From positions 62,001 to 126,000 of the forward strand of contig CABYPD010000002.1 of the NCBI GenBank assembly GCA_902520835.1: 64,000 nucleotides of DNA, written 5' to 3'. The translations under genes were made by a program, and so were the position numbers. This DNA is from an uncultured Bacteroidota bacterium (GTDB taxonomy: Bacteria; Bacteroidota; Bacteroidia; Flavobacteriales; Flavobacteriaceae). Positions within the stretch are counted from its first letter, which is position 1; the number at the start of each line of letters is the position of its first letter. This document shows, in pieces, positions 1 to 64,000 of this stretch. Below the pieces are notes generated by a model that saw only the letters and a list, made by a program, of their open reading frames with translations, had not been told where the DNA came from and made no database searches.

Positions 1-504
1 TAAATTTTTTTCATCATCTTTTAATTCTTTCCACCTTCTTTTAGATCTATTTTTTAAAGATGCGTATAAATAAAACTTATATTCGGCGTTTGGAAAAACT
101 ACAGAACCAATATCTCTACCATCCATTACAATTGATTTATTTATAGCAATTTCTCTCTGTAATTTCAACACATAATCTCTAATTTCTTTAATTGTTGCGA
201 CAGTACTAACATTATTTGATATTATTGTAGTTCGAATTTTACTCTCAATAAACTCATTATTAACACATATTTGAAACTTATTTATATCATTTCTTTTAAA
301 TGTAATTATATTCTCATTCAAACACTTCATTAATTTTTCTAATTGGACTTCTTTATCTTTAATCAAGTTATTTTCGATAGCTAAATGTGTAATTGTTCTA
401 TAAATTGATCCTGAATCGATATGAATTATTGAAAAATGATCAGAAATTAGTTTTGCAAGAGTACTTTTTCCTGATGATGATGGACCATCAATTGTAATTA
501 TCAT
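1..504 (-). CDS. cmk: Cytidylate kinase, C-terminus cut off by window edge
   Basis: Phosphorylates CMP/dCMP with ATP in the cytoplasm (pyrimidine nucleotide salvage and synthesis). The reading frame is open for 168 codons from the ATG at 504 to the edge; the family is usually about 220-230 residues, so roughly a quarter is missing. A P-loop GPSSSGKST lies at residues 7-15 and the CMP-binding signature DGRDIGS at about 128-134, followed by an RSKRRW stretch typical of the lid. The start codon directly abuts the lon stop codon (505-507), so the gene is probably co-transcribed behind lon. Confidence 0.93.
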   Translation of the reverse strand, partial: MIITIDGPSSSGKSTLAKLISDHFSIIHIDSGSIYRTITHLAIENNLIKDKEVQLEKLMKCLNENIITFKRNDINKFQICVNNEFIESKIRTTIISNNVSTVATIKEIRDYVLKLQREIAINKSIVMDGRDIGSVVFPNAEYKFYLYASLKNRSKRRWKELKDDEKNL

Positions 505-2949
505 CTATATAAGTTTTTTACTATTAGTAGCTTTATTCCTACATAATGAGATTTCAATTACATCTTTCATGAAATTAACATAATGAAATTTTAATCCTCT
601 TAAATATTTACTATCAATTTCATCAACATTTTTTTTATTATCAATACAAAGTATAATTTGCTTGATATTTGCTCTTTTAGCAGCTAAAATCTTTTCCTTT
701 ATACCGCCTACTGGGAGAACTCTGCCTCTTAAAGTTATTTCACCAGTCATAGCAAACTTATCCTTAACTTTTCTTTGTGTTAAAAGCGAAACTAATGATG
801 TCAACATAGTTATACCAGCACTTGGTCCATCCTTTGGGGTAGCACCCTCAGGAACATGCAAATGAAAATTGTATTTTTTAAAGATTTCAGAATCAATTCC
901 AAAGTCAGATGAATTAGATTTAATAAATTCAAGTGCTATAGTAGCAGACTCTTTCATAACCTTACCTAAATTACCAGTAATTGAAAGCAAACCTTTTCCA
1001 GGTGACAATATTGATTCAATAAATAGAATCTCGCCTCCATATTGAGTCCAAGCTAGACCTGTCGTTACACCAACAACATCATTGTTTTCATACAAAGCTT
1101 TAGAAATTGGAACACCTAAGATTTTAGATACATTTTCAGATGAAATATTATCAATTGAATTGTTATCTTCAACAATTTTTGTTGCAATCCATCTGCATAT
1201 TTTAGCAATATTTTTTTCTAGTTTTCTAACTCCCGATTCTCTGGTGTAACCCTCAATTATTAATTTAATTGTATCAGATTGTAAATTAAATTTATGATCT
1301 GCGAGTCCATGCTCTAAAATTTGTTTCTTTAGTAGGTGTTTTTTTGCTATTTGTACTTTTTCTTCAGTACTGTAACCTGAGATATTAATTATTTCCATCC
1401 TATCCAATAATGCAGGTTGGATGGTATTTAGATTGTTAGCAGTAGCAATGAACAGGACTTTAGATAAATCAAAACCAAGCTCTAAAAAATTATCATAAAA
1501 TTCAGAATTTTGTTCAGGGTCTAGTACCTCAAGCATTGCTGATGATGGATCGCCTTGAGACCCAACTGATAGTTTATCAATTTCATCTAGAATAAAAACT
1601 GGATTTGATGTTTTAACTTTTTTAAGGCTTTGAATAATCCTGCCAGGCATTGCTCCTATATATGTTTTTCTATGGCCACGAATTTCTGCTTCATCTCTTA
1701 AACCTCCTAATGAAATTCTAACATATTCTCTTCCTAATGATTCTGCTATTGATTTTCCAAGTGATGTTTTTCCAACACCAGGTGGACCATAAAAACAAAG
1801 TATTGGAGAATTTAAATCATTTTTAAGTTTTAATACAGCTATTTGTTCAATAATTCTTCTTTTTACATCAGACAATCCGTAATGATCTCTATCTAGAACT
1901 CTTTTTGCTCTTTTTAAGTTGAAATTATCTTTAGAAAATTCATTCCATGGTAATTCTAATACTAAATCTAAATAGTTTCTTTGAATTGAATATTCAGCAA
2001 CTTGAGGATTCATTCTCTGTAATTTTTTAATTTCCTTTTCAAAATGTTTTTCAACATCGATATTCCATTTCTTATTTTTAGCTTTCAATTTCATTTCCTC
2101 AATTTCTTCATCATTTGAAGATGTTCCCAATTCTTCTTGAATTGTCTTTAATTGTTGATTTAAAAAGTATTCTCTTTGTTGTTGATCTAAGTCTGTTCGT
2201 ACTTTTGATTGTATATCATTTTTTAGAGATAATTTTTGAAATTCAACATTCATGTGTTTAAGGCAACTGAGAGCTCTTTTTTGTAAACTGTCAATCTCTA
2301 AAATTTTATATTTTTCACCTACTGAAATATTCATATTAGAGGATACAAAATTTACAAGAAAAGAATTACTGTGAATATTTTTTATAGCAAATGATGCCTC
2401 AGTAGGAATATTTGGATTATCATTAATAATCTTCAATGCTAAATCTTTGATTGAGTCAATAGTTGCATTAAATTTTTTATCGTCTTTTTCAGGCTTGAAC
2501 TCTATTAATTCACTAACAGAGGCTAATATAAAGGGATCTTCGGAGATAAAATTTTTAATGTTAAAGCGTTTTTTACCCTGAATTATAATTGTTAAGTTAC
2601 CGTCAGGCATTTGCAGAACTCTTAATATTTTAGCAACAGTACCAATATTATTTATATCAGACTGAGTCGGATTTGAAACACTAACATCTTTTTGAGAAAC
2701 AACACCAATTAATTTATCTGCAGAATTTGCATGTTTAATTAATTTAACAGACTTATCTCGAGTAGCTGTAATTGGAATAACAACGCCCGGAAATAAAACA
2801 GTGTTTCTTAATGGAAGAATTGGAAGAGTTTCTGGGATACTTTCCTTGGAAATAGCTTCTTCGTCATCAGATGTCATTAACGGGATCAATTCCGATTCTT
2901 CATCAATTGGATCAAGAGAAATAGAACTTAAGTCAAAAATTTTGCTCAT
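505..2949 (-). CDS. lon: ATP-dependent protease La (Lon)
   Basis: Cytoplasmic AAA+ serine protease that degrades misfolded and regulatory proteins. 814 residues from the ATG at 2949; a TTG nine bases upstream is also in frame but the ATG is preferred. An N-terminal LON substrate-binding domain (about residues 40-240) is followed by a coiled helical linker, an AAA+ module with Walker A GPPGVGKT at 388-395, and a C-terminal protease domain with PKDGPSAG (nucleophile Ser710) and GGIKEK (catalytic Lys about 751). The length is normal for Bacteroidota Lon. It is the upstream gene of cmk with no gap. No clear -7 element was found in the 83 bases upstream. Confidence 0.97.
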   Translation of the reverse strand: MSKIFDLSSISLDPIDEESELIPLMTSDDEEAISKESIPETLPILPLRNTVLFPGVVIPITATRDKSVKLIKHANSADKLIGVVSQKDVSVSNPTQSDINNIGTVAKILRVLQMPDGNLTIIIQGKKRFNIKNFISEDPFILASVSELIEFKPEKDDKKFNATIDSIKDLALKIINDNPNIPTEASFAIKNIHSNSFLVNFVSSNMNISVGEKYKILEIDSLQKRALSCLKHMNVEFQKLSLKNDIQSKVRTDLDQQQREYFLNQQLKTIQEELGTSSNDEEIEEMKLKAKNKKWNIDVEKHFEKEIKKLQRMNPQVAEYSIQRNYLDLVLELPWNEFSKDNFNLKRAKRVLDRDHYGLSDVKRRIIEQIAVLKLKNDLNSPILCFYGPPGVGKTSLGKSIAESLGREYVRISLGGLRDEAEIRGHRKTYIGAMPGRIIQSLKKVKTSNPVFILDEIDKLSVGSQGDPSSAMLEVLDPEQNSEFYDNFLELGFDLSKVLFIATANNLNTIQPALLDRMEIINISGYSTEEKVQIAKKHLLKKQILEHGLADHKFNLQSDTIKLIIEGYTRESGVRKLEKNIAKICRWIATKIVEDNNSIDNISSENVSKILGVPISKALYENNDVVGVTTGLAWTQYGGEILFIESILSPGKGLLSITGNLGKVMKESATIALEFIKSNSSDFGIDSEIFKKYNFHLHVPEGATPKDGPSAGITMLTSLVSLLTQRKVKDKFAMTGEITLRGRVLPVGGIKEKILAAKRANIKQIILCIDNKKNVDEIDSKYLRGLKFHYVNFMKDVIEISLCRNKATNSKKLI

Positions 2950-3032
2950 AAATGTCAATATGTCAGCTAATCAATAGATTAATTGAATATAATCATATGG
3001 GTCAAGATTCATGCCATCAAAAAAAATAATGA

Positions 3033-4352
3033 CTAAACTTGTTTCATTTTAACTCCTCTGAGTAAAATAGCACCTAAGATGAAAAGACCTGCAAAAATAA
3101 AAATTGAGCTTCTGAGGCTACCTGTCAGCTGATCAATCACACCAGACATAAAAGTTCCAAAGACAATACTAATTATCATACACATTTGATAAAAACTAAA
3201 ATATGAACATTTATCTTCTGTTTCAGGGATTAATTTAGAATAGGTTGATCTGGACAATGATTGAATTCCGCCCATGACTAAACCAACAAGGCCGGCAATA
3301 ATATAGAACTCAAATGAATATTTAATAAAGTAGGCGACGATACAAATCAAAAACCAAATTATATTAAAAATAATTAATGTTTTTATATTTCCAATCCTAT
3401 TTGAAAGCATTGCTCCACCTGCAGAACCAACTATTGCTATTAACTGAATTATTAACATACTAAGAATTAATCCAAAGAGTTTTTCCCCCTCGCCCCATAT
3501 TATTTCTTGATCACCAAAATATGTTGCAATTAAAATAATAGTTTGGACAGCTGTGTAGTAAGTAAAAAGAGCTATTAGAAATTTTTTGATTGATTTTTCA
3601 TCCTTAATTAATCTCCAAACACTTATTAATTTTTTAAAACCTGAAAAAAGTATTGATTTTTTCAATAATTCTTTCTCACTTACTTTATTTTTTAAGGAAG
3701 GTAAATGATAAAAAGTGTACTGACTAAAAAAAATCCACCAAATGCCAACAGTTAAAAATGAAACTTTCATTGCTTCAACACTACCTTGATTTGAATCTTC
3801 AAAGCCGAATGATGCAGGAAAATTTATCATAAATAAATTAAATAATAAAAGTATGACACTTCCAATATATCCATAAGAAAAACCTAAGGCACTAATATTG
3901 TCTTGTTCTGAAGGATTTGCAATATCAGGTAAATATGAATTATAGAAAACAAGACTGGCCCAAAAGGAAAATAATGCTAAAAAGTAAAATAATAGACCTA
4001 AGTATATATTTTCTAAATCAAAAAAGTATAAACCCATACATGAAAAGCTACCCAGGTAAACAAATAATTTCATAAATGTTTTTTTATTTCCTAAAAAATC
4101 TGCTATGCCAGACATTATTGGAACTAGACAAGCAAGAAATAGAAATACAATTGTCGTTACGTGTTGAATAAGAGCTGTGTTTTTGTAGTTAAGCCCGAAA
4201 ATATCAATATAATCAGAATCAATAAATAGAGTTCCATAATAAATTGGAAATACTGCGGTTCCAATTACAAGTGGGTAAACTGAATTTGCCCAATCATAAA
4301 AAGCCCAAGCATTTAATACTTTTTTTGGTGCAGATTTTGAACTAAAAAACAT
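3033..4352 (-). CDS. MFS transporter, UMF1/Atg22-like family
   Basis: Integral membrane carrier of 439 residues with about twelve hydrophobic segments. The N-terminal motif AWAFYDWANSVYPLVIGT is typical of the UMF1/Atg22-like branch of the major facilitator superfamily (related to the yeast vacuolar effluxer Atg22). The substrate is not known for most bacterial members, and nothing here defines it. The gene is transcribed divergently from the msrB-msrB-lpd group; the 56 bases between its ATG and the msrB start must hold both promoters. On its own strand a weak -7-like TATATTTC lies at 4397-4404. Family call firm, substrate unknown. Confidence 0.85.
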   Translation of the reverse strand: MFFSSKSAPKKVLNAWAFYDWANSVYPLVIGTAVFPIYYGTLFIDSDYIDIFGLNYKNTALIQHVTTIVFLFLACLVPIMSGIADFLGNKKTFMKLFVYLGSFSCMGLYFFDLENIYLGLLFYFLALFSFWASLVFYNSYLPDIANPSEQDNISALGFSYGYIGSVILLLFNLFMINFPASFGFEDSNQGSVEAMKVSFLTVGIWWIFFSQYTFYHLPSLKNKVSEKELLKKSILFSGFKKLISVWRLIKDEKSIKKFLIALFTYYTAVQTIILIATYFGDQEIIWGEGEKLFGLILSMLIIQLIAIVGSAGGAMLSNRIGNIKTLIIFNIIWFLICIVAYFIKYSFEFYIIAGLVGLVMGGIQSLSRSTYSKLIPETEDKCSYFSFYQMCMIISIVFGTFMSGVIDQLTGSLRSSIFIFAGLFILGAILLRGVKMKQV

Positions 4353-4383
4353 TGTTTATGGTTAGTGTTATGAAAATAAAATT

Positions 4384-4391
4384 TAATTTTG
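4384..4391 (+). promoter_or_regulatory. -7 element of msrB promoter (TAATTTTG)
   Basis: Exact match to the Bacteroidota -7 consensus TAnnTTTG, 17 bases before the ATG at 4409. No TTTG/TTG was found at the usual -33 spacing, so this is a half-match. It supports starting translation at 4409, since the in-frame upstream start codons at 4352, 4358 and 4370 would precede the transcript. Confidence 0.45.
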
Positions 4392-4408
4392 CAATTGAAA
4401 TATACAAA

Positions 4409-4873
4409 ATGAAACTTAGATTATTTTTTAGATCATCGATAATATTTTTTTTGTTTAGCTTTTACTTATTTTCTCAACAGCAATATGAGGTCGTAAAAAG
4501 TGATAATGAATGGAAAAAACAACTTGATGAAATGTCTTATTTGGTTTTAAGAAAAGCTTACACGGAGAGACCTTACACTGGAAAATATGATAATTTTTAT
4601 GAAGATGGTACATATCATTGTGCTGGATGTAATGAAGCTTTATATAAATCTGACAGGAAGTACAATTCCTATTGCGGATGGCCAAGCTTTGACATGGAAA
4701 TTGAAGGTAAATTAATTTATGATGTTGATTATAAATTAGGCTATCCTAGAACTGAAATAAAATGTAAAAAATGTGGTGGTCATTTAGGACATGTTTTTAA
4801 CGATGGACCTAAAGAAACTACTGGAATTAGACATTGTGTTAATTCAGTTGCCCTAGTCTTTAAAAAATCATGA
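4409..4873 (+). CDS. msrB: Exported peptide-methionine (R)-S-oxide reductase
   Basis: Reduces methionine-R-sulfoxide in proteins. From the ATG at 4409 the product is 154 residues and begins with a signal peptide (basic MKLR, hydrophobic core, then SQQ), so it should act in the periplasm or at the outer membrane. It carries the MsrB fold signatures: two zinc CxxC pairs (CAGC, CKKC), CGWPSF, GHLGHVF and the catalytic Cys of RHCVNS (about residue 143). Longer in-frame starts exist from 4352, but they lie ahead of the -7 element and would bury the signal peptide. It overlaps the next msrB by four bases (ATGA), so the two are translationally coupled. Confidence 0.93.
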   Translation: MKLRLFFRSSIIFFLFSFYLFSQQQYEVVKSDNEWKKQLDEMSYLVLRKAYTERPYTGKYDNFYEDGTYHCAGCNEALYKSDRKYNSYCGWPSFDMEIEGKLIYDVDYKLGYPRTEIKCKKCGGHLGHVFNDGPKETTGIRHCVNSVALVFKKS

Positions 4874-5250
4874 AAAAAGACAACGTTTTTTGGAAAAATA
4901 AGCTTGATAAATTTTCCTACAGTATTCTAAGAGAAGCAGGGACTGAAATGCCTTTTTCTGGAAAATACAATATGTTTTTTGAAGAAGGATATTATAAATG
5001 TAAAGGATGCGGTAATAAACTTTTTGATAGTAAATCAAAGTTTGATAGTGGATGTGGTTGGCCTAGCTTCGATAAGTGTATTGATGGTTCAATTATTTAC
5101 AAAGAGGATAATTCTTTAAGTAGAACTAGAACTGAAATATTATGTGCAGAATGTGAAGGTCATTTAGGTCATGTTTTTGATGATGGACCAACAAAAACAG
5201 GAGCTAGATACTGTGTCAATTCTGCAAGTTTAAATTTTAATAAAAAATAA
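4870..5250 (+). CDS. msrB: Cytoplasmic peptide-methionine (R)-S-oxide reductase
   Basis: Second, paralogous MsrB of 126 residues without a signal peptide, so presumably cytoplasmic. It keeps both zinc CxxC pairs (CKGC, CAEC), CGWPSF, GHLGHVF and the catalytic Cys115 in RYCVNS. The ATG overlaps the stop of the exported msrB (ATGA at 4870-4873) and lpd begins three bases after its stop, so the three form an operon. The layout suggests one transcript covering repair of oxidised methionine on both sides of the inner membrane. Confidence 0.93.
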   Translation: MKKDNVFWKNKLDKFSYSILREAGTEMPFSGKYNMFFEEGYYKCKGCGNKLFDSKSKFDSGCGWPSFDKCIDGSIIYKEDNSLSRTRTEILCAECEGHLGHVFDDGPTKTGARYCVNSASLNFNKK

Positions 5251-5253
5251 ATT

Positions 5254-6645
5254 ATGGATAAATATGATGTAATTGTGATTGGAAGTGGCCCAGGCGGATA
5301 TGTAACCGCTATTAGAGCCTCTCAACTTGGTTTTAATACGGCTATTGTTGAGAAGGAAAGTCTTGGAGGTGTTTGTTTAAACTGGGGCTGTATTCCAACT
5401 AAGGCATTACTTAAATCTGCTGAGGTATACAATTATCTAAAAAAATCAGAAGATTATGGAATATCTGCAGAAAATATTTCTAGTGATTTTGTTAAAGTTA
5501 TTGAAAGAAGTAGATCAGTTGCCAACTCAATGAGTAAAGGAGTTAATTTTTTAATGAAAAAAAATAAAATTAATGTTATTAATGGCCATGCAACTATTAA
5601 TTCAGATAAATCAATAACTATTGAGGACAAAAAAGACTCTTACATGATTTCTGGTTCACACGTTATTATAGCTACTGGTGCAAGAGCAAGAGAAATCAAT
5701 AGTCTTGTATTGAATGGCAAAAATATTATAGGTTACAGAGAAGCTATGACATTAGAAAAACAACCAAAGGACTTAATTATAGTCGGTTCAGGAGCTATTG
5801 GTGTTGAATTTGCTTATTTCTACAATAGTCTAGGAACTAATGTAACCTTAGTTGAATACTTACCTAAGATCGCACCTCTTGAAGATGATGATATTTCTAA
5901 AGAATTACAAAAAATACTAAAAAAACAGGGTGTCAAAATCATGACCTCTTCAGAACTTATTGATTCAGAAGTTATTAAAGATAAAGTTGATGTAAAAATT
6001 AAAGATCCTAATGGAGAAATAATTAACATGACAGCTGATGTAGTACTAAGTGCTGTTGGAATTAAATCAAATATTGAAGATCTAGGATTAGAAAACTTGG
6101 ATATAAATACAGAAAAAGACAAAATACTAGTTGATGATTTTTATAAAACAAATGTAGATGGTTTTTATGCAATTGGAGATGTTGTGCACGGTCCAGCATT
6201 AGCTCATGTCGCTTCAGCTGAGGGAATAACATGTATAGAAAAGATCAAAGGAATGAGTGTTAATCCACTTGATTATGGAAATATTCCAGGTTGTACTTAT
6301 TGTAAACCTGAAATTGCATCAGTTGGGCTTACAGAAAAACAAGCAATAGAAAATGGTTTTGATATAAAAGTTGGGAAATTTCCATTCACTGCAAGTGGAA
6401 AAGCTCAATCTTCCGGAAATTCAGAAGGATTTGTAAAAGTTATATTTGATTCAAAATACGGTGAGTGGTTAGGTTGTCATATGATTGGTAGTAATGTAAC
6501 CGAAATGATTTCAGAAGCAGTCGTTGGTAGAAAATTAGAAACAACTGGTCACGAGATTTTAAAGGCAGTACATCCTCATCCAACATTAAGTGAGGCGGTC
6601 ATGGAAGCAGTTGCAGATGCATACGATGAAGTGATTCATCTCTAA
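5254..6645 (+). CDS. lpd: Dihydrolipoyl dehydrogenase (E3)
   Basis: FAD/NAD disulfide oxidoreductase that reoxidises dihydrolipoamide of 2-oxoacid dehydrogenase and glycine cleavage complexes. 463 residues, the normal family length. GSGPGG near residues 10-15 binds FAD, the redox pair is Cys41/Cys46 in GGVCLNWGCIPTK, GSGAIGVEF marks the NAD domain, and the C-terminal dimer domain supplies HPHPTLSE (His442, Glu447). It lies directly behind the two msrB genes; no E1/E2 subunit genes are in the window, so it probably serves several complexes encoded elsewhere. Confidence 0.96.
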   Translation: MDKYDVIVIGSGPGGYVTAIRASQLGFNTAIVEKESLGGVCLNWGCIPTKALLKSAEVYNYLKKSEDYGISAENISSDFVKVIERSRSVANSMSKGVNFLMKKNKINVINGHATINSDKSITIEDKKDSYMISGSHVIIATGARAREINSLVLNGKNIIGYREAMTLEKQPKDLIIVGSGAIGVEFAYFYNSLGTNVTLVEYLPKIAPLEDDDISKELQKILKKQGVKIMTSSELIDSEVIKDKVDVKIKDPNGEIINMTADVVLSAVGIKSNIEDLGLENLDINTEKDKILVDDFYKTNVDGFYAIGDVVHGPALAHVASAEGITCIEKIKGMSVNPLDYGNIPGCTYCKPEIASVGLTEKQAIENGFDIKVGKFPFTASGKAQSSGNSEGFVKVIFDSKYGEWLGCHMIGSNVTEMISEAVVGRKLETTGHEILKAVHPHPTLSEAVMEAVADAYDEVIHL

Positions 6646-6650
6646 TCTAT

Positions 6651-7067
6651 CTAATTGATAAAGCTATTTATTGCAAGATCATAACTCTTTAATCCAAACC
6701 CCATAATAATTCCTTTTGCGTGTGGTGCAATGTAAGATATATGCCTATAATCTTCTCTTGAAATTGTATTAGAGATATGAACTTCAATTAATGGAGCCTT
6801 AATAGATCTTACGGCATCCGCAATTCCAACTGAGGTATGTGTATAGGCCGCAGCATTTAAAACAATACCGTCAAAATCAAATCCAATTTCTTGTATTTTA
6901 TTAATTATTTCGCCCTCAATATTTGATTGAAAATAATGTAAATCAATATTTGGGAAATTTATCTTAAGTTCATCGAGATAAGTTTCAAAACTAATATCAC
7001 CATAAACATCTTTCTCTCTTAATCCAAGTAGATTTAAATTAGGCCCATTTATTATTTGTATTTTCAT
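6651..7067 (-). CDS. aroQ: 3-dehydroquinate dehydratase, type II
   Basis: Converts 3-dehydroquinate to 3-dehydroshikimate in the shikimate pathway (cytoplasmic dodecamer in this family). 138 residues, standard for type II enzymes. The GPNLNLLG motif near the N-terminus is followed by active-site Arg17 and Tyr22, then NAAAYTHTS and the EVHISN signature with the conserved His. The gene converges on lpd with a five-base gap and diverges from xerD across 40 bases. Confidence 0.96.
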   Translation of the reverse strand: MKIQIINGPNLNLLGLREKDVYGDISFETYLDELKINFPNIDLHYFQSNIEGEIINKIQEIGFDFDGIVLNAAAYTHTSVGIADAVRSIKAPLIEVHISNTISREDYRHISYIAPHAKGIIMGFGLKSYDLAINSFIN

Positions 7068-7107
7068 ATATTAAAGTTCTGAAATTGTAAAAATATCACT
7101 ATTTGGT

Positions 7108-8007
7108 ATGAATTGGCAATCATTAATCAAAGATTTTAAAAATTTTTTAAAATTTGAAAAAAATTTAACTGAAAATACGATACAAAGCTATGTTCTTGAC
7201 ATAAAAAAGTTAATTGATTTTATAGAGTATAACTATAAAAATAAAAAAGTAGATGATTTCACAAATAATGATATTAAACAATTTATATATACTCAATCTA
7301 AGATAATTGGAACAAGAAGTCAGTCAAGATTAATTTCTTCAATAAAAAAATTTTTTCATTTTCTGGAAATAGAGAAACTAATTGAGGAAAACCCAACTGA
7401 TGAATTAGAATATCCTAAAATCGGATTAAAAATTCCTGAAACTTTATCTACAATTGAAATTGACAGCCTTATAAATTATTTCAAAAATTCAAAAAATAAT
7501 AGTTTAAGAAATTCAACAATTACTGAGGTTTTATACAGTTGTGGAGTTAGAGTATCAGAGCTAATCAATATAAAAATCTCTGATATTTTTTTTGAGGATT
7601 TCTTAATTAAGGTTAGTGGAAAAGGAAATAAGGAAAGGTTTGTTCCGATGAGTAAATCATCAAAAATTATGATAAAGGATTATATAAGCTCAGAAAGATT
7701 TAATATAATTCCAAAAAAAGGATATCAAGATTTTTTATTTCTTAATAACAGAGGACAAAAACTATCTAGAGTAATGATATATACAATTTTAAATATTGCA
7801 AAAAAAAGATTAGGTTTTAAAAAGAATATTAGCCCTCATTTACTTAGACATTCTTTTGCAACTCATTTAATTGAAAACGGAGCTGATATTTCAAGTATTC
7901 AGAAGATGTTAGGACATTCCAACATAACAACCACGGAAAGATATTTACATGTGAGTAAGAAACACCTGATTGAAACAATCAAAAAATATCACCCAAAGAA
8001 AACTTAG
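7108..8007 (+). CDS. xerD: Tyrosine recombinase XerD
   Basis: Site-specific recombinase that resolves chromosome dimers at dif with its XerC partner. 299 residues: an N-terminal SAM-like core-binding domain (about 1-95) and a C-terminal catalytic domain with Arg148 (CGVRVSEL), Lys172 (GKGNKER), His244/Arg247 (HLLRHSF), His270 (LGHSN) and nucleophile Tyr279 (ERYLHVS). Length and motif spacing fit chromosomal XerC/D rather than a phage integrase, and no att-like repeats flank it. Its stop overlaps the stop of the convergent response regulator (TTAG at 8004-8007). Confidence 0.9.
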   Translation: MNWQSLIKDFKNFLKFEKNLTENTIQSYVLDIKKLIDFIEYNYKNKKVDDFTNNDIKQFIYTQSKIIGTRSQSRLISSIKKFFHFLEIEKLIEENPTDELEYPKIGLKIPETLSTIEIDSLINYFKNSKNNSLRNSTITEVLYSCGVRVSELINIKISDIFFEDFLIKVSGKGNKERFVPMSKSSKIMIKDYISSERFNIIPKKGYQDFLFLNNRGQKLSRVMIYTILNIAKKRLGFKKNISPHLLRHSFATHLIENGADISSIQKMLGHSNITTTERYLHVSKKHLIETIKKYHPKKT

Positions 8008-8693
8008 ACATTCATTTTAAAACCTTTTCCATGGATATTTACGATCGAGATATTTGGATCTTTTTTTAAATATTTTCTAATTTTTGTAACGTATACATCC
8101 ATACTTCGAGATGTAAAATAATTATCATCATTCCAAATTTTAACCAGAGCTTCCTCTCTTGAAGTCAAATCATTCAGATTTTGTAAAAGTAAATTTAAAA
8201 GTTTTGACTCTTTTGGGGACAATGTTATTCTTCCTTCTTCTTTATATTGTAATGTTCTAAATTTTGAATTAAAAACAAAATCAGAAAAAGTATACAAAGT
8301 TTTTGATTCTTTTGAATCATTTTCAATAAACTTTCTCTTAAAGATTGATTTAATTTTTAGTAAAAGAACCTCTGAGTCAAAAGGTTTCACTAGATAATCA
8401 TCTGCTCCTATTTTAAAACCTTTAATGATATCATCTTTTAATGATTTTGCAGTAAGGAATATGATTGGGACATTTTGATCGATAGATCTTATTTCTTCAG
8501 CTAATGTGAAACCATCTTTATATGGCATCATAACATCAAGAATACACATATCGAATGAATGTTTTTTAAATTTTTCAAGACCTTCGATCCCATTTCTAGT
8601 TAAAATGGTATTGTATGAATGAAGTTTTAAATAATCATTCAAAATAGAACCAAAGTTAAGGTCATCTTCAACTAAGAGTATATTTTTCTTCAT
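8004..8693 (-). CDS. OmpR-family response regulator
   Basis: Two-component output protein of 229 residues, starting at the ATG at 8693 (an upstream in-frame TTG at 8702 is unlikely). The receiver domain shows the acidic pair near residues 10-11, phospho-acceptor Asp53 (ILDVMMP), Thr81 and Lys103 (KPF). A C-terminal winged-helix DNA-binding domain spans about 130-229. The gene overlaps the upstream sensor kinase by 26 bases, so the two are a cognate pair. It resembles the Bacteroides RprY type, but the input signal and regulon cannot be read from the sequence. It is the last gene of the long minus-strand run. Confidence 0.93.
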   Translation of the reverse strand: MKKNILLVEDDLNFGSILNDYLKLHSYNTILTRNGIEGLEKFKKHSFDMCILDVMMPYKDGFTLAEEIRSIDQNVPIIFLTAKSLKDDIIKGFKIGADDYLVKPFDSEVLLLKIKSIFKRKFIENDSKESKTLYTFSDFVFNSKFRTLQYKEEGRITLSPKESKLLNLLLQNLNDLTSREEALVKIWNDDNYFTSRSMDVYVTKIRKYLKKDPNISIVNIHGKGFKMNV

Positions 8694-10266
8694 TGATATC
8701 AAGTACTATATTAAAAGTTGTACCTACATTTAACTCACTATTAACAGAAATCATGCCACCATGTAAATCAATAATTTTCTTGACATATGACAATCCTAAA
8801 CCATGACCTTTTACATTATGAATATTGCCTTTTGTTTGTCTATAAAAATTATCAAATATTTTAGATTTAACAATCTTTGACATTCCAATACCTTTGTCTG
8901 AAATACTAATTATTATTTTATTTTTTTTTAGAGAAGTTTTAATATTTATTTCTGGGTTATTAATAGAATATTTAATTGAATTTTCTAAAATATTAACAAA
9001 AACATTTAGCATCTCAGATTTAGCTAGTAATATCTTTGGTAAATTATCACTATAATCCCTGAGAATGCTTCCACCACTATTTTTTAGAAGTAAATCAACG
9101 CTTTTAATTGATTTATCAATGACAACATGAATATTAACAATCTCTTTATTTAAATCTATTTTTTTATTTTCAAGTTGTGATATTTTCAGTACATTTTCTA
9201 CCTGAAAATTCATTCTTTTATTTTCTTCAGCAATTACATTTAAGTATTTTTTAACCAATTCAAAATTGTTCTGAACCTTTTCATTTTTAACAGCATTAAT
9301 TGCTAAATCTATGGTTGCTATCGGTGTTTTAAACTCATGGGTCATATTATTTATAAAATCTGTTTTCATTTCTGAGATATTTTTCTGCTTTATTGAACTG
9401 AATATGGTTACTGAAAATGAGATTATAATAATTAATGTAAATAATATGGACAAAATAATTAGAAAAGAAATAGATGATCTGATATATGATATTCTATTGG
9501 GGAAGCCTACCACAAGAGAAAAAGAAGATTCACCTTTATCATTTTGAAACAATGGCATCGAATACCTTTCAATATTTTCAAGATTAGTATACCTATCAGA
9601 ACCAACTTTTGTTGCTAAATCATTATCAAATATCCTATAATCAAAGTCTAGATCTAAATCTCTCAATTTAAACTCTCTTTGAAGCAATAATTCTAATTCT
9701 ATATTTGTAACTCTCTTATGTATAGGTTTTAAATTAGCTAAATCACTGAAAACTGATTCGTATTTAGCTCTATCAATTAATGACATTTTTTCAACTCTTT
9801 GAAGTCTTTCAATTGAACTCATTTTCTGCATTTCTATGTCAAAAGCATCATCGATTATTGTTGTAGTTTTAAGACTTTTATAGTCTAATATTGATGTTGA
9901 GTCATTATTTGCTGGTTCTAATAAACTTGCAGTAATATTATAATCTTCCTCTAAAATACCTTGTGAGTAAACAAAAGTTTGATTGGTATTTTGATTTCTG
10001 TTTATATATTGAAAAACTGATGTTAATTGTGACTCTTTTGGTTCACCTATACTATCAATTAATTTTTGGTAAACAGCAATATAATCCCTCATTTCTCTAT
10101 CTTTTATTTTTTCAACTACTGATTTTAAAGCTTGGTTTACATTTACAGAGAATTGTCTTTCGTTATTGTCAATAGTAGTTTTTATCCAAAGACTTTGAAC
10201 TAAAATAATTCCAATTAAAGCAACGGACATTAACAGAATGAGAACGAAATACTTATTTTTTTTCAT
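8668..10266 (-). CDS. Sensor histidine kinase
   Basis: Membrane sensor of 532 residues. One transmembrane helix at about 5-27, a periplasmic region of some 235 residues without a domain I recognise, a second helix at about 265-290, then a HisKA dimerisation domain with phospho-acceptor His310 (MTHEFKTP) and an HATPase_c domain with the N-box NILENSIKYS, DKGIGM and GHGLGLSYVKK. It pairs with the overlapping response regulator and looks like the RprX type. Its start overlaps the end of coaE by 14 bases, which places the pair at the tail of a housekeeping operon. Confidence 0.92.
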   Translation of the reverse strand: MKKNKYFVLILLMSVALIGIILVQSLWIKTTIDNNERQFSVNVNQALKSVVEKIKDREMRDYIAVYQKLIDSIGEPKESQLTSVFQYINRNQNTNQTFVYSQGILEEDYNITASLLEPANNDSTSILDYKSLKTTTIIDDAFDIEMQKMSSIERLQRVEKMSLIDRAKYESVFSDLANLKPIHKRVTNIELELLLQREFKLRDLDLDFDYRIFDNDLATKVGSDRYTNLENIERYSMPLFQNDKGESSFSLVVGFPNRISYIRSSISFLIILSILFTLIIIISFSVTIFSSIKQKNISEMKTDFINNMTHEFKTPIATIDLAINAVKNEKVQNNFELVKKYLNVIAEENKRMNFQVENVLKISQLENKKIDLNKEIVNIHVVIDKSIKSVDLLLKNSGGSILRDYSDNLPKILLAKSEMLNVFVNILENSIKYSINNPEINIKTSLKKNKIIISISDKGIGMSKIVKSKIFDNFYRQTKGNIHNVKGHGLGLSYVKKIIDLHGGMISVNSELNVGTTFNIVLDINEEKYTLS

Positions 10267-10846
10267 CAGCTAAAATTATTTTCTCAATAATTTCAATTGT
10301 AGTTCTTTTTGTATTTAGCTTATCAATATTTTCAATATGAAAATTTGCTAAATCTATTTTTTCTTTGTAATCAATTTGAGAATTAATTTTTCTTTTTACT
10401 TTATCAAGTTCTAAATTATCTCTCGTCATGATTCTATCAATTCTAATATTTTCAGGACAAGTTATTAAAATATTGTAATCGTTTTTCTTAAAGTTATCAT
10501 AATCAAATAACAATGCCGATTCATAAACTGTTCTACAATTTAAATTTTTTTTTAAAAAAGCATTGTAGTCTTTAAAAACTTCTGGATGAACAATCTTATT
10601 AATTTTATCTAATTTTTTGTAATTAGAAAAAATAATTTCAGAAATGTACTCTGTATTTAAAATACTATCTACGTATGAAAGCTCACCAAATTCTGAGATT
10701 ATAGATCTCTTAACATTTTGATTTTTGTTTAAAATATTCTTTGCTTCTAAATCAGAATTATAAATTTTAAAATTATAGTCTTTAAAAATTGAGCATACGA
10801 AGGATTTGCCTGAGCCGATACCTCCAGTAATACCAATTCTCATCAT
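10253..10846 (-). CDS. coaE: Dephospho-CoA kinase
   Basis: Last step of coenzyme A synthesis, phosphorylating the ribose 3' hydroxyl of dephospho-CoA. About 197 residues from the ATG at 10846 (or 196 from the adjacent ATG at 10843); a longer frame reaches 10879 but would overlap fabI and add residues before the family's usual start. The P-loop GGIGSGKS lies at residues 8-15. The middle is rather divergent and lysine/asparagine-rich, as throughout this genome. It sits in the same run as coaBC, so two CoA-synthesis steps share a neighbourhood. Confidence 0.92.
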   Translation of the reverse strand: MMRIGITGGIGSGKSFVCSIFKDYNFKIYNSDLEAKNILNKNQNVKRSIISEFGELSYVDSILNTEYISEIIFSNYKKLDKINKIVHPEVFKDYNAFLKKNLNCRTVYESALLFDYDNFKKNDYNILITCPENIRIDRIMTRDNLELDKVKRKINSQIDYKEKIDLANFHIENIDKLNTKRTTIEIIEKIILADEKK

Positions 10847-10853
10847 AAAAAAA

Positions 10854-11672
10854 TTAAGGCTTATTTGAAATAATATCAATTATTTCCTGGCTAACTCCTA
10901 CATTACTGAAGCCTCCATCATGAAATAGGTTTTGTAAAGTAACTTTTTTTGTTAAGTCTGAAAAAAGTGTAATGGTGTAATCAGCACATTCATCTGCAGA
11001 TGCATTTCCCAGTGGTGACATTTTTTCAGCATAATTAATAAAACCATCAAAGCCAGTAACTCCTTTACCTGCTGTAGTAGGAGTAGGTGACTGACTAATT
11101 GTATTAACTCTAACTTTCTTTTCCTTACCAAAAAAATATCCAAAACTTCTGGCAATTGACTCTAAAAACGCTTTATTATCAGCCATATCATTGTAGTTAG
11201 GAAATACTCTTTGAGCTGCCATATAAGATAGAGCAACAATACTACCCCACTCGTTCATTGCATCCATTTTGTATAAACTTTGTAACAATTTGTGGAATGA
11301 TACTGCGGAAACATCCCAACCTTTCGTTAACCAATCATGATTCAAATCAGTATAATGTTTACCTTTTCTAACATTTACTGACATGCCAATTGAATGTAAT
11401 ACAAAATCAATTTTATTATTAAAATGATTTAAAGTTTTTTCAATTAGGTTTTCTAAATCTTCAACTCTAGTTGCATCAGCAGGAATGACTAATGAATTTG
11501 TTTGTTTTGCTAAAACACTAATAGTACCCATTCTCATGGCTACAGGTGCGTTAGTCAAAATAAATTCACCACCTTGCTCATTAACTTTTAAAGCAGTTTT
11601 CCATGCAATTGAGTTTTCATCTAAGGCACCGAAGATAATGCCCTTTTTACCTTTCAATAAATTATTACTCAT
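10854..11672 (-). CDS. fabI: Enoyl-[acyl-carrier-protein] reductase (NADH)
   Basis: Reduces the trans-2 double bond of enoyl-ACP in each round of type II fatty acid elongation. 272 residues of short-chain dehydrogenase fold. The N-terminal GALDENSIAW matches the FabI nucleotide-binding variant of GxxxxxSIxW, and the active site is Tyr150 and Tyr160-x6-Lys167, equivalent to Tyr146/Tyr156/Lys163 of E. coli FabI. It lies 23 bases downstream of recN and seven bases upstream of coaE. Confidence 0.96.
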   Translation of the reverse strand: MSNNLLKGKKGIIFGALDENSIAWKTALKVNEQGGEFILTNAPVAMRMGTISVLAKQTNSLVIPADATRVEDLENLIEKTLNHFNNKIDFVLHSIGMSVNVRKGKHYTDLNHDWLTKGWDVSAVSFHKLLQSLYKMDAMNEWGSIVALSYMAAQRVFPNYNDMADNKAFLESIARSFGYFFGKEKKVRVNTISQSPTPTTAGKGVTGFDGFINYAEKMSPLGNASADECADYTITLFSDLTKKVTLQNLFHDGGFSNVGVSQEIIDIISNKP

Positions 11673-11695
11673 AATTTAATTTTTTTTAAATATAA

Positions 11696-13348
11696 TTATT
11701 TAAGAAGTTCTTCGGCTTGATTTAAAGCAGAATTAGTAATTTTTTTTCCGGATATCATACTAGCAATTTCATGTAATCTTTCTTTATCTGATAGTTCAAC
11801 AATACTGGTTGTAGATTTTCCGTAATCATTTAATTTCATGACTTTTAAATGATAATCTCCTTTAGATGCAACTTGAGCAAGATGAGTAATTGATAGAATC
11901 TGAATTTTCTTACTCATTTCTTTCATCAAAAATCCAATAGATTCAGCAATTTCACCACTAGTTCCAGAATCAATCTCATCAAATATGATTGTGGGTAAAC
12001 TGTTCTTTTTTGCAAATACTGATTTTATAGCTAATAATATTCTTGATTTTTCACCACCAGAAGCAATTTTTGCTAAAGGTTTCAATGCAATTTTTTCTCC
12101 AGGCGAATATAAAACATTGAGATTGTCAATTCCAAAACTATTTAACTTTTCTTCTTTAATAAATTCAAATTTTATCAAACATCCGTTAAGAGATAATAGT
12201 GAAAATATTTTTTCTATTTCGTTTTGAAGACCATCAGCGGTTTTCAATCTGTTAATATGTATTTGATTAGCATCTTTAGTTAAGTCCTTTTCAATATTTA
12301 ATATTTCTAAATTAAGTTTATCTATTTCACTGTCAATATTATCAGTACTTTTTACTTTATCATTTAATTTATTTTTAACTTCAATTAATTGACTTGTGGA
12401 GTTAACATTATGCTTATTTTCTAATTCCTGTATTTTAAATAGTCTAGACTGAATTGTGTCAAATTTTTCAGAGTCAAATGATAATTGTTCAGAATGAGAT
12501 GAAATAGATTCAATAATGTCTGTAGCTTCTATATAGACTTTATGAAACCTTGAATCAATATCTTTAAATTGTGAAGAAAAATCAGATATTTTTTTTAAAA
12601 TATTAGAGATCGAAGTTAATCTGTCTATTAAATTATTATTTTGACCACCTATCAATATGTTTAATTGATCAAAACTTGATTGAATTTTTTCATAATTTTT
12701 CAGTGAGTTATATTCATTTTCTAATTTTTCTTTTTCATTTGAAGCCAAATTTAATGTGTTAATCTCATTTAATAGAAACAAATTATAATCATAGTCTTTT
12801 ATTATATTTTTTTTCTTTTCTATCAAAATATTGTAATCTATTTTTTTTTTATTGAATTGATTGAATTTTTTTTTAAAATCAGCAACTTCTTTTTCCTGAT
12901 TGGCAAAAAAATCAATGAAATTGTAAAAAAAAGATTTATACGAAAGAATGTCATTTTGGTTCTGACTATGAATATCAATTAAATATGAACTAATTCTCTT
13001 TAATATTTCAATTTTTACTGGAGAATCATTTATAAAAGCTCTAGATTTTCCGTTTCTTAAAATTTCTCTTCTTATAATGGTATCATTACTGTAGTCAAGA
13101 TTATTAATCATAAAAAATTTTTTAAGATTATAATCAGAAATATTAAATATTGCCTCAATAATACATTTATCTTTTTTTGGTCCAACAATTTTGTGATCAA
13201 TTCTGTTTCCTAAAAGTTGATTAATTGCTCCTAATAAAATTGATTTTCCTGAACCTGTTTCACCAGTAATTATTGATAGACCTTCATTAAATTCAATAGA
13301 TAATTGATCTATCAAAATATAATTTCTTATTTCTAATTTTTGTAGCAA
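11696..13348 (-). CDS. recN: DNA repair protein RecN (TTG start)
   Basis: SMC-like ATPase of recombinational double-strand break repair. 550 residues with Walker A GETGSGKS at about 29-36, long coiled-coil arms in the middle (about 150-390), and a C-terminal ABC signature ASGGEKSR followed by Walker B TIIFDEIDSG. The start codon is TTG at 13348: the reading gives MLQKLEIRNY, the expected RecN N-terminus, and the frame upstream closes within 12 bases without an ATG. It lies nine bases after the DUF4835 gene. Confidence 0.95.
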   Translation of the reverse strand: MLQKLEIRNYILIDQLSIEFNEGLSIITGETGSGKSILLGAINQLLGNRIDHKIVGPKKDKCIIEAIFNISDYNLKKFFMINNLDYSNDTIIRREILRNGKSRAFINDSPVKIEILKRISSYLIDIHSQNQNDILSYKSFFYNFIDFFANQEKEVADFKKKFNQFNKKKIDYNILIEKKKNIIKDYDYNLFLLNEINTLNLASNEKEKLENEYNSLKNYEKIQSSFDQLNILIGGQNNNLIDRLTSISNILKKISDFSSQFKDIDSRFHKVYIEATDIIESISSHSEQLSFDSEKFDTIQSRLFKIQELENKHNVNSTSQLIEVKNKLNDKVKSTDNIDSEIDKLNLEILNIEKDLTKDANQIHINRLKTADGLQNEIEKIFSLLSLNGCLIKFEFIKEEKLNSFGIDNLNVLYSPGEKIALKPLAKIASGGEKSRILLAIKSVFAKKNSLPTIIFDEIDSGTSGEIAESIGFLMKEMSKKIQILSITHLAQVASKGDYHLKVMKLNDYGKSTTSIVELSDKERLHEIASMISGKKITNSALNQAEELLK

Positions 13349-13357
13349 TACTAAAAT

Positions 13358-14278
13358 TTAAAGTTTATTCCATTTACTTGAATAAAATGGAGAAATTTTA
13401 TTTAAAATTAATTTAATTTCTTCAATATTAATGATATCTAAATCATTATTGAAAATATTATAAATTTCATTATTCTTTGACTGAAAAAATATTTCTTTCA
13501 AAATTGAATTTGGTCGATATCTATCTATTTTGAAAAATAATTCTATGGTGGTTTTAATATTTGAAATTCCCTTTTCTTTGTTAGAAACCATTAAATCAAT
13601 TCCATGTCTATAATAATTATAGTTTATTTTCTTAATTACATCATAATTATTTGAAATTAAATTATCTATTAACCAAAATTTATTAATTCTACCACCATTA
13701 TTAGATGAACTCCATGTTGAGCTAATTGAAAGATTTAATGCCTTATCAAGAATTTCTTTGGCTTCTTTATATGAGTTAGTTCCTGAATTTTCTTTAAATG
13801 AATCCATATCAAAACCTATTATAATCTTTGAATAAAAAGACAAAAGAGAAGACAAATCACTTGTGAATCTAGAATCAGAATAAATTACAGGTTCATTGGA
13901 TTGATATTTAAATTTAATTCCAATGTCTCTAAATAAAAAATTTGAGGATTTGTAGCTTGAATTAAAACCTTGTCTAAATGAATTAACATCAAGATTTACA
14001 TCAAACTCATTGTTTTCATAACTCTTGATAGTAAAAATAAAACTACAATCTATTTTTTGAATTAAACTGTAAGGATTACTTGAAAATTTAGTTGAATTAA
14101 GAAACTGGTAAACTGAACTTTGAAAATCATTAAAAACTTGTTTATCAGTTTGATTAACTAAATTAGAGTTTACAACAACTTCTGCATTTAATTCTTGTGA
14201 GAATGATTTACAAATTAAAAGAAATAGAAATATATTATAAGTTAAGAATTTCGATAAGTATTTCTTCTGAAATTTCAT
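13358..14278 (-). CDS. DUF4835 family exported protein
   Basis: 306 residues starting with a signal peptide (hydrophobic core FLLICKSFSQ, cleavage expected near residue 28). The remainder is a soluble, aromatic-rich secreted domain whose features (ELNAEV after the signal, a conserved Tyr-rich C-terminal half, RPNS motif) match the Bacteroidota DUF4835 family. The function is unknown. It overlaps the end of coaBC by 44 bases and is followed by recN. From memory, this placement between coaBC and recN is common in flavobacteria. Confidence 0.82.
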   Translation of the reverse strand: MKFQKKYLSKFLTYNIFLFLLICKSFSQELNAEVVVNSNLVNQTDKQVFNDFQSSVYQFLNSTKFSSNPYSLIQKIDCSFIFTIKSYENNEFDVNLDVNSFRQGFNSSYKSSNFLFRDIGIKFKYQSNEPVIYSDSRFTSDLSSLLSFYSKIIIGFDMDSFKENSGTNSYKEAKEILDKALNLSISSTWSSSNNGGRINKFWLIDNLISNNYDVIKKINYNYYRHGIDLMVSNKEKGISNIKTTIELFFKIDRYRPNSILKEIFFQSKNNEIYNIFNNDLDIINIEEIKLILNKISPFYSSKWNKL

Positions 14279-15440
14279 CTTTAGGTTTTAGGTTAAATTC
14301 AGTTGATTTAGTTTCAGTAATAAATGTAACTTGATTTGTATCAAAATCAAAACCTGCTCCCTTGTCATTTAATGAATTCATAACAATAGCATCTAAATTT
14401 TTTCTAACTAACTTAGATTTAGCATTTTCAAATTCGTTATTTGTTTCCAATGCAAAGCCAATTATTTTTTGATTCTTATTTTTCATTTTAACTAAATGAG
14501 AAATAATATCCTTGTTGGGAGTTAACTTTATGTTAAGATATGAGTGATCATCTTTCTTAATTTTTTCTTTACTTAGATTTTCTGGCTTATAATCAGATAT
14601 TGCAGCAGACATTATGCAAATGTCTACATTTGGAAAAATATCAATGCATTCATCATACATTTCATCAGCAGAAATAACTTTTTTAATTTCAATATCAAAT
14701 CCATTAATACTTTCATTTGAAGGGCCTGATATTAAAAAAACCTTTGCTCCCAGCTCTGAGGCTTTTTTTGCTAAACTAAAACCCATTTTACCACTTGAGA
14801 AATTACCAATAAACCTTACTGGATCAATCATTTCATAAGTAGGACCCGCAGTAATAAGAATTTTTTTTTCAAAAAAAACTAATTCTTTTTTTATCGTATT
14901 TTTAAAAAATTCGAAAATTAATTCAGGTTCTTCTAATCTACCCTTTCCATGCATACCACTAGCTAGAAAACCAGAGGATGGTTCAATGAAATAATGACCT
15001 CTGTCTTTTAAAATTTCAATATTTTTCTTATTTGAATCATCTTTATACATTTCTAGGTCCATTGCAGGTGCAAAGAAAACTTTTGATTTATAAGACATAA
15101 AGGTCGCTACAAGCAAATTATCAGCATTTCCAGTAACCATTTTAGAAAGAGTTGATGATGTTGTAGGAGCAATAATAAAATAATTAGCCCATTCAGCAAG
15201 TTCTACATGATTATTCCACGACTTTTCATCTTCATTTTCCTCAACAAAATTTACGTATGTTTGATTTTCTGAAAGTGTAGAAAAAGTAAGTGGTGTTACA
15301 AAATCTATTGCACTCTTAGTTAAAATTACCTTAACATTACAACCTTCTTTTTTTAATATTCTGAGTAATAATATGGATTTGTAAGCTGCAATACTTCCTG
15401 AAACCCCTAATAGGACATTTTTACCCTTAAGGAATGACAT
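14235..15440 (-). CDS. coaBC: Phosphopantothenoylcysteine decarboxylase/synthetase
   Basis: Bifunctional CoA enzyme of 401 residues: CoaC (FMN decarboxylase, about 1-180) then CoaB (ligase, about 190-401). CoaC shows GSIAAYK, catalytic His78 and APTTSSTLSKM. Two active-site positions differ from E. coli Dfp: the PxMNxxMW motif reads PAMDLEMY (Asp128 for Asn), and the clamp cysteine position reads LASGMHGKGR (Ser161). As I recall, this is usual in Bacteroidota. CoaB has ITAGPTYEMIDPVRFI, NFSSGKMG and the KIKK motif. The stop overlaps the next gene, DUF4835. Confidence 0.94.
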   Translation of the reverse strand: MSFLKGKNVLLGVSGSIAAYKSILLLRILKKEGCNVKVILTKSAIDFVTPLTFSTLSENQTYVNFVEENEDEKSWNNHVELAEWANYFIIAPTTSSTLSKMVTGNADNLLVATFMSYKSKVFFAPAMDLEMYKDDSNKKNIEILKDRGHYFIEPSSGFLASGMHGKGRLEEPELIFEFFKNTIKKELVFFEKKILITAGPTYEMIDPVRFIGNFSSGKMGFSLAKKASELGAKVFLISGPSNESINGFDIEIKKVISADEMYDECIDIFPNVDICIMSAAISDYKPENLSKEKIKKDDHSYLNIKLTPNKDIISHLVKMKNKNQKIIGFALETNNEFENAKSKLVRKNLDAIVMNSLNDKGAGFDFDTNQVTFITETKSTEFNLKPKDEISEEILIEILNL

Positions 15441-15446
15441 TATAAG

Positions 15447-15767
15447 CTACTTGTTTTCAGGTTTTCTATGGTAGATTTTTTCAGAAAGCCAATTGTCAAT
15501 AGCAATTGCATGAGCTTTTGGAAGTCTTTCATAAAACTTTGAAACTTCAATTTGCTCTTTATTTTCAAAAATTTCCTCTAGATTTTCACTTGGCGTTGCA
15601 AATTCTTCTAACTTACTAATAAGTTCTTTTTTAATATCCTCATTTATTTGAATAGTCCTTTTGGAAATAATAGAAATAGCTTTGTAAATATTATCAGTAG
15701 TTTCATCAATCTTATCTCTATCGTAAGTAACAGTTGTTGTTGGAGCGTTAACTTTTTTAAAATCCAT
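15447..15767 (-). CDS. rpoZ: RNA polymerase omega subunit-like protein
   Basis: Small protein of 106 residues beginning MDFKKVNAPTTTVTYD, the typical N-terminus of the Bacteroidota RpoZ/omega-like family. It should bind the beta-prime subunit and aid polymerase assembly. The start is the ATG at 15767; an upstream in-frame start at 15791 would overlap bamD. It lies between bamD (10 bases upstream) and coaBC (six bases downstream). From memory, the same rpoZ-coaBC pairing is widespread in bacteria. Confidence 0.88.
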   Translation of the reverse strand: MDFKKVNAPTTTVTYDRDKIDETTDNIYKAISIISKRTIQINEDIKKELISKLEEFATPSENLEEIFENKEQIEVSKFYERLPKAHAIAIDNWLSEKIYHRKPENK

Positions 15768-15777
15768 GAAATTAGTT

Positions 15778-16587
15778 TTAAGTGCGAGCAAATATAGTAA
15801 TTTCTTTATCTATTTCTAAAATCTTTTTTCCTAACTGATCGCTGTAAACACTTTCAGGATAATCATTAAGAAATTCGTTAGAAATTTTTTTAGCATTATT
15901 TAATCTTTCCAATTTGAGTGACGGAATACTATTAATAGCAAGCATATAAGATGAATCAAAAAGATAATACAAAGCTTCCTCTCTGAATGGAGTTCCTGGA
16001 TAATCTGAAATAAAACTATTTAAAACTATAATTGCAGATTTATAATCTCTTATGGTATTGTATTGTTTTCCAATTTCAAATGCTTTTTCCTCTAATTTAA
16101 TTCTTAACTCTTGTACAAGATCGCTAGCATCGGAAAGTTTTTCAGAGTTAGGGTAAAAATTTATAAATTCTTGTAATTTTTCAATTGCCTCTCTGGTTTT
16201 CTCTTGAGTAAGCGTAAATGTTGGAGACTGTTTATAATAACAAAATGCAGCTAAGTAAGCAGCTTCCTCAACTTTTTGACTCATAGGATATGCTTTTACA
16301 AACTCCTCAAATTTAAATGCGGCGGTTAAGTAATTTTTAGTGTTTAGTAAGCTATTAGCATAAAAGAATGTTATCCTTTCAGCTTGAGGTTTTCCTCTGT
16401 ATTTTGGGGATATTTGTTCAAATAAGTTAGATGCCCTTCTCCATTCTTCGTTCTCATAGAACTCTTCGGCAGCTTTATATTTAATTGCAATATCCTCAGC
16501 CCTTAAAATTTTTTGATAGTCATTACATGATATGAGTGTTAGAAAAGCGAATAAAAGAATAAAATTTTTCAAAATTGTATTAAACAT
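15778..16587 (-). CDS. bamD: Outer membrane assembly lipoprotein BamD
   Basis: Outer-membrane lipoprotein of the BAM complex that inserts beta-barrel proteins. 269 residues from the ATG at 16587, four bases after the dapA stop (a longer frame to 16629 would overlap dapA). A lipoprotein signal ends in LTLISC with the lipidated Cys at residue 21. The rest is a tandem of about five TPR-like repeats with the recurring pattern (Y/F)xxNEEWxxAxxxFE and DYPxTPFREEALY. The start is chosen because it gives a compact signal peptide and fits the operon spacing. Confidence 0.92.
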   Translation of the reverse strand: MFNTILKNFILLFAFLTLISCNDYQKILRAEDIAIKYKAAEEFYENEEWRRASNLFEQISPKYRGKPQAERITFFYANSLLNTKNYLTAAFKFEEFVKAYPMSQKVEEAAYLAAFCYYKQSPTFTLTQEKTREAIEKLQEFINFYPNSEKLSDASDLVQELRIKLEEKAFEIGKQYNTIRDYKSAIIVLNSFISDYPGTPFREEALYYLFDSSYMLAINSIPSLKLERLNNAKKISNEFLNDYPESVYSDQLGKKILEIDKEITIFART

Positions 16588-16591
16588 ATTT

Positions 16592-17500
16592 TTAATTAAT
16601 AGGGGGGTGTTCTTTGACAAATTTCTCAATTTTAGATTTTAAATTTTCTGATATTTCGCTCAAAGGTAATCTAACTTTACTACTACACAAATTTAATTTA
16701 CTTAATGCATATTTTATTCCTGATGGATTACACTCTTCAAAGATCAAATTTATAAATTCATTTAACATGAAATTATTATCATTTAGTGTTTTTACACTGT
16801 TTGTATCAAATATTATTTTATTGTAAGTTTCAACCATAATTTTGGGATAGACATTTGCAGCAACAGAAATTATTCCATCAGCACCATTTCTTATCGCATC
16901 AATCATTGTAAAATCATCTCCTGATATTACTAAAAAATTACTCTCTAATATTGACTTTAACTGTTTAATTCTGTTTACATCTCCAGATGCTTCTTTAATA
17001 CCTATTATGTTATCAGAATTTTTGTAAATGTTAATTATTGTTTCATTGTTAATATTAACGCCTGTTCTACTAGGAACATTATACATTAAAATTGATTTAG
17101 TTGTAGATTGAGAAATATTTAAAAAATGATTGTAAAGACCCTCTTGAGAAGGCTTATTGTAATAAGGGCAAACAGACATTATTGCATCAAAATCATCGAG
17201 ATTTGTTGCTTTAATTTCATTACATAAATACTTGGTATTGTTTGAACTTAATCCTAAAATTAATGGTACTTTATTTTTGAAAGCATCGATATATGTATTG
17301 TTAACAATGTTTTTCTCATTTGTATCCAGAGTTGAGGATTCACCGGTTGTTCCTTGAACAACCACATAAGAAATTTTAGACTTAATCAAATTTTCAGCTA
17401 ACAGAAAAACAGCATCTTTATCAAAATTATTTTTATCATCAAAAGGTGTAACAATAGCTACACCTATTCCTGAAAAAATTGAATTTAAATTCTTAGTCAT
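16592..17500 (-). CDS. dapA: 4-hydroxy-tetrahydrodipicolinate synthase
   Basis: Condenses pyruvate with aspartate semialdehyde, committing carbon to lysine and the diaminopimelate of peptidoglycan. 302 residues, TIM barrel. Motifs: GTTGE (50-54), PYYNKPSQEG (112-121), catalytic Tyr140 in YNVPSRTG, Arg145, and the Schiff-base Lys169 in GIKEASGD. It lies four bases after DUF6913 and four before bamD. dapF is elsewhere in the window (26 kb). Confidence 0.96.
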   Translation of the reverse strand: MTKNLNSIFSGIGVAIVTPFDDKNNFDKDAVFLLAENLIKSKISYVVVQGTTGESSTLDTNEKNIVNNTYIDAFKNKVPLILGLSSNNTKYLCNEIKATNLDDFDAIMSVCPYYNKPSQEGLYNHFLNISQSTTKSILMYNVPSRTGVNINNETIINIYKNSDNIIGIKEASGDVNRIKQLKSILESNFLVISGDDFTMIDAIRNGADGIISVAANVYPKIMVETYNKIIFDTNSVKTLNDNNFMLNEFINLIFEECNPSGIKYALSKLNLCSSKVRLPLSEISENLKSKIEKFVKEHPPIN

Positions 17501-17504
17501 ACAA

Positions 17505-20852
<3,348 letters not shown>

Positions 20853-20856
<4 letters not shown>

Positions 20857-21335
20857 AATTTTTTCAACATCCATACCGGACATGACGAATGTCCAGTGTT
20901 TCCTAATGGACTGTCAATAAATTCAAAACCGTACTTTTTATATAGTTTTTGTGCATTGATCATATTATGCATGGTTTCAATATAACAATATTCAAATCTA
21001 GATTTAGATGCATAATCTATACATTTTTTAATCATCAAACTACCTAGACCTTTACCCCGCGCAGCAGGCAGAAAATACATCTTTTGAAGTTCGCAAATAT
21101 TTTTATCTGAGTTTTTAAGTGGTGCTATACCAGCTCCTCCAACAATTTTATTTTCAATGTTTAAAATATAATAAATGTGTTTATCTAATAAATATGATTC
21201 GAACATATGATTCAATTCTACATCGGCAAGAGCTGTTCCTTCAGGCGGAACACCATACTCATTCATCACATTTATTAAAATTTTTTTTATAAAAAAATTA
21301 TCCTTTTTTTCAATTTTTCTTATGTCAAATTTCAT
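20853..21335 (-). CDS. GNAT family N-acetyltransferase
   Basis: 160 residues with a GNAT fold: acetyl-CoA-binding loop in LQKMYFLPAARGKGLGSLMIKK (RGKGLG core, about residues 93-98), and a C-terminal NAQKLYKKYGF strand-helix that closes the family signature. The substrate is not known. It heads the 14-gene minus-strand run and is divergent from ribD across 40 bases. A -7-like TAATTTTA (one mismatch) lies at 21352-21359 on its strand. Confidence 0.85.
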
Positions 21336-21375
21336 TTCTAACTTAGCATTATAAAATTACTTATAATATTTAAAA

Positions 21376-22338
21376 ATGAATTATGAATTGTTAATGCAAA
21401 GATGTGTGGCTATTGGTAATTCAGTATTAGGTCATACTTATCCTAATCCTAATGTGGGAGCTCTGATCTACAAAGACGGAAAAATAATAAGTGAAGGATA
21501 TACTGGAGGTCTTGGTCAAAATCATGCTGAGATTAATGCAATTGAAAATATTAATGATAAAAAATATTTAGAAAATTCCACCATGGTTGTAACTCTTGAA
21601 CCATGTTCACATTACGGCAAAACTCCACCTTGTACAAAAAAAATTATTGAAAGTAAAATTAAGACAGTAATAATTGGTTGCAAAGATCCTAACCTTCTTG
21701 TTAATGGGTCAGGAATTGATCAATTAATAAATAATAATATTGATGTTAAAGTAGGTGTATTAGAAAATGAGTGTCTTGAACTACATAAGAGATTTTTTAC
21801 TTTTCAAACTAAAAAAAGACCATATATAATTTTAAAATGGGCAGAAACTGTTGATGGTATAATTTCTCCAAAACACAAAAATAATTATAGACCCTACTGG
21901 ATTTCAAACGATGTTTCAAGACAATATGTACACAAGTGGAGAAGTCAAGAACATGCTATATTAGTTGGGTCAAAAACAATTGATTTTGATAATCCTCAGT
22001 TAAACTCAAGAAATTGGGATAATAATAGTCCAATTAAGATTGTCATTGGAAATCCTAAAATTAAATCAAAAGACACACTCTACATTCATAATGGGAACGA
22101 TTTAAATATTGAAAACATTACTAATTTCCTACATAAAAAAAATATACAAAGTGTTTTGGTTGAAGGTGGTAATAAAACTTTAAAAACTTTTATAGAAAAT
22201 AATTTATGGGATGAAGCAAGAGTGTTTAAATCAAAAAATAAGTTGAAAAAAGGAGTCTTAGCTCCAAAGATAAATGGTACAAAATTTTATGACGAAACCA
22301 TAAAAGATGATAATCTTAAAATCATAAGAAATCATTAA
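21376..22338 (+). CDS. ribD: Riboflavin biosynthesis deaminase/reductase RibD
   Basis: Bifunctional enzyme for steps two and three of riboflavin synthesis. 320 residues: a cytidine-deaminase-like zinc domain (about 1-145) with HAEINAIEN and EPCSHYGKTPPC, then a reductase domain (about 146-320). The reductase part seems somewhat short (many RibD proteins are 340-370 residues), but KWAETVDG and VEGGNKT, typical of the fold, are present. No FMN riboswitch fits in the 40-base upstream gap. Its end overlaps the convergent thioesterase by 17 bases. Confidence 0.94.
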   Translation: MNYELLMQRCVAIGNSVLGHTYPNPNVGALIYKDGKIISEGYTGGLGQNHAEINAIENINDKKYLENSTMVVTLEPCSHYGKTPPCTKKIIESKIKTVIIGCKDPNLLVNGSGIDQLINNNIDVKVGVLENECLELHKRFFTFQTKKRPYIILKWAETVDGIISPKHKNNYRPYWISNDVSRQYVHKWRSQEHAILVGSKTIDFDNPQLNSRNWDNNSPIKIVIGNPKIKSKDTLYIHNGNDLNIENITNFLHKKNIQSVLVEGGNKTLKTFIENNLWDEARVFKSKNKLKKGVLAPKINGTKFYDETIKDDNLKIIRNH

Positions 22339-22756
22339 TTTTTTTCAATATATTTTTTGGACACCTTATTGGCTTTTTATCGGTACTATTTAAAAACATT
22401 AATTTAGTGTAACCTTCATTAATTAACTCATCATTTTTTTTAATTATATAATTAAATTCGATTGAATATGATGGTGGTTTAATTATAGTAGTTTCTAAAA
22501 CCAATTCATCATCAAAAAAAGCTGGTTTTCTAAATTTAATTTTTGTTTCTACTACAGGCAAAATAATATTTTCTGATTCTAATTTCTTATATGAAAACCC
22601 TATGTTTTTAAACCATGCAAGTCTCCCAATTTCGTAATAGTTTAAATAGTTACTGTGGTGAACAAAAGACATTGTATCAGTTTCAGAATATCTGACATTA
22701 ATTCTACTTTTTGAGGTTTTTTTCGACAAAAAATTATAAGATTTTAACTTGTCCAT
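22322..22756 (-). CDS. Acyl-CoA thioesterase, hotdog fold (YbgC/FadM-like)
   Basis: 144 residues. The motif RYSETDTMSFVHHSNYLNYYE contains the 4-hydroxybenzoyl-CoA thioesterase-type Asp and His near the N-terminus and defines the YbgC/FadM hotdog-fold branch. It probably hydrolyses acyl-CoA or acyl-ACP thioesters; the acyl chain specificity cannot be read. It is transcribed divergently from dnaA and converges on ribD. Confidence 0.88.
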   Translation of the reverse strand: MDKLKSYNFLSKKTSKSRINVRYSETDTMSFVHHSNYLNYYEIGRLAWFKNIGFSYKKLESENIILPVVETKIKFRKPAFFDDELVLETTIIKPPSYSIEFNYIIKKNDELINEGYTKLMFLNSTDKKPIRCPKNILKKINDFL

Positions 22757-22899
22757 AATATCAAAAAAAGTTTTTTAAAAATCAATAGTGAAATGATTTT
22801 TTTTTAAAAAAAAAATGTACATATTTGTTTGTGTAATTATAAAGATAAACTCAATCTAGTTTATCAATTTAATAACAACAAACTAAATAAAAGTTTTAA

Positions 22900-24321
22900 A
22901 TGACTGCAGTAACAGTATGGAATAATTGTCTCGAATTCATAAAAGATAATATACAACTGCAGGCTTATAAAACATGGTTTGAACCTATAAAACCAGTTAA
23001 GCTTGAAGATAATATTCTCAGTGTTCAAGTACCAAGTAAATTTTTTTACGAATGGCTTGAGGAACACTACATTAAAATATTAAAATCATCGCTTAGTAAA
23101 GAGCTGGGAAAAGATGCTAAGTTAGTCTACATTATCAAAATGGAAAATAATTTTGGATCGTCTAAAACATTTACAGAAAAAATACCAAGTCAGTATAAGC
23201 CTAAATTAAGTTCACAAACAGTTGAAAGTTCATCAAACTTTCTCAAATCTGAGTTAACAAATCCATTTGTAATACCTGGAATAAAAAATCTTAAGATTAA
23301 TTCACAACTAAATCCAAATTATAACTTTAACAATTTTCTTGAAGGTGATTCAAACAGGTTAGCTAGGTCAGCAGGTTATGCTGTTTCTAATAGGCCTGGT
23401 GGAACTTCATTTAACCCTCTTTTAATATTTGGAGGTGTTGGATTGGGTAAAACTCATTTAGTTAATGCAATCGGAGTTAATATTAAACAAAAATTTCCTG
23501 AAAAAACCGTATTATACATATCAGCAGAAAAATTTACTCAGCAATATATTGAATCTGTGAAAAAGAATAATAGAAATGACTTTATTCATTTCTACCAGTT
23601 AATTGATGTTTTAATAATTGATGACGTTCAATTCTTTTCTGGTAAATCAGGAACTCAAGATGTTTTTTTTCATATTTTCAATCACTTACATCAAAATGGT
23701 AAGCAGGTAATTTTGACGTCAGATAAAGCTCCTGTTGATATGCAGGAAATTGAACAAAGACTATTATCCAGATTTAAATGGGGGTTGTCTGCTGAGCTTC
23801 AAACTCCAGACTTTGAAACTCGTATTTCTATAATAAAAAATAAATTACTTTTAGATGGTGTAGAGATAGATGAGGAAATTATTTTTTATGTTGCAAAAAA
23901 TATAAAGACTAATGTTAGGGAACTTGAAGGAGCCATAATTTCTCTTATGGCTCAATCCTCTTTCAATAGAAAGAAAATCACGATTGATCTTGCAAAAGTT
24001 ATAGTTGAGAAATTTGTAAAAAACACTAAGAAAGAAATCTCAATCGATCAAATTCAAAAAGTAGTTTCTGATTATTTCCAAATGGATGTAACCACACTTC
24101 AATCAAAAACCAGAAAAAGACACATTGTCCAAGCAAGACAGTTAGCAATGTTTTTCTCAAAAAAATTCACAAAAGCATCATTAGCAAGTATTGGAAATAA
24201 AATTGGACATAGAGACCACGCAACTGTTTTACATGCATGTAAAACAGTTGATAACTTAGCATTTACAGATAAACATTTTCGTAAGTATGTTGAAGATTTA
24301 ACAAGTAAATTCACTGACTAA
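22900..24321 (+). CDS. dnaA: Chromosomal replication initiator DnaA
   Basis: Binds DnaA boxes at oriC and melts the origin. 473 residues: domain I (about 1-80), a Ser-rich linker (domain II), AAA+ domain III with Walker A GGVGLGKTH (178-186) and Walker B LIIDDVQF, and DNA-binding domain IV ending in the signature GHRDHATVLHACKTV. Neighbours are a thioesterase and a small exported protein, not dnaN. The 143-base upstream gap holds a near -7 element CATATTTG (22820-22827), but I see no cluster of TTATCCACA boxes. Confidence 0.98.
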   Translation: MTAVTVWNNCLEFIKDNIQLQAYKTWFEPIKPVKLEDNILSVQVPSKFFYEWLEEHYIKILKSSLSKELGKDAKLVYIIKMENNFGSSKTFTEKIPSQYKPKLSSQTVESSSNFLKSELTNPFVIPGIKNLKINSQLNPNYNFNNFLEGDSNRLARSAGYAVSNRPGGTSFNPLLIFGGVGLGKTHLVNAIGVNIKQKFPEKTVLYISAEKFTQQYIESVKKNNRNDFIHFYQLIDVLIIDDVQFFSGKSGTQDVFFHIFNHLHQNGKQVILTSDKAPVDMQEIEQRLLSRFKWGLSAELQTPDFETRISIIKNKLLLDGVEIDEEIIFYVAKNIKTNVRELEGAIISLMAQSSFNRKKITIDLAKVIVEKFVKNTKKEISIDQIQKVVSDYFQMDVTTLQSKTRKRHIVQARQLAMFFSKKFTKASLASIGNKIGHRDHATVLHACKTVDNLAFTDKHFRKYVEDLTSKFTD

Positions 24322-24339
24322 TCTAGTAAGATTGGTTTT
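24318..24339 (+). terminator. Weak hairpin after dnaA
   Basis: CTAATC (24318-24323) and GATTGG (24330-24335) form a six-base-pair stem, including one T-G wobble, with a six-base loop, followed by TTTT on the plus strand. It begins on the overlapping dnaA stop. The stem is AT-rich and the T-run short, so termination is only plausible. Confidence 0.3.
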
Positions 24340-24944
24340 CTTACCGATCTAATTTTGGAAATATCAAATCCTTTAAATATTCTAATGTAGTCTGAAATTT
24401 TTGTTCCATTAATATCTTTGAAATCAAACTTGATTTGTCCATTGCTTCGTAAAAATTTTTTTACATTTCCAGGGCCAGAAAGATGAGCTGCTGCAATTAT
24501 ACCTGACTCAGTTATAAACAAATTATTGATCATTAGCCCATTAAATCTTCTAATCTCTCTTCTTAATATCCATTTATTTCTCATTACATTCATTAGGAAA
24601 GCTTTTTCTTGAAGAGCTGGTTCATTAATAAAATTATTTTTTGGGTAATCTATTTTTAAAACTTTTAGAGTTGATTTTCCAAACTGATATTTTCCAAGAT
24701 AACCAAGTCTATTAATTTTTTTGTAATCAGACCCAGATTCAAAAAAACCTAAAAATTCTCTAAAACCAATAAAATCTTTTTTTATGAATGGAACAGTATG
24801 CTTAATTTGTTCAAAATCGTAACTTAAAGAGACACTATATTTAAAATCATCGGTGGGAGTAATGGTTAAATTTGAGGGAGGGAATACTGAGCCAAATAAA
24901 ATGGCTGTTAAAAAAAATGATATTAGTCTTATTTTAAAAAACAA
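24318..24944 (-). CDS. Exported lysozyme-like protein (TTG start)
   Basis: 208 residues, start at TTG 24944 (no in-frame ATG before an upstream stop). An N-terminal hydrophobic segment (ISFFLTAILFGS) acts as signal peptide or anchor. The segment FREFLGFFESGSDYKKINRLGYLGKYQFGKSTL resembles the Glu-Ser catalytic start and the GxYQFG motif of the lytic transglycosylase/lysozyme fold, and ESGIIAAAHLSGPGNVKKFL fits the same fold's later helix. I infer a small peptidoglycan-acting or -binding protein. It ends tail-to-tail with dnaA, sharing CTAA at 24318-24321. Confidence 0.6.
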   Translation of the reverse strand: MFFKIRLISFFLTAILFGSVFPPSNLTITPTDDFKYSVSLSYDFEQIKHTVPFIKKDFIGFREFLGFFESGSDYKKINRLGYLGKYQFGKSTLKVLKIDYPKNNFINEPALQEKAFLMNVMRNKWILRREIRRFNGLMINNLFITESGIIAAAHLSGPGNVKKFLRSNGQIKFDFKDINGTKISDYIRIFKGFDISKIRSVRKPILLD

Positions 24945-24982
24945 TACTAAAAATTGAAATAGTCAGTGACTACTTTTCATTG

Positions 24983-24990
24983 CAAAACTA
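24983..24990 (-). promoter_or_regulatory. -7 element of lysozyme-like gene (TAGTTTTG)
   Basis: Exact TAnnTTTG match on the minus strand, 38 bases before the TTG start at 24944 and downstream of mltG. A TTG lies 25 bases further upstream, slightly more than the usual 17-23 spacing. It suggests the gene has its own promoter. Confidence 0.4.
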
Positions 24991-25022
24991 AGTATTTTTT
25001 TAATTATCTGATAATCAATTAT

Positions 25023-26057
25023 TTATCTTCTAATATTTCTATCTCTTAACCATTTAGTATACTGTCTTTTGTTCTGATTATGTTCAGCATTTGTTCTAGA
25101 AAATAAATGGTAGCCTGGATTTGAAACATCTGCAACAAAATAAATAAAAGAATGGTCCATAGGATTTAATACAGCTTCAATTGCAGAAATATCAGGTGTA
25201 ACTATTGGACCAGGTGGTAAACCTCTATTAACGTAAGTATTGTAGGGTGATTTGATTCTTAAATCTTTATATAGAACTCTTCTTATTTTTGTATCAAATC
25301 CATCTCTTTTTTTTATTGTATAAACAACAGTTGGATCTGCCTGAAGTTTCATTCTTTTATCTAATCGATTTAAATAAACTCCTGCAATTGTCGGCCTCTC
25401 ATCTACCTTAGGTGTCTCTTTCTGAACAATTGATGCAAGAGTCATTACCTCTATTGGATTTAGATTAATTTTCTTGGATTTATTAATTCTGTTATCATTC
25501 CAAAAAATATCAAACTCTTTTAATATTCTTTCCCGAAACTGTAATGCACTGGTGTTCCAAAAAAACTCATATGTATTTGGTATAAATAAAGAAAAAACTG
25601 ACTCATTATTAAGGTTTAAATCATTTAAAAAATCTTTGTCAGAAAAAATATTTACTAGGCTTAAACTGTCTGCTTCAATCTTTAATGAAATACGACCAAA
25701 AAGCTGATTTAAAGTTTCTATGTTGTTGAAAGTAACTTTAAGCGGAATATTTTGAGATCTTAATGAATTTATAATTTCAGTATTATTGTTTCCATTTTTA
25801 ATTTTAAATCTACCGGGTTTAATGTTATCTAAATAACCTTTATAACCAGCTGCCTCAATAAACTTTGGAATATCTGTTAAATAATTTTTTAATGAATCTA
25901 GAAGCTGATTTTGATCGCAAGATGTAGGAATGTGTAAAAAAATGTAATCTTTATTAAATTTAGTATTAGATTTTAAAAAAATATTGTAATAATAATACCC
26001 TCCTGCAAGTCCAAGAACTAAAATTAAAATAATAAAAATGTATTTTATTTTTTTCAA
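25023..26057 (-). CDS. mltG: Endolytic murein transglycosylase MltG (TTG start)
   Basis: Inner-membrane lytic transglycosylase that cuts nascent glycan strands and is thought to set their length. 344 residues with one N-terminal transmembrane helix (about 5-27) and a YceG domain whose catalytic Glu lies in SIVQKETPKVDERPTIAGVY (about residue 214), followed by QADPTVVY and the C-terminal SPYNTYVNRGLPPGPI motif. The start is TTG at 26057, overlapping the dapF stop as TTGA. Confidence 0.93.
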   Translation of the reverse strand: MKKIKYIFIILILVLGLAGGYYYYNIFLKSNTKFNKDYIFLHIPTSCDQNQLLDSLKNYLTDIPKFIEAAGYKGYLDNIKPGRFKIKNGNNNTEIINSLRSQNIPLKVTFNNIETLNQLFGRISLKIEADSLSLVNIFSDKDFLNDLNLNNESVFSLFIPNTYEFFWNTSALQFRERILKEFDIFWNDNRINKSKKINLNPIEVMTLASIVQKETPKVDERPTIAGVYLNRLDKRMKLQADPTVVYTIKKRDGFDTKIRRVLYKDLRIKSPYNTYVNRGLPPGPIVTPDISAIEAVLNPMDHSFIYFVADVSNPGYHLFSRTNAEHNQNKRQYTKWLRDRNIRR

Positions 26058-26830
26058 ACCTTTATTACGCCATCAAAAACTTTTTTTACTTTTCCCGATA
26101 AATATATATCAGTGTATTTGCCCTTTGATTTTCTAAATTTAATATTTAAAAGACCTCCTTTTGTCTCAAGGCTAATATCATTAATATCAACTAAAGATAA
26201 AATATTTAAAGCAATTGCCGCCGCCACAGCACCAGTTCCACAAGAAAGGGTTTCATCTTCAACCCCTCTCTCATATGTTCTAATTTGAAATGAATTGTCA
26301 CTACTTTTACTAATAAAATTTACATTTACTCCTTTTTTAAACTGATTATTGTGTTGAATTTTTTGCGATATATTAATCAAATCTATAGTATTAACATCTT
26401 GAACAATTTTTACTAAATGAGGTGACCCTGTGTCAATAAACAAGTAATCTTCATATTTTTCAAAACCGATAACATCCGACATTGAAATATTTATTATATC
26501 ATGGTCGACAATGCCCTTATGGATTCCATCAAAAGCATTAAACTTTGTTTTAGATTTAATAATATTATTTGTGAAGGAAAAATGAACTGAACATCTAGCC
26601 CCATTACCACACATTGAACCAATTAATCCATCAGAATTATAATAAATCATTTCAAATGGGAGAGAACTATGTTTATCAATTAAAATCAAACCATCAGCAC
26701 CAATACCAAGTTTTCGATGACATAATTCACTTATAAGTTTATTATCGTTTTTTGGAAAGAAATTTGATATATTATTGATGATTATGAAATCATTGCCTGT
26801 GCCTTGATATTTTGAAAACTCAATATTCAT
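26054..26830 (-). CDS. dapF: Diaminopimelate epimerase
   Basis: Converts LL- to meso-diaminopimelate for lysine and peptidoglycan. 258 residues from the ATG at 26830; a TTG at 26839 is in frame but less likely. N-terminal YQGTGNDFI, active cysteines in MCGNGARCS and SCGTGAVA, and GSPHLV are all intact. Coupled by a TTGA overlap to mltG, so a precursor enzyme and a peptidoglycan-processing enzyme are translated together. Confidence 0.96.
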   Translation of the reverse strand: MNIEFSKYQGTGNDFIIINNISNFFPKNDNKLISELCHRKLGIGADGLILIDKHSSLPFEMIYYNSDGLIGSMCGNGARCSVHFSFTNNIIKSKTKFNAFDGIHKGIVDHDIINISMSDVIGFEKYEDYLFIDTGSPHLVKIVQDVNTIDLINISQKIQHNNQFKKGVNVNFISKSSDNSFQIRTYERGVEDETLSCGTGAVAAAIALNILSLVDINDISLETKGGLLNIKFRKSKGKYTDIYLSGKVKKVFDGVIKV

Positions 26831-26922
26831 TTTGTGCAATTTATAAATATTAAATGTACTGTTAAAAAGAAGTTAAAAATTAAACGAAAAAAATCAAATA
26901 AATTAATTTTATAAAAAAAAGT

Positions 26923-28311
26923 ATGAAAAGATTAAAAAATATTTTTGGAATTATTATCCTAGTGGTTTTAATAAACATCATTTTCAAATCTATAAATGAT
27001 GAAAAAAGTTTTGCCTCAAGCAATACATTTAACACTATTAATAGCTCAAATGATTTTCAAAAAACTGACCCCAATCCTCAGCTAAGGTTTTTTCAAAACC
27101 CAGATTTTACAATTGCTGCAGAAAAAACTATAAATTCAGTAGTTCATGTAAAAAACACAGCTCTTTCAAAAGGAAATAATAGTATATGGGACTTATTTTA
27201 TGGAAACAGTCAAAATAGAAGAACAGTGGGTACTGGATCAGGTGTTATAGTTTCAAGTGATGGTTATATCATAACTAATTTTCATGTAATTGAAAATGCA
27301 AGTGAAATTGAAATAACAACTAACGACAATAAAACTTTTGTTGCAGAAATTATAGGTAGTGATGAAAATTCAGATATTGCAGTGTTAAAAATTTCTGGTA
27401 ATAATTCATTTCCCTACATAAGATTTGCAGACTCTGATCAAACAAAAATTGGAGAATGGGTTCTAGCTGTTGGTAATCCCTTTAATCTTACATCAACTGT
27501 AACTGCTGGAATAATAAGCGCTAAATCCAGAGATTTGAATGACTACGATTCAAAAAATCAGTCTTTTATTCAAACTGACGCTGCTGTAAATAGTGGAAAT
27601 AGCGGTGGAGCACTTGTAAACATTAATGGTGACTTGATAGGAATAAATACTGCTATACAAAGTAATAATGCTGGTTTTATTGGTTATTCATTTGCAGTAC
27701 CAAGTAACATAGCAAGAAAAATTTACGAAGACATTCTTGAATTTGGTGATGTTCAAAGAGGACTGTTAGGTGTTACTGGCCAAAGTCTAAATGCCGAATT
27801 ATCAAATGAATTAAAACTATCAATAACTGAGGGGTTTTATGTAAATAGTACTGATGAAAGTATGGGAGCACATCTTGCGGGAATTAGGCAAGGAGATGTT
27901 ATAATAAAAATTAACGATGTTGATATTAGAAAATTTTCAGATTTGACTGGTTACTTGAACTCAAAGAGACCAGGAGATATTTTAGATGTAGTTATTGACA
28001 GAAAAGGAATACCAAAAAAATTAAAAGTTAATCTAAAGAGAAGCACTTATGTTCAATTTTATGGAATGCAGTTAAAGGACGCAACAAAAAAAATATTGGA
28101 TGAAAAATCTACAGAAAACGGAGTTGTTGTAGTTGTTAACAGAAATGGAACTCTTTACAGGATGGGTGTCAGAGCAGGTTATATTCTTACAGAAATTAAT
28201 GAAACACCAATCAATTCAACTTCAGAGTTGAGCTCATTTGAAAATGAGAATATTTATCAAATTACTTTTATTGATCTTAATGGGGAAAGAGAAAGACTAA
28301 TTTTTGACTAA
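26923..28311 (+). CDS. Do-like periplasmic serine protease (DegP/DegQ family)
   Basis: Envelope quality-control protease of 462 residues. N-terminal signal or anchor helix (about 6-22), trypsin-like domain with the triad His121 (NFHVIENA), Asp151 (NSDIAVLK) and Ser227 (NSGNSGGAL), then two PDZ domains (about 265-350 and 365-460). Upstream there is a -7-like TAATTTTA (26904-26911, one mismatch) 11 bases before the ATG. It is followed after four bases by trmD, so the two may share a transcript. Whether DegP, DegQ or DegS is the best label is unclear. Confidence 0.93.
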   Translation: MKRLKNIFGIIILVVLINIIFKSINDEKSFASSNTFNTINSSNDFQKTDPNPQLRFFQNPDFTIAAEKTINSVVHVKNTALSKGNNSIWDLFYGNSQNRRTVGTGSGVIVSSDGYIITNFHVIENASEIEITTNDNKTFVAEIIGSDENSDIAVLKISGNNSFPYIRFADSDQTKIGEWVLAVGNPFNLTSTVTAGIISAKSRDLNDYDSKNQSFIQTDAAVNSGNSGGALVNINGDLIGINTAIQSNNAGFIGYSFAVPSNIARKIYEDILEFGDVQRGLLGVTGQSLNAELSNELKLSITEGFYVNSTDESMGAHLAGIRQGDVIIKINDVDIRKFSDLTGYLNSKRPGDILDVVIDRKGIPKKLKVNLKRSTYVQFYGMQLKDATKKILDEKSTENGVVVVVNRNGTLYRMGVRAGYILTEINETPINSTSELSSFENENIYQITFIDLNGERERLIFD

Positions 28312-28315
28312 ATAG

Positions 28316-28996
28316 ATGAAAAAAATTGAAATAATTAGCGCAACCCCTGAATTACTAGAAAGTCCTTTTTCAGGATCTATAATGAAAAGAGCTGTTGATA
28401 AGAAAATTGTAAAAATTAATTTTCATGATCTAAAAAATTTTTCATCTTCCAAAAAAAAACAAATCGATGACTATCAGTATGGAGGTGGGTCAGGAATGGT
28501 CCTAATGATAGAACCTGTTTTCAATTGTATTAATTTTTTAAAAAAAAATGATACATATAAAGAAGTAATATATATGACACCTGATGCTCCGATTTTGGAT
28601 CAAAAAATAAGTAATAAATTGTCAATCTCTGGAAACTTAATAATAATATGTGGTCATTATAAGGGAATTGATCAAAGAATTAGAGATAATTTTGTTACAA
28701 TGGAGATTTCAATTGGTGATTATGTCTTATCTGGTGGTGAACTTCCAGCTGCAGTATTATGTGATTCAATAGTTCGATTAATCCCGGGAGTATTAAATGA
28801 TGAAACCTCTGCATTGACAGATTCTTTTCAAGACAATATTCTTGCGCCGCCAGTTTACACAAGACCATCATCATTTAATAAAATGCAAGTTCCAAGCGTA
28901 CTTCTTTCAGGAGATCAAAAGAAAATAGAAAATTGGAGAGAAAAAAAATCTTTTGAAAAAACAAAAAATATTAGACCTGATTTACTTAGTAAATAA
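28316..28996 (+). CDS. trmD: tRNA (guanine-N1-)-methyltransferase TrmD
   Basis: Methylates G37 next to the anticodon, preventing frameshifts. 226 residues of SPOUT knot fold. YGGGSGM, ICGHYKGIDQR, IGDYVLSGGELPA and RLIPGVL are the diagnostic motifs. It lies just upstream of rplS, as in many bacteria (the trmD-rplS pairing), but rimM and rpsP are not adjacent here. Confidence 0.96.
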   Translation: MKKIEIISATPELLESPFSGSIMKRAVDKKIVKINFHDLKNFSSSKKKQIDDYQYGGGSGMVLMIEPVFNCINFLKKNDTYKEVIYMTPDAPILDQKISNKLSISGNLIIICGHYKGIDQRIRDNFVTMEISIGDYVLSGGELPAAVLCDSIVRLIPGVLNDETSALTDSFQDNILAPPVYTRPSSFNKMQVPSVLLSGDQKKIENWREKKSFEKTKNIRPDLLSK

Positions 28997-29020
28997 TTTT
29001 TTTAAAAAACAAAAAATATG

Positions 29021-29028
29021 TAAGTTTG
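29021..29028 (+). promoter_or_regulatory. -7 element of rplS promoter (TAAGTTTG)
   Basis: Exact TAnnTTTG match in the 88-base trmD-rplS gap. Transcription would start near 29035, just before the leader hairpin. No clear -33 TTTG is seen at 17-23 bases. Confidence 0.5.
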
Positions 29029-29034
29029 CCACCC

Positions 29035-29070
29035 GTTGGTTAACCTCTGATTCACATGTATGTTAATCAT
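29035..29070 (+). promoter_or_regulatory. Probable L19 autoregulatory leader hairpin
   Basis: GGTTAAC (29038-29044) pairs with GTTAATC (29062-29068) in a seven-base-pair stem, one G-U wobble, closing a 17-base loop rich in conserved-looking ATTCACATGTA. It lies between the -7 element and the rplS ATG, ending 15 bases before it. Leader RNAs for L19 are known in flavobacteria as I recall (unchecked); by analogy this would let L19 repress its own translation and that of the linked icd. Confidence 0.45.
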
Positions 29071-29084
29071 ATAAATACAAAAAA

Positions 29085-29435
29085 ATGGAATCTTTAGTAA
29101 AATATGTTCAAGATGAATTCATAAATCAAAATGAATTTCCATCATTCAAATCAGGAGATACAATCACAGTATATTACGAAATTAAAGAAGGACAAAAAAC
29201 AAGAACACAGTTTTTTAAAGGTGTTGTTATTCAAATTAAAGGTACTGGAAAGACTAAAACCTTTACTGTTAGAAAAATGTCTGGAACTGTGGGTATCGAA
29301 AGAATTTTTCCTGTCAATTTACCTTCCATCAAGAAAATTGAATTAAATAAAAAAGGTAAAGTAAGAAGATCTAGAATTTACTATTTCAAAGAATTGAGAG
29401 GTAAAAAAGCTAGAATTAAAGAGGTTAAAAAGTAA
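29085..29435 (+). CDS. rplS: 50S ribosomal protein L19
   Basis: Large-subunit protein at the subunit interface. 116 residues. The sequence FKSGDTITVYYEIKEG, GVVIQIKGTG and FPVNLPSI are L19 hallmarks, with a basic C-terminus (RRSRIYYFKELRGKKARIKE). Preceded by its own -7 element and a hairpin leader; followed after three bases by icd, so the two are presumably one transcript. Confidence 0.97.
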   Translation: MESLVKYVQDEFINQNEFPSFKSGDTITVYYEIKEGQKTRTQFFKGVVIQIKGTGKTKTFTVRKMSGTVGIERIFPVNLPSIKKIELNKKGKVRRSRIYYFKELRGKKARIKEVKK

Positions 29436-29438
29436 TTC

Positions 29439-30665
29439 ATGTCTAAAATAAATGTTACTAATCCTGTTGTTGAACTCGACGGAGATGAAATGACCAGAAT
29501 AATTTGGGATTTTATAAAACAAAAACTGATCTTATCATATATTGATCTTGATATCAAATATTATGATTTAGGTTTAAAAAACAGAGATTTCACTGATGAT
29601 CAAGTTACAGTTGATGCAGCTGAGGCAATAAAAAAATACAATGTAGGCATAAAGTGTGCAACAATTACCCCTGATGAACAAAGAGTTAAGGAATATACTC
29701 TTAAGAAGATGTGGAAATCTCCTAACGGAACCATTAGAAATATAATTGGAGGTACTGTTTTTCGTGAACCTATCATCATGAAAAATATCCCTAGGTATGT
29801 TCAAGGATGGATTAAACCTATTTGTATTGGAAGACATGCCTTTGGTGATCAATATCGAGCAACAGATTTTGTTACTCACGGAAAGGGTAAACTTACCATG
29901 ACATTTACACCAGAAAATGGTGATGATTCAAAAACATGGGAAATTTATAATTTCCAAGAAGATGGTATAGCCATGGGAATGTATAATATCGATTCATCCA
30001 TATATGGTTTTGCAAGATCTTGTATGAATAGAGCTGTTTCAAAGAAATGGCCATTATACTTATCTACAAAAAACACAATTTTAAAAGCTTATGATGGAAG
30101 ATTTAAGGATATTTTTCATGAAGTATTTGAAAATGAGTTTAAAGATAAATTTAATGAGTTAGGTATTACTTATGAACACAGATTGATTGATGATATGGTA
30201 GCTGCCGCAATGAAGTGGGAAGGTGGGTTTGTTTGGGCATGTAAGAATTATGATGGTGATGTACAATCAGATACAGTTGCGCAAGGTTTTGGATCCTTAG
30301 GATTAATGACCTCTACCCTACTCACTCCTGATGGTAAAACTATGGAAGCAGAAGCTGCTCATGGTACAGTTACACGTCATTACAGATTGCACCAACAAGG
30401 CAAAGAAACATCTACAAACCCAATTGCATCAATATTTGCATGGACTAGAGGGTTAATTCACAGAGCAGAGCTTGACTCTAACAACGAACTTTTAATTTTC
30501 TGTAACTTATTAGAAAAAGTATGTATTGAAACTGTTGAATCAGGTAAAATGACTAAAGATTTAGCTCTTCTGATTCATGGAAGTAATTTAAAAAGACAAC
30601 ATTACTTAAGTACACAAGAATTTTTAGATTCTATTAAAGAGAATTTAGATTCTAAAATGAACTGA
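29439..30665 (+). CDS. icd: NADP-dependent isocitrate dehydrogenase
   Basis: Oxidative decarboxylation of isocitrate to 2-oxoglutarate in the TCA cycle. 408 residues, of the short homodimeric type that resembles eukaryotic cytosolic/mitochondrial IDH rather than the 740-residue monomeric form. Signature [12 protein letters not shown] near the N-terminus, [19 protein letters not shown] (substrate-binding), RLIDDMVA and [12 protein letters not shown] (NADP side) are intact. It sits three bases behind rplS. Confidence 0.95.
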
Positions 30666-30715
30666 TTTTATAATTTTTTGATCTCCTATCCTACTATTTT
30701 CTCTGTTGTTGGCAT

Positions 30716-30723
30716 TATTTTTG
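30716..30723 (+). promoter_or_regulatory. -7 element of TonB-receptor promoter (TATTTTTG)
   Basis: Exact TAnnTTTG match 13 bases before the GTG start at 30737, giving a very short leader of about six bases. The position supports the GTG as the true start. No -33 TTTG at the usual distance. Confidence 0.45.
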
Positions 30724-30736
30724 GGAATTAATTAAT

Positions 30737-33097
30737 GTGATTAGATTAATCCTAACTGTCTTTATACTACTTTTCTTATCTATATCTTTTTCTCAAAACA
30801 ATTACACATTAAGTGGTTACATTCTTGATGAATCTAGTGAAGAAGTTATAATTGGTGCAAATGTTATCATTCCAGAATTAAACACTGGTACAATTTCAAA
30901 TTCTTACGGATTCTATTCAATTACAATTTCTGAAGGTAATTATGAGGTTATTTTTAGCATCCTTGGATATAAAGAAAACAAAAAACTCATATCTATAAAT
31001 AAAAATATTTCACTAGATATAATGCTGGCCGAGGAAATAGAGGAATTAAATGAAGTAATTATAATAGAAAATATTGAAGATACAGATATTGATAAACCCA
31101 TTTTAAGTTTAAATAGAATTTCTGGCCAAACTATTAAACAAACACCTGTTGTATTTGGTGAATCTGACTTATTAAAAACCATACAATTATTACCAGGTGT
31201 TAGTAATGCAGGAGAGGGTGCATCAGGATTTAATGTTAGAGGTGGTGCAGCAGATCAAAACTTAATTTTATTTGATGAAGCAATAATTTATAACTCATCT
31301 CATCTTTTTGGTTTATTTTCTGTTTTTAATTCTGATGCAATAAAAGAAGTTAAATTATTTAAAGGTGGTATTCCAGCATCGTACGGAGGCAGAATATCAT
31401 CTGTTCTAGATGTTTATCAAAAAGATGGAAATAAAAAAGAACTTAAGTATAATGGAGGGGTTGGTGTAATTTCAAGTAGATTTTTAATAGAAGGGCCAAT
31501 TCAAAAGGAAAAAAGTTCTTTTTTAGTTGCATCTAGAGGAACTTACGCACACCTTTTTTTAAAATTTAGTGATATTAATAATTCTGCATATTTCTATGAT
31601 ATTAATACTAAATCCAATTTTATAATTGATAATAAAAATAAGCTATACTTCTCTGGATACTTTGGAAGAGATCTTTTTAAACTTGATAACACCTTCCTTG
31701 TTTCTTATGGAAATTCAACATTTAATTTAAGATGGAATCATTTAATTAATGAAAAAACATTTAGCAATACCTCAATTATCTACAGTGATTATTATTATGG
31801 TTTACAATTAAACTTTGTAGGATTTGATTGGAAATCAGGAATCAAAAATCTGAATCTAAAATTTGATCTAAAAAACTATTTTTCGAATAACCTTCAATTT
31901 AATTTTGGTACAAATATCATTTACTATGATTTTAGACCTGGAAAAATCTTTCCTTTAACTGAAGATTCAGGAATAAATGAGTCGACTTTAAATAAAAAAT
32001 TTGCTTTTGAAAATGCAGCCTATTTTGATGTTATTCATAGCATAGGTAACAAATTATCACTAAGGTATGGTTTAAGAATAAATCAATTTATAAGGCTGAG
32101 TCAAACTGGGCTGAAAACATATTTAAATGATAGTCCTGTAATTTATGATCCAGTTTTAGAAATTTATAATGGTGCTGAACCATTAACAAATAACTATAAC
32201 TCTGAAAATAATGTTTTTAAAACATTTAATAATCTAGAACCTAGATTTAATTTATCATTTAATAGAGATAATGACAGTTTCAAGTTTAGTTATAATAGAT
32301 TAAATCAATACATACATTTAATTTCTAATACTAATTCCCCCCAACCTTTAGACATATGGACACCATCTGGACCATACATTGACCCTCAGAAACTTGATCA
32401 ATTTGCAATTGGATACTATAAAAATATTAAAGAATTCAAATTAGAGTCTGAAATATTTTATAAAAAAATTAAAAACAGATTAGATTATATTGATGGAGCT
32501 GATTTGGTAGCTAATAATGATATTGAAAGAACTTTACTTAAAGGCAAAGCAAGAGCTTATGGTCTTGAACTATTATTAAAAAAAAATAAGGGTAGAAATC
32601 AATTTTGGATATCTTATACTCTTTCAAAATCTGAACAAAAAACACCAGGATTAAATAATATTGGACCTGGAATTAATAATGGAAAATGGTATTTATCACC
32701 TTATGATAAAACTCATGACATAAGTATAAATTCAAAATTTAAAATAAATGAAAAGCTAACTCTCAACACTAATTTTATATATCAAACAGGTCAGCCTACA
32801 AACTATCCTAATGCTCAATACCAGTACATGAATCTCAGTATTCCAAACTATGGCTTAAGAAACTCCAACAGATTACCTAATTATCACAGGTTAGATATAA
32901 GCTTAAATTTATTACCAAAAAAGAATAAAAACAGAAAACTAAAAAGTGAATGGGTTTTTGGCATTTACAATTTATATAATAGAGATAACGCTTCTTCTAT
33001 ATTATTTAGAAAAAATGATGAAACATTAAGAAATGAAGCAGTACAAATTTCAATATTTGGAATAGTTCCATCAGTAACCTATAATTTTAATTTCTAA
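30737..33097 (+). CDS. TonB-dependent receptor with CarboxypepD_reg-like domain (GTG start)
   Basis: Outer-membrane importer of 786 residues. Signal peptide (cleavage near residue 20, SISFSQ), an N-terminal carboxypeptidase-regulatory-like beta-sandwich (about 22-105), a plug domain (about 130-240, with FNVRGGAADQNLILFDEA) and a C-terminal beta-barrel ending in an aromatic residue (NFNF). The start is GTG at 30737; the nearest ATG is out of frame. It overlaps the DUF4249 lipoprotein by one base. The substrate is unknown; the smaller size and the partner type do not fit a SusC/SusD polysaccharide pair. Confidence 0.9.
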   Translation: MIRLILTVFILLFLSISFSQNNYTLSGYILDESSEEVIIGANVIIPELNTGTISNSYGFYSITISEGNYEVIFSILGYKENKKLISINKNISLDIMLAEEIEELNEVIIIENIEDTDIDKPILSLNRISGQTIKQTPVVFGESDLLKTIQLLPGVSNAGEGASGFNVRGGAADQNLILFDEAIIYNSSHLFGLFSVFNSDAIKEVKLFKGGIPASYGGRISSVLDVYQKDGNKKELKYNGGVGVISSRFLIEGPIQKEKSSFLVASRGTYAHLFLKFSDINNSAYFYDINTKSNFIIDNKNKLYFSGYFGRDLFKLDNTFLVSYGNSTFNLRWNHLINEKTFSNTSIIYSDYYYGLQLNFVGFDWKSGIKNLNLKFDLKNYFSNNLQFNFGTNIIYYDFRPGKIFPLTEDSGINESTLNKKFAFENAAYFDVIHSIGNKLSLRYGLRINQFIRLSQTGLKTYLNDSPVIYDPVLEIYNGAEPLTNNYNSENNVFKTFNNLEPRFNLSFNRDNDSFKFSYNRLNQYIHLISNTNSPQPLDIWTPSGPYIDPQKLDQFAIGYYKNIKEFKLESEIFYKKIKNRLDYIDGADLVANNDIERTLLKGKARAYGLELLLKKNKGRNQFWISYTLSKSEQKTPGLNNIGPGINNGKWYLSPYDKTHDISINSKFKINEKLTLNTNFIYQTGQPTNYPNAQYQYMNLSIPNYGLRNSNRLPNYHRLDISLNLLPKKNKNRKLKSEWVFGIYNLYNRDNASSILFRKNDETLRNEAVQISIFGIVPSVTYNFNF

Positions 33098-33906
33098 TGA
33101 AAAAATATTTATTTACAGTAATCTTCTTTTTCACACTAGTTAGCTGTGAAAAAGTTATAGATCTAGATTTAGAATTTACAGAAAAAAGAATTGTTGTGGA
33201 TGCAAAAATAAATAAACATATAAGTAAAAAAGATGGCTATGCTAAAGTTATTATCAGTGAAACTTCAAATTATTTTGACAATGAAATTAATTTTATTGAA
33301 AATGCTAAGGTTGTTATAAAAGAATTAAGTACAAACAATGAATATGAACTTAAATATTTTAAAGAAAATCATTACTACACTGAAATTGATAAAATCCTTG
33401 ATAACAGCGAATATGAATTAAATATTTTTCACAATAACAATCACTATAGAAGTAAAGAAACACTAACAAGCTCTCCGCCGATAACAAGTGTTAAACAAGG
33501 TGAAAGGGAATCTTTAAATGATGAAGAAATTGAAATAATTACAACATTTACTGATCTTAAAAACGAAGAAAATTATTATTTATTTGAATTTGGTGAAGGA
33601 AATTTACAACCAGCAAGAGACTTGTATATTGATGGAAATGAATTTTCTTTTTCATATTTTATAAATAAGAAAAAGATAAAAAACAATGAATTAAATATTA
33701 AAATGGAAGGTATTGATTTTGATTATTTTAAATTTATGATTCAAATTGTCATTCAGACTAATACTCAAAATGGTCCTTTCTCTACTGCCCCATCATCTAT
33801 TAAAGGAAATATTTATTGTGTTAACAACGAAGATTTAAACCCATTTGGATATTTCAAGGTTTGTGAGTTTGATACTTACTCGTTAAAAGATATTAATATC
33901 GACTAG
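33097..33906 (+). CDS. DUF4249 family lipoprotein
   Basis: 269 residues with a lipoprotein signal ending LVSC (Cys about residue 17), followed by EKVIDLDLEF and KRIVVDAKI, which mark the DUF4249 family. These lipoproteins typically accompany a TonB receptor of the CarboxypepD_reg-like type, as here (TAATG overlap at 33095-33099), and may form part of the extracellular lid. Function unproven. The family often runs longer, so this is a short member. Confidence 0.85.
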   Translation: MKKYLFTVIFFFTLVSCEKVIDLDLEFTEKRIVVDAKINKHISKKDGYAKVIISETSNYFDNEINFIENAKVVIKELSTNNEYELKYFKENHYYTEIDKILDNSEYELNIFHNNNHYRSKETLTSSPPITSVKQGERESLNDEEIEIITTFTDLKNEENYYLFEFGEGNLQPARDLYIDGNEFSFSYFINKKKIKNNELNIKMEGIDFDYFKFMIQIVIQTNTQNGPFSTAPSSIKGNIYCVNNEDLNPFGYFKVCEFDTYSLKDINID

Positions 33907-33948
33907 TTATTAGTATTGACTTTAATTTATTTATTTTGTTAAAACATT

Positions 33949-34761
33949 ATGACATTTAATAAAATAACTGAACAACCTTCAAATCACAATGATTTAGAAA
34001 AAAAATCTGTTGGTGAAATTATTTCATCCATAAATGAAGAAGATCACAGAGTTGCAGCTGCGGTACAAAAAAAACTAAATGATATAGAAAAACTTATTAA
34101 AAGGATTGAGCCCAGAATGAAAAAAGGTGGTAGACTTTTCTATATTGGCGCTGGTACTAGTGGTAGATTGGGTATTTTAGATGCCTCTGAATGTCCCCCA
34201 ACTTTTGGTGTTTCAGATAGTTTAGTTATTGGTTTAATAGCTGGTGGGGATAAAGCCATAAGAAAATCACAAGAATTTGCAGAAGACAGTTTATCTCAAG
34301 GATGGAAAGATTTAAAAAATTATAATATAAGTAATAATGATTCTGTTATAGGGATTGCTGCATCTGGAACCACACCATACGTTGTCTCAACTATTGAAAA
34401 ATGTAATTCTGAAGGAATACTTACTGGTTGTATTACATGCAACTCCGGTTCTCCTCTTTCAAAAGTGTCTGAAATACCTATTGAAATCATAGTAGGACCA
34501 GAGTTTGTAACAGGAAGTACAAGAATGAAATCTGGTACTGCTCAAAAGCTTGTTTTAAATATGATATCTACAACTATTATGATTAGACTTGGAAAAGTTT
34601 TGGGTAATAAAATGGTTGACATGCAATTATCAAATAATAAATTAGTAGAAAGAGCTGAAAAAATGCTTATAAATGAATTAAAAATTTCAAGAAAGGAGGC
34701 TCAAGGTCTTCTTGAAAAAAATAAAAATGTTAGAGATTCTTTAATAGACTTTAGGAAATAA
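33949..34761 (+). CDS. murQ: N-acetylmuramic acid 6-phosphate etherase
   Basis: Cleaves the lactyl ether of MurNAc-6-phosphate to GlcNAc-6-phosphate, recycling peptidoglycan sugars. 270 residues; SIS fold with GAGTSGRLGILDASECPPTFG (about 68-88) and GPEFVTGSTRMKSGTAQK, both diagnostic. No anmK or murP homologue is next to it. Its end overlaps the convergent secDF by 11 bases. Confidence 0.96.
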   Translation: MTFNKITEQPSNHNDLEKKSVGEIISSINEEDHRVAAAVQKKLNDIEKLIKRIEPRMKKGGRLFYIGAGTSGRLGILDASECPPTFGVSDSLVIGLIAGGDKAIRKSQEFAEDSLSQGWKDLKNYNISNNDSVIGIAASGTTPYVVSTIEKCNSEGILTGCITCNSGSPLSKVSEIPIEIIVGPEFVTGSTRMKSGTAQKLVLNMISTTIMIRLGKVLGNKMVDMQLSNNKLVERAEKMLINELKISRKEAQGLLEKNKNVRDSLIDFRK

Positions 34762-37693
34762 ACTTTTTCTTCAAAGTATCAAACATAATTGGTGTAGCAA
34801 CAAAAACTGAGGAATAAGTACCAACAAGAACCCCAACAATTAAAGCAAACATAAAGCCTCTAATTGATTCACCTCCAAAAAGAAAAATTGATACTAATAC
34901 AACAAGAGTTGTAAAAGATGTATTTAATGTTCTACTTAATGTACTATTTAAAGCTGAGTTGACTATTCTTGTTACTTCCCAAGACTTATTAATATTTCTA
35001 TACTCTCTTATTCTGTCAAAGACAACAACTGTATCATTTAATGAATAACCAATTACCGTTAAAATTGCTGCAATAAATGCTTGATTTATTTCCATGTCGA
35101 ATGGCATAAATGTATATGTAATAGAAAATATTCCTAAAACAACAAGAACATCATGAAAAACAGCGGAAACTGCTCCTAATGAAAACTGCCAATTTTTAAA
35201 TCTAAATAATATGTACAGAAAGACAATGATTAATGAACCAAATACAGCTAAAAAAGAGTTCTTTTTAATATCATCAGCAATTGTTGGTCCAACACCAAAA
35301 GAAGACATTATACCGACCTGTTTTTCTTCGCTTCCATTAACAAAATCATTCAAACTTATATCTCCAATATATTCTGAGAGATCAGAGAACAAAATTTGAT
35401 GTATTTCATCATCTACGGATGTTGATGTATCATCAACCTTAAAATTTGAAGTAATTTTTAATTGATTTTCAGATCCGAATGTTTTAATCTCAGCATTTCC
35501 TAAAGAAGCAACAAGTTTACTTTGTATATCTTGCTGGGGAACGGGCTCAGCAAATCTAACAACATATGAACGACCACCAACAAAATCAACTCCTTGATTT
35601 AATCCTTTTGTAAATAAAGACCCCAAAGCAACAAAAATTAAAAATCCTGAAACAACATAAGAAACCCTTCTTTTTGAAAGAAAACTAATCTTTAAGTTTC
35701 TAAATAAGTTTTTCGTAATTGAGGAAGAAAAAAACAATTCTTTATTAGAGGAAATATGTCTTTCAACAAGCATCCTAGTAATAAAAATTGCTGTAAATAA
35801 TGAGGTTAATATTCCGATCAATAATGTTGTAGCAAAACCTTTAATTGGTCCAGATCCAAAAATAAATAAAATTAAAGCGGTAAGACCAGTTGTTATATTT
35901 GCATCTAAAATTGAAGACAATGCATTACTAAATCCGTCAGAAACTGATTGTTTTAAACCTTTTTCTTTGTAGATCTCTTCTCTGACCCTTTCAAAAATTA
36001 GAACATTTGCATCGACAGACATTCCAATTGTTAAAACTATACCTGCTATACCCGGTAGTGTTAAAACTGCACCTAGACCAGATAAAAAACCAAAAATCAA
36101 AACAATATTTAATACTAAAGCAATATCTGCGTACAATCCTGCTCTTCCGTAATAAAAAATCATCCAAGCTAAAACTAATAATAGAGCTATCAAAAATGAA
36201 TTAATACCTTTATCAATGGATTCTTTTCCTAATGATGGTCCAACGACTTCAGATTGAATGATATCAGCAGATGCAGGTAATTTACCAGCTCGAAGTACGT
36301 TTGCCAAGTCAATTGCTTCATTTAAAGTAAAGTTTCCTGAAATTTCAGATCTACCTCCGGTAATTGCACCATTGGTAACACCAGGAGCTGAATATACAAT
36401 CTCATCTAAAACAATTGCAATATTACTAGAATTTTTATAGGCTTGGTCAGTTAAATCTTCCCAAATTTTTGAACCTTTTCCATTCATTTGCATAGAAACA
36501 GCTGCATTTCCAAATTGATCGTATGATTGAGCGGCATCTACAACCACACTTCCGCTTAGTGGTGGAATATCATTTCTATTAGATTTTAAAACATACAAGT
36601 CAACAATATTTGTATCTGGGTCAGGGATACCCCATAAAAATTTAGTATATCTTTTACTTGATGGAAGTAATTGTCTAACTTTTGAGTTATTTAAATAAGA
36701 TTCTACTAAAGTTTGATCATTATAATTAAATTGAGCTAAAACTGGTCCGCCTTGAAAACCAGTTCCAACAATTAAATCTAATAGAGGATTCTTTTGTAAG
36801 TTAAGTGAATCTGATTTGACTTCAACATCTGCTAATAAATCATCAATTTCAGATATTTCATTATCATTCTGCTGAATATCCTCTTCACTTTTTTCTATAT
36901 CGATTATAACTTGATTAGCTTGAGATAGAAAATTAAAAAAATCTTGGTTTTTTTCTGTGGTCCAAAATTCTAACTGAGCTGTACTTTGTAATAAGTTTTT
37001 AACCCTATCTACATCCTTGGCACCTGGTAATTCAACTAATATTCTTCCAGAATTTCCAAGTCTTTGTATGTTGGGTTGTGTTACGCCAAATTTATCTATT
37101 CTTTTTCTAAGTACTTCAAAAGCAGAGGTAATTGATTCATCAATTTTTAAACGTATAATTGATTTAACCTCACTATTATTCATTTCAAAATTAATATCAT
37201 CACTTAACGTTCTATTAGCAAATATGTCAGGTGAAGCAAGTCTATTGGATTCATCTTCCTCAAAAGCAATAAAAAAAGATTCAACATAAGTATCGTCAGA
37301 GCTTTTTTGTAATTCATCTGCCCTATCAATAGCTCTATTAAATGCAGGGTCATTTGTGTTTTCTGCTAATCCTTTAAGTATATCCTTTACCGAAATTTGA
37401 AGAATAACATTAATTCCGCCCTTTAGATCAAGACCTTTATTCAATTCTTTAGCTTTTGCACCCTTGTAGGTTGTAAAACCAAAAACTGAAATATCTGAAA
37501 CTGAATCAAGATAAATTCGTTGTAGCTGATCTCTTTTTACCAAGAAGTCTTTTTCGTTGGAATTAATTTTTGATATGGCATAATTTTCAGCATCTTTCTC
37601 AACCTTATTTACAACGTATGTGTAAGAAATTTGAAGAATACTTATTAATGTAAAGACAATTGCAATAAATTTGACAAGACCATTTTTATGCAT
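34751..37693 (-). CDS. secDF: Protein translocase SecD-SecF fusion
   Basis: Inner-membrane accessory subunit that uses proton motive force to pull proteins through SecYEG. 980 residues: the SecD half (one N-terminal helix, a large periplasmic part with GLDLKGGINV and DKFGVTQPNIQR, then helices with GMSVDANVLIFERVREE) is joined to a SecF half starting near 670 (GLNQGVDFVGGRSYVVRF; last helices include SLNDTVVVFDRIREY). The fusion is typical of Bacteroidota. It has an excellent promoter (see 37713-37743). Confidence 0.97.
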   Translation of the reverse strand: MHKNGLVKFIAIVFTLISILQISYTYVVNKVEKDAENYAISKINSNEKDFLVKRDQLQRIYLDSVSDISVFGFTTYKGAKAKELNKGLDLKGGINVILQISVKDILKGLAENTNDPAFNRAIDRADELQKSSDDTYVESFFIAFEEDESNRLASPDIFANRTLSDDINFEMNNSEVKSIIRLKIDESITSAFEVLRKRIDKFGVTQPNIQRLGNSGRILVELPGAKDVDRVKNLLQSTAQLEFWTTEKNQDFFNFLSQANQVIIDIEKSEEDIQQNDNEISEIDDLLADVEVKSDSLNLQKNPLLDLIVGTGFQGGPVLAQFNYNDQTLVESYLNNSKVRQLLPSSKRYTKFLWGIPDPDTNIVDLYVLKSNRNDIPPLSGSVVVDAAQSYDQFGNAAVSMQMNGKGSKIWEDLTDQAYKNSSNIAIVLDEIVYSAPGVTNGAITGGRSEISGNFTLNEAIDLANVLRAGKLPASADIIQSEVVGPSLGKESIDKGINSFLIALLLVLAWMIFYYGRAGLYADIALVLNIVLIFGFLSGLGAVLTLPGIAGIVLTIGMSVDANVLIFERVREEIYKEKGLKQSVSDGFSNALSSILDANITTGLTALILFIFGSGPIKGFATTLLIGILTSLFTAIFITRMLVERHISSNKELFFSSSITKNLFRNLKISFLSKRRVSYVVSGFLIFVALGSLFTKGLNQGVDFVGGRSYVVRFAEPVPQQDIQSKLVASLGNAEIKTFGSENQLKITSNFKVDDTSTSVDDEIHQILFSDLSEYIGDISLNDFVNGSEEKQVGIMSSFGVGPTIADDIKKNSFLAVFGSLIIVFLYILFRFKNWQFSLGAVSAVFHDVLVVLGIFSITYTFMPFDMEINQAFIAAILTVIGYSLNDTVVVFDRIREYRNINKSWEVTRIVNSALNSTLSRTLNTSFTTLVVLVSIFLFGGESIRGFMFALIVGVLVGTYSSVFVATPIMFDTLKKKFIS

Positions 37694-37712
37694 AATTCAG
37701 TTTTTTGGCTAG

Positions 37713-37743
37713 CAAATATATGATTTAGTAATTCAGAAACAAA
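37713..37743 (-). promoter_or_regulatory. Complete Bacteroidota promoter of secDF
   Basis: On the minus strand a -33 TTTG (37740-37743) is followed by exactly 19 bases and the -7 element TATATTTG (37713-37720). Both boxes match the Bacteroidota vegetative consensus TTTG-N19-TAnnTTTG. The secDF ATG follows 19 bases after the -7 box, so the leader is short. It is the best promoter I found in the window. Confidence 0.75.
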
Positions 37744-37764
37744 ATAATGAATATATATAAAATA

Positions 37765-38697
37765 TCAGAGATGATTAAGTAAAGATTGATTCATAGAATT
37801 AACCACATCAACACTTTTAGAAAAAATTGATTTTTCTTTATCGTTTAAATCAAGAGAAATTATTTTTTCAACACCATTTTTACCTATTACACATGGTACA
37901 CCTATACATATATCAGAAAATCCATACTCTCCATCTAAATAAACTGAACATGGAATTATCCTGTTATGATCATTCAAAACAGAGTCAACAACATATGCAA
38001 TTGATGATCCAGGAGCATACCATGCTGAAGTTCCCAGTAGCTTTGTTAAAGTAGCCCCACCAACCATTGTTAATTTAACAATTTCATCAATTTTACTTTC
38101 ACTTAAAAAGTTAGATAATGATAAACCATTGTATTTTGCAAACCTTGAAAGTGGTATCATTGTAGTATCACCATGACCTCCAATAACCATGGCATGAATA
38201 TCATTTGCGGGTTTATTTAGAGCAAGTGATATATATGTTTTAAATCTTGAACTATCAAGAGCACCACCCATTCCAATTACTCTTTTTTTGTCTAAACCAG
38301 AGGAATTTAAAGCAAGATAAGTCATAGAATCCATTGGATTAGAAACAACTATAATAATTGGATTATTCGAAAATTCTAAAATATTTTTAGTAACGTCTTT
38401 AACAATTTTAGCATTTATTCCAATTAATTCCTCTCGGGTCATTCCTGGTTTTCTTGGAATTCCAGATGTAATTACAACAACATCAGAATTAGATGTCTTG
38501 GAATAATCTGATGTTGAACCAACAACACGAGTGTTAAAACCTCGCGTTGTTGCAGTTTGCATAATATCTAAAGCCTTACCCTCAGCAAAACCTTCTTTTA
38601 TGTCTAATAAAGTAACTTCACTTGCTATTGATCTTGAAGCAATTACATCAGCGGCCGTCGCACCTACATTTCCTGCACCTACAATAGTTACTTTCAT
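37765..38697 (-). CDS. mdh: Malate dehydrogenase
   Basis: NAD-dependent oxidation of malate to oxaloacetate in the TCA cycle. 310 residues of the LDH-like MDH type. GAGNVGATAAD binds NAD, DIKEGFAEGKALD carries the NAD-specific Asp, GIPRKPGMTREEL carries substrate arginines, and GGHGDTTMIPLSR the catalytic His. It starts 11 bases after the gyrB stop, suggesting a gyrB-mdh transcript. Confidence 0.95.
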   Translation of the reverse strand: MKVTIVGAGNVGATAADVIASRSIASEVTLLDIKEGFAEGKALDIMQTATTRGFNTRVVGSTSDYSKTSNSDVVVITSGIPRKPGMTREELIGINAKIVKDVTKNILEFSNNPIIIVVSNPMDSMTYLALNSSGLDKKRVIGMGGALDSSRFKTYISLALNKPANDIHAMVIGGHGDTTMIPLSRFAKYNGLSLSNFLSESKIDEIVKLTMVGGATLTKLLGTSAWYAPGSSIAYVVDSVLNDHNRIIPCSVYLDGEYGFSDICIGVPCVIGKNGVEKIISLDLNDKEKSIFSKSVDVVNSMNQSLLNHL

Positions 38698-38708
38698 ATT
38701 AGTATAAT

Positions 38709-40652
<1,944 letters not shown>

Positions 40653-40674
40653 TTATAATTAGTTGTACCTATTG

Positions 40675-40682
40675 CAAATATA
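40675..40682 (-). promoter_or_regulatory. -7 element of gyrB promoter (TATATTTG)
   Basis: Exact TAnnTTTG match on the minus strand, 31 bases before the gyrB ATG. The -33 region shows no TTTG. Its upstream half overlaps the inverted repeat TATACC-N7-GGTATA. Confidence 0.5.
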
Positions 40683-40697
40683 CCTTAAAAGGGTATA
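40679..40697. repeat. Inverted repeat at the gyrB promoter
   Basis: TATACC (40679-40684) and GGTATA (40692-40697) are perfect six-base arms around seven bases. The repeat overlaps the upstream half of the gyrB -7 element, so a protein bound here would compete with RNA polymerase. It could equally be a fold in the asnB transcript tail. Confidence 0.4.
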
Positions 40698-40702
40698 AAT
40701 AA

Positions 40703-40730
40703 TAGGGTTTAACAGGAAAGAATAACCCTA
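40703..40730 (-). terminator. Possible hairpin after asnB
   Basis: TAGGGTT (40703-40709) and AACCCTA (40724-40730) form a perfect seven-base-pair stem with a 14-base loop, 29 bases downstream of the asnB stop. It is followed on the minus strand by ATTATTTAT rather than a clean T-run, so it is a weak terminator candidate or a second operator arm for gyrB. The rest of the 115-base gap is AT-rich and shows no gene. Confidence 0.35.
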
Positions 40731-40758
40731 AGTTATTAACAATTTATAAGAGAGTTTT

Positions 40759-42420
40759 TTAATAAGAATCTTTGTGTACATTTAAGACAGACCTACCTGA
40801 TGGATCATTAAGGTTTTTAAAAGCTTTATCCCACTCAAGAGCGATTGGAGTGCTACATGCTACTGAGGGTACTGACGGAACTGTTTCAGCTGCAGCATTT
40901 GAAGGAAAATGTGATTCAAAAATAGATCTATAAAAATACTCTTCCTTGTTTTGAGGTGTTTGAAAAGGAAATCTTTCAGATGCATTTTCAAACATTTTAT
41001 CGCTGACCTCATTTTTTACTAATTCTTTTAAACTATCAATCCAACTGTAACCAACTCCATCGCTAAACTGCTCTTTTTGTCTCCAAGTTACCTCATTTGG
41101 AAGATAATCTTCAAACGATTTTCTAACTACCCATTTTTCCATTCTTTCATTTGTAATCATCTTGTCAGCAGGATTTATATTCATGGCAATATCAATAAAT
41201 TCTTTATCTAAGAATGGGACTCTTCCTTCAATACCCCATGCAGCTAGTGATTTGTTTGCTCTCAGACAGTCATATTGATATAGTTTATCGAGCTTTCTAA
41301 CAGTTTCTTTATGAAATTCTTCAGGATTTGGAGCTTTATGAAAATATAAATATCCTCCAAACAACTCGTCAGCACCTTCACCAGAAAGAACCATTTTAAT
41401 TCCCATTGACTTAATGACTCTTGCCATTAAATACATTGGAGTTGAAGCTCGCACAGTTGTTACATCATAGGTTTCTATATGATAAATTACATCCCTAATT
41501 GCATCAAGACCTTCTTGGACGGTAAAAGTTATTTCATGATGGATTGATCCAATGTGTTTAGATACTAATTTAGCAGCTTTCAAGTCAGGCGAACCTTTTA
41601 AACCAACTGAAAATGAGTGTAATTGTGGATACCAAGCCTCAGATTTATCGAAATTTTCAATTCTATTTTTCGAAAACTTCTTTGCGAGAGCTGAAGTTAT
41701 CGAAGAGTCTAAGCCACCTGACAGCAAAACGCCATATGGAACGTCACTCATCAATTGACGATGAACAGCATTTTCCAATCCCAATTTTAAATCATTTAAG
41801 CTTGTTTTATTTCTTTTTACATTATTATAGTCAGTCCATGCTCTATTATACCATTTTTTATATTTTAAATCTTTACTTGTCATGTAATGACCTGGTGGGA
41901 AAACTTCAATTTTAATACATTTACCCTCTAATGCTTTAAGTTCAGATGAAACAAAAATGGTGTTATTTTTATCCCAACCAATATATAAAGGAATAATTCC
42001 CATATGATCTCTTGCTATAAAAAAATCATTTACTTCCTTATCATATATAACAAAACCAAAAATACCATTCATCTTATCAACAAATTTTTCACCATACTTT
42101 TTGTACAAAGAAATTATTACCTCGCAATCAGAATTAGTTTGATACTCAAAATCCTTGGTTAAATTCCTTAATTCGTTGTGATTGTAGATTTCTCCATTGG
42201 CCGCCAAAACATATCTTTGATCTTTGCTAAACAAAGGTTGTTTTCCTGATTTTGGATCAACAATAGCTAATCTTTCGTGTGCAAGTATAACATTGTCATC
42301 ACAATAAATACCATTCCAATCAGGACCTCTATGTCTTAATTTTTTTGACATTTCCAAAACATGATTTCTCAGCTTGGAAGAATCTTGATTAATATTTAAA
42401 GCACAAACAATTCCGCACAT
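40759..42420 (-). CDS. asnB: Asparagine synthase (glutamine-hydrolysing)
   Basis: Makes asparagine from aspartate, glutamine and ATP. 553 residues from the ATG at 42420, which gives Met-Cys-Gly-Ile: the class II glutaminase needs Cys2 as N-terminal nucleophile after Met removal, so the in-frame upstream start at 42456 must be wrong. The glutaminase domain (1-200, RHRGPDWNG, AANGEIYNH) is followed by the synthetase domain with PP-loop LSGGLDSS and SGEGADELFGGY. Its -7-like CATATTTG lies 13 bases before this ATG, which also rules out the longer start. Confidence 0.96.
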   Translation of the reverse strand: MCGIVCALNINQDSSKLRNHVLEMSKKLRHRGPDWNGIYCDDNVILAHERLAIVDPKSGKQPLFSKDQRYVLAANGEIYNHNELRNLTKDFEYQTNSDCEVIISLYKKYGEKFVDKMNGIFGFVIYDKEVNDFFIARDHMGIIPLYIGWDKNNTIFVSSELKALEGKCIKIEVFPPGHYMTSKDLKYKKWYNRAWTDYNNVKRNKTSLNDLKLGLENAVHRQLMSDVPYGVLLSGGLDSSITSALAKKFSKNRIENFDKSEAWYPQLHSFSVGLKGSPDLKAAKLVSKHIGSIHHEITFTVQEGLDAIRDVIYHIETYDVTTVRASTPMYLMARVIKSMGIKMVLSGEGADELFGGYLYFHKAPNPEEFHKETVRKLDKLYQYDCLRANKSLAAWGIEGRVPFLDKEFIDIAMNINPADKMITNERMEKWVVRKSFEDYLPNEVTWRQKEQFSDGVGYSWIDSLKELVKNEVSDKMFENASERFPFQTPQNKEEYFYRSIFESHFPSNAAAETVPSVPSVACSTPIALEWDKAFKNLNDPSGRSVLNVHKDSY

Positions 42421-42433
42421 AAAAATTTTTTGG

Positions 42434-42441
42434 CAAATATG
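42434..42441 (-). promoter_or_regulatory. -7-like element of asnB (CATATTTG)
   Basis: One mismatch (C for the first T) to TAnnTTTG on the minus strand, 13 bases ahead of the asnB ATG at 42420. Its position supports the Met-Cys start. Confidence 0.4.
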
Positions 42442-42533
42442 ACTAATTATTTCCATATATATTAGATTTAATCATACTTATAACAATATTTTTTAGAATT
42501 GTTAAAAAAAAACTGAATAAATAAATGAATTAA

Positions 42534-42541
42534 TAACTTTG
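42534..42541 (+). promoter_or_regulatory. -7 element of ftsE promoter (TAACTTTG)
   Basis: Exact TAnnTTTG match 13 bases before the ftsE ATG at 42555, implying a leader of about six bases. No -33 TTTG at standard spacing. Confidence 0.5.
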
Positions 42542-42554
42542 TGTAATTATTCTA

Positions 42555-43232
42555 ATGGAAAAAATTATACAATTCGATAAGGTTGAAATTAAAATAAATG
42601 ATAAAAAAAATCTTAACAATATTAATCTAAATGTCGATGAAAAAGATTTTATTTACCTGATTGGAAAAACTGGAAGTGGTAAAAGTAGTATTTTGAGAGC
42701 TATTTATGCAGACATGCCTATCAACATCGGAGAGGCTAAAGTACTTGAATATAATTTAACTAAAATCAAAAGAAAAGAAATACCTTTTCTAAGAAGAAAA
42801 ATTGGTGTTATTTTTCAAGATTTTAAATTACTACCTGATAGATCTGTTTCAAAAAATTTAGAATTTGTTTTAAAAGCAACAGAGTGGAAAAACAAACAAA
42901 AAATCAAAGAAAGAATAGATGATGTTTTAGAAAAAGTTAAAATGAATGATTATTCAAATAGATTTCCACATGAACTTTCTGGTGGAGAAAAACAAAGAGT
43001 AAGTATTGCGAGAGCATTATTAAATAACCCTAAATTAGTTTTAGCAGATGAACCTACAGGAAACTTAGATCCTGCTACAAGCATGGAAATTATGAATATA
43101 TTAAACACTATTAATTTAAATGGAACGTCAGTTATAATGGCAACTCATGATTATGAGTTGATTTCTAAAAACCCTAAAAAAACCATTAGATTAGAGGATA
43201 ATAGATTGTATGAATTATCAAAAAAAACATAA
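42555..43232 (+). CDS. ftsE: Cell division ATP-binding protein FtsE
   Basis: ABC ATPase that, with the membrane protein FtsX, links the divisome to peptidoglycan hydrolases. 225 residues with Walker [10 protein letters not shown] (about 37-45), Q-loop [11 protein letters not shown] (a FtsE hallmark), signature [15 protein letters not shown] and Walker [13 protein letters not shown]. No ftsX is adjacent; kdsA follows after nine bases. Related LolD/MacB-type ATPases are the main alternative, but the [10 protein letters not shown] stretch favours FtsE. Confidence 0.88.
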
Positions 43233-43241
43233 TATTTGCAA

Positions 43242-44045
43242 ATGATGTTTAATCTTAATGAATTAATTACAAATTCAAAATCTTTCTTCTTAATTGCTGG
43301 TCCATGTGTTATTGAAAGTGAAGAAATGGCTTTTAAAATATGTGATGAGATCAATGATATTGCTAAAGAATTTGAAATAAATTTTGTTTTCAAAGGAAGT
43401 TTTAGAAAGGCAAATAGAAGTAGATTAGATAGTTTTACAGGTATTGGAGACCAAAAAGCTCTAGAAATTTTAAAAAAAGTTGCAAATGAATTTTCAGTTC
43501 CAACTACCACTGATATTCATGAAATTGTACATGCAAAATATGCTGCTGATTATGTTGATATTTTGCAAATACCTGCATTTTTAGCAAGACAAACGGATTT
43601 AATTGTAGCTGCTGCCAAAACTGGAAAGATTGTGAATATAAAAAAAGGACAATTTATGAGTCCAGATTCAATGTTATTCGCTATTCAGAAAGTCAAAGAC
43701 TCCGGAAATAACAACGTAATTATAACGGAAAGAGGTAGCGCTTTTGGTTACCAAGATTTAGTTATTGATTTTAGAGGAATTCCAAAAATGAAAAGTTTTG
43801 CTCCTGTTGTTTTAGACATAACTCATTCACTTCAAAAGCCTAATCAACATAGCGGTATAACAGGTGGCCAACCTGAGTTAATTGAAACAATTGCAAAAGC
43901 TGGTATTGCATCTGGTGTTGATGGTATTTTTATTGAAACTCACCCTGATCCATCAATAGCTAAAAGTGATGGAAAAAACATGTTGAAACTTGATAAATTA
44001 AAATTTCTTCTTGAGAAATTATTGTTATTAAAATCTGCTATGTAA
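43242..44045 (+). CDS. kdsA: 3-deoxy-8-phosphooctulonate synthase (KDO-8-P synthase)
   Basis: Condenses arabinose-5-phosphate with phosphoenolpyruvate for the KDO of lipopolysaccharide. 267 residues from the ATG at 43242 (an ATG at 43245 and a TTG at 43236 are alternatives). Motifs: IAGPCVIES near the N-terminus, FKGSFRKANRS, GIGDQKALEIL, ERGSAFGYQDLV, and DITHSLQKPNQHSGITGGQ. The Cys in AGPCVIES corresponds to the metal ligand of the metal-dependent class. It lies just upstream of the tmRNA gene. Confidence 0.95.
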   Translation: MMFNLNELITNSKSFFLIAGPCVIESEEMAFKICDEINDIAKEFEINFVFKGSFRKANRSRLDSFTGIGDQKALEILKKVANEFSVPTTTDIHEIVHAKYAADYVDILQIPAFLARQTDLIVAAAKTGKIVNIKKGQFMSPDSMLFAIQKVKDSGNNNVIITERGSAFGYQDLVIDFRGIPKMKSFAPVVLDITHSLQKPNQHSGITGGQPELIETIAKAGIASGVDGIFIETHPDPSIAKSDGKNMLKLDKLKFLLEKLLLLKSAM

Positions 44046-44055
44046 TCAGATTTAC

Positions 44056-44063
44056 TATTTTTG
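44056..44063 (+). promoter_or_regulatory. -7 element of tmRNA promoter (TATTTTTG)
   Basis: Exact TAnnTTTG match, preceded by TCTG (44034-44037) at 18 bases, a one-mismatch -33 box. Transcription would start near 44070, about 20 bases before the mature tmRNA 5' end, consistent with RNase P trimming. Confidence 0.5.
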
Positions 44064-44089
44064 CATCCTATTGAGTTCATTGAAATTTT

Positions 44090-44477
44090 GGGGTCGACTG
44101 GATTTGACAGCGATCTAGTAATATTAGCAAGCAAATCGAGCGATTAGTTACAGCTCGTTAATATCAACTAAAACTTTTAAATGGCGAAAATAAATACGCT
44201 CTTGCTGCTTAAGACTGAATTATAGTAAGTCTAGCCACGTTCTACAAGGTAGAAAAGCGAGATGCCTCGAAATCTTTTTTGTTGACAATTATTTCATAGA
44301 GGTACTGTTATGTTAACATAGGATAACTATTTCTTCAATAGTCATCTGAAATTTTGAAGATAAGTAGTATTTATGTAGTTTTCAGCAAGAATACTAACGA
44401 AAATTAAATGAAAACTAAATTTGTAGAAAACTAAAATTTCAGTCGTTTGGACGAGGGTTCGATTCCCTCCGGCTCCA
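44090..44477 (+). ncRNA. ssrA: Transfer-messenger RNA
   Basis: Rescues stalled ribosomes and tags the nascent peptide. About 388 bases. The 5' GGGGTCG pairs with 3' CGGCTCC (44470-44476) in a seven-pair tRNA-like acceptor stem, and the 3' end carries GAGGGTTCGATTCCCTC, the T-arm. The tag frame runs from GGC at 44183 to TAA at 44210-44212 and encodes GENKYALAA, ending in the ClpXP-type LAA. The 3' CCA is not encoded (CTA follows the discriminator A), so CCA must be added. No terminator is visible before the next gene, which starts 16 bases later. Confidence 0.97.
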
Positions 44478-44493
44478 CTAATTAAAACCGTAT

Positions 44494-45354
44494 ATGTTTA
44501 AAACGTGTATTAAATTATTATTTTTTTGTCTATTACTTTCATGTAAAAAAACAGAATTCGATTCAATTACTAAGGATATTTTTACGACAGAAATATTTAT
44601 TACACAGAAAATTAGTGGTTTTAACTTTTCACGATCAGTAATAATACAGACACCTACTGAAATTGATTCTTCCAAAATGTATCCAATTGTGTTTGCTTAT
44701 CATGGAAATGGTGGAAGAAATTCTAACTGGATTAATATTTTAAAAAAATTCACTGATAGCGGTGAATTTATAGGAATTTATCCACAGGGTCATAAAAACT
44801 CATGGAATTTAGGATCTGAATCCTCTACAGCTGATGACGTAGAATTCACTAATCTAATAATAAATGAACTAAAAAATTATTCAAACTTAAATTTTGAAAA
44901 AATATATGCAATTGGAAATTCCAATGGATCAGGAATGGTTAATAAATTAGCTATTGAAACGAATCATTTTAAAGCAATTGCGCCAATTGTTAGTCAATTA
45001 ATGATCAATATGCCACTGAAAAAGGACACACAACCTATTTCTATTCTTCAAGTGAATGGAGTCAAAGACAATATTATTCCAATAAACGGAGGAAATGGTC
45101 CAGGAAACCACATTTTTTTAGATGCTTTAAAAAGTGCTCAAACCTGGTCTACATTTTTTAACTGTTCAAAATCTGACCAAAAATTTGTTGGAGAAAACTT
45201 CGATGAAAGCGGTATTAATAGACTATACAGTTTTTCGAACTGTGATGATCAAAAAGAAATTCTTTATTTAAGAATTGAAAATGGAGCTCATAATGTTTTA
45301 AGATCATATTCAAATTTGGTAAATGAAATTTGGAATTTTTTTAAAAAAAATTAG
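44494..45354 (+). CDS. Exported alpha/beta-hydrolase, LpqC/PHB-depolymerase-like lipoprotein
   Basis: 286 residues with a lipoprotein signal ending LLSC (Cys about residue 17). An alpha/beta-hydrolase fold follows: oxyanion region YHGNGG, nucleophile in AIGNSNGSG (GxSxG), acid in VNGVKDNIIP and His in ENGAHNV. It matches the LpqC/polyhydroxybutyrate-depolymerase-like esterase family, whose real substrates are often aromatic or acetyl esters on plant or algal polymers. The substrate here is unknown. It starts 16 bases after the tmRNA with no terminator between. Confidence 0.78.
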   Translation: MFKTCIKLLFFCLLLSCKKTEFDSITKDIFTTEIFITQKISGFNFSRSVIIQTPTEIDSSKMYPIVFAYHGNGGRNSNWINILKKFTDSGEFIGIYPQGHKNSWNLGSESSTADDVEFTNLIINELKNYSNLNFEKIYAIGNSNGSGMVNKLAIETNHFKAIAPIVSQLMINMPLKKDTQPISILQVNGVKDNIIPINGGNGPGNHIFLDALKSAQTWSTFFNCSKSDQKFVGENFDESGINRLYSFSNCDDQKEILYLRIENGAHNVLRSYSNLVNEIWNFFKKN

Positions 45355-45380
45355 TATACTTGAATTTATCGTAATTGAAT

Positions 45381-46616
45381 ATGGAGCCAACACATTTATT
45401 AATTTTATTTTGTTCATTAATAATCTTGAACTTTGTATTCTCAGCTATTTTGGATTATATAAACGATAAAAATTGGAAAAATGAAATTCCAAATGAACTA
45501 AAAGATTTTTATGAAAAAGAAAAATATTTAGAAGCAAAAAATTATACAAAATCAAAAGGAAAAGTTTCTCTAATATCATCTGTTCTTAGTACAAGTTTAA
45601 CCTTAATAATTTTGACAACTGGGATGTATGGGTATGTAAGTGATTATGTGTATGAGATTTATAGTTCTTCATTCTTACATTCTGCAATATTCTTCTTGTT
45701 TTTTTATTTAATAAATATGATTATTAGTATTCCAATAAGCTATTACTCTACATTTGTTGTTGAAGAAAAATTTGGATTTAATAAAACTAGTTTGAACACA
45801 TTTTTAATGGACATAATTAAAGGAACTTTTATGTCAATCCTAATTGGCGGTTTTTTACTTGGAGCTGCTATATTTTTATATGACTTTTTTAATGAAGGAT
45901 TTTGGATGTGGTTGTGGATAGGTTTATCATTATTTACAATTTTAATGAGTATGTTCTATACTACATTAATAGTTCCAATTTTCAACAAACTCAGTCCACT
46001 AGAAAATGGAAACCTCAAAGATAAAATTCAGAATTATTCAAAGAAAATTGGTTATTCACTAAAAAATATATTTATAATCGATGGCTCAAAAAGATCTTCA
46101 AAAGCAAATGCATATTTTTCAGGCTTAGGACCCAAAAAAACAATTGCTCTTTTTGATACTCTTGTTGAAAAACACACAGAAGAAGAATTAGTTGCTGTTC
46201 TAGCTCACGAAGTTGGACATTACAAAAAAAATCACATTAAGCAAGGAATGTTAATATCGATCATTCAAATTGGATTAATGTGTTATTTGTTTGAGTTGTG
46301 TACTAAATTACCAGAGATTTCTACAGCACTTGGTGCAGAAATTGATGCATTTCATTTGGGTCTAATAGGATTTAGTCTTCTGTTCAGCCCGATTGGATTA
46401 ATTCTTGGAATATTTGGAAACATAATTAGTAGAAAAAATGAGTTTGAAGCAGATGATTTTGCTAAAAAAACTTACAATGGTGAGAGTTTGAAGTTGGCTT
46501 TAAAAAAACTTTCTGTAGATAGCCTAACGAATTTATATCCGCACCCACTTTATGTTTTTATCCACTACTCTCATCCCCCACTTTTAGATCGTCTTAAAGC
46601 TCTTGACTCAAACTAG
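45381..46616 (+). CDS. M48 family zinc metalloprotease (Ste24/CAAX protease-like)
   Basis: Membrane protease of 411 residues with about seven hydrophobic segments. Zinc site HEVGH in VLAHEVGHYKKNH and the third-ligand region KNEFEADDFA are those of Ste24-type CAAX proteases. The bacterial role is probably membrane-protein quality control, since bacteria have no prenylated CAAX substrates; this is inference. Start is the ATG at 45381 (an in-frame TTG at 45375 is less likely). Its stop lies in the loop of a terminator shared with the next gene. Confidence 0.9.
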   Translation: MEPTHLLILFCSLIILNFVFSAILDYINDKNWKNEIPNELKDFYEKEKYLEAKNYTKSKGKVSLISSVLSTSLTLIILTTGMYGYVSDYVYEIYSSSFLHSAIFFLFFYLINMIISIPISYYSTFVVEEKFGFNKTSLNTFLMDIIKGTFMSILIGGFLLGAAIFLYDFFNEGFWMWLWIGLSLFTILMSMFYTTLIVPIFNKLSPLENGNLKDKIQNYSKKIGYSLKNIFIIDGSKRSSKANAYFSGLGPKKTIALFDTLVEKHTEEELVAVLAHEVGHYKKNHIKQGMLISIIQIGLMCYLFELCTKLPEISTALGAEIDAFHLGLIGFSLLFSPIGLILGIFGNIISRKNEFEADDFAKKTYNGESLKLALKKLSVDSLTNLYPHPLYVFIHYSHPPLLDRLKALDSN

Positions 46617-46628
46617 TTTGGGTTTTTT
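46606..46628. terminator. Bidirectional terminator with both stop codons in its loop
   Basis: ACTCAAA (46606-46612) and TTTGGGT (46617-46623) form a seven-pair stem (one wobble) around the loop CTAG, followed by a run of T on the plus strand. The plus-strand protease stop (46614-46616) and the minus-strand oxidoreductase stop (46613-46615) are both the same CTAG. The minus-strand T-run is short, so termination in that direction is weaker. Confidence 0.6.
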
Positions 46629-47965
46629 ATTTCCCAACCTTTCTCATAATTACGAGACCAAAATTTCATTGCTTTTTTATTTTTAATTTTTTTTGAATTA
46701 GTGTCTATGGATAAAGATTGATGGGATCTGTATGAAACATTTGCATAATGAACCAAGCTTTGACTGATCACTGCATCTGAAATTGGAGATGTTAACTTTA
46801 CTCCAAATCTAATGGATTCAAAAAAGTTTTTCATATGGAGGTTTGTCATATTACCAATATTTCCACCAGAAGAGTATCTATTCTTATTTTCAACCGATAA
46901 ACTATCAAATATTAACTCATCTTTTAAATTATATAGCTGATAACCTGCCCTATTAACAATTGCTGAACCTTCAGATCCCCATATTTTAGTTCCTCTTCCT
47001 CCTTCTCTTGATTTTTCAAATGCATTTCTGCTTTGACCATCCCATGTAATTGTTTTTCCATTATCGAACTTAAATTTTGCTTCCATGGTATCATACATAG
47101 TCCAACCATCGTCAACAAAATGGTATTTACCTGCATAAACATCTACATGATTTGGATAATCTACATTTAATGCCCATCGGGCAATATCCAACTCATGAGT
47201 TGCATTATTACCAGCCTCACCAGTACCATAATCCCATCCATACCATCTCCAGTTGTAATCCCAAGTATTAAAAGTATACTCTCTCCTTAATGCAGGTCCC
47301 TGAAATAAATTCCAATCTAAACCCTTTGGAATAGGAGCAACAACTTGATTCGGAACTCTTGGTCTGTTGCTATGATAAAATGCAGTTGCCTTGTAAGTTT
47401 TCCCTACAGCACCTTGTTTTATTTTATTAATAAGCTCAATAGTATGAGGCGATGATCTTTGCTGATTACCCATTTGAACTACTTTTTTAAAATATTTTTG
47501 ATATGAAACAAGTAATTCACTCTCTTTCATATTATGACTACAAGGTTTTTCCAAATAAACATGTTTTCCACTTTCCATAGCTTTACAAGCCCCATATGCA
47601 TGCCAGTGATCAGGCGTAGCCATAATAATTGCATCAACATCTTTATCCTCAAATATCTTATGAATATTTTTTTCTGATTTGGTCTGATTTCCTGTTAAAT
47701 CAAAAAATCTTTTTGAAGCTTTTGCAATCTGGTTATCCATTACATCACATAGATAAGTTACTTCAATATTTTCTTGAGAGATTGCTCCACTAAGAAGACC
47801 AGGAATTCTTCTTCCTAATCCTTGGAAAGCAATTTTAATTCTATCATTTGACCCAATTATTTTTCTGTAAGATTTTGCAGATAAAGAATTAGCAAAGCTA
47901 TATGAGTTTAGCGCAAGAGATGACAACAATGTTTTTTTTATAAAATTTCGTCTGTTCTTTTTCAT
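46613..47965 (-). CDS. Tat-exported Gfo/Idh/MocA family oxidoreductase
   Basis: 450 residues. N-terminal Tat signal with the twin-arginine motif RRNFIKK and a short hydrophobic stretch; then a Rossmann domain (IKIAFQGLGRRIPG), the EKP motif in YLEKPCSHNM, and a C-terminal alpha/beta domain (WNLFQGPALRREY, WRWYGWDYGTGEAGNNATHELD). These periplasmic or exported members oxidise or reduce sugars with a tightly held nicotinamide cofactor. Its start overlaps the stop of the DUF1080 gene (ATGA), so the two proteins are made together; this fits a 3-keto-sugar pathway. Confidence 0.88.
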   Translation of the reverse strand: MKKNRRNFIKKTLLSSLALNSYSFANSLSAKSYRKIIGSNDRIKIAFQGLGRRIPGLLSGAISQENIEVTYLCDVMDNQIAKASKRFFDLTGNQTKSEKNIHKIFEDKDVDAIIMATPDHWHAYGACKAMESGKHVYLEKPCSHNMKESELLVSYQKYFKKVVQMGNQQRSSPHTIELINKIKQGAVGKTYKATAFYHSNRPRVPNQVVAPIPKGLDWNLFQGPALRREYTFNTWDYNWRWYGWDYGTGEAGNNATHELDIARWALNVDYPNHVDVYAGKYHFVDDGWTMYDTMEAKFKFDNGKTITWDGQSRNAFEKSREGGRGTKIWGSEGSAIVNRAGYQLYNLKDELIFDSLSVENKNRYSSGGNIGNMTNLHMKNFFESIRFGVKLTSPISDAVISQSLVHYANVSYRSHQSLSIDTNSKKIKNKKAMKFWSRNYEKGWEIKNPN

Positions 47966-49383
47966 TGTAATTTTCTGATTTTAATATTTTTAAAACTAAC
48001 TTCATTTCCATGATCTTGCAGAAGAATATGTCCACTATTTAATCTTCCGAAATCCTCAAATATAGAATACTTAGAATACTTTATTAAAGATTTAAACATC
48101 TGAGAAAATCTATTATATTCTAATACTTTAATATTATCTAACCAATGTTCTACATGACCATTTTTTGATATTATTCTCGCTCTGTGCCATGAATTTGGTC
48201 TTACAGGTCTTTTTGATCTACTCTCCATCAAATTTTCTGCTTCAATTAAATCATATAGAGATGCGACAGTACGGTTAGTTTTTATATATTTTTTTGTTAA
48301 CTTTTTATCATTTCCATTTGATTCGTACACACTAATTTCTTTATTTGCATCTGGATGATTGAAATCATCAATAATTTGATATTCTAGCCCTATAGCGGAG
48401 CCAGCTACATCATATTTTTTAGGGTCAACAAAGTATTTAATCCCACTATTTGCTCCTTTTGATATTTTAAAATCAATTTCAAATTCAAAATTTGAATATT
48501 TTTCAACAGTAATAATATCACCTCCAAAATTTGATTCAGTACCGTCTGACTCTAGTACCTTTAATATGCCATCATTAATTTCCCAACCAATTTCAGGAAA
48601 AGTATTTTTATTAGGGCTTTTCCATCCATTACCACTTTTACCATCAAATAAAAACTTCCAACCAAAACGAATTTCTTCACTACTTAAAAAATTATCTATA
48701 TTATTGATAATTCTAACATGAGATTGATCACCCCACATATTATTTTCAAGATTAGATTTTAGAATTCTGATATTTTTCCACATAACTTTTTTTCCCACAT
48801 TTTCTTTGCTATTGATACTATGTATTTGCAAAGCAATAAATCCTTCATTAGATGTATCATCAATTAAATATGAACATTGTATACCATTAACCCAGGTTTT
48901 AATTACATTACCAATAGATTCAACTCTAAACTTATTCCATTGATTATTTACAAATGCATTTCTACTTTTTTTACTAAAAGTTAGAGGATATAAAAACAAC
49001 CCTCTTCTTGACTGATCATAAATACCACCTGACCATCGTCTAAATTCATCTGTGTCTAATTCACATTGATATCCATAAACTTTATTTCTACTGTTAGCAT
49101 TTTTATTAATTAAACTTCTAAATTGAACTCCTGAATTAAGACCTTTATCAACAAAAACTTCAAATTCTAAAATAAAATCTGAATAAAAATCTTTTGTACC
49201 TAGATAAGTACTTGGTGAATTTAATACTGACACAGCTGATATAACTCCATCATTTAGTTTGAATTGAGCATCACCCTGCTTTATTTCCCAGTTAGATAAA
49301 TCATCCTTAATCAAACTGGTCCACTGACAATTATTATGATTTACCACAAAAAACATAATTAATGCTAAAAATTTTTTACCCAT
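47962..49383 (-). CDS. Exported protein with two DUF1080 (3-keto-glycoside hydrolase-like) domains
   Basis: 473 residues with a signal peptide (hydrophobic LALIMFFVV). Two copies of a concanavalin-like DUF1080 jelly roll follow (about 22-210 and 235-472): both have the 'IKDDLSNWEIKQGDAQFKLNDG / LFDGKSGNGW'-type start, a GxNSGxxF/Y motif (DKGLNSGVQFRS, SKGANSGIKYFV) and a WNxFRVESIGN / WHRARIISKNG element near the end of each repeat. DUF1080 enzymes act on 3-keto-glycosides and 3-keto-disaccharides; which glycosidic bond is cut here is unknown. It is divergent from the AraC gene. Confidence 0.83.
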   Translation of the reverse strand: MGKKFLALIMFFVVNHNNCQWTSLIKDDLSNWEIKQGDAQFKLNDGVISAVSVLNSPSTYLGTKDFYSDFILEFEVFVDKGLNSGVQFRSLINKNANSRNKVYGYQCELDTDEFRRWSGGIYDQSRRGLFLYPLTFSKKSRNAFVNNQWNKFRVESIGNVIKTWVNGIQCSYLIDDTSNEGFIALQIHSINSKENVGKKVMWKNIRILKSNLENNMWGDQSHVRIINNIDNFLSSEEIRFGWKFLFDGKSGNGWKSPNKNTFPEIGWEINDGILKVLESDGTESNFGGDIITVEKYSNFEFEIDFKISKGANSGIKYFVDPKKYDVAGSAIGLEYQIIDDFNHPDANKEISVYESNGNDKKLTKKYIKTNRTVASLYDLIEAENLMESRSKRPVRPNSWHRARIISKNGHVEHWLDNIKVLEYNRFSQMFKSLIKYSKYSIFEDFGRLNSGHILLQDHGNEVSFKNIKIRKLQ

Positions 49384-49489
49384 AAATATTATTTTCTAAA
49401 TCACAATTATTTAATATAAAAAAAAATCACACAACAATAAGACTTTAACATTATAATTATTACTGGAAAAAGTTAGTAATTTTACATTT

Positions 49490-49512
49490 ACTATTTTATT
49501 TATTAAAATAGT
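49490..49512. repeat. Perfect inverted repeat upstream of AraC gene
   Basis: ACTATTTTA (49490-49498) and TAAAATAGT (49504-49512) are perfect nine-base arms with a five-base spacer, 27 bases before the AraC ATG in the 156-base divergent gap to the DUF1080 gene. It lies just downstream of a -7-like TAATTTTA (49477-49484). Position suits an operator for the AraC protein or another regulator; the AT-only arms mean chance cannot be excluded. I see nothing else in this gap. Confidence 0.45.
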
Positions 49513-49539
49513 TGACTAATTATTTTAACAAATCCAAAA

Positions 49540-50415
49540 ATGAAAAAAATTGAAATTAGTTCTGAAAATAATTACAAGATTGATGATGATCTCATTCTAT
49601 TTAAATTTTCAAATATTGATCAACAAACAAAATCAATTTTTTTTGAAACTAAGACAAATTTTATTCAATTTCATTTTTGTCTTAAAGGTGAATGTAATTT
49701 TATTTACAATAATGGCAGTTATTGTCTCCCATTAAAAAATGAAATTTCTATATTATTATACAACCCAATTGATCCACTTCCAGTAGATGTAAGAATTGAT
49801 CCTGAAACGAGGTTAATTAGTCTATTAATTAGTATTGAAAAATTACATGGCTTATTTTCAAAAGATTCTGAAACAATTCCTTTTTTAAGTGAAAATAATA
49901 TTAATAAAAAATTTTATAAAGACAAACCATTGTCTCCTTCAATGTTGGCTATTTTAAATCAACTTTTAAATGAAAAAATTGGTAGTAACGTTAAATCTTT
50001 ATACTTAAAAGGAAAAATTTTTGAGCTCTTAAGTGTTTACTTTAATGCATCAACAAATCTTGATGTGGATCTGTGTCCGTTTTTATCTGATGATAACAAT
50101 GTAAAAAAGATTAAAAAAGCAAAAGAAATTATAATTGATAGAATGGCGGACCCACCATCATTAGTTAATTTATCAAATGAAGTTGAAATTTCAGTCAAAA
50201 ATTTAAAGGAAGGTTTCAAGCAAGTTTATGGTAATACTGTTTATGGTTATTTAATTGAACACAAGATGAATGTAGCGAGACAAATGTTAACATCAAAAAA
50301 TTACAATGTCAATGAAGTTGCAATTCATTTAGGATATAGTACATCTAGCCATTTTATAAGTTCTTTCAAAAATAAGTTTGGAACAACTCCAAAGAAGTTT
50401 ATTACTTCTAATTAG
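49540..50415 (+). CDS. AraC family transcriptional regulator
   Basis: 291 residues. A cupin-like N-terminal effector-binding region (about 30-150: FHFCLKGECNFIYNNG) and a C-terminal AraC-type double HTH (about 190-291; first helix LVNLSNEVEISVKNLKEGFKQVYG, second NVNEVAIHLGYSTSSHFISSFKNKFGTTPKKF, with the canonical GYSTSSHFISSFKNKFG). The N-terminal half resembles PchR-like members. Divergent from the DUF1080/oxidoreductase pair, which it probably controls. The GTG of the YbhN-like gene follows its stop after six bases. Confidence 0.9.
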   Translation: MKKIEISSENNYKIDDDLILFKFSNIDQQTKSIFFETKTNFIQFHFCLKGECNFIYNNGSYCLPLKNEISILLYNPIDPLPVDVRIDPETRLISLLISIEKLHGLFSKDSETIPFLSENNINKKFYKDKPLSPSMLAILNQLLNEKIGSNVKSLYLKGKIFELLSVYFNASTNLDVDLCPFLSDDNNVKKIKKAKEIIIDRMADPPSLVNLSNEVEISVKNLKEGFKQVYGNTVYGYLIEHKMNVARQMLTSKNYNVNEVAIHLGYSTSSHFISSFKNKFGTTPKKFITSN

Positions 50416-50421
50416 TCTTTA

Positions 50422-51249
50422 GTGAAAAAAACTTACATCACAATTATTCAATTATCTATAAGCATATTATTTGTTAGTCTTACAATATATAAGATTGACA
50501 TAAGATCACTTATTACCATATTTAATAAAATAGATTTATATTTCTTTTTGCTAAGTCCCATTGCGTATTTTATTTCTCAAATAATAGCTTCTGAAAGACT
50601 AAGAAATTTGCTAAATATTTCAGGTTTTAAATTAACATTTTTTGAAAATGGTAAAATCTACTTAATTGGAATGTTTTATAATTTTTTTATTCCAGGCGGC
50701 ATTGGTGGTGATATTTATAAAACTTATTTATTTAAAAAAATATATAATTGGGAAGTATCTCAAACAATTAAAATAATAATTAAAGACAGATTAATCGGTC
50801 TTGGTGTTCTTTTTATACTTTTGGTTTTTCTTGACAATGATTTGATTTTAAAATTAAATTTATTTAATAAAATTATACTATCTCTTATTTTATTTACAAT
50901 GGGTAGCATTATTACAAAAGTTATCTTTGAAAATAATAATGGTTTTGTAAAAAGTTTTTTTCTTTCTATTGCAGTTCAATTATTCCAATTTATTTCTATA
51001 ATTCTTATCCTCTTTTCATTAAAAATTGATTCTAATCTTGTAGAAATTTTATTTGTTTTTATTATTTCTTCAATTCTTTCAGTTTTTTCTTTTGGTGGAA
51101 TAGGAATAAGAGAATATATATTTTATTCAGCTGCATATGTATTAACAATTTCAGAGGAATTTTCAACGAGTATAGGATTATTATTTACAATTTCTGCAGT
51201 AATTTGTTCAATACCTGGATTTTATTTTAGTATAGAAAAACCCAAGTAA
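50422..51249 (+). CDS. YbhN/UPF0104 family integral membrane protein (GTG start)
   Basis: 275 residues with about eight transmembrane segments and the UPF0104/lysylphosphatidylglycerol-synthetase TM-region motifs: FxxPGGIGGDIYK after the third helix and FGGIGIREY near the end. The family includes flippase-like parts of MprF; the substrate is unknown in most members. The start is GTG at 50422, close behind the AraC stop. The stop codon lies in the loop of a terminator. Confidence 0.8.
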   Translation: MKKTYITIIQLSISILFVSLTIYKIDIRSLITIFNKIDLYFFLLSPIAYFISQIIASERLRNLLNISGFKLTFFENGKIYLIGMFYNFFIPGGIGGDIYKTYLFKKIYNWEVSQTIKIIIKDRLIGLGVLFILLVFLDNDLILKLNLFNKIILSLILFTMGSIITKVIFENNNGFVKSFFLSIAVQLFQFISIILILFSLKIDSNLVEILFVFIISSILSVFSFGGIGIREYIFYSAAYVLTISEEFSTSIGLLFTISAVICSIPGFYFSIEKPK

Positions 51250-51260
51250 ATCTTGGGTTT
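51238..51260. terminator. Bidirectional terminator between YbhN-like gene and next gene
   Basis: AAACCCAAG (51238-51246) and CTTGGGTTT (51252-51260) form a perfect nine-pair stem around TAAAT (51247-51251), which contains the plus-strand stop codon. A-runs on the left and T-runs on the right give termination in both directions, for the plus-strand YbhN-like gene and for the convergent minus-strand gene ending at 51279. Confidence 0.75.
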
Positions 51261-51278
51261 TATAAAAATTTTATGAAT

Positions 51279-52436
51279 CTATATTTTTGGTATTCCAGAT
51301 CCACCACCATATGGTGCCCAATTTGTGTGCACGGTTTTCCAACCATTATCAGTTGCAATCCAAACAGACGATGCTCTGGTACTGTAATCAATTGATTCAT
51401 TAGAGTCATTAATTGTATATGACCCATCGGCATAAAATGTTAAAATTGCCATATCCATTTTTGGTGAAAACATAACATTGATATCCCTTAATTCAAAACT
51501 CTTCCATGTTACATTGGCACCTCTTGAGAAACTTTCATTTGTAAAATTATAGAAATCTTGTAGGTTCGAGTCACCAGAAACTAATTGCATGTCATCAGTA
51601 ATATATTTTTTAAATTCTTCATAATCTCTTTTGAGAATTGCATCCTGAATATTTTTTTGAGCATTCTTTAAATTTTCCACTAAATTTTCTTTATTAACAG
51701 ATCTCCAATATGTCATTAACTTAGGTTGATATGGGGATGCAAAATAAGCGTAATCTCGAGCTCTTAATTGATCCATTAATGCTTTTTCATAATTTCCTTG
51801 CATTGCAGCTATCTCAGCTCTTGAATCTAAAGCATTTGGACCTTTGTGAAGTTCAATGGATTTTTCAATTGACTCGTATGCTGATTTAAAATCTGGTGAA
51901 TCACCGTAAACTCCATTTGCATAACCATAGGCAATCATGTTATAGGCAGCTGACGAGTTATCAGGAAATTTTTTTGAAAATTCCATGTACCCATCCCAGC
52001 CTGAACCAGAACCACCAATGCCTAACCAATTAATTAATGGACTTGAGGGATACTTTTGAATTGAATTGGCATATGTATTAGTCCAATCATTTTCTTCACC
52101 TTTCGTAGTCTCTAATAATAGTTGATACCATGCATATTCTTCACCAGAAAGTAATTGAATATTAACATTTTCCAATTTACTTTTTCGTGTGCCAACACTT
52201 GGATTATTAGTTGAGACAGCTGCTAAAACTAATTTTGAACATTCACAGCCAGAATCAGTCATTTTTGCTGCTTTAGCCATTCCAACTGCTGTTAGCTGCT
52301 CTAGATTTGCTAAATGAGTAATTGCTTCATTTAAGATTGCATAAGATTGTGAATCACAATTTGAATCGTTAATCCAATTTTGAGAATTTAAGCTTAACGA
52401 TAAAAAAAGAATTGCAGTATAATACATATTTTTCAT
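51279..52436 (-). CDS. Exported protein with TPR-like region and SnoaL-like C-terminal domain
   Basis: 385 residues with an N-terminal signal peptide (YYTAILFLSLSLNSQ). The middle (about 120-260) has helix pairs of TPR type (YANSIQKYPSSPLINWLG, YESIEKSIELHKGPNALDSRAEIAAMQGNYEKAL). The C-terminal part (about 265-385) looks like an NTF2/SnoaL/DUF4440 fold: DAILKRDYEEFKKYITDDMQL, then beta-strands ending VWIATDNGWKTVHTNWAPYGGG. I do not know the function; it could be an exported ligand-binding protein. A conserved CxC pair lies near residues 63-65. Its neighbours are a sulfatase and a membrane protein. The 118-base gap to the sulfatase holds no recognised signal. Confidence 0.55.
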   Translation of the reverse strand: MKNMYYTAILFLSLSLNSQNWINDSNCDSQSYAILNEAITHLANLEQLTAVGMAKAAKMTDSGCECSKLVLAAVSTNNPSVGTRKSKLENVNIQLLSGEEYAWYQLLLETTKGEENDWTNTYANSIQKYPSSPLINWLGIGGSGSGWDGYMEFSKKFPDNSSAAYNMIAYGYANGVYGDSPDFKSAYESIEKSIELHKGPNALDSRAEIAAMQGNYEKALMDQLRARDYAYFASPYQPKLMTYWRSVNKENLVENLKNAQKNIQDAILKRDYEEFKKYITDDMQLVSGDSNLQDFYNFTNESFSRGANVTWKSFELRDINVMFSPKMDMAILTFYADGSYTINDSNESIDYSTRASSVWIATDNGWKTVHTNWAPYGGGSGIPKI

Positions 52437-52554
52437 AATATAAATTTATGAATATTAATGATTGTAAATTATTAATAAAGGCAGAAACACATACTAATTA
52501 CACTTCTTTTAAAAAAAACATAATTAATTTCAGAAATATTTATTTTTTAATTGT

Positions 52555-54156
52555 TTAGTATAAGAATTTCTTGTCAAGCTCTTCAGAATCTTGATATTTA
52601 ATTCTTAGATTTTGAAGTTTAACTTTTAATTCTTTTACAACATCAGAATAACTTGGATCATCATATACATTATTCATTTCGTTTGGATCATTTAGTCTGT
52701 CGTACAATTCCCATTCATCGACATCATAATAAAATCTTGCAAGTTTATATTCTTTATTGACAATTCCATAATGCCTTTTAACCATGTGAACAGATGGATA
52801 TTCATAATAATGATAATAAACTTCCTCTCTTGTCCACTTATCATTTTCACCCAAAAGTAATGGCATAAGACTTTCACCTTGCATATCACTTGGAACCTCG
52901 ATCATAGCAGCTTCTAAAAAAGTTTGAGCATAATCTAAATTCTGAACCATTTCATCACTGGTAATTCCAGGTTTGATTTTATTTGGCCACTTAATCATTA
53001 GTGGTGTTTTAAAAGATTCGTCATAAATAAATCTCTTATCAAACCATCCATGTTCTCCCAAGTAAAAACCTTGATCAGATGTATAAACCACTATTGTGTT
53101 ATCATCTAAACCAGTTTCCTCTAAATAATTGAGAACCCTGCCTACATTATCATCGACTGATGAAATTGTTGCAAGATAATCTTGCATATATCTTTGGAAT
53201 TTCCACTTCATCTTTTCCTTATCACTCATATTAGGCCAATTCTTTTTGAAATCTTCACTTATTTTGTCTAAAGTCACATCATATTTTTTTCTTTGCTCCT
53301 CATTTGCTCTTCCAAATGGTCCATTAAATCCTCTTGCAGTTGGTCTCATCAATGTGCCATCACCTCTGACATAAACAATTTCAGGTTCAACTTTTCCCAT
53401 TTCTTCAATTACTTGCGGCCTAACTTTACTATCATGCATATATTGCATGTGGGTTAACAAATTCATTTCTGCTGATTTAGCTGCCGATCCTCTATTAGAA
53501 TAATCATCAAATAAAGTCTCAGGTTCTGGAAATTTCTTTTCATAAAATTCTGCAAATTTTTCAGGACTTGGCCACCATGCTCTGTGCGGAGCTTTGTGGA
53601 GATACATCATCATAAACGGCTTATTTTTATTTCGTTTAGTTTTAAACCAATCCAACGTTAAATCAGTAATTACATCAGTGACGTAACCAGTGATCAATGT
53701 GTCTTTTTTTTCGCCCAAAAATTTGGGATTAATATAATCTCCTTGTCCAGGTAATATCCAAAAATCATCAACACCCTTAGGATTATTTCCAAAATGTAGT
53801 TTACCATACATAGCTGTCTGATATCCTGCTTTTTGAAAAAGCTGTGGAAATGTCACCTGTGTAGTATCAAATTTTGCATGATTATCAATTTTACCATTCA
53901 AATGACTGTGTTTTCCTGTTAAGATCACTGCCCGTGAAGGCGCGCAAATTGAATTAGTCACGCAGGCATTTGTAAATAGAATTCCTTCATTTGCTATACG
54001 ATCAATATTTGGAGTTTGAATTAACCTATCATCATATGCGCTAATTGCCTGATATGCGTGATCATCTGACATTATAAATAAAATATTCGGTCTCTCATCA
54101 CTTTGAGAACAACTGAAAATTAAAAAAAGAATAACTAATAATTTGAATTTTTTCAT
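52555..54156 (-). CDS. Lipoprotein sulfatase (type I, formylglycine)
   Basis: 533 residues from the ATG at 54156 (an ATG at 54174 is in frame but would lengthen the signal). A lipoprotein signal ends IFSC (Cys about 16). The S1 sulfatase motif CAPSR (Cys71, converted to formylglycine) is followed by AVILTGKHSHLNG; metal ligands lie in SDDH and YTSDQGFYLGEHG, and HKAPHRAWWPS is the substrate-side motif. An extra segment at about 220-330 precedes the C-terminal subdomain. No formylglycine-generating enzyme is in the window. The substrate is unknown; the neighbouring galE-galK make a sulfated galactan plausible. Confidence 0.9.
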   Translation of the reverse strand: MKKFKLLVILFLIFSCSQSDERPNILFIMSDDHAYQAISAYDDRLIQTPNIDRIANEGILFTNACVTNSICAPSRAVILTGKHSHLNGKIDNHAKFDTTQVTFPQLFQKAGYQTAMYGKLHFGNNPKGVDDFWILPGQGDYINPKFLGEKKDTLITGYVTDVITDLTLDWFKTKRNKNKPFMMMYLHKAPHRAWWPSPEKFAEFYEKKFPEPETLFDDYSNRGSAAKSAEMNLLTHMQYMHDSKVRPQVIEEMGKVEPEIVYVRGDGTLMRPTARGFNGPFGRANEEQRKKYDVTLDKISEDFKKNWPNMSDKEKMKWKFQRYMQDYLATISSVDDNVGRVLNYLEETGLDDNTIVVYTSDQGFYLGEHGWFDKRFIYDESFKTPLMIKWPNKIKPGITSDEMVQNLDYAQTFLEAAMIEVPSDMQGESLMPLLLGENDKWTREEVYYHYYEYPSVHMVKRHYGIVNKEYKLARFYYDVDEWELYDRLNDPNEMNNVYDDPSYSDVVKELKVKLQNLRIKYQDSEELDKKFLY

Positions 54157-54175
54157 TTTTGGTTCGGTTATCATT

Positions 54176-54206
54176 TAAATATATTTCATTATTATAAAAA
54201 AATCAA
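54176..54206 (-). promoter_or_regulatory. Possible sulfatase promoter
   Basis: On the minus strand TTG (54204-54206), 20 bases, then TATATTTA (54176-54183), one mismatch from TAnnTTTG. The ATG at 54156 follows 19 bases after the -7-like box; the in-frame ATG at 54174 would be ahead of the expected transcription start. Confidence 0.35.
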
Positions 54207-54260
54207 TGAAAAAAAAATAAATTTAATCATTGAGTTAACTTTACAATAAAAAAACTTACG

Positions 54261-55286
54261 ATGAATGTTTTAGTTACTGGTGGTTTAGGCTTTATTGGTT
54301 CACATACAAGTGTAGAGTTATTAAATAAAGGTTACGAAATTACGATAGTCGATAATTTAGTTAATTCAAATATTCAAGTGTTAAAAAACATTCAAAAAAT
54401 TACTGGAAAAAAACCTGAGTTCAAAGAAATTGATTTAAGAAACAAAAAGGAATTAACAAATTTGTTTGAGTGTAATAATTTTGATGGAATTATACATTTT
54501 GCAGCACTTAAATCTGTTAATGAAAGTATAAAAAAACCTGAATTATACAAAGAAAATAATATAGGTGGTACTAAAAATTTACTTGAAGCTATAACCTCAA
54601 AAAAAAATAGAACTAATCTTATTTTTAGTTCCAGTTGTACAGTTTATGGACAATCTAAAGTATTACCAATTGATGAAAATTGTCCAACTAATAGTCCAGA
54701 GTCACCGTATGGTGAAACCAAAATAAAATGTGAAGAAATTATCTTAGAAGCTGTAAAAAAATATTCTAACTTAAATGCAATAAGTTTAAGGTATTTTAAT
54801 CCAATTGGTGCTCATGAATCATCATTAATTGGAGAACTTCCTAATGGTATTCCAGAAAATTTGATTCCGTATATAACACAAACTGCTATTGGAATTAGAA
54901 ATGAGTTAACAATTTTTGGAAATGATTACCCCACCAGAGATGGAACTTGTATAAGAGACTACATTCATATAAATGATTTAGCTTTAGCTCACATTTCATC
55001 ACTTAATTTTTTATCAAAAGTTAAAGAAAAAAAAATTTATGATTTTTTTAATGTTGGAACTGGAAAAGGTATCACTGTTCTAGAGTTAATTAATATGTTT
55101 GAGCAAACCAATAGTTTAAAAATAAATTATAGAATTGGGAATAAAAGAAAAGGTGATATAACATCTGCATATGCTGATACCAGTAAAATTAAAACTAAAA
55201 TTGGCTGGTTCTCGAAAAAATCAATAAATGATGCACTGAAAACTGCATGGGAATGGCAGAAAAGAATTTCTAAGTATGAAAATTAA
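54261..55286 (+). CDS. galE: UDP-glucose 4-epimerase
   Basis: Interconverts UDP-galactose and UDP-glucose (Leloir pathway; also supplies sugars for surface glycans). 341 residues, extended SDR fold. NAD site GGLGFIGSH, catalytic SSS...Tyr-x3-Lys in SPYGETK, and the RYFNPIGAH substrate motif are intact. Its end overlaps galK by 11 bases. A weak -7-like TAACTTTA lies at 54236-54243. Confidence 0.95.
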   Translation: MNVLVTGGLGFIGSHTSVELLNKGYEITIVDNLVNSNIQVLKNIQKITGKKPEFKEIDLRNKKELTNLFECNNFDGIIHFAALKSVNESIKKPELYKENNIGGTKNLLEAITSKKNRTNLIFSSSCTVYGQSKVLPIDENCPTNSPESPYGETKIKCEEIILEAVKKYSNLNAISLRYFNPIGAHESSLIGELPNGIPENLIPYITQTAIGIRNELTIFGNDYPTRDGTCIRDYIHINDLALAHISSLNFLSKVKEKKIYDFFNVGTGKGITVLELINMFEQTNSLKINYRIGNKRKGDITSAYADTSKIKTKIGWFSKKSINDALKTAWEWQKRISKYEN

Positions 55287-56385
55287 AGTTGAAGCTCCTG
55301 GACGAGTAAATTTAATTGGAGAACACACTGACTACAATGGTGGATATGTGCTCCCTGGTGCAATAAATAAAAAAATAACTTTCGAAATCTCCAAATCATC
55401 ATCTAATAATTGTGAAGTTTTTTCTAAATCATTAAATGATTCATTTTTTTTTAAATTAAAAAATATTAAAAAAAGTAAAATTCATTGGCAAAATTATATT
55501 TTGGGTACTATTGATTTTTTTAAATTAAATGGACACAAACTAAAAGAATTTAGATGCAATATTAATTCTAATCTTCCTGTTGGATCAGGTATAAGTTCAT
55601 CTTCAGCGTTGATTTCTGGATTATCAAGAGCAATTATAGAATTTAATGACTTAAGGTATGATAAAATTGATATAATCAAAATAGTAAGTTATGTTGAAAG
55701 TAAATTTATAGGATTGAATGGTGGAATAATGGATCAATTCACAATTAATTATGGAAAAAAAGATCACCTCATTTTATTAAATTGCACAAATTCAAATCAT
55801 AATTATATAAAGTTTAAAAGCGACATTTACACTATTCTACTATTAAATACTAATGTAAAACATAGCTTAATTGACTCAGCTTATAATCAAAGAGTTAATG
55901 AGTGTAAAACAGCTGAGAAAATCCTAAATATTCATTATAATGAAATTAGAAGATTAGCAAATTATTCAAGTGATAAATTGTATAGAGTAAAAAATAAATT
56001 GAATTCAAAAATTTATAACAGGGCAAATTTTGTGATTCACGAAAATAAAAGAACATTGAATGCTGCAGATCTGTTAAAAAAATCAAAATTTAAAGATTTT
56101 GGTAAATTAATGTATAAATCTCACGAAGGGTTAAAAAACTTGTATGAGGTTAGTTGTCCAGAATTAGATTTTATTGTTGATTTTACTAAGGATTTGAAAT
56201 ATGTTTTAGGCTCAAGGATGATGGGAGGAGGTTTTGGAGGTTGTACCATAAATTTGGTTGAAAAAAAACATTTGGATAGTTTTATTAAGTTGATATCTAA
56301 AAACTATTCTGAAAATTTTAATAAAAAATTATCATCCATCAAGGTTTGTATCGGTGACGGTGTATCTTGGAGAAGATTTACGTAG
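55276..56385 (+). CDS. galK: Galactokinase
   Basis: Phosphorylates galactose to galactose-1-phosphate. 369 residues of the GHMP kinase superfamily: [19 protein letters not shown] near the N-terminus, [13 protein letters not shown] (phosphate-binding loop) and the C-terminal GGGFGGCTI. It overlaps galE, so the two are a galactose operon; galT and galM are not in the window. Its stop overlaps the convergent rny by eight bases. Confidence 0.95.
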
Positions 56386-57931
56386 CTACATTCACTGCTC
56401 TTGTTTCTCTGATTACAGTTACTTTTACCTGGCCAGGGTAAGTCATTTCAGTTTGTATTTTTTGAGAAATTTCAAAAGATAATTTTTTGGCCTTTTCATC
56501 GTCAATCTTTTCACTTTCAACCATAACGCGTAACTCTCGACCAGCCTGTATTGCAAAAGCTTTATTTACACCATCAAAACTGTATGCAATATTCTCTAAA
56601 TCTTTTAATCTTTGTATGTAACTTTCCATTACCTGCCTCCTAGCACCAGGTCTTGCACCTGAAATAGCATCACACACTTGAACAACTGGTGAAATCATGT
56701 TGTTCATTTCAATTTCATCATGATGGGCACCAATTGCATTACAAACATCACTTTTCTCACCATATTTTTCAGCCCATTGCATTCCAAGTAAAGCATGCGG
56801 AGTCTCTGTCTCTTCTTCAGGAACTTTACCAATATCATGCAATAATCCAGCTCTTTTAGCAAGCTTGGGGTTTAAACCAAGTTCAGAAGCCATAATTCCA
56901 CATAATTTTGCGACTTCTTTTGAATGTTGTAATAAATTTTGGCCATATGATGATCTAAACCTCATTCTACCAACTGCTTTAACTAAATTAGGATGTAATC
57001 CATGTATTCCTAAATCAATTACAGTTCTCTTACCAATCTCAATAATTTCGTTTTCTATTTCTTTTGATGTCTTTTTAACGACTTCTTCAATTCTTGCAGG
57101 ATGGATTCTGCCATCAGTAACTAACTTTTTTAATGATAAGCGTGCTATCTCTCGTCTAACAGAATCAAAACAAGAAAGTATAATAGCTTCGGGGGTGTCA
57201 TCAACAATTATTTCCACACCTGTAGCACTTTCAATAGCTTTTATATTTCTTCCTTCTCGACCAATTATTCGGCCTTTTATATCATCAGATTCTATGTTAA
57301 AAACTGAAACACAATTATCAATCGCTTCCTCTGTTCCTAATCTTTGAATTGAACCTATAACAATTTTTTTGGCTTCTTGTTTAGCAGACAATTTAGCTTC
57401 ATCAATTATGTTTTGTGAAATTTCCAATGCTTGAGATTTAACCTCATCCTTTAAAATTTTAAACAATTCATCCTTAGCTTGTTTAGCAGAATAACCAGCA
57501 ATTTTTTCAATTTCTTTTACTTGATTTCTGAGAACCTTATTAATCTCTAGTTTCTTTTTTTCAACTGTTTCATTTTTTTTATTAAAACTTTTGATTTTTT
57601 CTTCAAATTCAGCTTTTAATTTTTCTATTTTTTTTAATTTTTGGTTGACTTCGGTTTCTTTTAGCTTTAAGTATTGATTTTTATCATTATGTTCTGCATT
57701 TTTTGAAAGTATATATTTTTCATGTTCAGACTTTAATTCTAAAAATTTTTCTTTTGCCTGAAGGATTTTATTGTTCTTTATATTCTCAGCTTCTGAATGC
57801 GCTTCATTTAATATTTTATTAGCACGAGATTTAGCATAATCAATTGATTTTTTATTTAAAATTTTATTGATTGTAAAAAAAATAATTACTCCAATTAAAG
57901 ACCCAATTACTATATAAATTAATTCACTCAT
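56378..57931 (-). CDS. rny: Ribonuclease Y
   Basis: Membrane-anchored endonuclease that starts mRNA decay. 517 residues: an N-terminal transmembrane helix (about 3-20), a long charged coiled coil (25-200), a KH RNA-binding domain ([21 protein letters not shown]) and an HD domain ([15 protein letters not shown]) that carries the catalytic metal site. It is downstream of zapA and the 6S-like RNA, with that RNA's T-run just ahead of its start. Confidence 0.96.
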
Positions 57932-57942
57932 GATTTTATTTT

Positions 57943-58104
57943 AAAAAAAAACCTACATACAGATTTATTGTATAAACTCCATTTATACAAGTTTAGAGCT
58001 AACTAAATATTCGATAATCCTTAAAAAAGGCACGCTCTAGGATTTAGACTCACTCTTTCTAATTTATTAGCGTTGAGTTTACCAAATTAAAATCTGATGT
58101 AGGT
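57943..58104 (-). ncRNA. ssrS: Probable 6S RNA (flavobacterial type)
   Basis: The 197-base gap between zapA and rny folds into one long hairpin on the minus strand. The outer arms AAATCTGATGTAGGT (58090-58104) and ACCTACATACAGATTT (57951-57966) pair along about 15 bases with a single bulge. Inside are TAGAGC/GCTCTA arms (57994-57999 with 58034-58039) and a perfect nine-pair hairpin, TTGTATAAA/TTTATACAA (57968-57990), in one side of the central region. Nine T residues follow the outer arm, a terminator. 6S RNAs look like this (closing stem, open bubble, apical stem) and lie next to zapA in many bacteria. Length about 155-162 bases. Confidence 0.7.
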
Positions 58105-58128
58105 AATATAATTTTATTTTAATGAACG

Positions 58129-58413
58129 TTAAGAATCTAAACTCTGAATAACTAAATCATTAATTGAATTTAACTTATCGTTAATTTCATTAATGCTATA
58201 CCTTTCACTTTTTGAAAACTTTTCATACTGACTAATGATTTGTAAAGCACACATTGCCAATGTATCTTGTTTATCCTGAACAGCATATTTTTTTTCATAT
58301 TCGTTCACCATGTTATTGATTTGCTTAGAAGCTTTTCTAAGAATTTCCTCTTGAGATGGGTTAACATTTAAAGGATATATTCTGTTAGCAATATTTAGTT
58401 TAATTTTTTGCAT
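58129..58413 (-). CDS. zapA: Cell division protein ZapA
   Basis: Cross-links FtsZ filaments in the Z-ring. 94 residues from the ATG at 58413, which fits the family; an in-frame upstream ATG at 58437 would overlap the preceding gene. The N-terminal half IKLNIANRIYPLNV (beta-strand pair, conserved Pro) is followed by a coiled-coil helix (EKKYAVQDKQDTLAMCALQII), the usual ZapA layout. It overlaps the previous gene by one base (TAATG). Confidence 0.9.
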   Translation of the reverse strand: MQKIKLNIANRIYPLNVNPSQEEILRKASKQINNMVNEYEKKYAVQDKQDTLAMCALQIISQYEKFSKSERYSINEINDKLNSINDLVIQSLDS

Positions 58414-58700
58414 TAAGATGTTAGCTGGACGATACAATCATCAATTTCATTAATCATTTTTTTAATTTTTCTTTTTGTTTTATTCTTATCATTACTACCT
58501 ACAATAGCTTTCCCCATTTCTAAAGCATGATATTTTTCTTTCAATTTAATAATTACATCATCCTTTTCTTTCAATATTTTTTTTACATTAGAAAGTTCAT
58601 TAGAAAGTTCATTATTTGAAAATTTTAAACCATTCAAGGTCTTAATTAACAACTCAGTATTACTTTTTAATTCTTCAATTATAGTTAAACTTTCTTTCAA
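58413..58700 (-). CDS. Small coiled-coil protein upstream of zapA (TTG start)
   Basis: 95 residues, almost all helical and coiled-coil (heptad LKSNTELLIKTLNGLKFSNNELSNELSNVKKILKEK...), then a basic NKTKRKIKKMINEIDDCI tail. The start is TTG at 58700; an upstream stop follows within 12 bases. It overlaps zapA by one base, so it is translated with it. Position and shape suggest a ZapB-like divisome helper; it lacks a domain I can name, so the function is open. Confidence 0.6.
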   Translation of the reverse strand: MKESLTIIEELKSNTELLIKTLNGLKFSNNELSNELSNVKKILKEKDDVIIKLKEKYHALEMGKAIVGSNDKNKTKRKIKKMINEIDDCIVQLTS

Positions 58701-58763
58701 AATATTAAGCTATTATTTAATTTTAAAGGTAATTATTTTTTAGTACGAAAAGAAAAACAAGCA

Positions 58764-60404
58764 TTGAAAAAATTATTTTACATTATTACTTTTTTTACTT
58801 ATTACTTAGGTTTTACACAAAACCATTTTTATCGTCCAATTGAATATGACATTTTGTTAAGTGGAAATTTTGGAGAAATAAGATCAAGTGGTTTTCATAC
58901 TGGAATAGATATAAAAACTAAAGGTAAAGTAGGAGAAATTATAAGATCTATTGATGATGGTTATATTTCTAGAATTCAAGTTTCAACTGTAGGATATGGT
59001 AAAGTAATTTATATAAACCATCCAAACGGTTTAAAATCAGTTTATGGACATCTTCAAGGCTTTAGTAAAGAAATTGATGAACGGATCAAATATTTACAAT
59101 ACAAAGCTGAAACATTTACTTTAAACAAATTTTTTAAAGAAAATGAGTTAAAGATAAAGGCAGGGCAAATAATTGGTTATTCAGGAAATACAGGAACCTC
59201 ATTTGGGCCTCACCTTCATTTTGAAATTAGAACACACAATGATATTCCTCTAAATCCATTAAATTATAATTATAAAGTTGCAGATTCTATAAGACCTGAA
59301 GTAAGAAAACTATTTGCGTACAAAGAAAAGAAAGGTTCATTGTTCAAGAAAAGACTTAATATAAAAAAAATTAATGACAGTATTTATCAAACTCAACTAA
59401 AGTCAGCAGATACTATTTTTTTTGGAATTGAGACTATTGATAAACAAAGCTTCACATACAATGTAAATGGTACATATAATATTTTATTAAAAGAAAAGAA
59501 TAGTGATTTGATAGAATTTAAATTTGATTCTTTGACTTTTGATGAAAAAAGATTATTTCTTAGACACTTAGACTTTAGAGAATTAATTGAAAATAACTCA
59601 AAAATAATTTTACTTAACAATGAAATTGAAAGTGATTATAAGTTTGTAAGAAGAAATCAGTCAGGAAAATTTTATGTAAAAAATTTAGAAACTAAAGATA
59701 TTACTATTCAACTTTCAGATTTAGACAAAAATAATACCTATGTTAAAATAAAAATGATTGGTGATAGCATTGAAAAGTTTGGAGGAACAAAAAGTGTAGA
59801 GTTTAATAAAAAAATCAGAGCTAACTTAAGCTATGATTTAACTTACAATAACGCAAATGTTAAATTTAAGAAAAATACATTCTACAGAGACACTACTATC
59901 GATTTTGATTTTAAAAATGATACACTGTACTTGATGAACCCCTATATTCCTGTGAATAAATCTTTCTCAATAAATTTTCCAATAAATGTTACTTCAAAAA
60001 AAGGGTTGTACTTAGCAAGATTTGATAAGAATGGAAATAGTTTTTTTTCAAGCTCAAAACTAAAAGACAATTTCTTTATTGCCAACACCAAATCATTGGG
60101 AAAATATTTTCTAGATTATGACACCATTAAACCAATAATTAAGAAAATTGGAAAAAATAAAACAATTGATAAAAATCAAAAATTAGGATACTTAATAAAT
60201 GATGAAGAAACTGGAATTAAAAAATACAAAGCTTATATCAATGATAAATGGGCTCTTTTTGAATATGAACCTAAGAAAAACTACATTCAATTTAGACCAG
60301 ATAATTTTATAAATCTAAAAAATGAAAATAATCTATTAATTGAAATTGAAGATATGGTTGGCAATGTCACTATTTATAGGGAAATTTTTTATTTCAAAAA
60401 TTAA
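58764..60404 (+). CDS. Exported M23 family peptidase (TTG start)
   Basis: 546 residues beginning with a signal peptide (FYIITFFTYYLGFTQ). An LytM/M23 zinc endopeptidase domain lies at about 30-170: HTGID (His45, Asp49) and GPHLHFE (HxH), with DGYISRIQVSTVGYGKVIYINH between. The rest is a long beta-rich C-terminal region of unknown role. It should cut peptidoglycan cross-links, though here the zinc site is complete and so an active enzyme is expected. The start is TTG at 58764 with no in-frame ATG nearby. Tail-to-tail with nifS (TTAA). Confidence 0.87.
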   Translation: MKKLFYIITFFTYYLGFTQNHFYRPIEYDILLSGNFGEIRSSGFHTGIDIKTKGKVGEIIRSIDDGYISRIQVSTVGYGKVIYINHPNGLKSVYGHLQGFSKEIDERIKYLQYKAETFTLNKFFKENELKIKAGQIIGYSGNTGTSFGPHLHFEIRTHNDIPLNPLNYNYKVADSIRPEVRKLFAYKEKKGSLFKKRLNIKKINDSIYQTQLKSADTIFFGIETIDKQSFTYNVNGTYNILLKEKNSDLIEFKFDSLTFDEKRLFLRHLDFRELIENNSKIILLNNEIESDYKFVRRNQSGKFYVKNLETKDITIQLSDLDKNNTYVKIKMIGDSIEKFGGTKSVEFNKKIRANLSYDLTYNNANVKFKKNTFYRDTTIDFDFKNDTLYLMNPYIPVNKSFSINFPINVTSKKGLYLARFDKNGNSFFSSSKLKDNFFIANTKSLGKYFLDYDTIKPIIKKIGKNKTIDKNQKLGYLINDEETGIKKYKAYINDKWALFEYEPKKNYIQFRPDNFINLKNENNLLIEIEDMVGNVTIYREIFYFKN

Positions 60405-61540
60405 TTTTCACTAATAAATTCTTTAAAAAAATTAACAACTTGATCAACTTCGTTGATTGAATTTAATTTAGAGAATGAAAATCTAATAGAAATATTTTTT
60501 ATCAAATCTGGTCCAAGAATTTCACTTAGAACATGAGAAGGTTTATCACTTCCAGATTGACATGCGCTACCGCCTGAACAAGCAATTCCTTGTAAATCTA
60601 ATTTAAAATTTAGAATAGGCTTTTTAGAAATACTAATTGGAAATAAAATATTTAGTATTGTATAGCTAGATTCGTCTTTACAACCGTTTATTTTAACATC
60701 AAACTCTTGGGCCAATTTTTCTATAAAATATTTTTTTATAGATTTAATCTTTTTTGAGTCTTTTTCTAAATTTTTATATGCATTTAAAAATGCAAGATTT
60801 AAACCTGCGATATTATGAATACTTTCAGTTCCTCCTCTCAATCCCCTCTCTTGACTTCCTCCCTCAATAAAAGAATTGAGCTTTGAATTGTTTCTAAGAA
60901 AAGCGAAACCAATTCCTTTGGGACCATGGAATTTATGAGCAGAACAAGTTAAAAAGTCAATATTAAGTTTACTTAAATCTAATTTATAATGCCCAATTGT
61001 TTGAACTGTATCACTATGAAATAGCGAATTATATTTTTTGCATAACTTACCATACTCATTTAAATCAATCATTGATCCTATTTCATTATTTATATGCATA
61101 AGACTGACTAAGGTTCTTTTATTTGAACTATCTAAAATTTTTTCTAATTCAATTAAAGAAGGTAAACCCTTATTGTCAATTGGCAGATATATTAATTCAA
61201 CATGATATTTGATTTTACAAGACTCAACGGTTTCTAATACAGCCTTATGTTCAATTTTTGTTGTAATAATTCTTTCAATTTTATGAGTTTCAACAGCGCC
61301 TTTTATTATCATATTATTTGACTCTGTTCCACCAGATGTAAATATAATTTCGGAGGGTTTTACATTTAATTCTTCAGAAATATTTTTTCGAGTTAGTTCA
61401 ATAATTGATCTAGATTCTCTACCAAAAGAATGAATTGAAGATGGATTACCAAAGTTATTTTTCATAACTTGATACATGATTTCAACTACATCATTTGAAA
61501 TAGGTGTAGTGGCAGCATTATCAAAGTAAATCTTGCTCAT
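60401..61540 (-). CDS. Cysteine desulfurase (NifS/IscS-like)
   Basis: PLP enzyme that takes sulfur from cysteine for iron-sulfur clusters, thiamine or tRNA thiolation. 379 residues: FDNAATTP start, PLP lysine in SAHKFHGPKGIG, and catalytic Cys in GSACQSGSDKPSH. The shape is the group I (NifS/IscS) type. No iscU or tRNA-thiolation gene is next to it; it stands alone behind its own -7 element. Confidence 0.92.
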   Translation of the reverse strand: MSKIYFDNAATTPISNDVVEIMYQVMKNNFGNPSSIHSFGRESRSIIELTRKNISEELNVKPSEIIFTSGGTESNNMIIKGAVETHKIERIITTKIEHKAVLETVESCKIKYHVELIYLPIDNKGLPSLIELEKILDSSNKRTLVSLMHINNEIGSMIDLNEYGKLCKKYNSLFHSDTVQTIGHYKLDLSKLNIDFLTCSAHKFHGPKGIGFAFLRNNSKLNSFIEGGSQERGLRGGTESIHNIAGLNLAFLNAYKNLEKDSKKIKSIKKYFIEKLAQEFDVKINGCKDESSYTILNILFPISISKKPILNFKLDLQGIACSGGSACQSGSDKPSHVLSEILGPDLIKNISIRFSFSKLNSINEVDQVVNFFKEFISEN

Positions 61541-61550
61541 AAAATATTTT

Positions 61551-61558
61551 CAAAGATA
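61551..61558 (-). promoter_or_regulatory. -7 element of cysteine desulfurase (TATCTTTG)
   Basis: Exact TAnnTTTG match on the minus strand, 10 bases before the ATG at 61540, so the leader would be almost absent. No -33 TTTG at standard distance. Confidence 0.45.
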
Positions 61559-61591
61559 TGCGAATTTTCAAATTTAGTTTAATGATATCAA

Positions 61592-62374
61592 ATGAAATTT
61601 ATTAGTAGTAAATACAATGAAACATATAAATTTTTAGTTAAAGTTTCTAAAAAATCTAATGTTCGAAAAAAAAATCAAAAATTTATTGTTGAGGGTTTAA
61701 AAGAAATCAATCTATGTATTAACTCAAACTATGAAATTGACTCATTTTTTACCTCAGATAAAAATTTTGATTTTAAAAACATTATTTATAATAATTGTGA
61801 AAAAAGATTTTTATTAACCAAAGATTTGATGGAGACTGTTACTTACAGATCAACATCACAAATTATTGCAATAGTTAAAAGAAAAGAATTTGATATAACT
61901 AAAGTTAAATTATCTGAAAATGAATTGCTATTAATCTTAGATAAACCAGAAAAACCGGGGAATATTGGTGCAATATTTAGAACTTTTAATGCTTTTGGAT
62001 TTAAAAATATAATTATCTCTGATTCTTCAACTGAAATTTACAATCCTAACATAATTAGATCAAGTTTGGGAGCAGTTTTTTGTTTAAATATTTTTGAGTT
62101 AGATCAAGAGGGCACCATAAGTTTTTTAAAAGAAAACCATTTCAGTATTTATGGAAGTCTTATTAAATCAAAAAACATAATTCAAAAAATAAATTTTAAA
62201 CGGCGTTGTGCTATTTTGATGGGAACTGAATCATCTAGTATAAATGAATTCTTTTTAAAAAATTCTCGTTCAACTTTTAAAATACCAATGCATGGGGATG
62301 TTGACTCACTAAATTTATCTGTATCAACTGCAATTATACTTTATGAGGCAATGAATCAGAGAAAAATCTATTAA
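61592..62374 (+). CDS. SpoU/TrmH family RNA 2'-O-methyltransferase
   Basis: 260 residues: an N-terminal substrate-binding part (about 1-100) and a SPOUT knot domain with KPGNIGAIFRTFNAFGF, MGTESSSIN and IPMHGDVDSLNLSVSTAIILYE, which are the three SpoU motifs. It probably 2'-O-methylates rRNA or tRNA; the target (for instance 23S G2251 or a tRNA) cannot be told. It is followed by the Rel gene after a 12-base gap. Confidence 0.9.
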   Translation: MKFISSKYNETYKFLVKVSKKSNVRKKNQKFIVEGLKEINLCINSNYEIDSFFTSDKNFDFKNIIYNNCEKRFLLTKDLMETVTYRSTSQIIAIVKRKEFDITKVKLSENELLLILDKPEKPGNIGAIFRTFNAFGFKNIIISDSSTEIYNPNIIRSSLGAVFCLNIFELDQEGTISFLKENHFSIYGSLIKSKNIIQKINFKRRCAILMGTESSSINEFFLKNSRSTFKIPMHGDVDSLNLSVSTAIILYEAMNQRKIY

Positions 62375-62386
62375 TTTTATGTAAGA

Positions 62387-64000
62387 ATGAGTATTTCAAC
62401 TGAAAAAACAATTAATAGACAAATAGCAAGAGAATACAAAAACTTGTTAAAAGTTAGTTATCAAACACTAAATGAAAACGACAAGGATTTGATAAGAAAC
62501 GCTCTTGATATTGCTATTGATGCTCATAAAGATCAATATAGAAAATCTGGTGAACCTTATATATTTCATCCAATATCTGTAGCTAAAATAGTAGCTGAAA
62601 AAATTGGTTTAGACGCTAACAGTATCGCAGCAGCACTATTACATGATGTTGTAGAAGATTCTGAATATAATATTGAAAAAATAAAATCTGTATTTGGTGA
62701 AAAAATTGCAAGAATTGTTGAAGGCCTAACTAAAATTTCAAAACTAAAGAAAGATAAAATTCTTTCTATTCAGTCTGAAAACTTTAGAAAAATGCTTCTT
62801 ACTTTAAATGATGACGTAAGAGTTATTTTAATTAAAATAGCAGACAGACTCCATAATATGAGAACTATGGATAGTATGAGCTATGAAAAACAAATTAAAA
62901 TTTCATCAGAAACTCTATATATATATGCTCCAATTGCGCATAGAATTGGATTATATGAAATTAAATCAGAATTGGAAGACTTAAGCTTAAAGTATACTGA
63001 CTCAGATACATATAACAAAATTAAAGACAGTCTAGAAAAGACAAAGGATGATCAAAATCTTTACATTAGAAATTTTGCAAGAAAAATATCAGATAAACTC
63101 AAATCAGAGGATATAAGTTTTAAGATTAATGGTAGGTCAAAATCAATTTTTTCAATAAGAGAAAAAATGATTAAAAAAAATATAGCAATTGATGAGGTAT
63201 ATGATCGTTTTGCAGTAAGAATTATTTACAATAGTAATAATAAAAATGAAAAGTTAATTGCATGGAAAATTTATTCCATTGTAACGGATGTATACAGGCC
63301 TAATCCTACAAGATTAAGAGATTGGATATCTAATCCTAAAACTAATGGCTATGAAGCACTACATATTACTGTAGTTGGACCCAGAAAGAGATGGATAGAA
63401 GTTCAAATTCGATCTGAAAGAATGCATGAAATAGCTGAGAGAGGTTATGCAGCACATTTTAAATATAAACAAGGTGATGAGCAAGAGAGCGGACTTGAAG
63501 ATTGGTTAAACAAACTCAAAGATGTTCTTGAAAATCAAGAATCAAATGCTATTGATTTTGTTGAAGATTTTAAATTGAATTTGTATTCAAATGAAATTTT
63601 TGTTTTTACACCTGAAGGAGATCTTAAATCACTTCCTAAGGGAGCATCAGCTTTAGATTTTGCATTTGCAGTTCATACAGATTTAGGTTTAAAAACAAGA
63701 GGGATAAAGGTTAATGGAAAAATAGTTCCTTTAAATTTTAGACTCAAGAGTGGTGATCAGGTACAGGTGATTAAAAGCACTAATTCAAAGCCTAGTGCAA
63801 GTTGGCTTGATTATGTTGAAACATCAAGAGCAAAATCTAAAATTCGTTCTGCTCTTAATGAAAATAAAAAAATGATAGCTGAAGATGGAAAGGAAATTTT
63901 AAGAAGAAAACTAAAACATTTAAAAATTTCATTCACTGAAGATATAATACATAAGCTTCAAAACTTTCAAAATCTACCTACATCACTGGATTTATTCTAT
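62387..64000 (+). CDS. Rel/SpoT-type (p)ppGpp synthetase/hydrolase, C-terminus cut off
   Basis: 538 codons are open from the ATG at 62387 to the edge; the family is about 730 residues, so the last quarter (probably the RIS/ACT domains) is missing. An HD hydrolase domain with His61 and His86-Asp87 (LLHDVVEDSE) is followed by the synthetase domain with the metal/ATP motif RLRD (309-312) and NGYEALHITVVGP, then a TGS domain (about 403-465, FVFTPEGDLK, LPKGASALDFAF). The R-x-R-D motif and intact HD pair suggest a bifunctional Rel. Stringent response regulator of the cytoplasm. Confidence 0.93.
   Translation, partial: MSISTEKTINRQIAREYKNLLKVSYQTLNENDKDLIRNALDIAIDAHKDQYRKSGEPYIFHPISVAKIVAEKIGLDANSIAAALLHDVVEDSEYNIEKIKSVFGEKIARIVEGLTKISKLKKDKILSIQSENFRKMLLTLNDDVRVILIKIADRLHNMRTMDSMSYEKQIKISSETLYIYAPIAHRIGLYEIKSELEDLSLKYTDSDTYNKIKDSLEKTKDDQNLYIRNFARKISDKLKSEDISFKINGRSKSIFSIREKMIKKNIAIDEVYDRFAVRIIYNSNNKNEKLIAWKIYSIVTDVYRPNPTRLRDWISNPKTNGYEALHITVVGPRKRWIEVQIRSERMHEIAERGYAAHFKYKQGDEQESGLEDWLNKLKDVLENQESNAIDFVEDFKLNLYSNEIFVFTPEGDLKSLPKGASALDFAFAVHTDLGLKTRGIKVNGKIVPLNFRLKSGDQVQVIKSTNSKPSASWLDYVETSRAKSKIRSALNENKKMIAEDGKEILRRKLKHLKISFTEDIIHKLQNFQNLPTSLDLFY

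Follow-up and report, generated by a model that had tools for sequence, protein, structure and literature searches.

The question raised by this locus is what occupies the 197 bases between the genes for ZapA and ribonuclease Y, and how the product of that interval would be made. The locus lies in the window, i.e., the whole 64,000-nucleotide stretch analysed here from an uncultured marine Flavobacteriaceae bacterium, and all coordinates are positions in it. The gap covers 57932-58128 on the minus strand (rny starts at 57931 and the zapA stop is at 58129-58131). A sequence-only reading had described it as a long imperfect minus-strand hairpin and a probable 6S RNA, 6S being a small RNA known to restrain RNA polymerase. 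The genes and elements concerned are as follows.

56378-57931, minus strand: rny, ribonuclease Y, 517 aa (Pfam RNase_Y_N (PF12072), KH and HD)
57943-58104, minus strand: 6S RNA (6S-Flavo type), 162 nt, beginning with closing stem P1 and ending with the T-run (RF01685, fold z -4.1, covariation)
58117-58127, minus strand: boxA-like element GTTCATTAAAA, located in the leader of 6S just past the zapA stop (motif conservation)
58129-58413, minus strand: zapA, 94 aa, ATG start (Pfam PF05164, E 1.5e-18)
58413-58700, minus strand: small charged ORF, its stop codon overlapping the start of zapA (TAATG; from the ORF list)

The last of these retrieved no Pfam match above cut-off and can be called ZapB-like by position and composition only.

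The Rfam family 6S-Flavo (RF01685) matches 57974-58078 on the minus strand over the full model (1-108) and scores 94.5 bits, above the gathering threshold of 85. Across the whole window only two Rfam families score above cut-off, tmRNA (44090) and 6S-Flavo, so the remark that gene finders leave the RNA unnamed holds for protein-gene finders, while Rfam does name it. The conserved 6S-Flavo core described by Weinberg et al. 2010 (PMC2864571) is present, i.e., CUCAAC, GGAGUUU and the stems around the central bubble, with covariation. Where the Rfam model covers a core of 108 nt, the present locus offers the full 162-nt RNA, its terminator, a boxA-like leader and the zapA-rny setting, and the own genus adds a perfect nine-pair hairpin in the 3' bubble. 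The 6S-Bacteroidales family (Bacteroidales-1, RF01693), with which the RNA shares CUUGU...GGAGUUU, overlaps it over its full model at 26.1 bits, under the 60-bit cut-off, and was rejected as the better family given this weaker score. The canonical 6S model (SsrS, RF00013) has no direct match in 57800-58250 up to E 10; the RNA resembles canonical 6S in its layout, in the zapA neighbour known from beta/gamma-proteobacteria and in a nine-pair hairpin like the release hairpin of E. coli, but differs from it in primary sequence.

No second 6S copy was found in the genome (39 contigs, 84% complete). 6S-Flavo is present in 147 of 150 genomes of the family, including 125 of 125 of those at least 90% complete, and in 17 of 23 genomes of the own genus, all 23 of which are incomplete. 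By rny, the nearest named records are marine Flavobacteriaceae/Cryomorphaceae MAGs, with MED-G14 the closest at 96%.

The extent given earlier for the hairpin (57943-58104) proved exact to the base, and its outer arms of about 15 bases, perfect nine-pair inner hairpin and run of nine Ts were all found again in the minus-strand fold of 58104-57943. This fold has a predicted energy of -39.6 kcal/mol against a shuffle mean of -25.9 (z -4.1) and beats 200 of 200 dinucleotide shuffles. Its parts, all on the minus strand, are the following.

58091-58104, minus strand: closing stem P1, 5' strand ACCUACAUCAGAUU (outer 7 pairs 99.6% paired in 159 relatives)
58075-58085, minus strand: P2 (downstream helix), 5' strand UUGGUAAACUC, from which most of the product RNA is predicted to be copied (covariation)
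58072-58074, minus strand: AAC of the near-invariant CUCAAC (conserved in a 38-relative alignment)
57982-57990, minus strand: nine-pair hairpin, strand in the 3' central bubble UUGUAUAAA (fold)
57968-57979, minus strand: P2, 3' strand GAGUUUAUACAA, with one bulged A (covariation)
57968-57976, minus strand: nine-pair hairpin, partner strand UUUAUACAA, coinciding with bases of the P2 3' strand (fold energies)
57952-57965, minus strand: P1, 3' strand AAUCUGUAUGUAGG (fold and covariation)
57943-57951, minus strand: nine-T run directly after P1, an intrinsic-terminator-like 3' end (sequence)

The T-run after P1 is also present in relatives. Among 159 relatives, the outer 7 pairs of P1 show 106 double-changed cells against 21.8 in shuffles, and P2 is 97.9% paired with 43 double-changed cells against 9.2. 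The consensus structure of 38 diverse relatives has the 6S layout (P1, P2, the central bubble and an apical arm); 95.0% of its cells are paired, against 81.7% when shuffled, and double-changed cells number 217, where shuffles give 59.5. Five covariation measures were compared with 500 shuffles of these 38 relatives, and on each the real alignment exceeds every shuffle, in shuffles that leave relatedness unremoved; when the partners are instead slid by 1-3 columns, a control that preserves relatedness, pairing falls to 29-46%. One further reading, that UAAACUUG in the 3' bubble imitates the Bacteroidota promoter box TAnnTTTG, was rejected as unsupported: its fifth base is C in 153 of 159 relatives, and other families have CAAAUCGUG or CCCACCGUG at the same place.

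On this basis we regard the minus-strand RNA of 57943-58104 as very probably a 6S RNA, as the earlier reading had proposed: the 6S-Flavo model that it had named as a check scores above its gathering threshold, and the structure, whose absence from close relatives would have spoken against the proposal, is kept with covariation in 159 relatives. By its sequence it is assigned to the 6S-Flavo family as a single-copy gene with the 6S layout and the order zapA-6S-rny, and the RNA itself is thus an expected member of a known family. That the hairpin is instead a cis-acting element, i.e., a leader or terminator of rny or a part of the zapA 3' UTR, is suggested by its location between two co-directional genes and by the T-run at its end. 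Nevertheless, the hairpin is much longer and better conserved than any terminator requires, belongs to 6S-Flavo, is retained in 15 of 159 relatives with no rny downstream and has homologues unlinked from these genes in sister families (L350, L362 and L367), which makes this explanation very improbable. 6S RNA has been seen by RNA-seq in F. psychrophilum (PMC9723704), and both 6S and its product RNAs have been reported in B. thetaiotaomicron (PMC7366714). By analogy, the 6S RNA described here would bind RNA polymerase and act in stationary phase.

The nine-pair hairpin behaves differently from the rest of the structure. It is paired in 92.8% of cells in the own genus against 59.8% elsewhere and has no covariation support among the 159 relatives; the suggestion that it is specific to this lineage was therefore a good one, and by sequence comparison it is essentially confined to the own genus. 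The hairpin and P2 are mutually exclusive because both use the P2 3' strand, and since it excludes a covarying helix, the hairpin would be an alternative state rather than a decoration. The predicted energies of the two states, calculated with no polymerase present, are -37.8 kcal/mol with P2 and -39.6 with the hairpin, and when the 5' strand of P2 is blocked in the prediction, the nine-pair hairpin forms while the apical helices of the 6S arm are kept. In E. coli 6S RNA, unwinding of the downstream helix leads to a 9-bp hairpin between the 3' bubble and the P2 3' strand, which contributes to the release of 6S (PMC8876501). The hairpin described here has the same anatomy, and its function is proposed by that analogy.

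Following 6S biology, the RNA would mimic an open promoter and occupy the housekeeping RNA polymerase, which would then copy the 5' bubble strand (CUCAAC) into a short product RNA. We infer that this product starts opposite the C at 58072 (GUUGAGUUUACC...), the C of CUCAAC that lies three bases beyond P2, and that it probably begins with GUUGAGUUU. The product RNA would open P2, and the freed P2 3' strand would pair with the 3' bubble strand as the nine-pair hairpin, releasing the RNA as in E. coli. With two partners competing for it, the P2 3' strand offers a concrete candidate for a release switch, and we lean slightly towards a role of the hairpin in release from RNA polymerase. There is a sizeable, if somewhat smaller, chance that the hairpin is simply the constitutive fold of the free RNA and has no part in release: RNAfold already favours it in free RNA (mean pair probability 0.75, against 0.18 for P2), and free 6S-1 of B. 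subtilis likewise contains a hairpin in the 3' bubble (PMC8876501). A constitutive hairpin would, however, destroy P2, the helix whose covariation is seen throughout the family. Since the hairpin lacks covariation and is weak outside the genus, a role in release may be only local, and other relatives could use a UAAACU/AGUUUA hairpin instead. As a covarying element in the wider family, that second hairpin was unsupported (6 double-changed cells against 3.4).

As to how the 6S RNA would be produced, the boxA-like element GTTCATTAAAA in its leader is of most interest. Motifs were counted in the window and the fetched loci, and the relatedness of the genomes means that such counts do not represent independent events. 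Of 159 family loci, 141 carry GTTCWTW in the 45 nt that precede P1, where the flanks would predict 1.3. The motif sits 14-32 bases before the RNA in these relatives, and the 5-95% range of its spacing to P1 is 22-28 nt. In other families it occurs within 70 nt before P1 in 13 of 17 independent zapA-linked loci (0.4 expected), and class-wide its distance to P1 can be as short as 14 nt or as long as 68 nt. In the genus, the motif before 6S takes the form GTTCATT, mostly followed by AAAA (13 loci). Only two exact instances of GTTCATTRAAA exist in the window, one before 6S (58117-58127) and one immediately before tmRNA (44075-44085). The sequence GTTCATTGAAA is also found 128-134 nt before 16S, the expected place of boxA, in 11 of 11 genus genomes with a complete 16S, the own genome (L244) included.

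Judged as a boxA, GTTCATTAAAA is GYTCTTTRAMA-like, lies in the leader of a stable RNA and resembles the boxA of its own rRNA. It shares with the boxA of rRNA operons the core GTTCWTT(A/G)AAA and a location inside stable-RNA leaders, that of the own 16S among them, and differs in preceding 6S (and tmRNA); no report of a boxA before 6S was found in the literature searched. Six loci from several sister families (L349, L351 with TCCCTTTTTGGGA, L352, L354, L358 and L360) have a small hairpin that separates the boxA-like motif from the closing stem, an arrangement that recalls rRNA leaders.

For tmRNA (plus strand), a housekeeping promoter box TATTTTTG at 44056-44063 is followed by the boxA-like GTTCATTGAAA, which abuts the mature 5' end (44090). 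Here the motif is downstream of the promoter box and would therefore be inside the tmRNA transcript. Of 30 family genomes, 15 have the boxA-like motif before tmRNA (0.8 expected), and 0 of 29 have it before RNase P RNA (rnpB). Upstream of rnpB, the box TAnnTTTG is present in 29 of 29, and in 28 of these it lies 9-17 nt before the 5' end. None of the 159 relatives has this box in the 30 nt before P1 of 6S, and a housekeeping promoter directly before 6S was rejected, since TAnnTTTG does not exceed background anywhere between -120 and 0. The only Bacteroidales-1 locus seen, L350, has neither zapA nor rny as a neighbour; it lacks the boxA-like motif and carries a TAnnTTTG box of its own (TATTTTTG at -31), a single case.

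The sharing of the boxA-like motif with 16S and tmRNA, together with the lack of a standard promoter box, suggests that 6S is cut from the zapA transcript with rRNA-type antitermination. The 6S RNA would be transcribed within the zapA transcript, or from a start inside or before zapA, and this transcript would carry a boxA-type antitermination signal, as rRNA does. The precursor would then be trimmed to the 6S 5' end, and the closing stem and T9 would end the transcript. If GTTCWTW instead belonged to the promoter of 6S, and were no boxA acting in the RNA, its narrow spacing to P1 within the family would be as expected for a promoter element, but the class-wide spacing is ill-suited to one. 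Moreover, the same element is found inside the rRNA leader and downstream of the tmRNA promoter box, and the box seen upstream of rnpB in 29 of 29 is absent from the last 30 nt before 6S in all relatives. We consider the promoter explanation unlikely, and a boxA function of the leader element to have close to an even chance. A boxA-type leader raises the possibility that rRNA-type antitermination is linked to the production of 6S (and tmRNA) in a phylum in which transcription has received little study. In a broader reading, to which we give somewhat less than an even chance, the 6S RNA of Bacteroidota may ancestrally be the non-coding middle of a zapA-6S-rny unit, made by a boxA-modified (Nus) polymerase, with its own promoter acquired on leaving the unit. 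If this is true, an RNA that restrains RNA polymerase would be produced via the same antitermination signal as ribosomal RNA.

The earlier reading also held that zapA beside 6S is a recurring arrangement, and this is borne out. In the family, 158 of 159 loci have zapA as the immediate upstream neighbour in the same orientation (in the lone exception, a contig end leaves only 93 bases before the RNA) and 144 of 159 have rny downstream; zapA also adjoins 6S in beta/gamma-proteobacteria (PMC7641849). Eleven of the 15 losses of rny after 6S fall in the own genus (L032, L033, L035-L037, L039-L043 and L047). In the rny-less genus members examined, 6S faces a galK homologue instead, so rny has moved or been lost there.

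Outside the family, we read the rny upstream regions of 50 genomes. In distant members of the phylum, a strongly conserved RNA in the zapA-rny gap matches the canonical 6S model RF00013 over its full length, in L228 above cut-off (47.1 bits against 46.4) and in the others below it. As the match lies in the same zapA-rny gap, the 6S-Flavo gene is tied by position to canonical 6S. A genome-wide search with RF00013 found matches in 24 of 198 genomes, several at places readable as beside rny (G207, G186 and G317).

A new covariance model (R1), built from the own family and sister family f2 and blind to neighbours, gave full-length, individually weak matches in five of five held-out f3 gaps (E 0.002-0.02), and it also matches two distant gaps (L215, E 0.0045; L220, E 0.028). 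Over the class, 33 of 197 genomes gave a match, and 24 of the 33 belong to neither f1 nor f2. Of 21 fetched loci outside f1 and f2, 18 lie between zapA and rny, in eight families, and when 20 of the 21 were searched with Rfam, only L350 scored above cut-off, as Bacteroidales-1. These comparisons indicate that the order zapA-6S-rny is widespread in the phylum and recurs across much of it, and the zapA-rny interval is thus an address at which to seek 6S in lineages with no Rfam calls. The pair is no guarantee of 6S, as this rule fails in families f5, f8 and f9 and holds only variably in f4, most gaps there being too short. Two f8 genomes have 6S-like matches elsewhere (L362 and L367), and we read the unlinked matches as probable relocation of the gene in some families.

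The zapA-rny gaps L181-L185, L210-L228 and L347-L366 hold 6S or 6S-like RNAs that are mostly invisible to Rfam 15 or sub-threshold in it. Earlier work (Wehner et al. 2014) may already list some of these 6S genes. Apart from zapA and rny lie the 6S-like matches L350, L362 and L367, and a further one, L178 (G205, C56), is located off the contig that carries its genome's rny.
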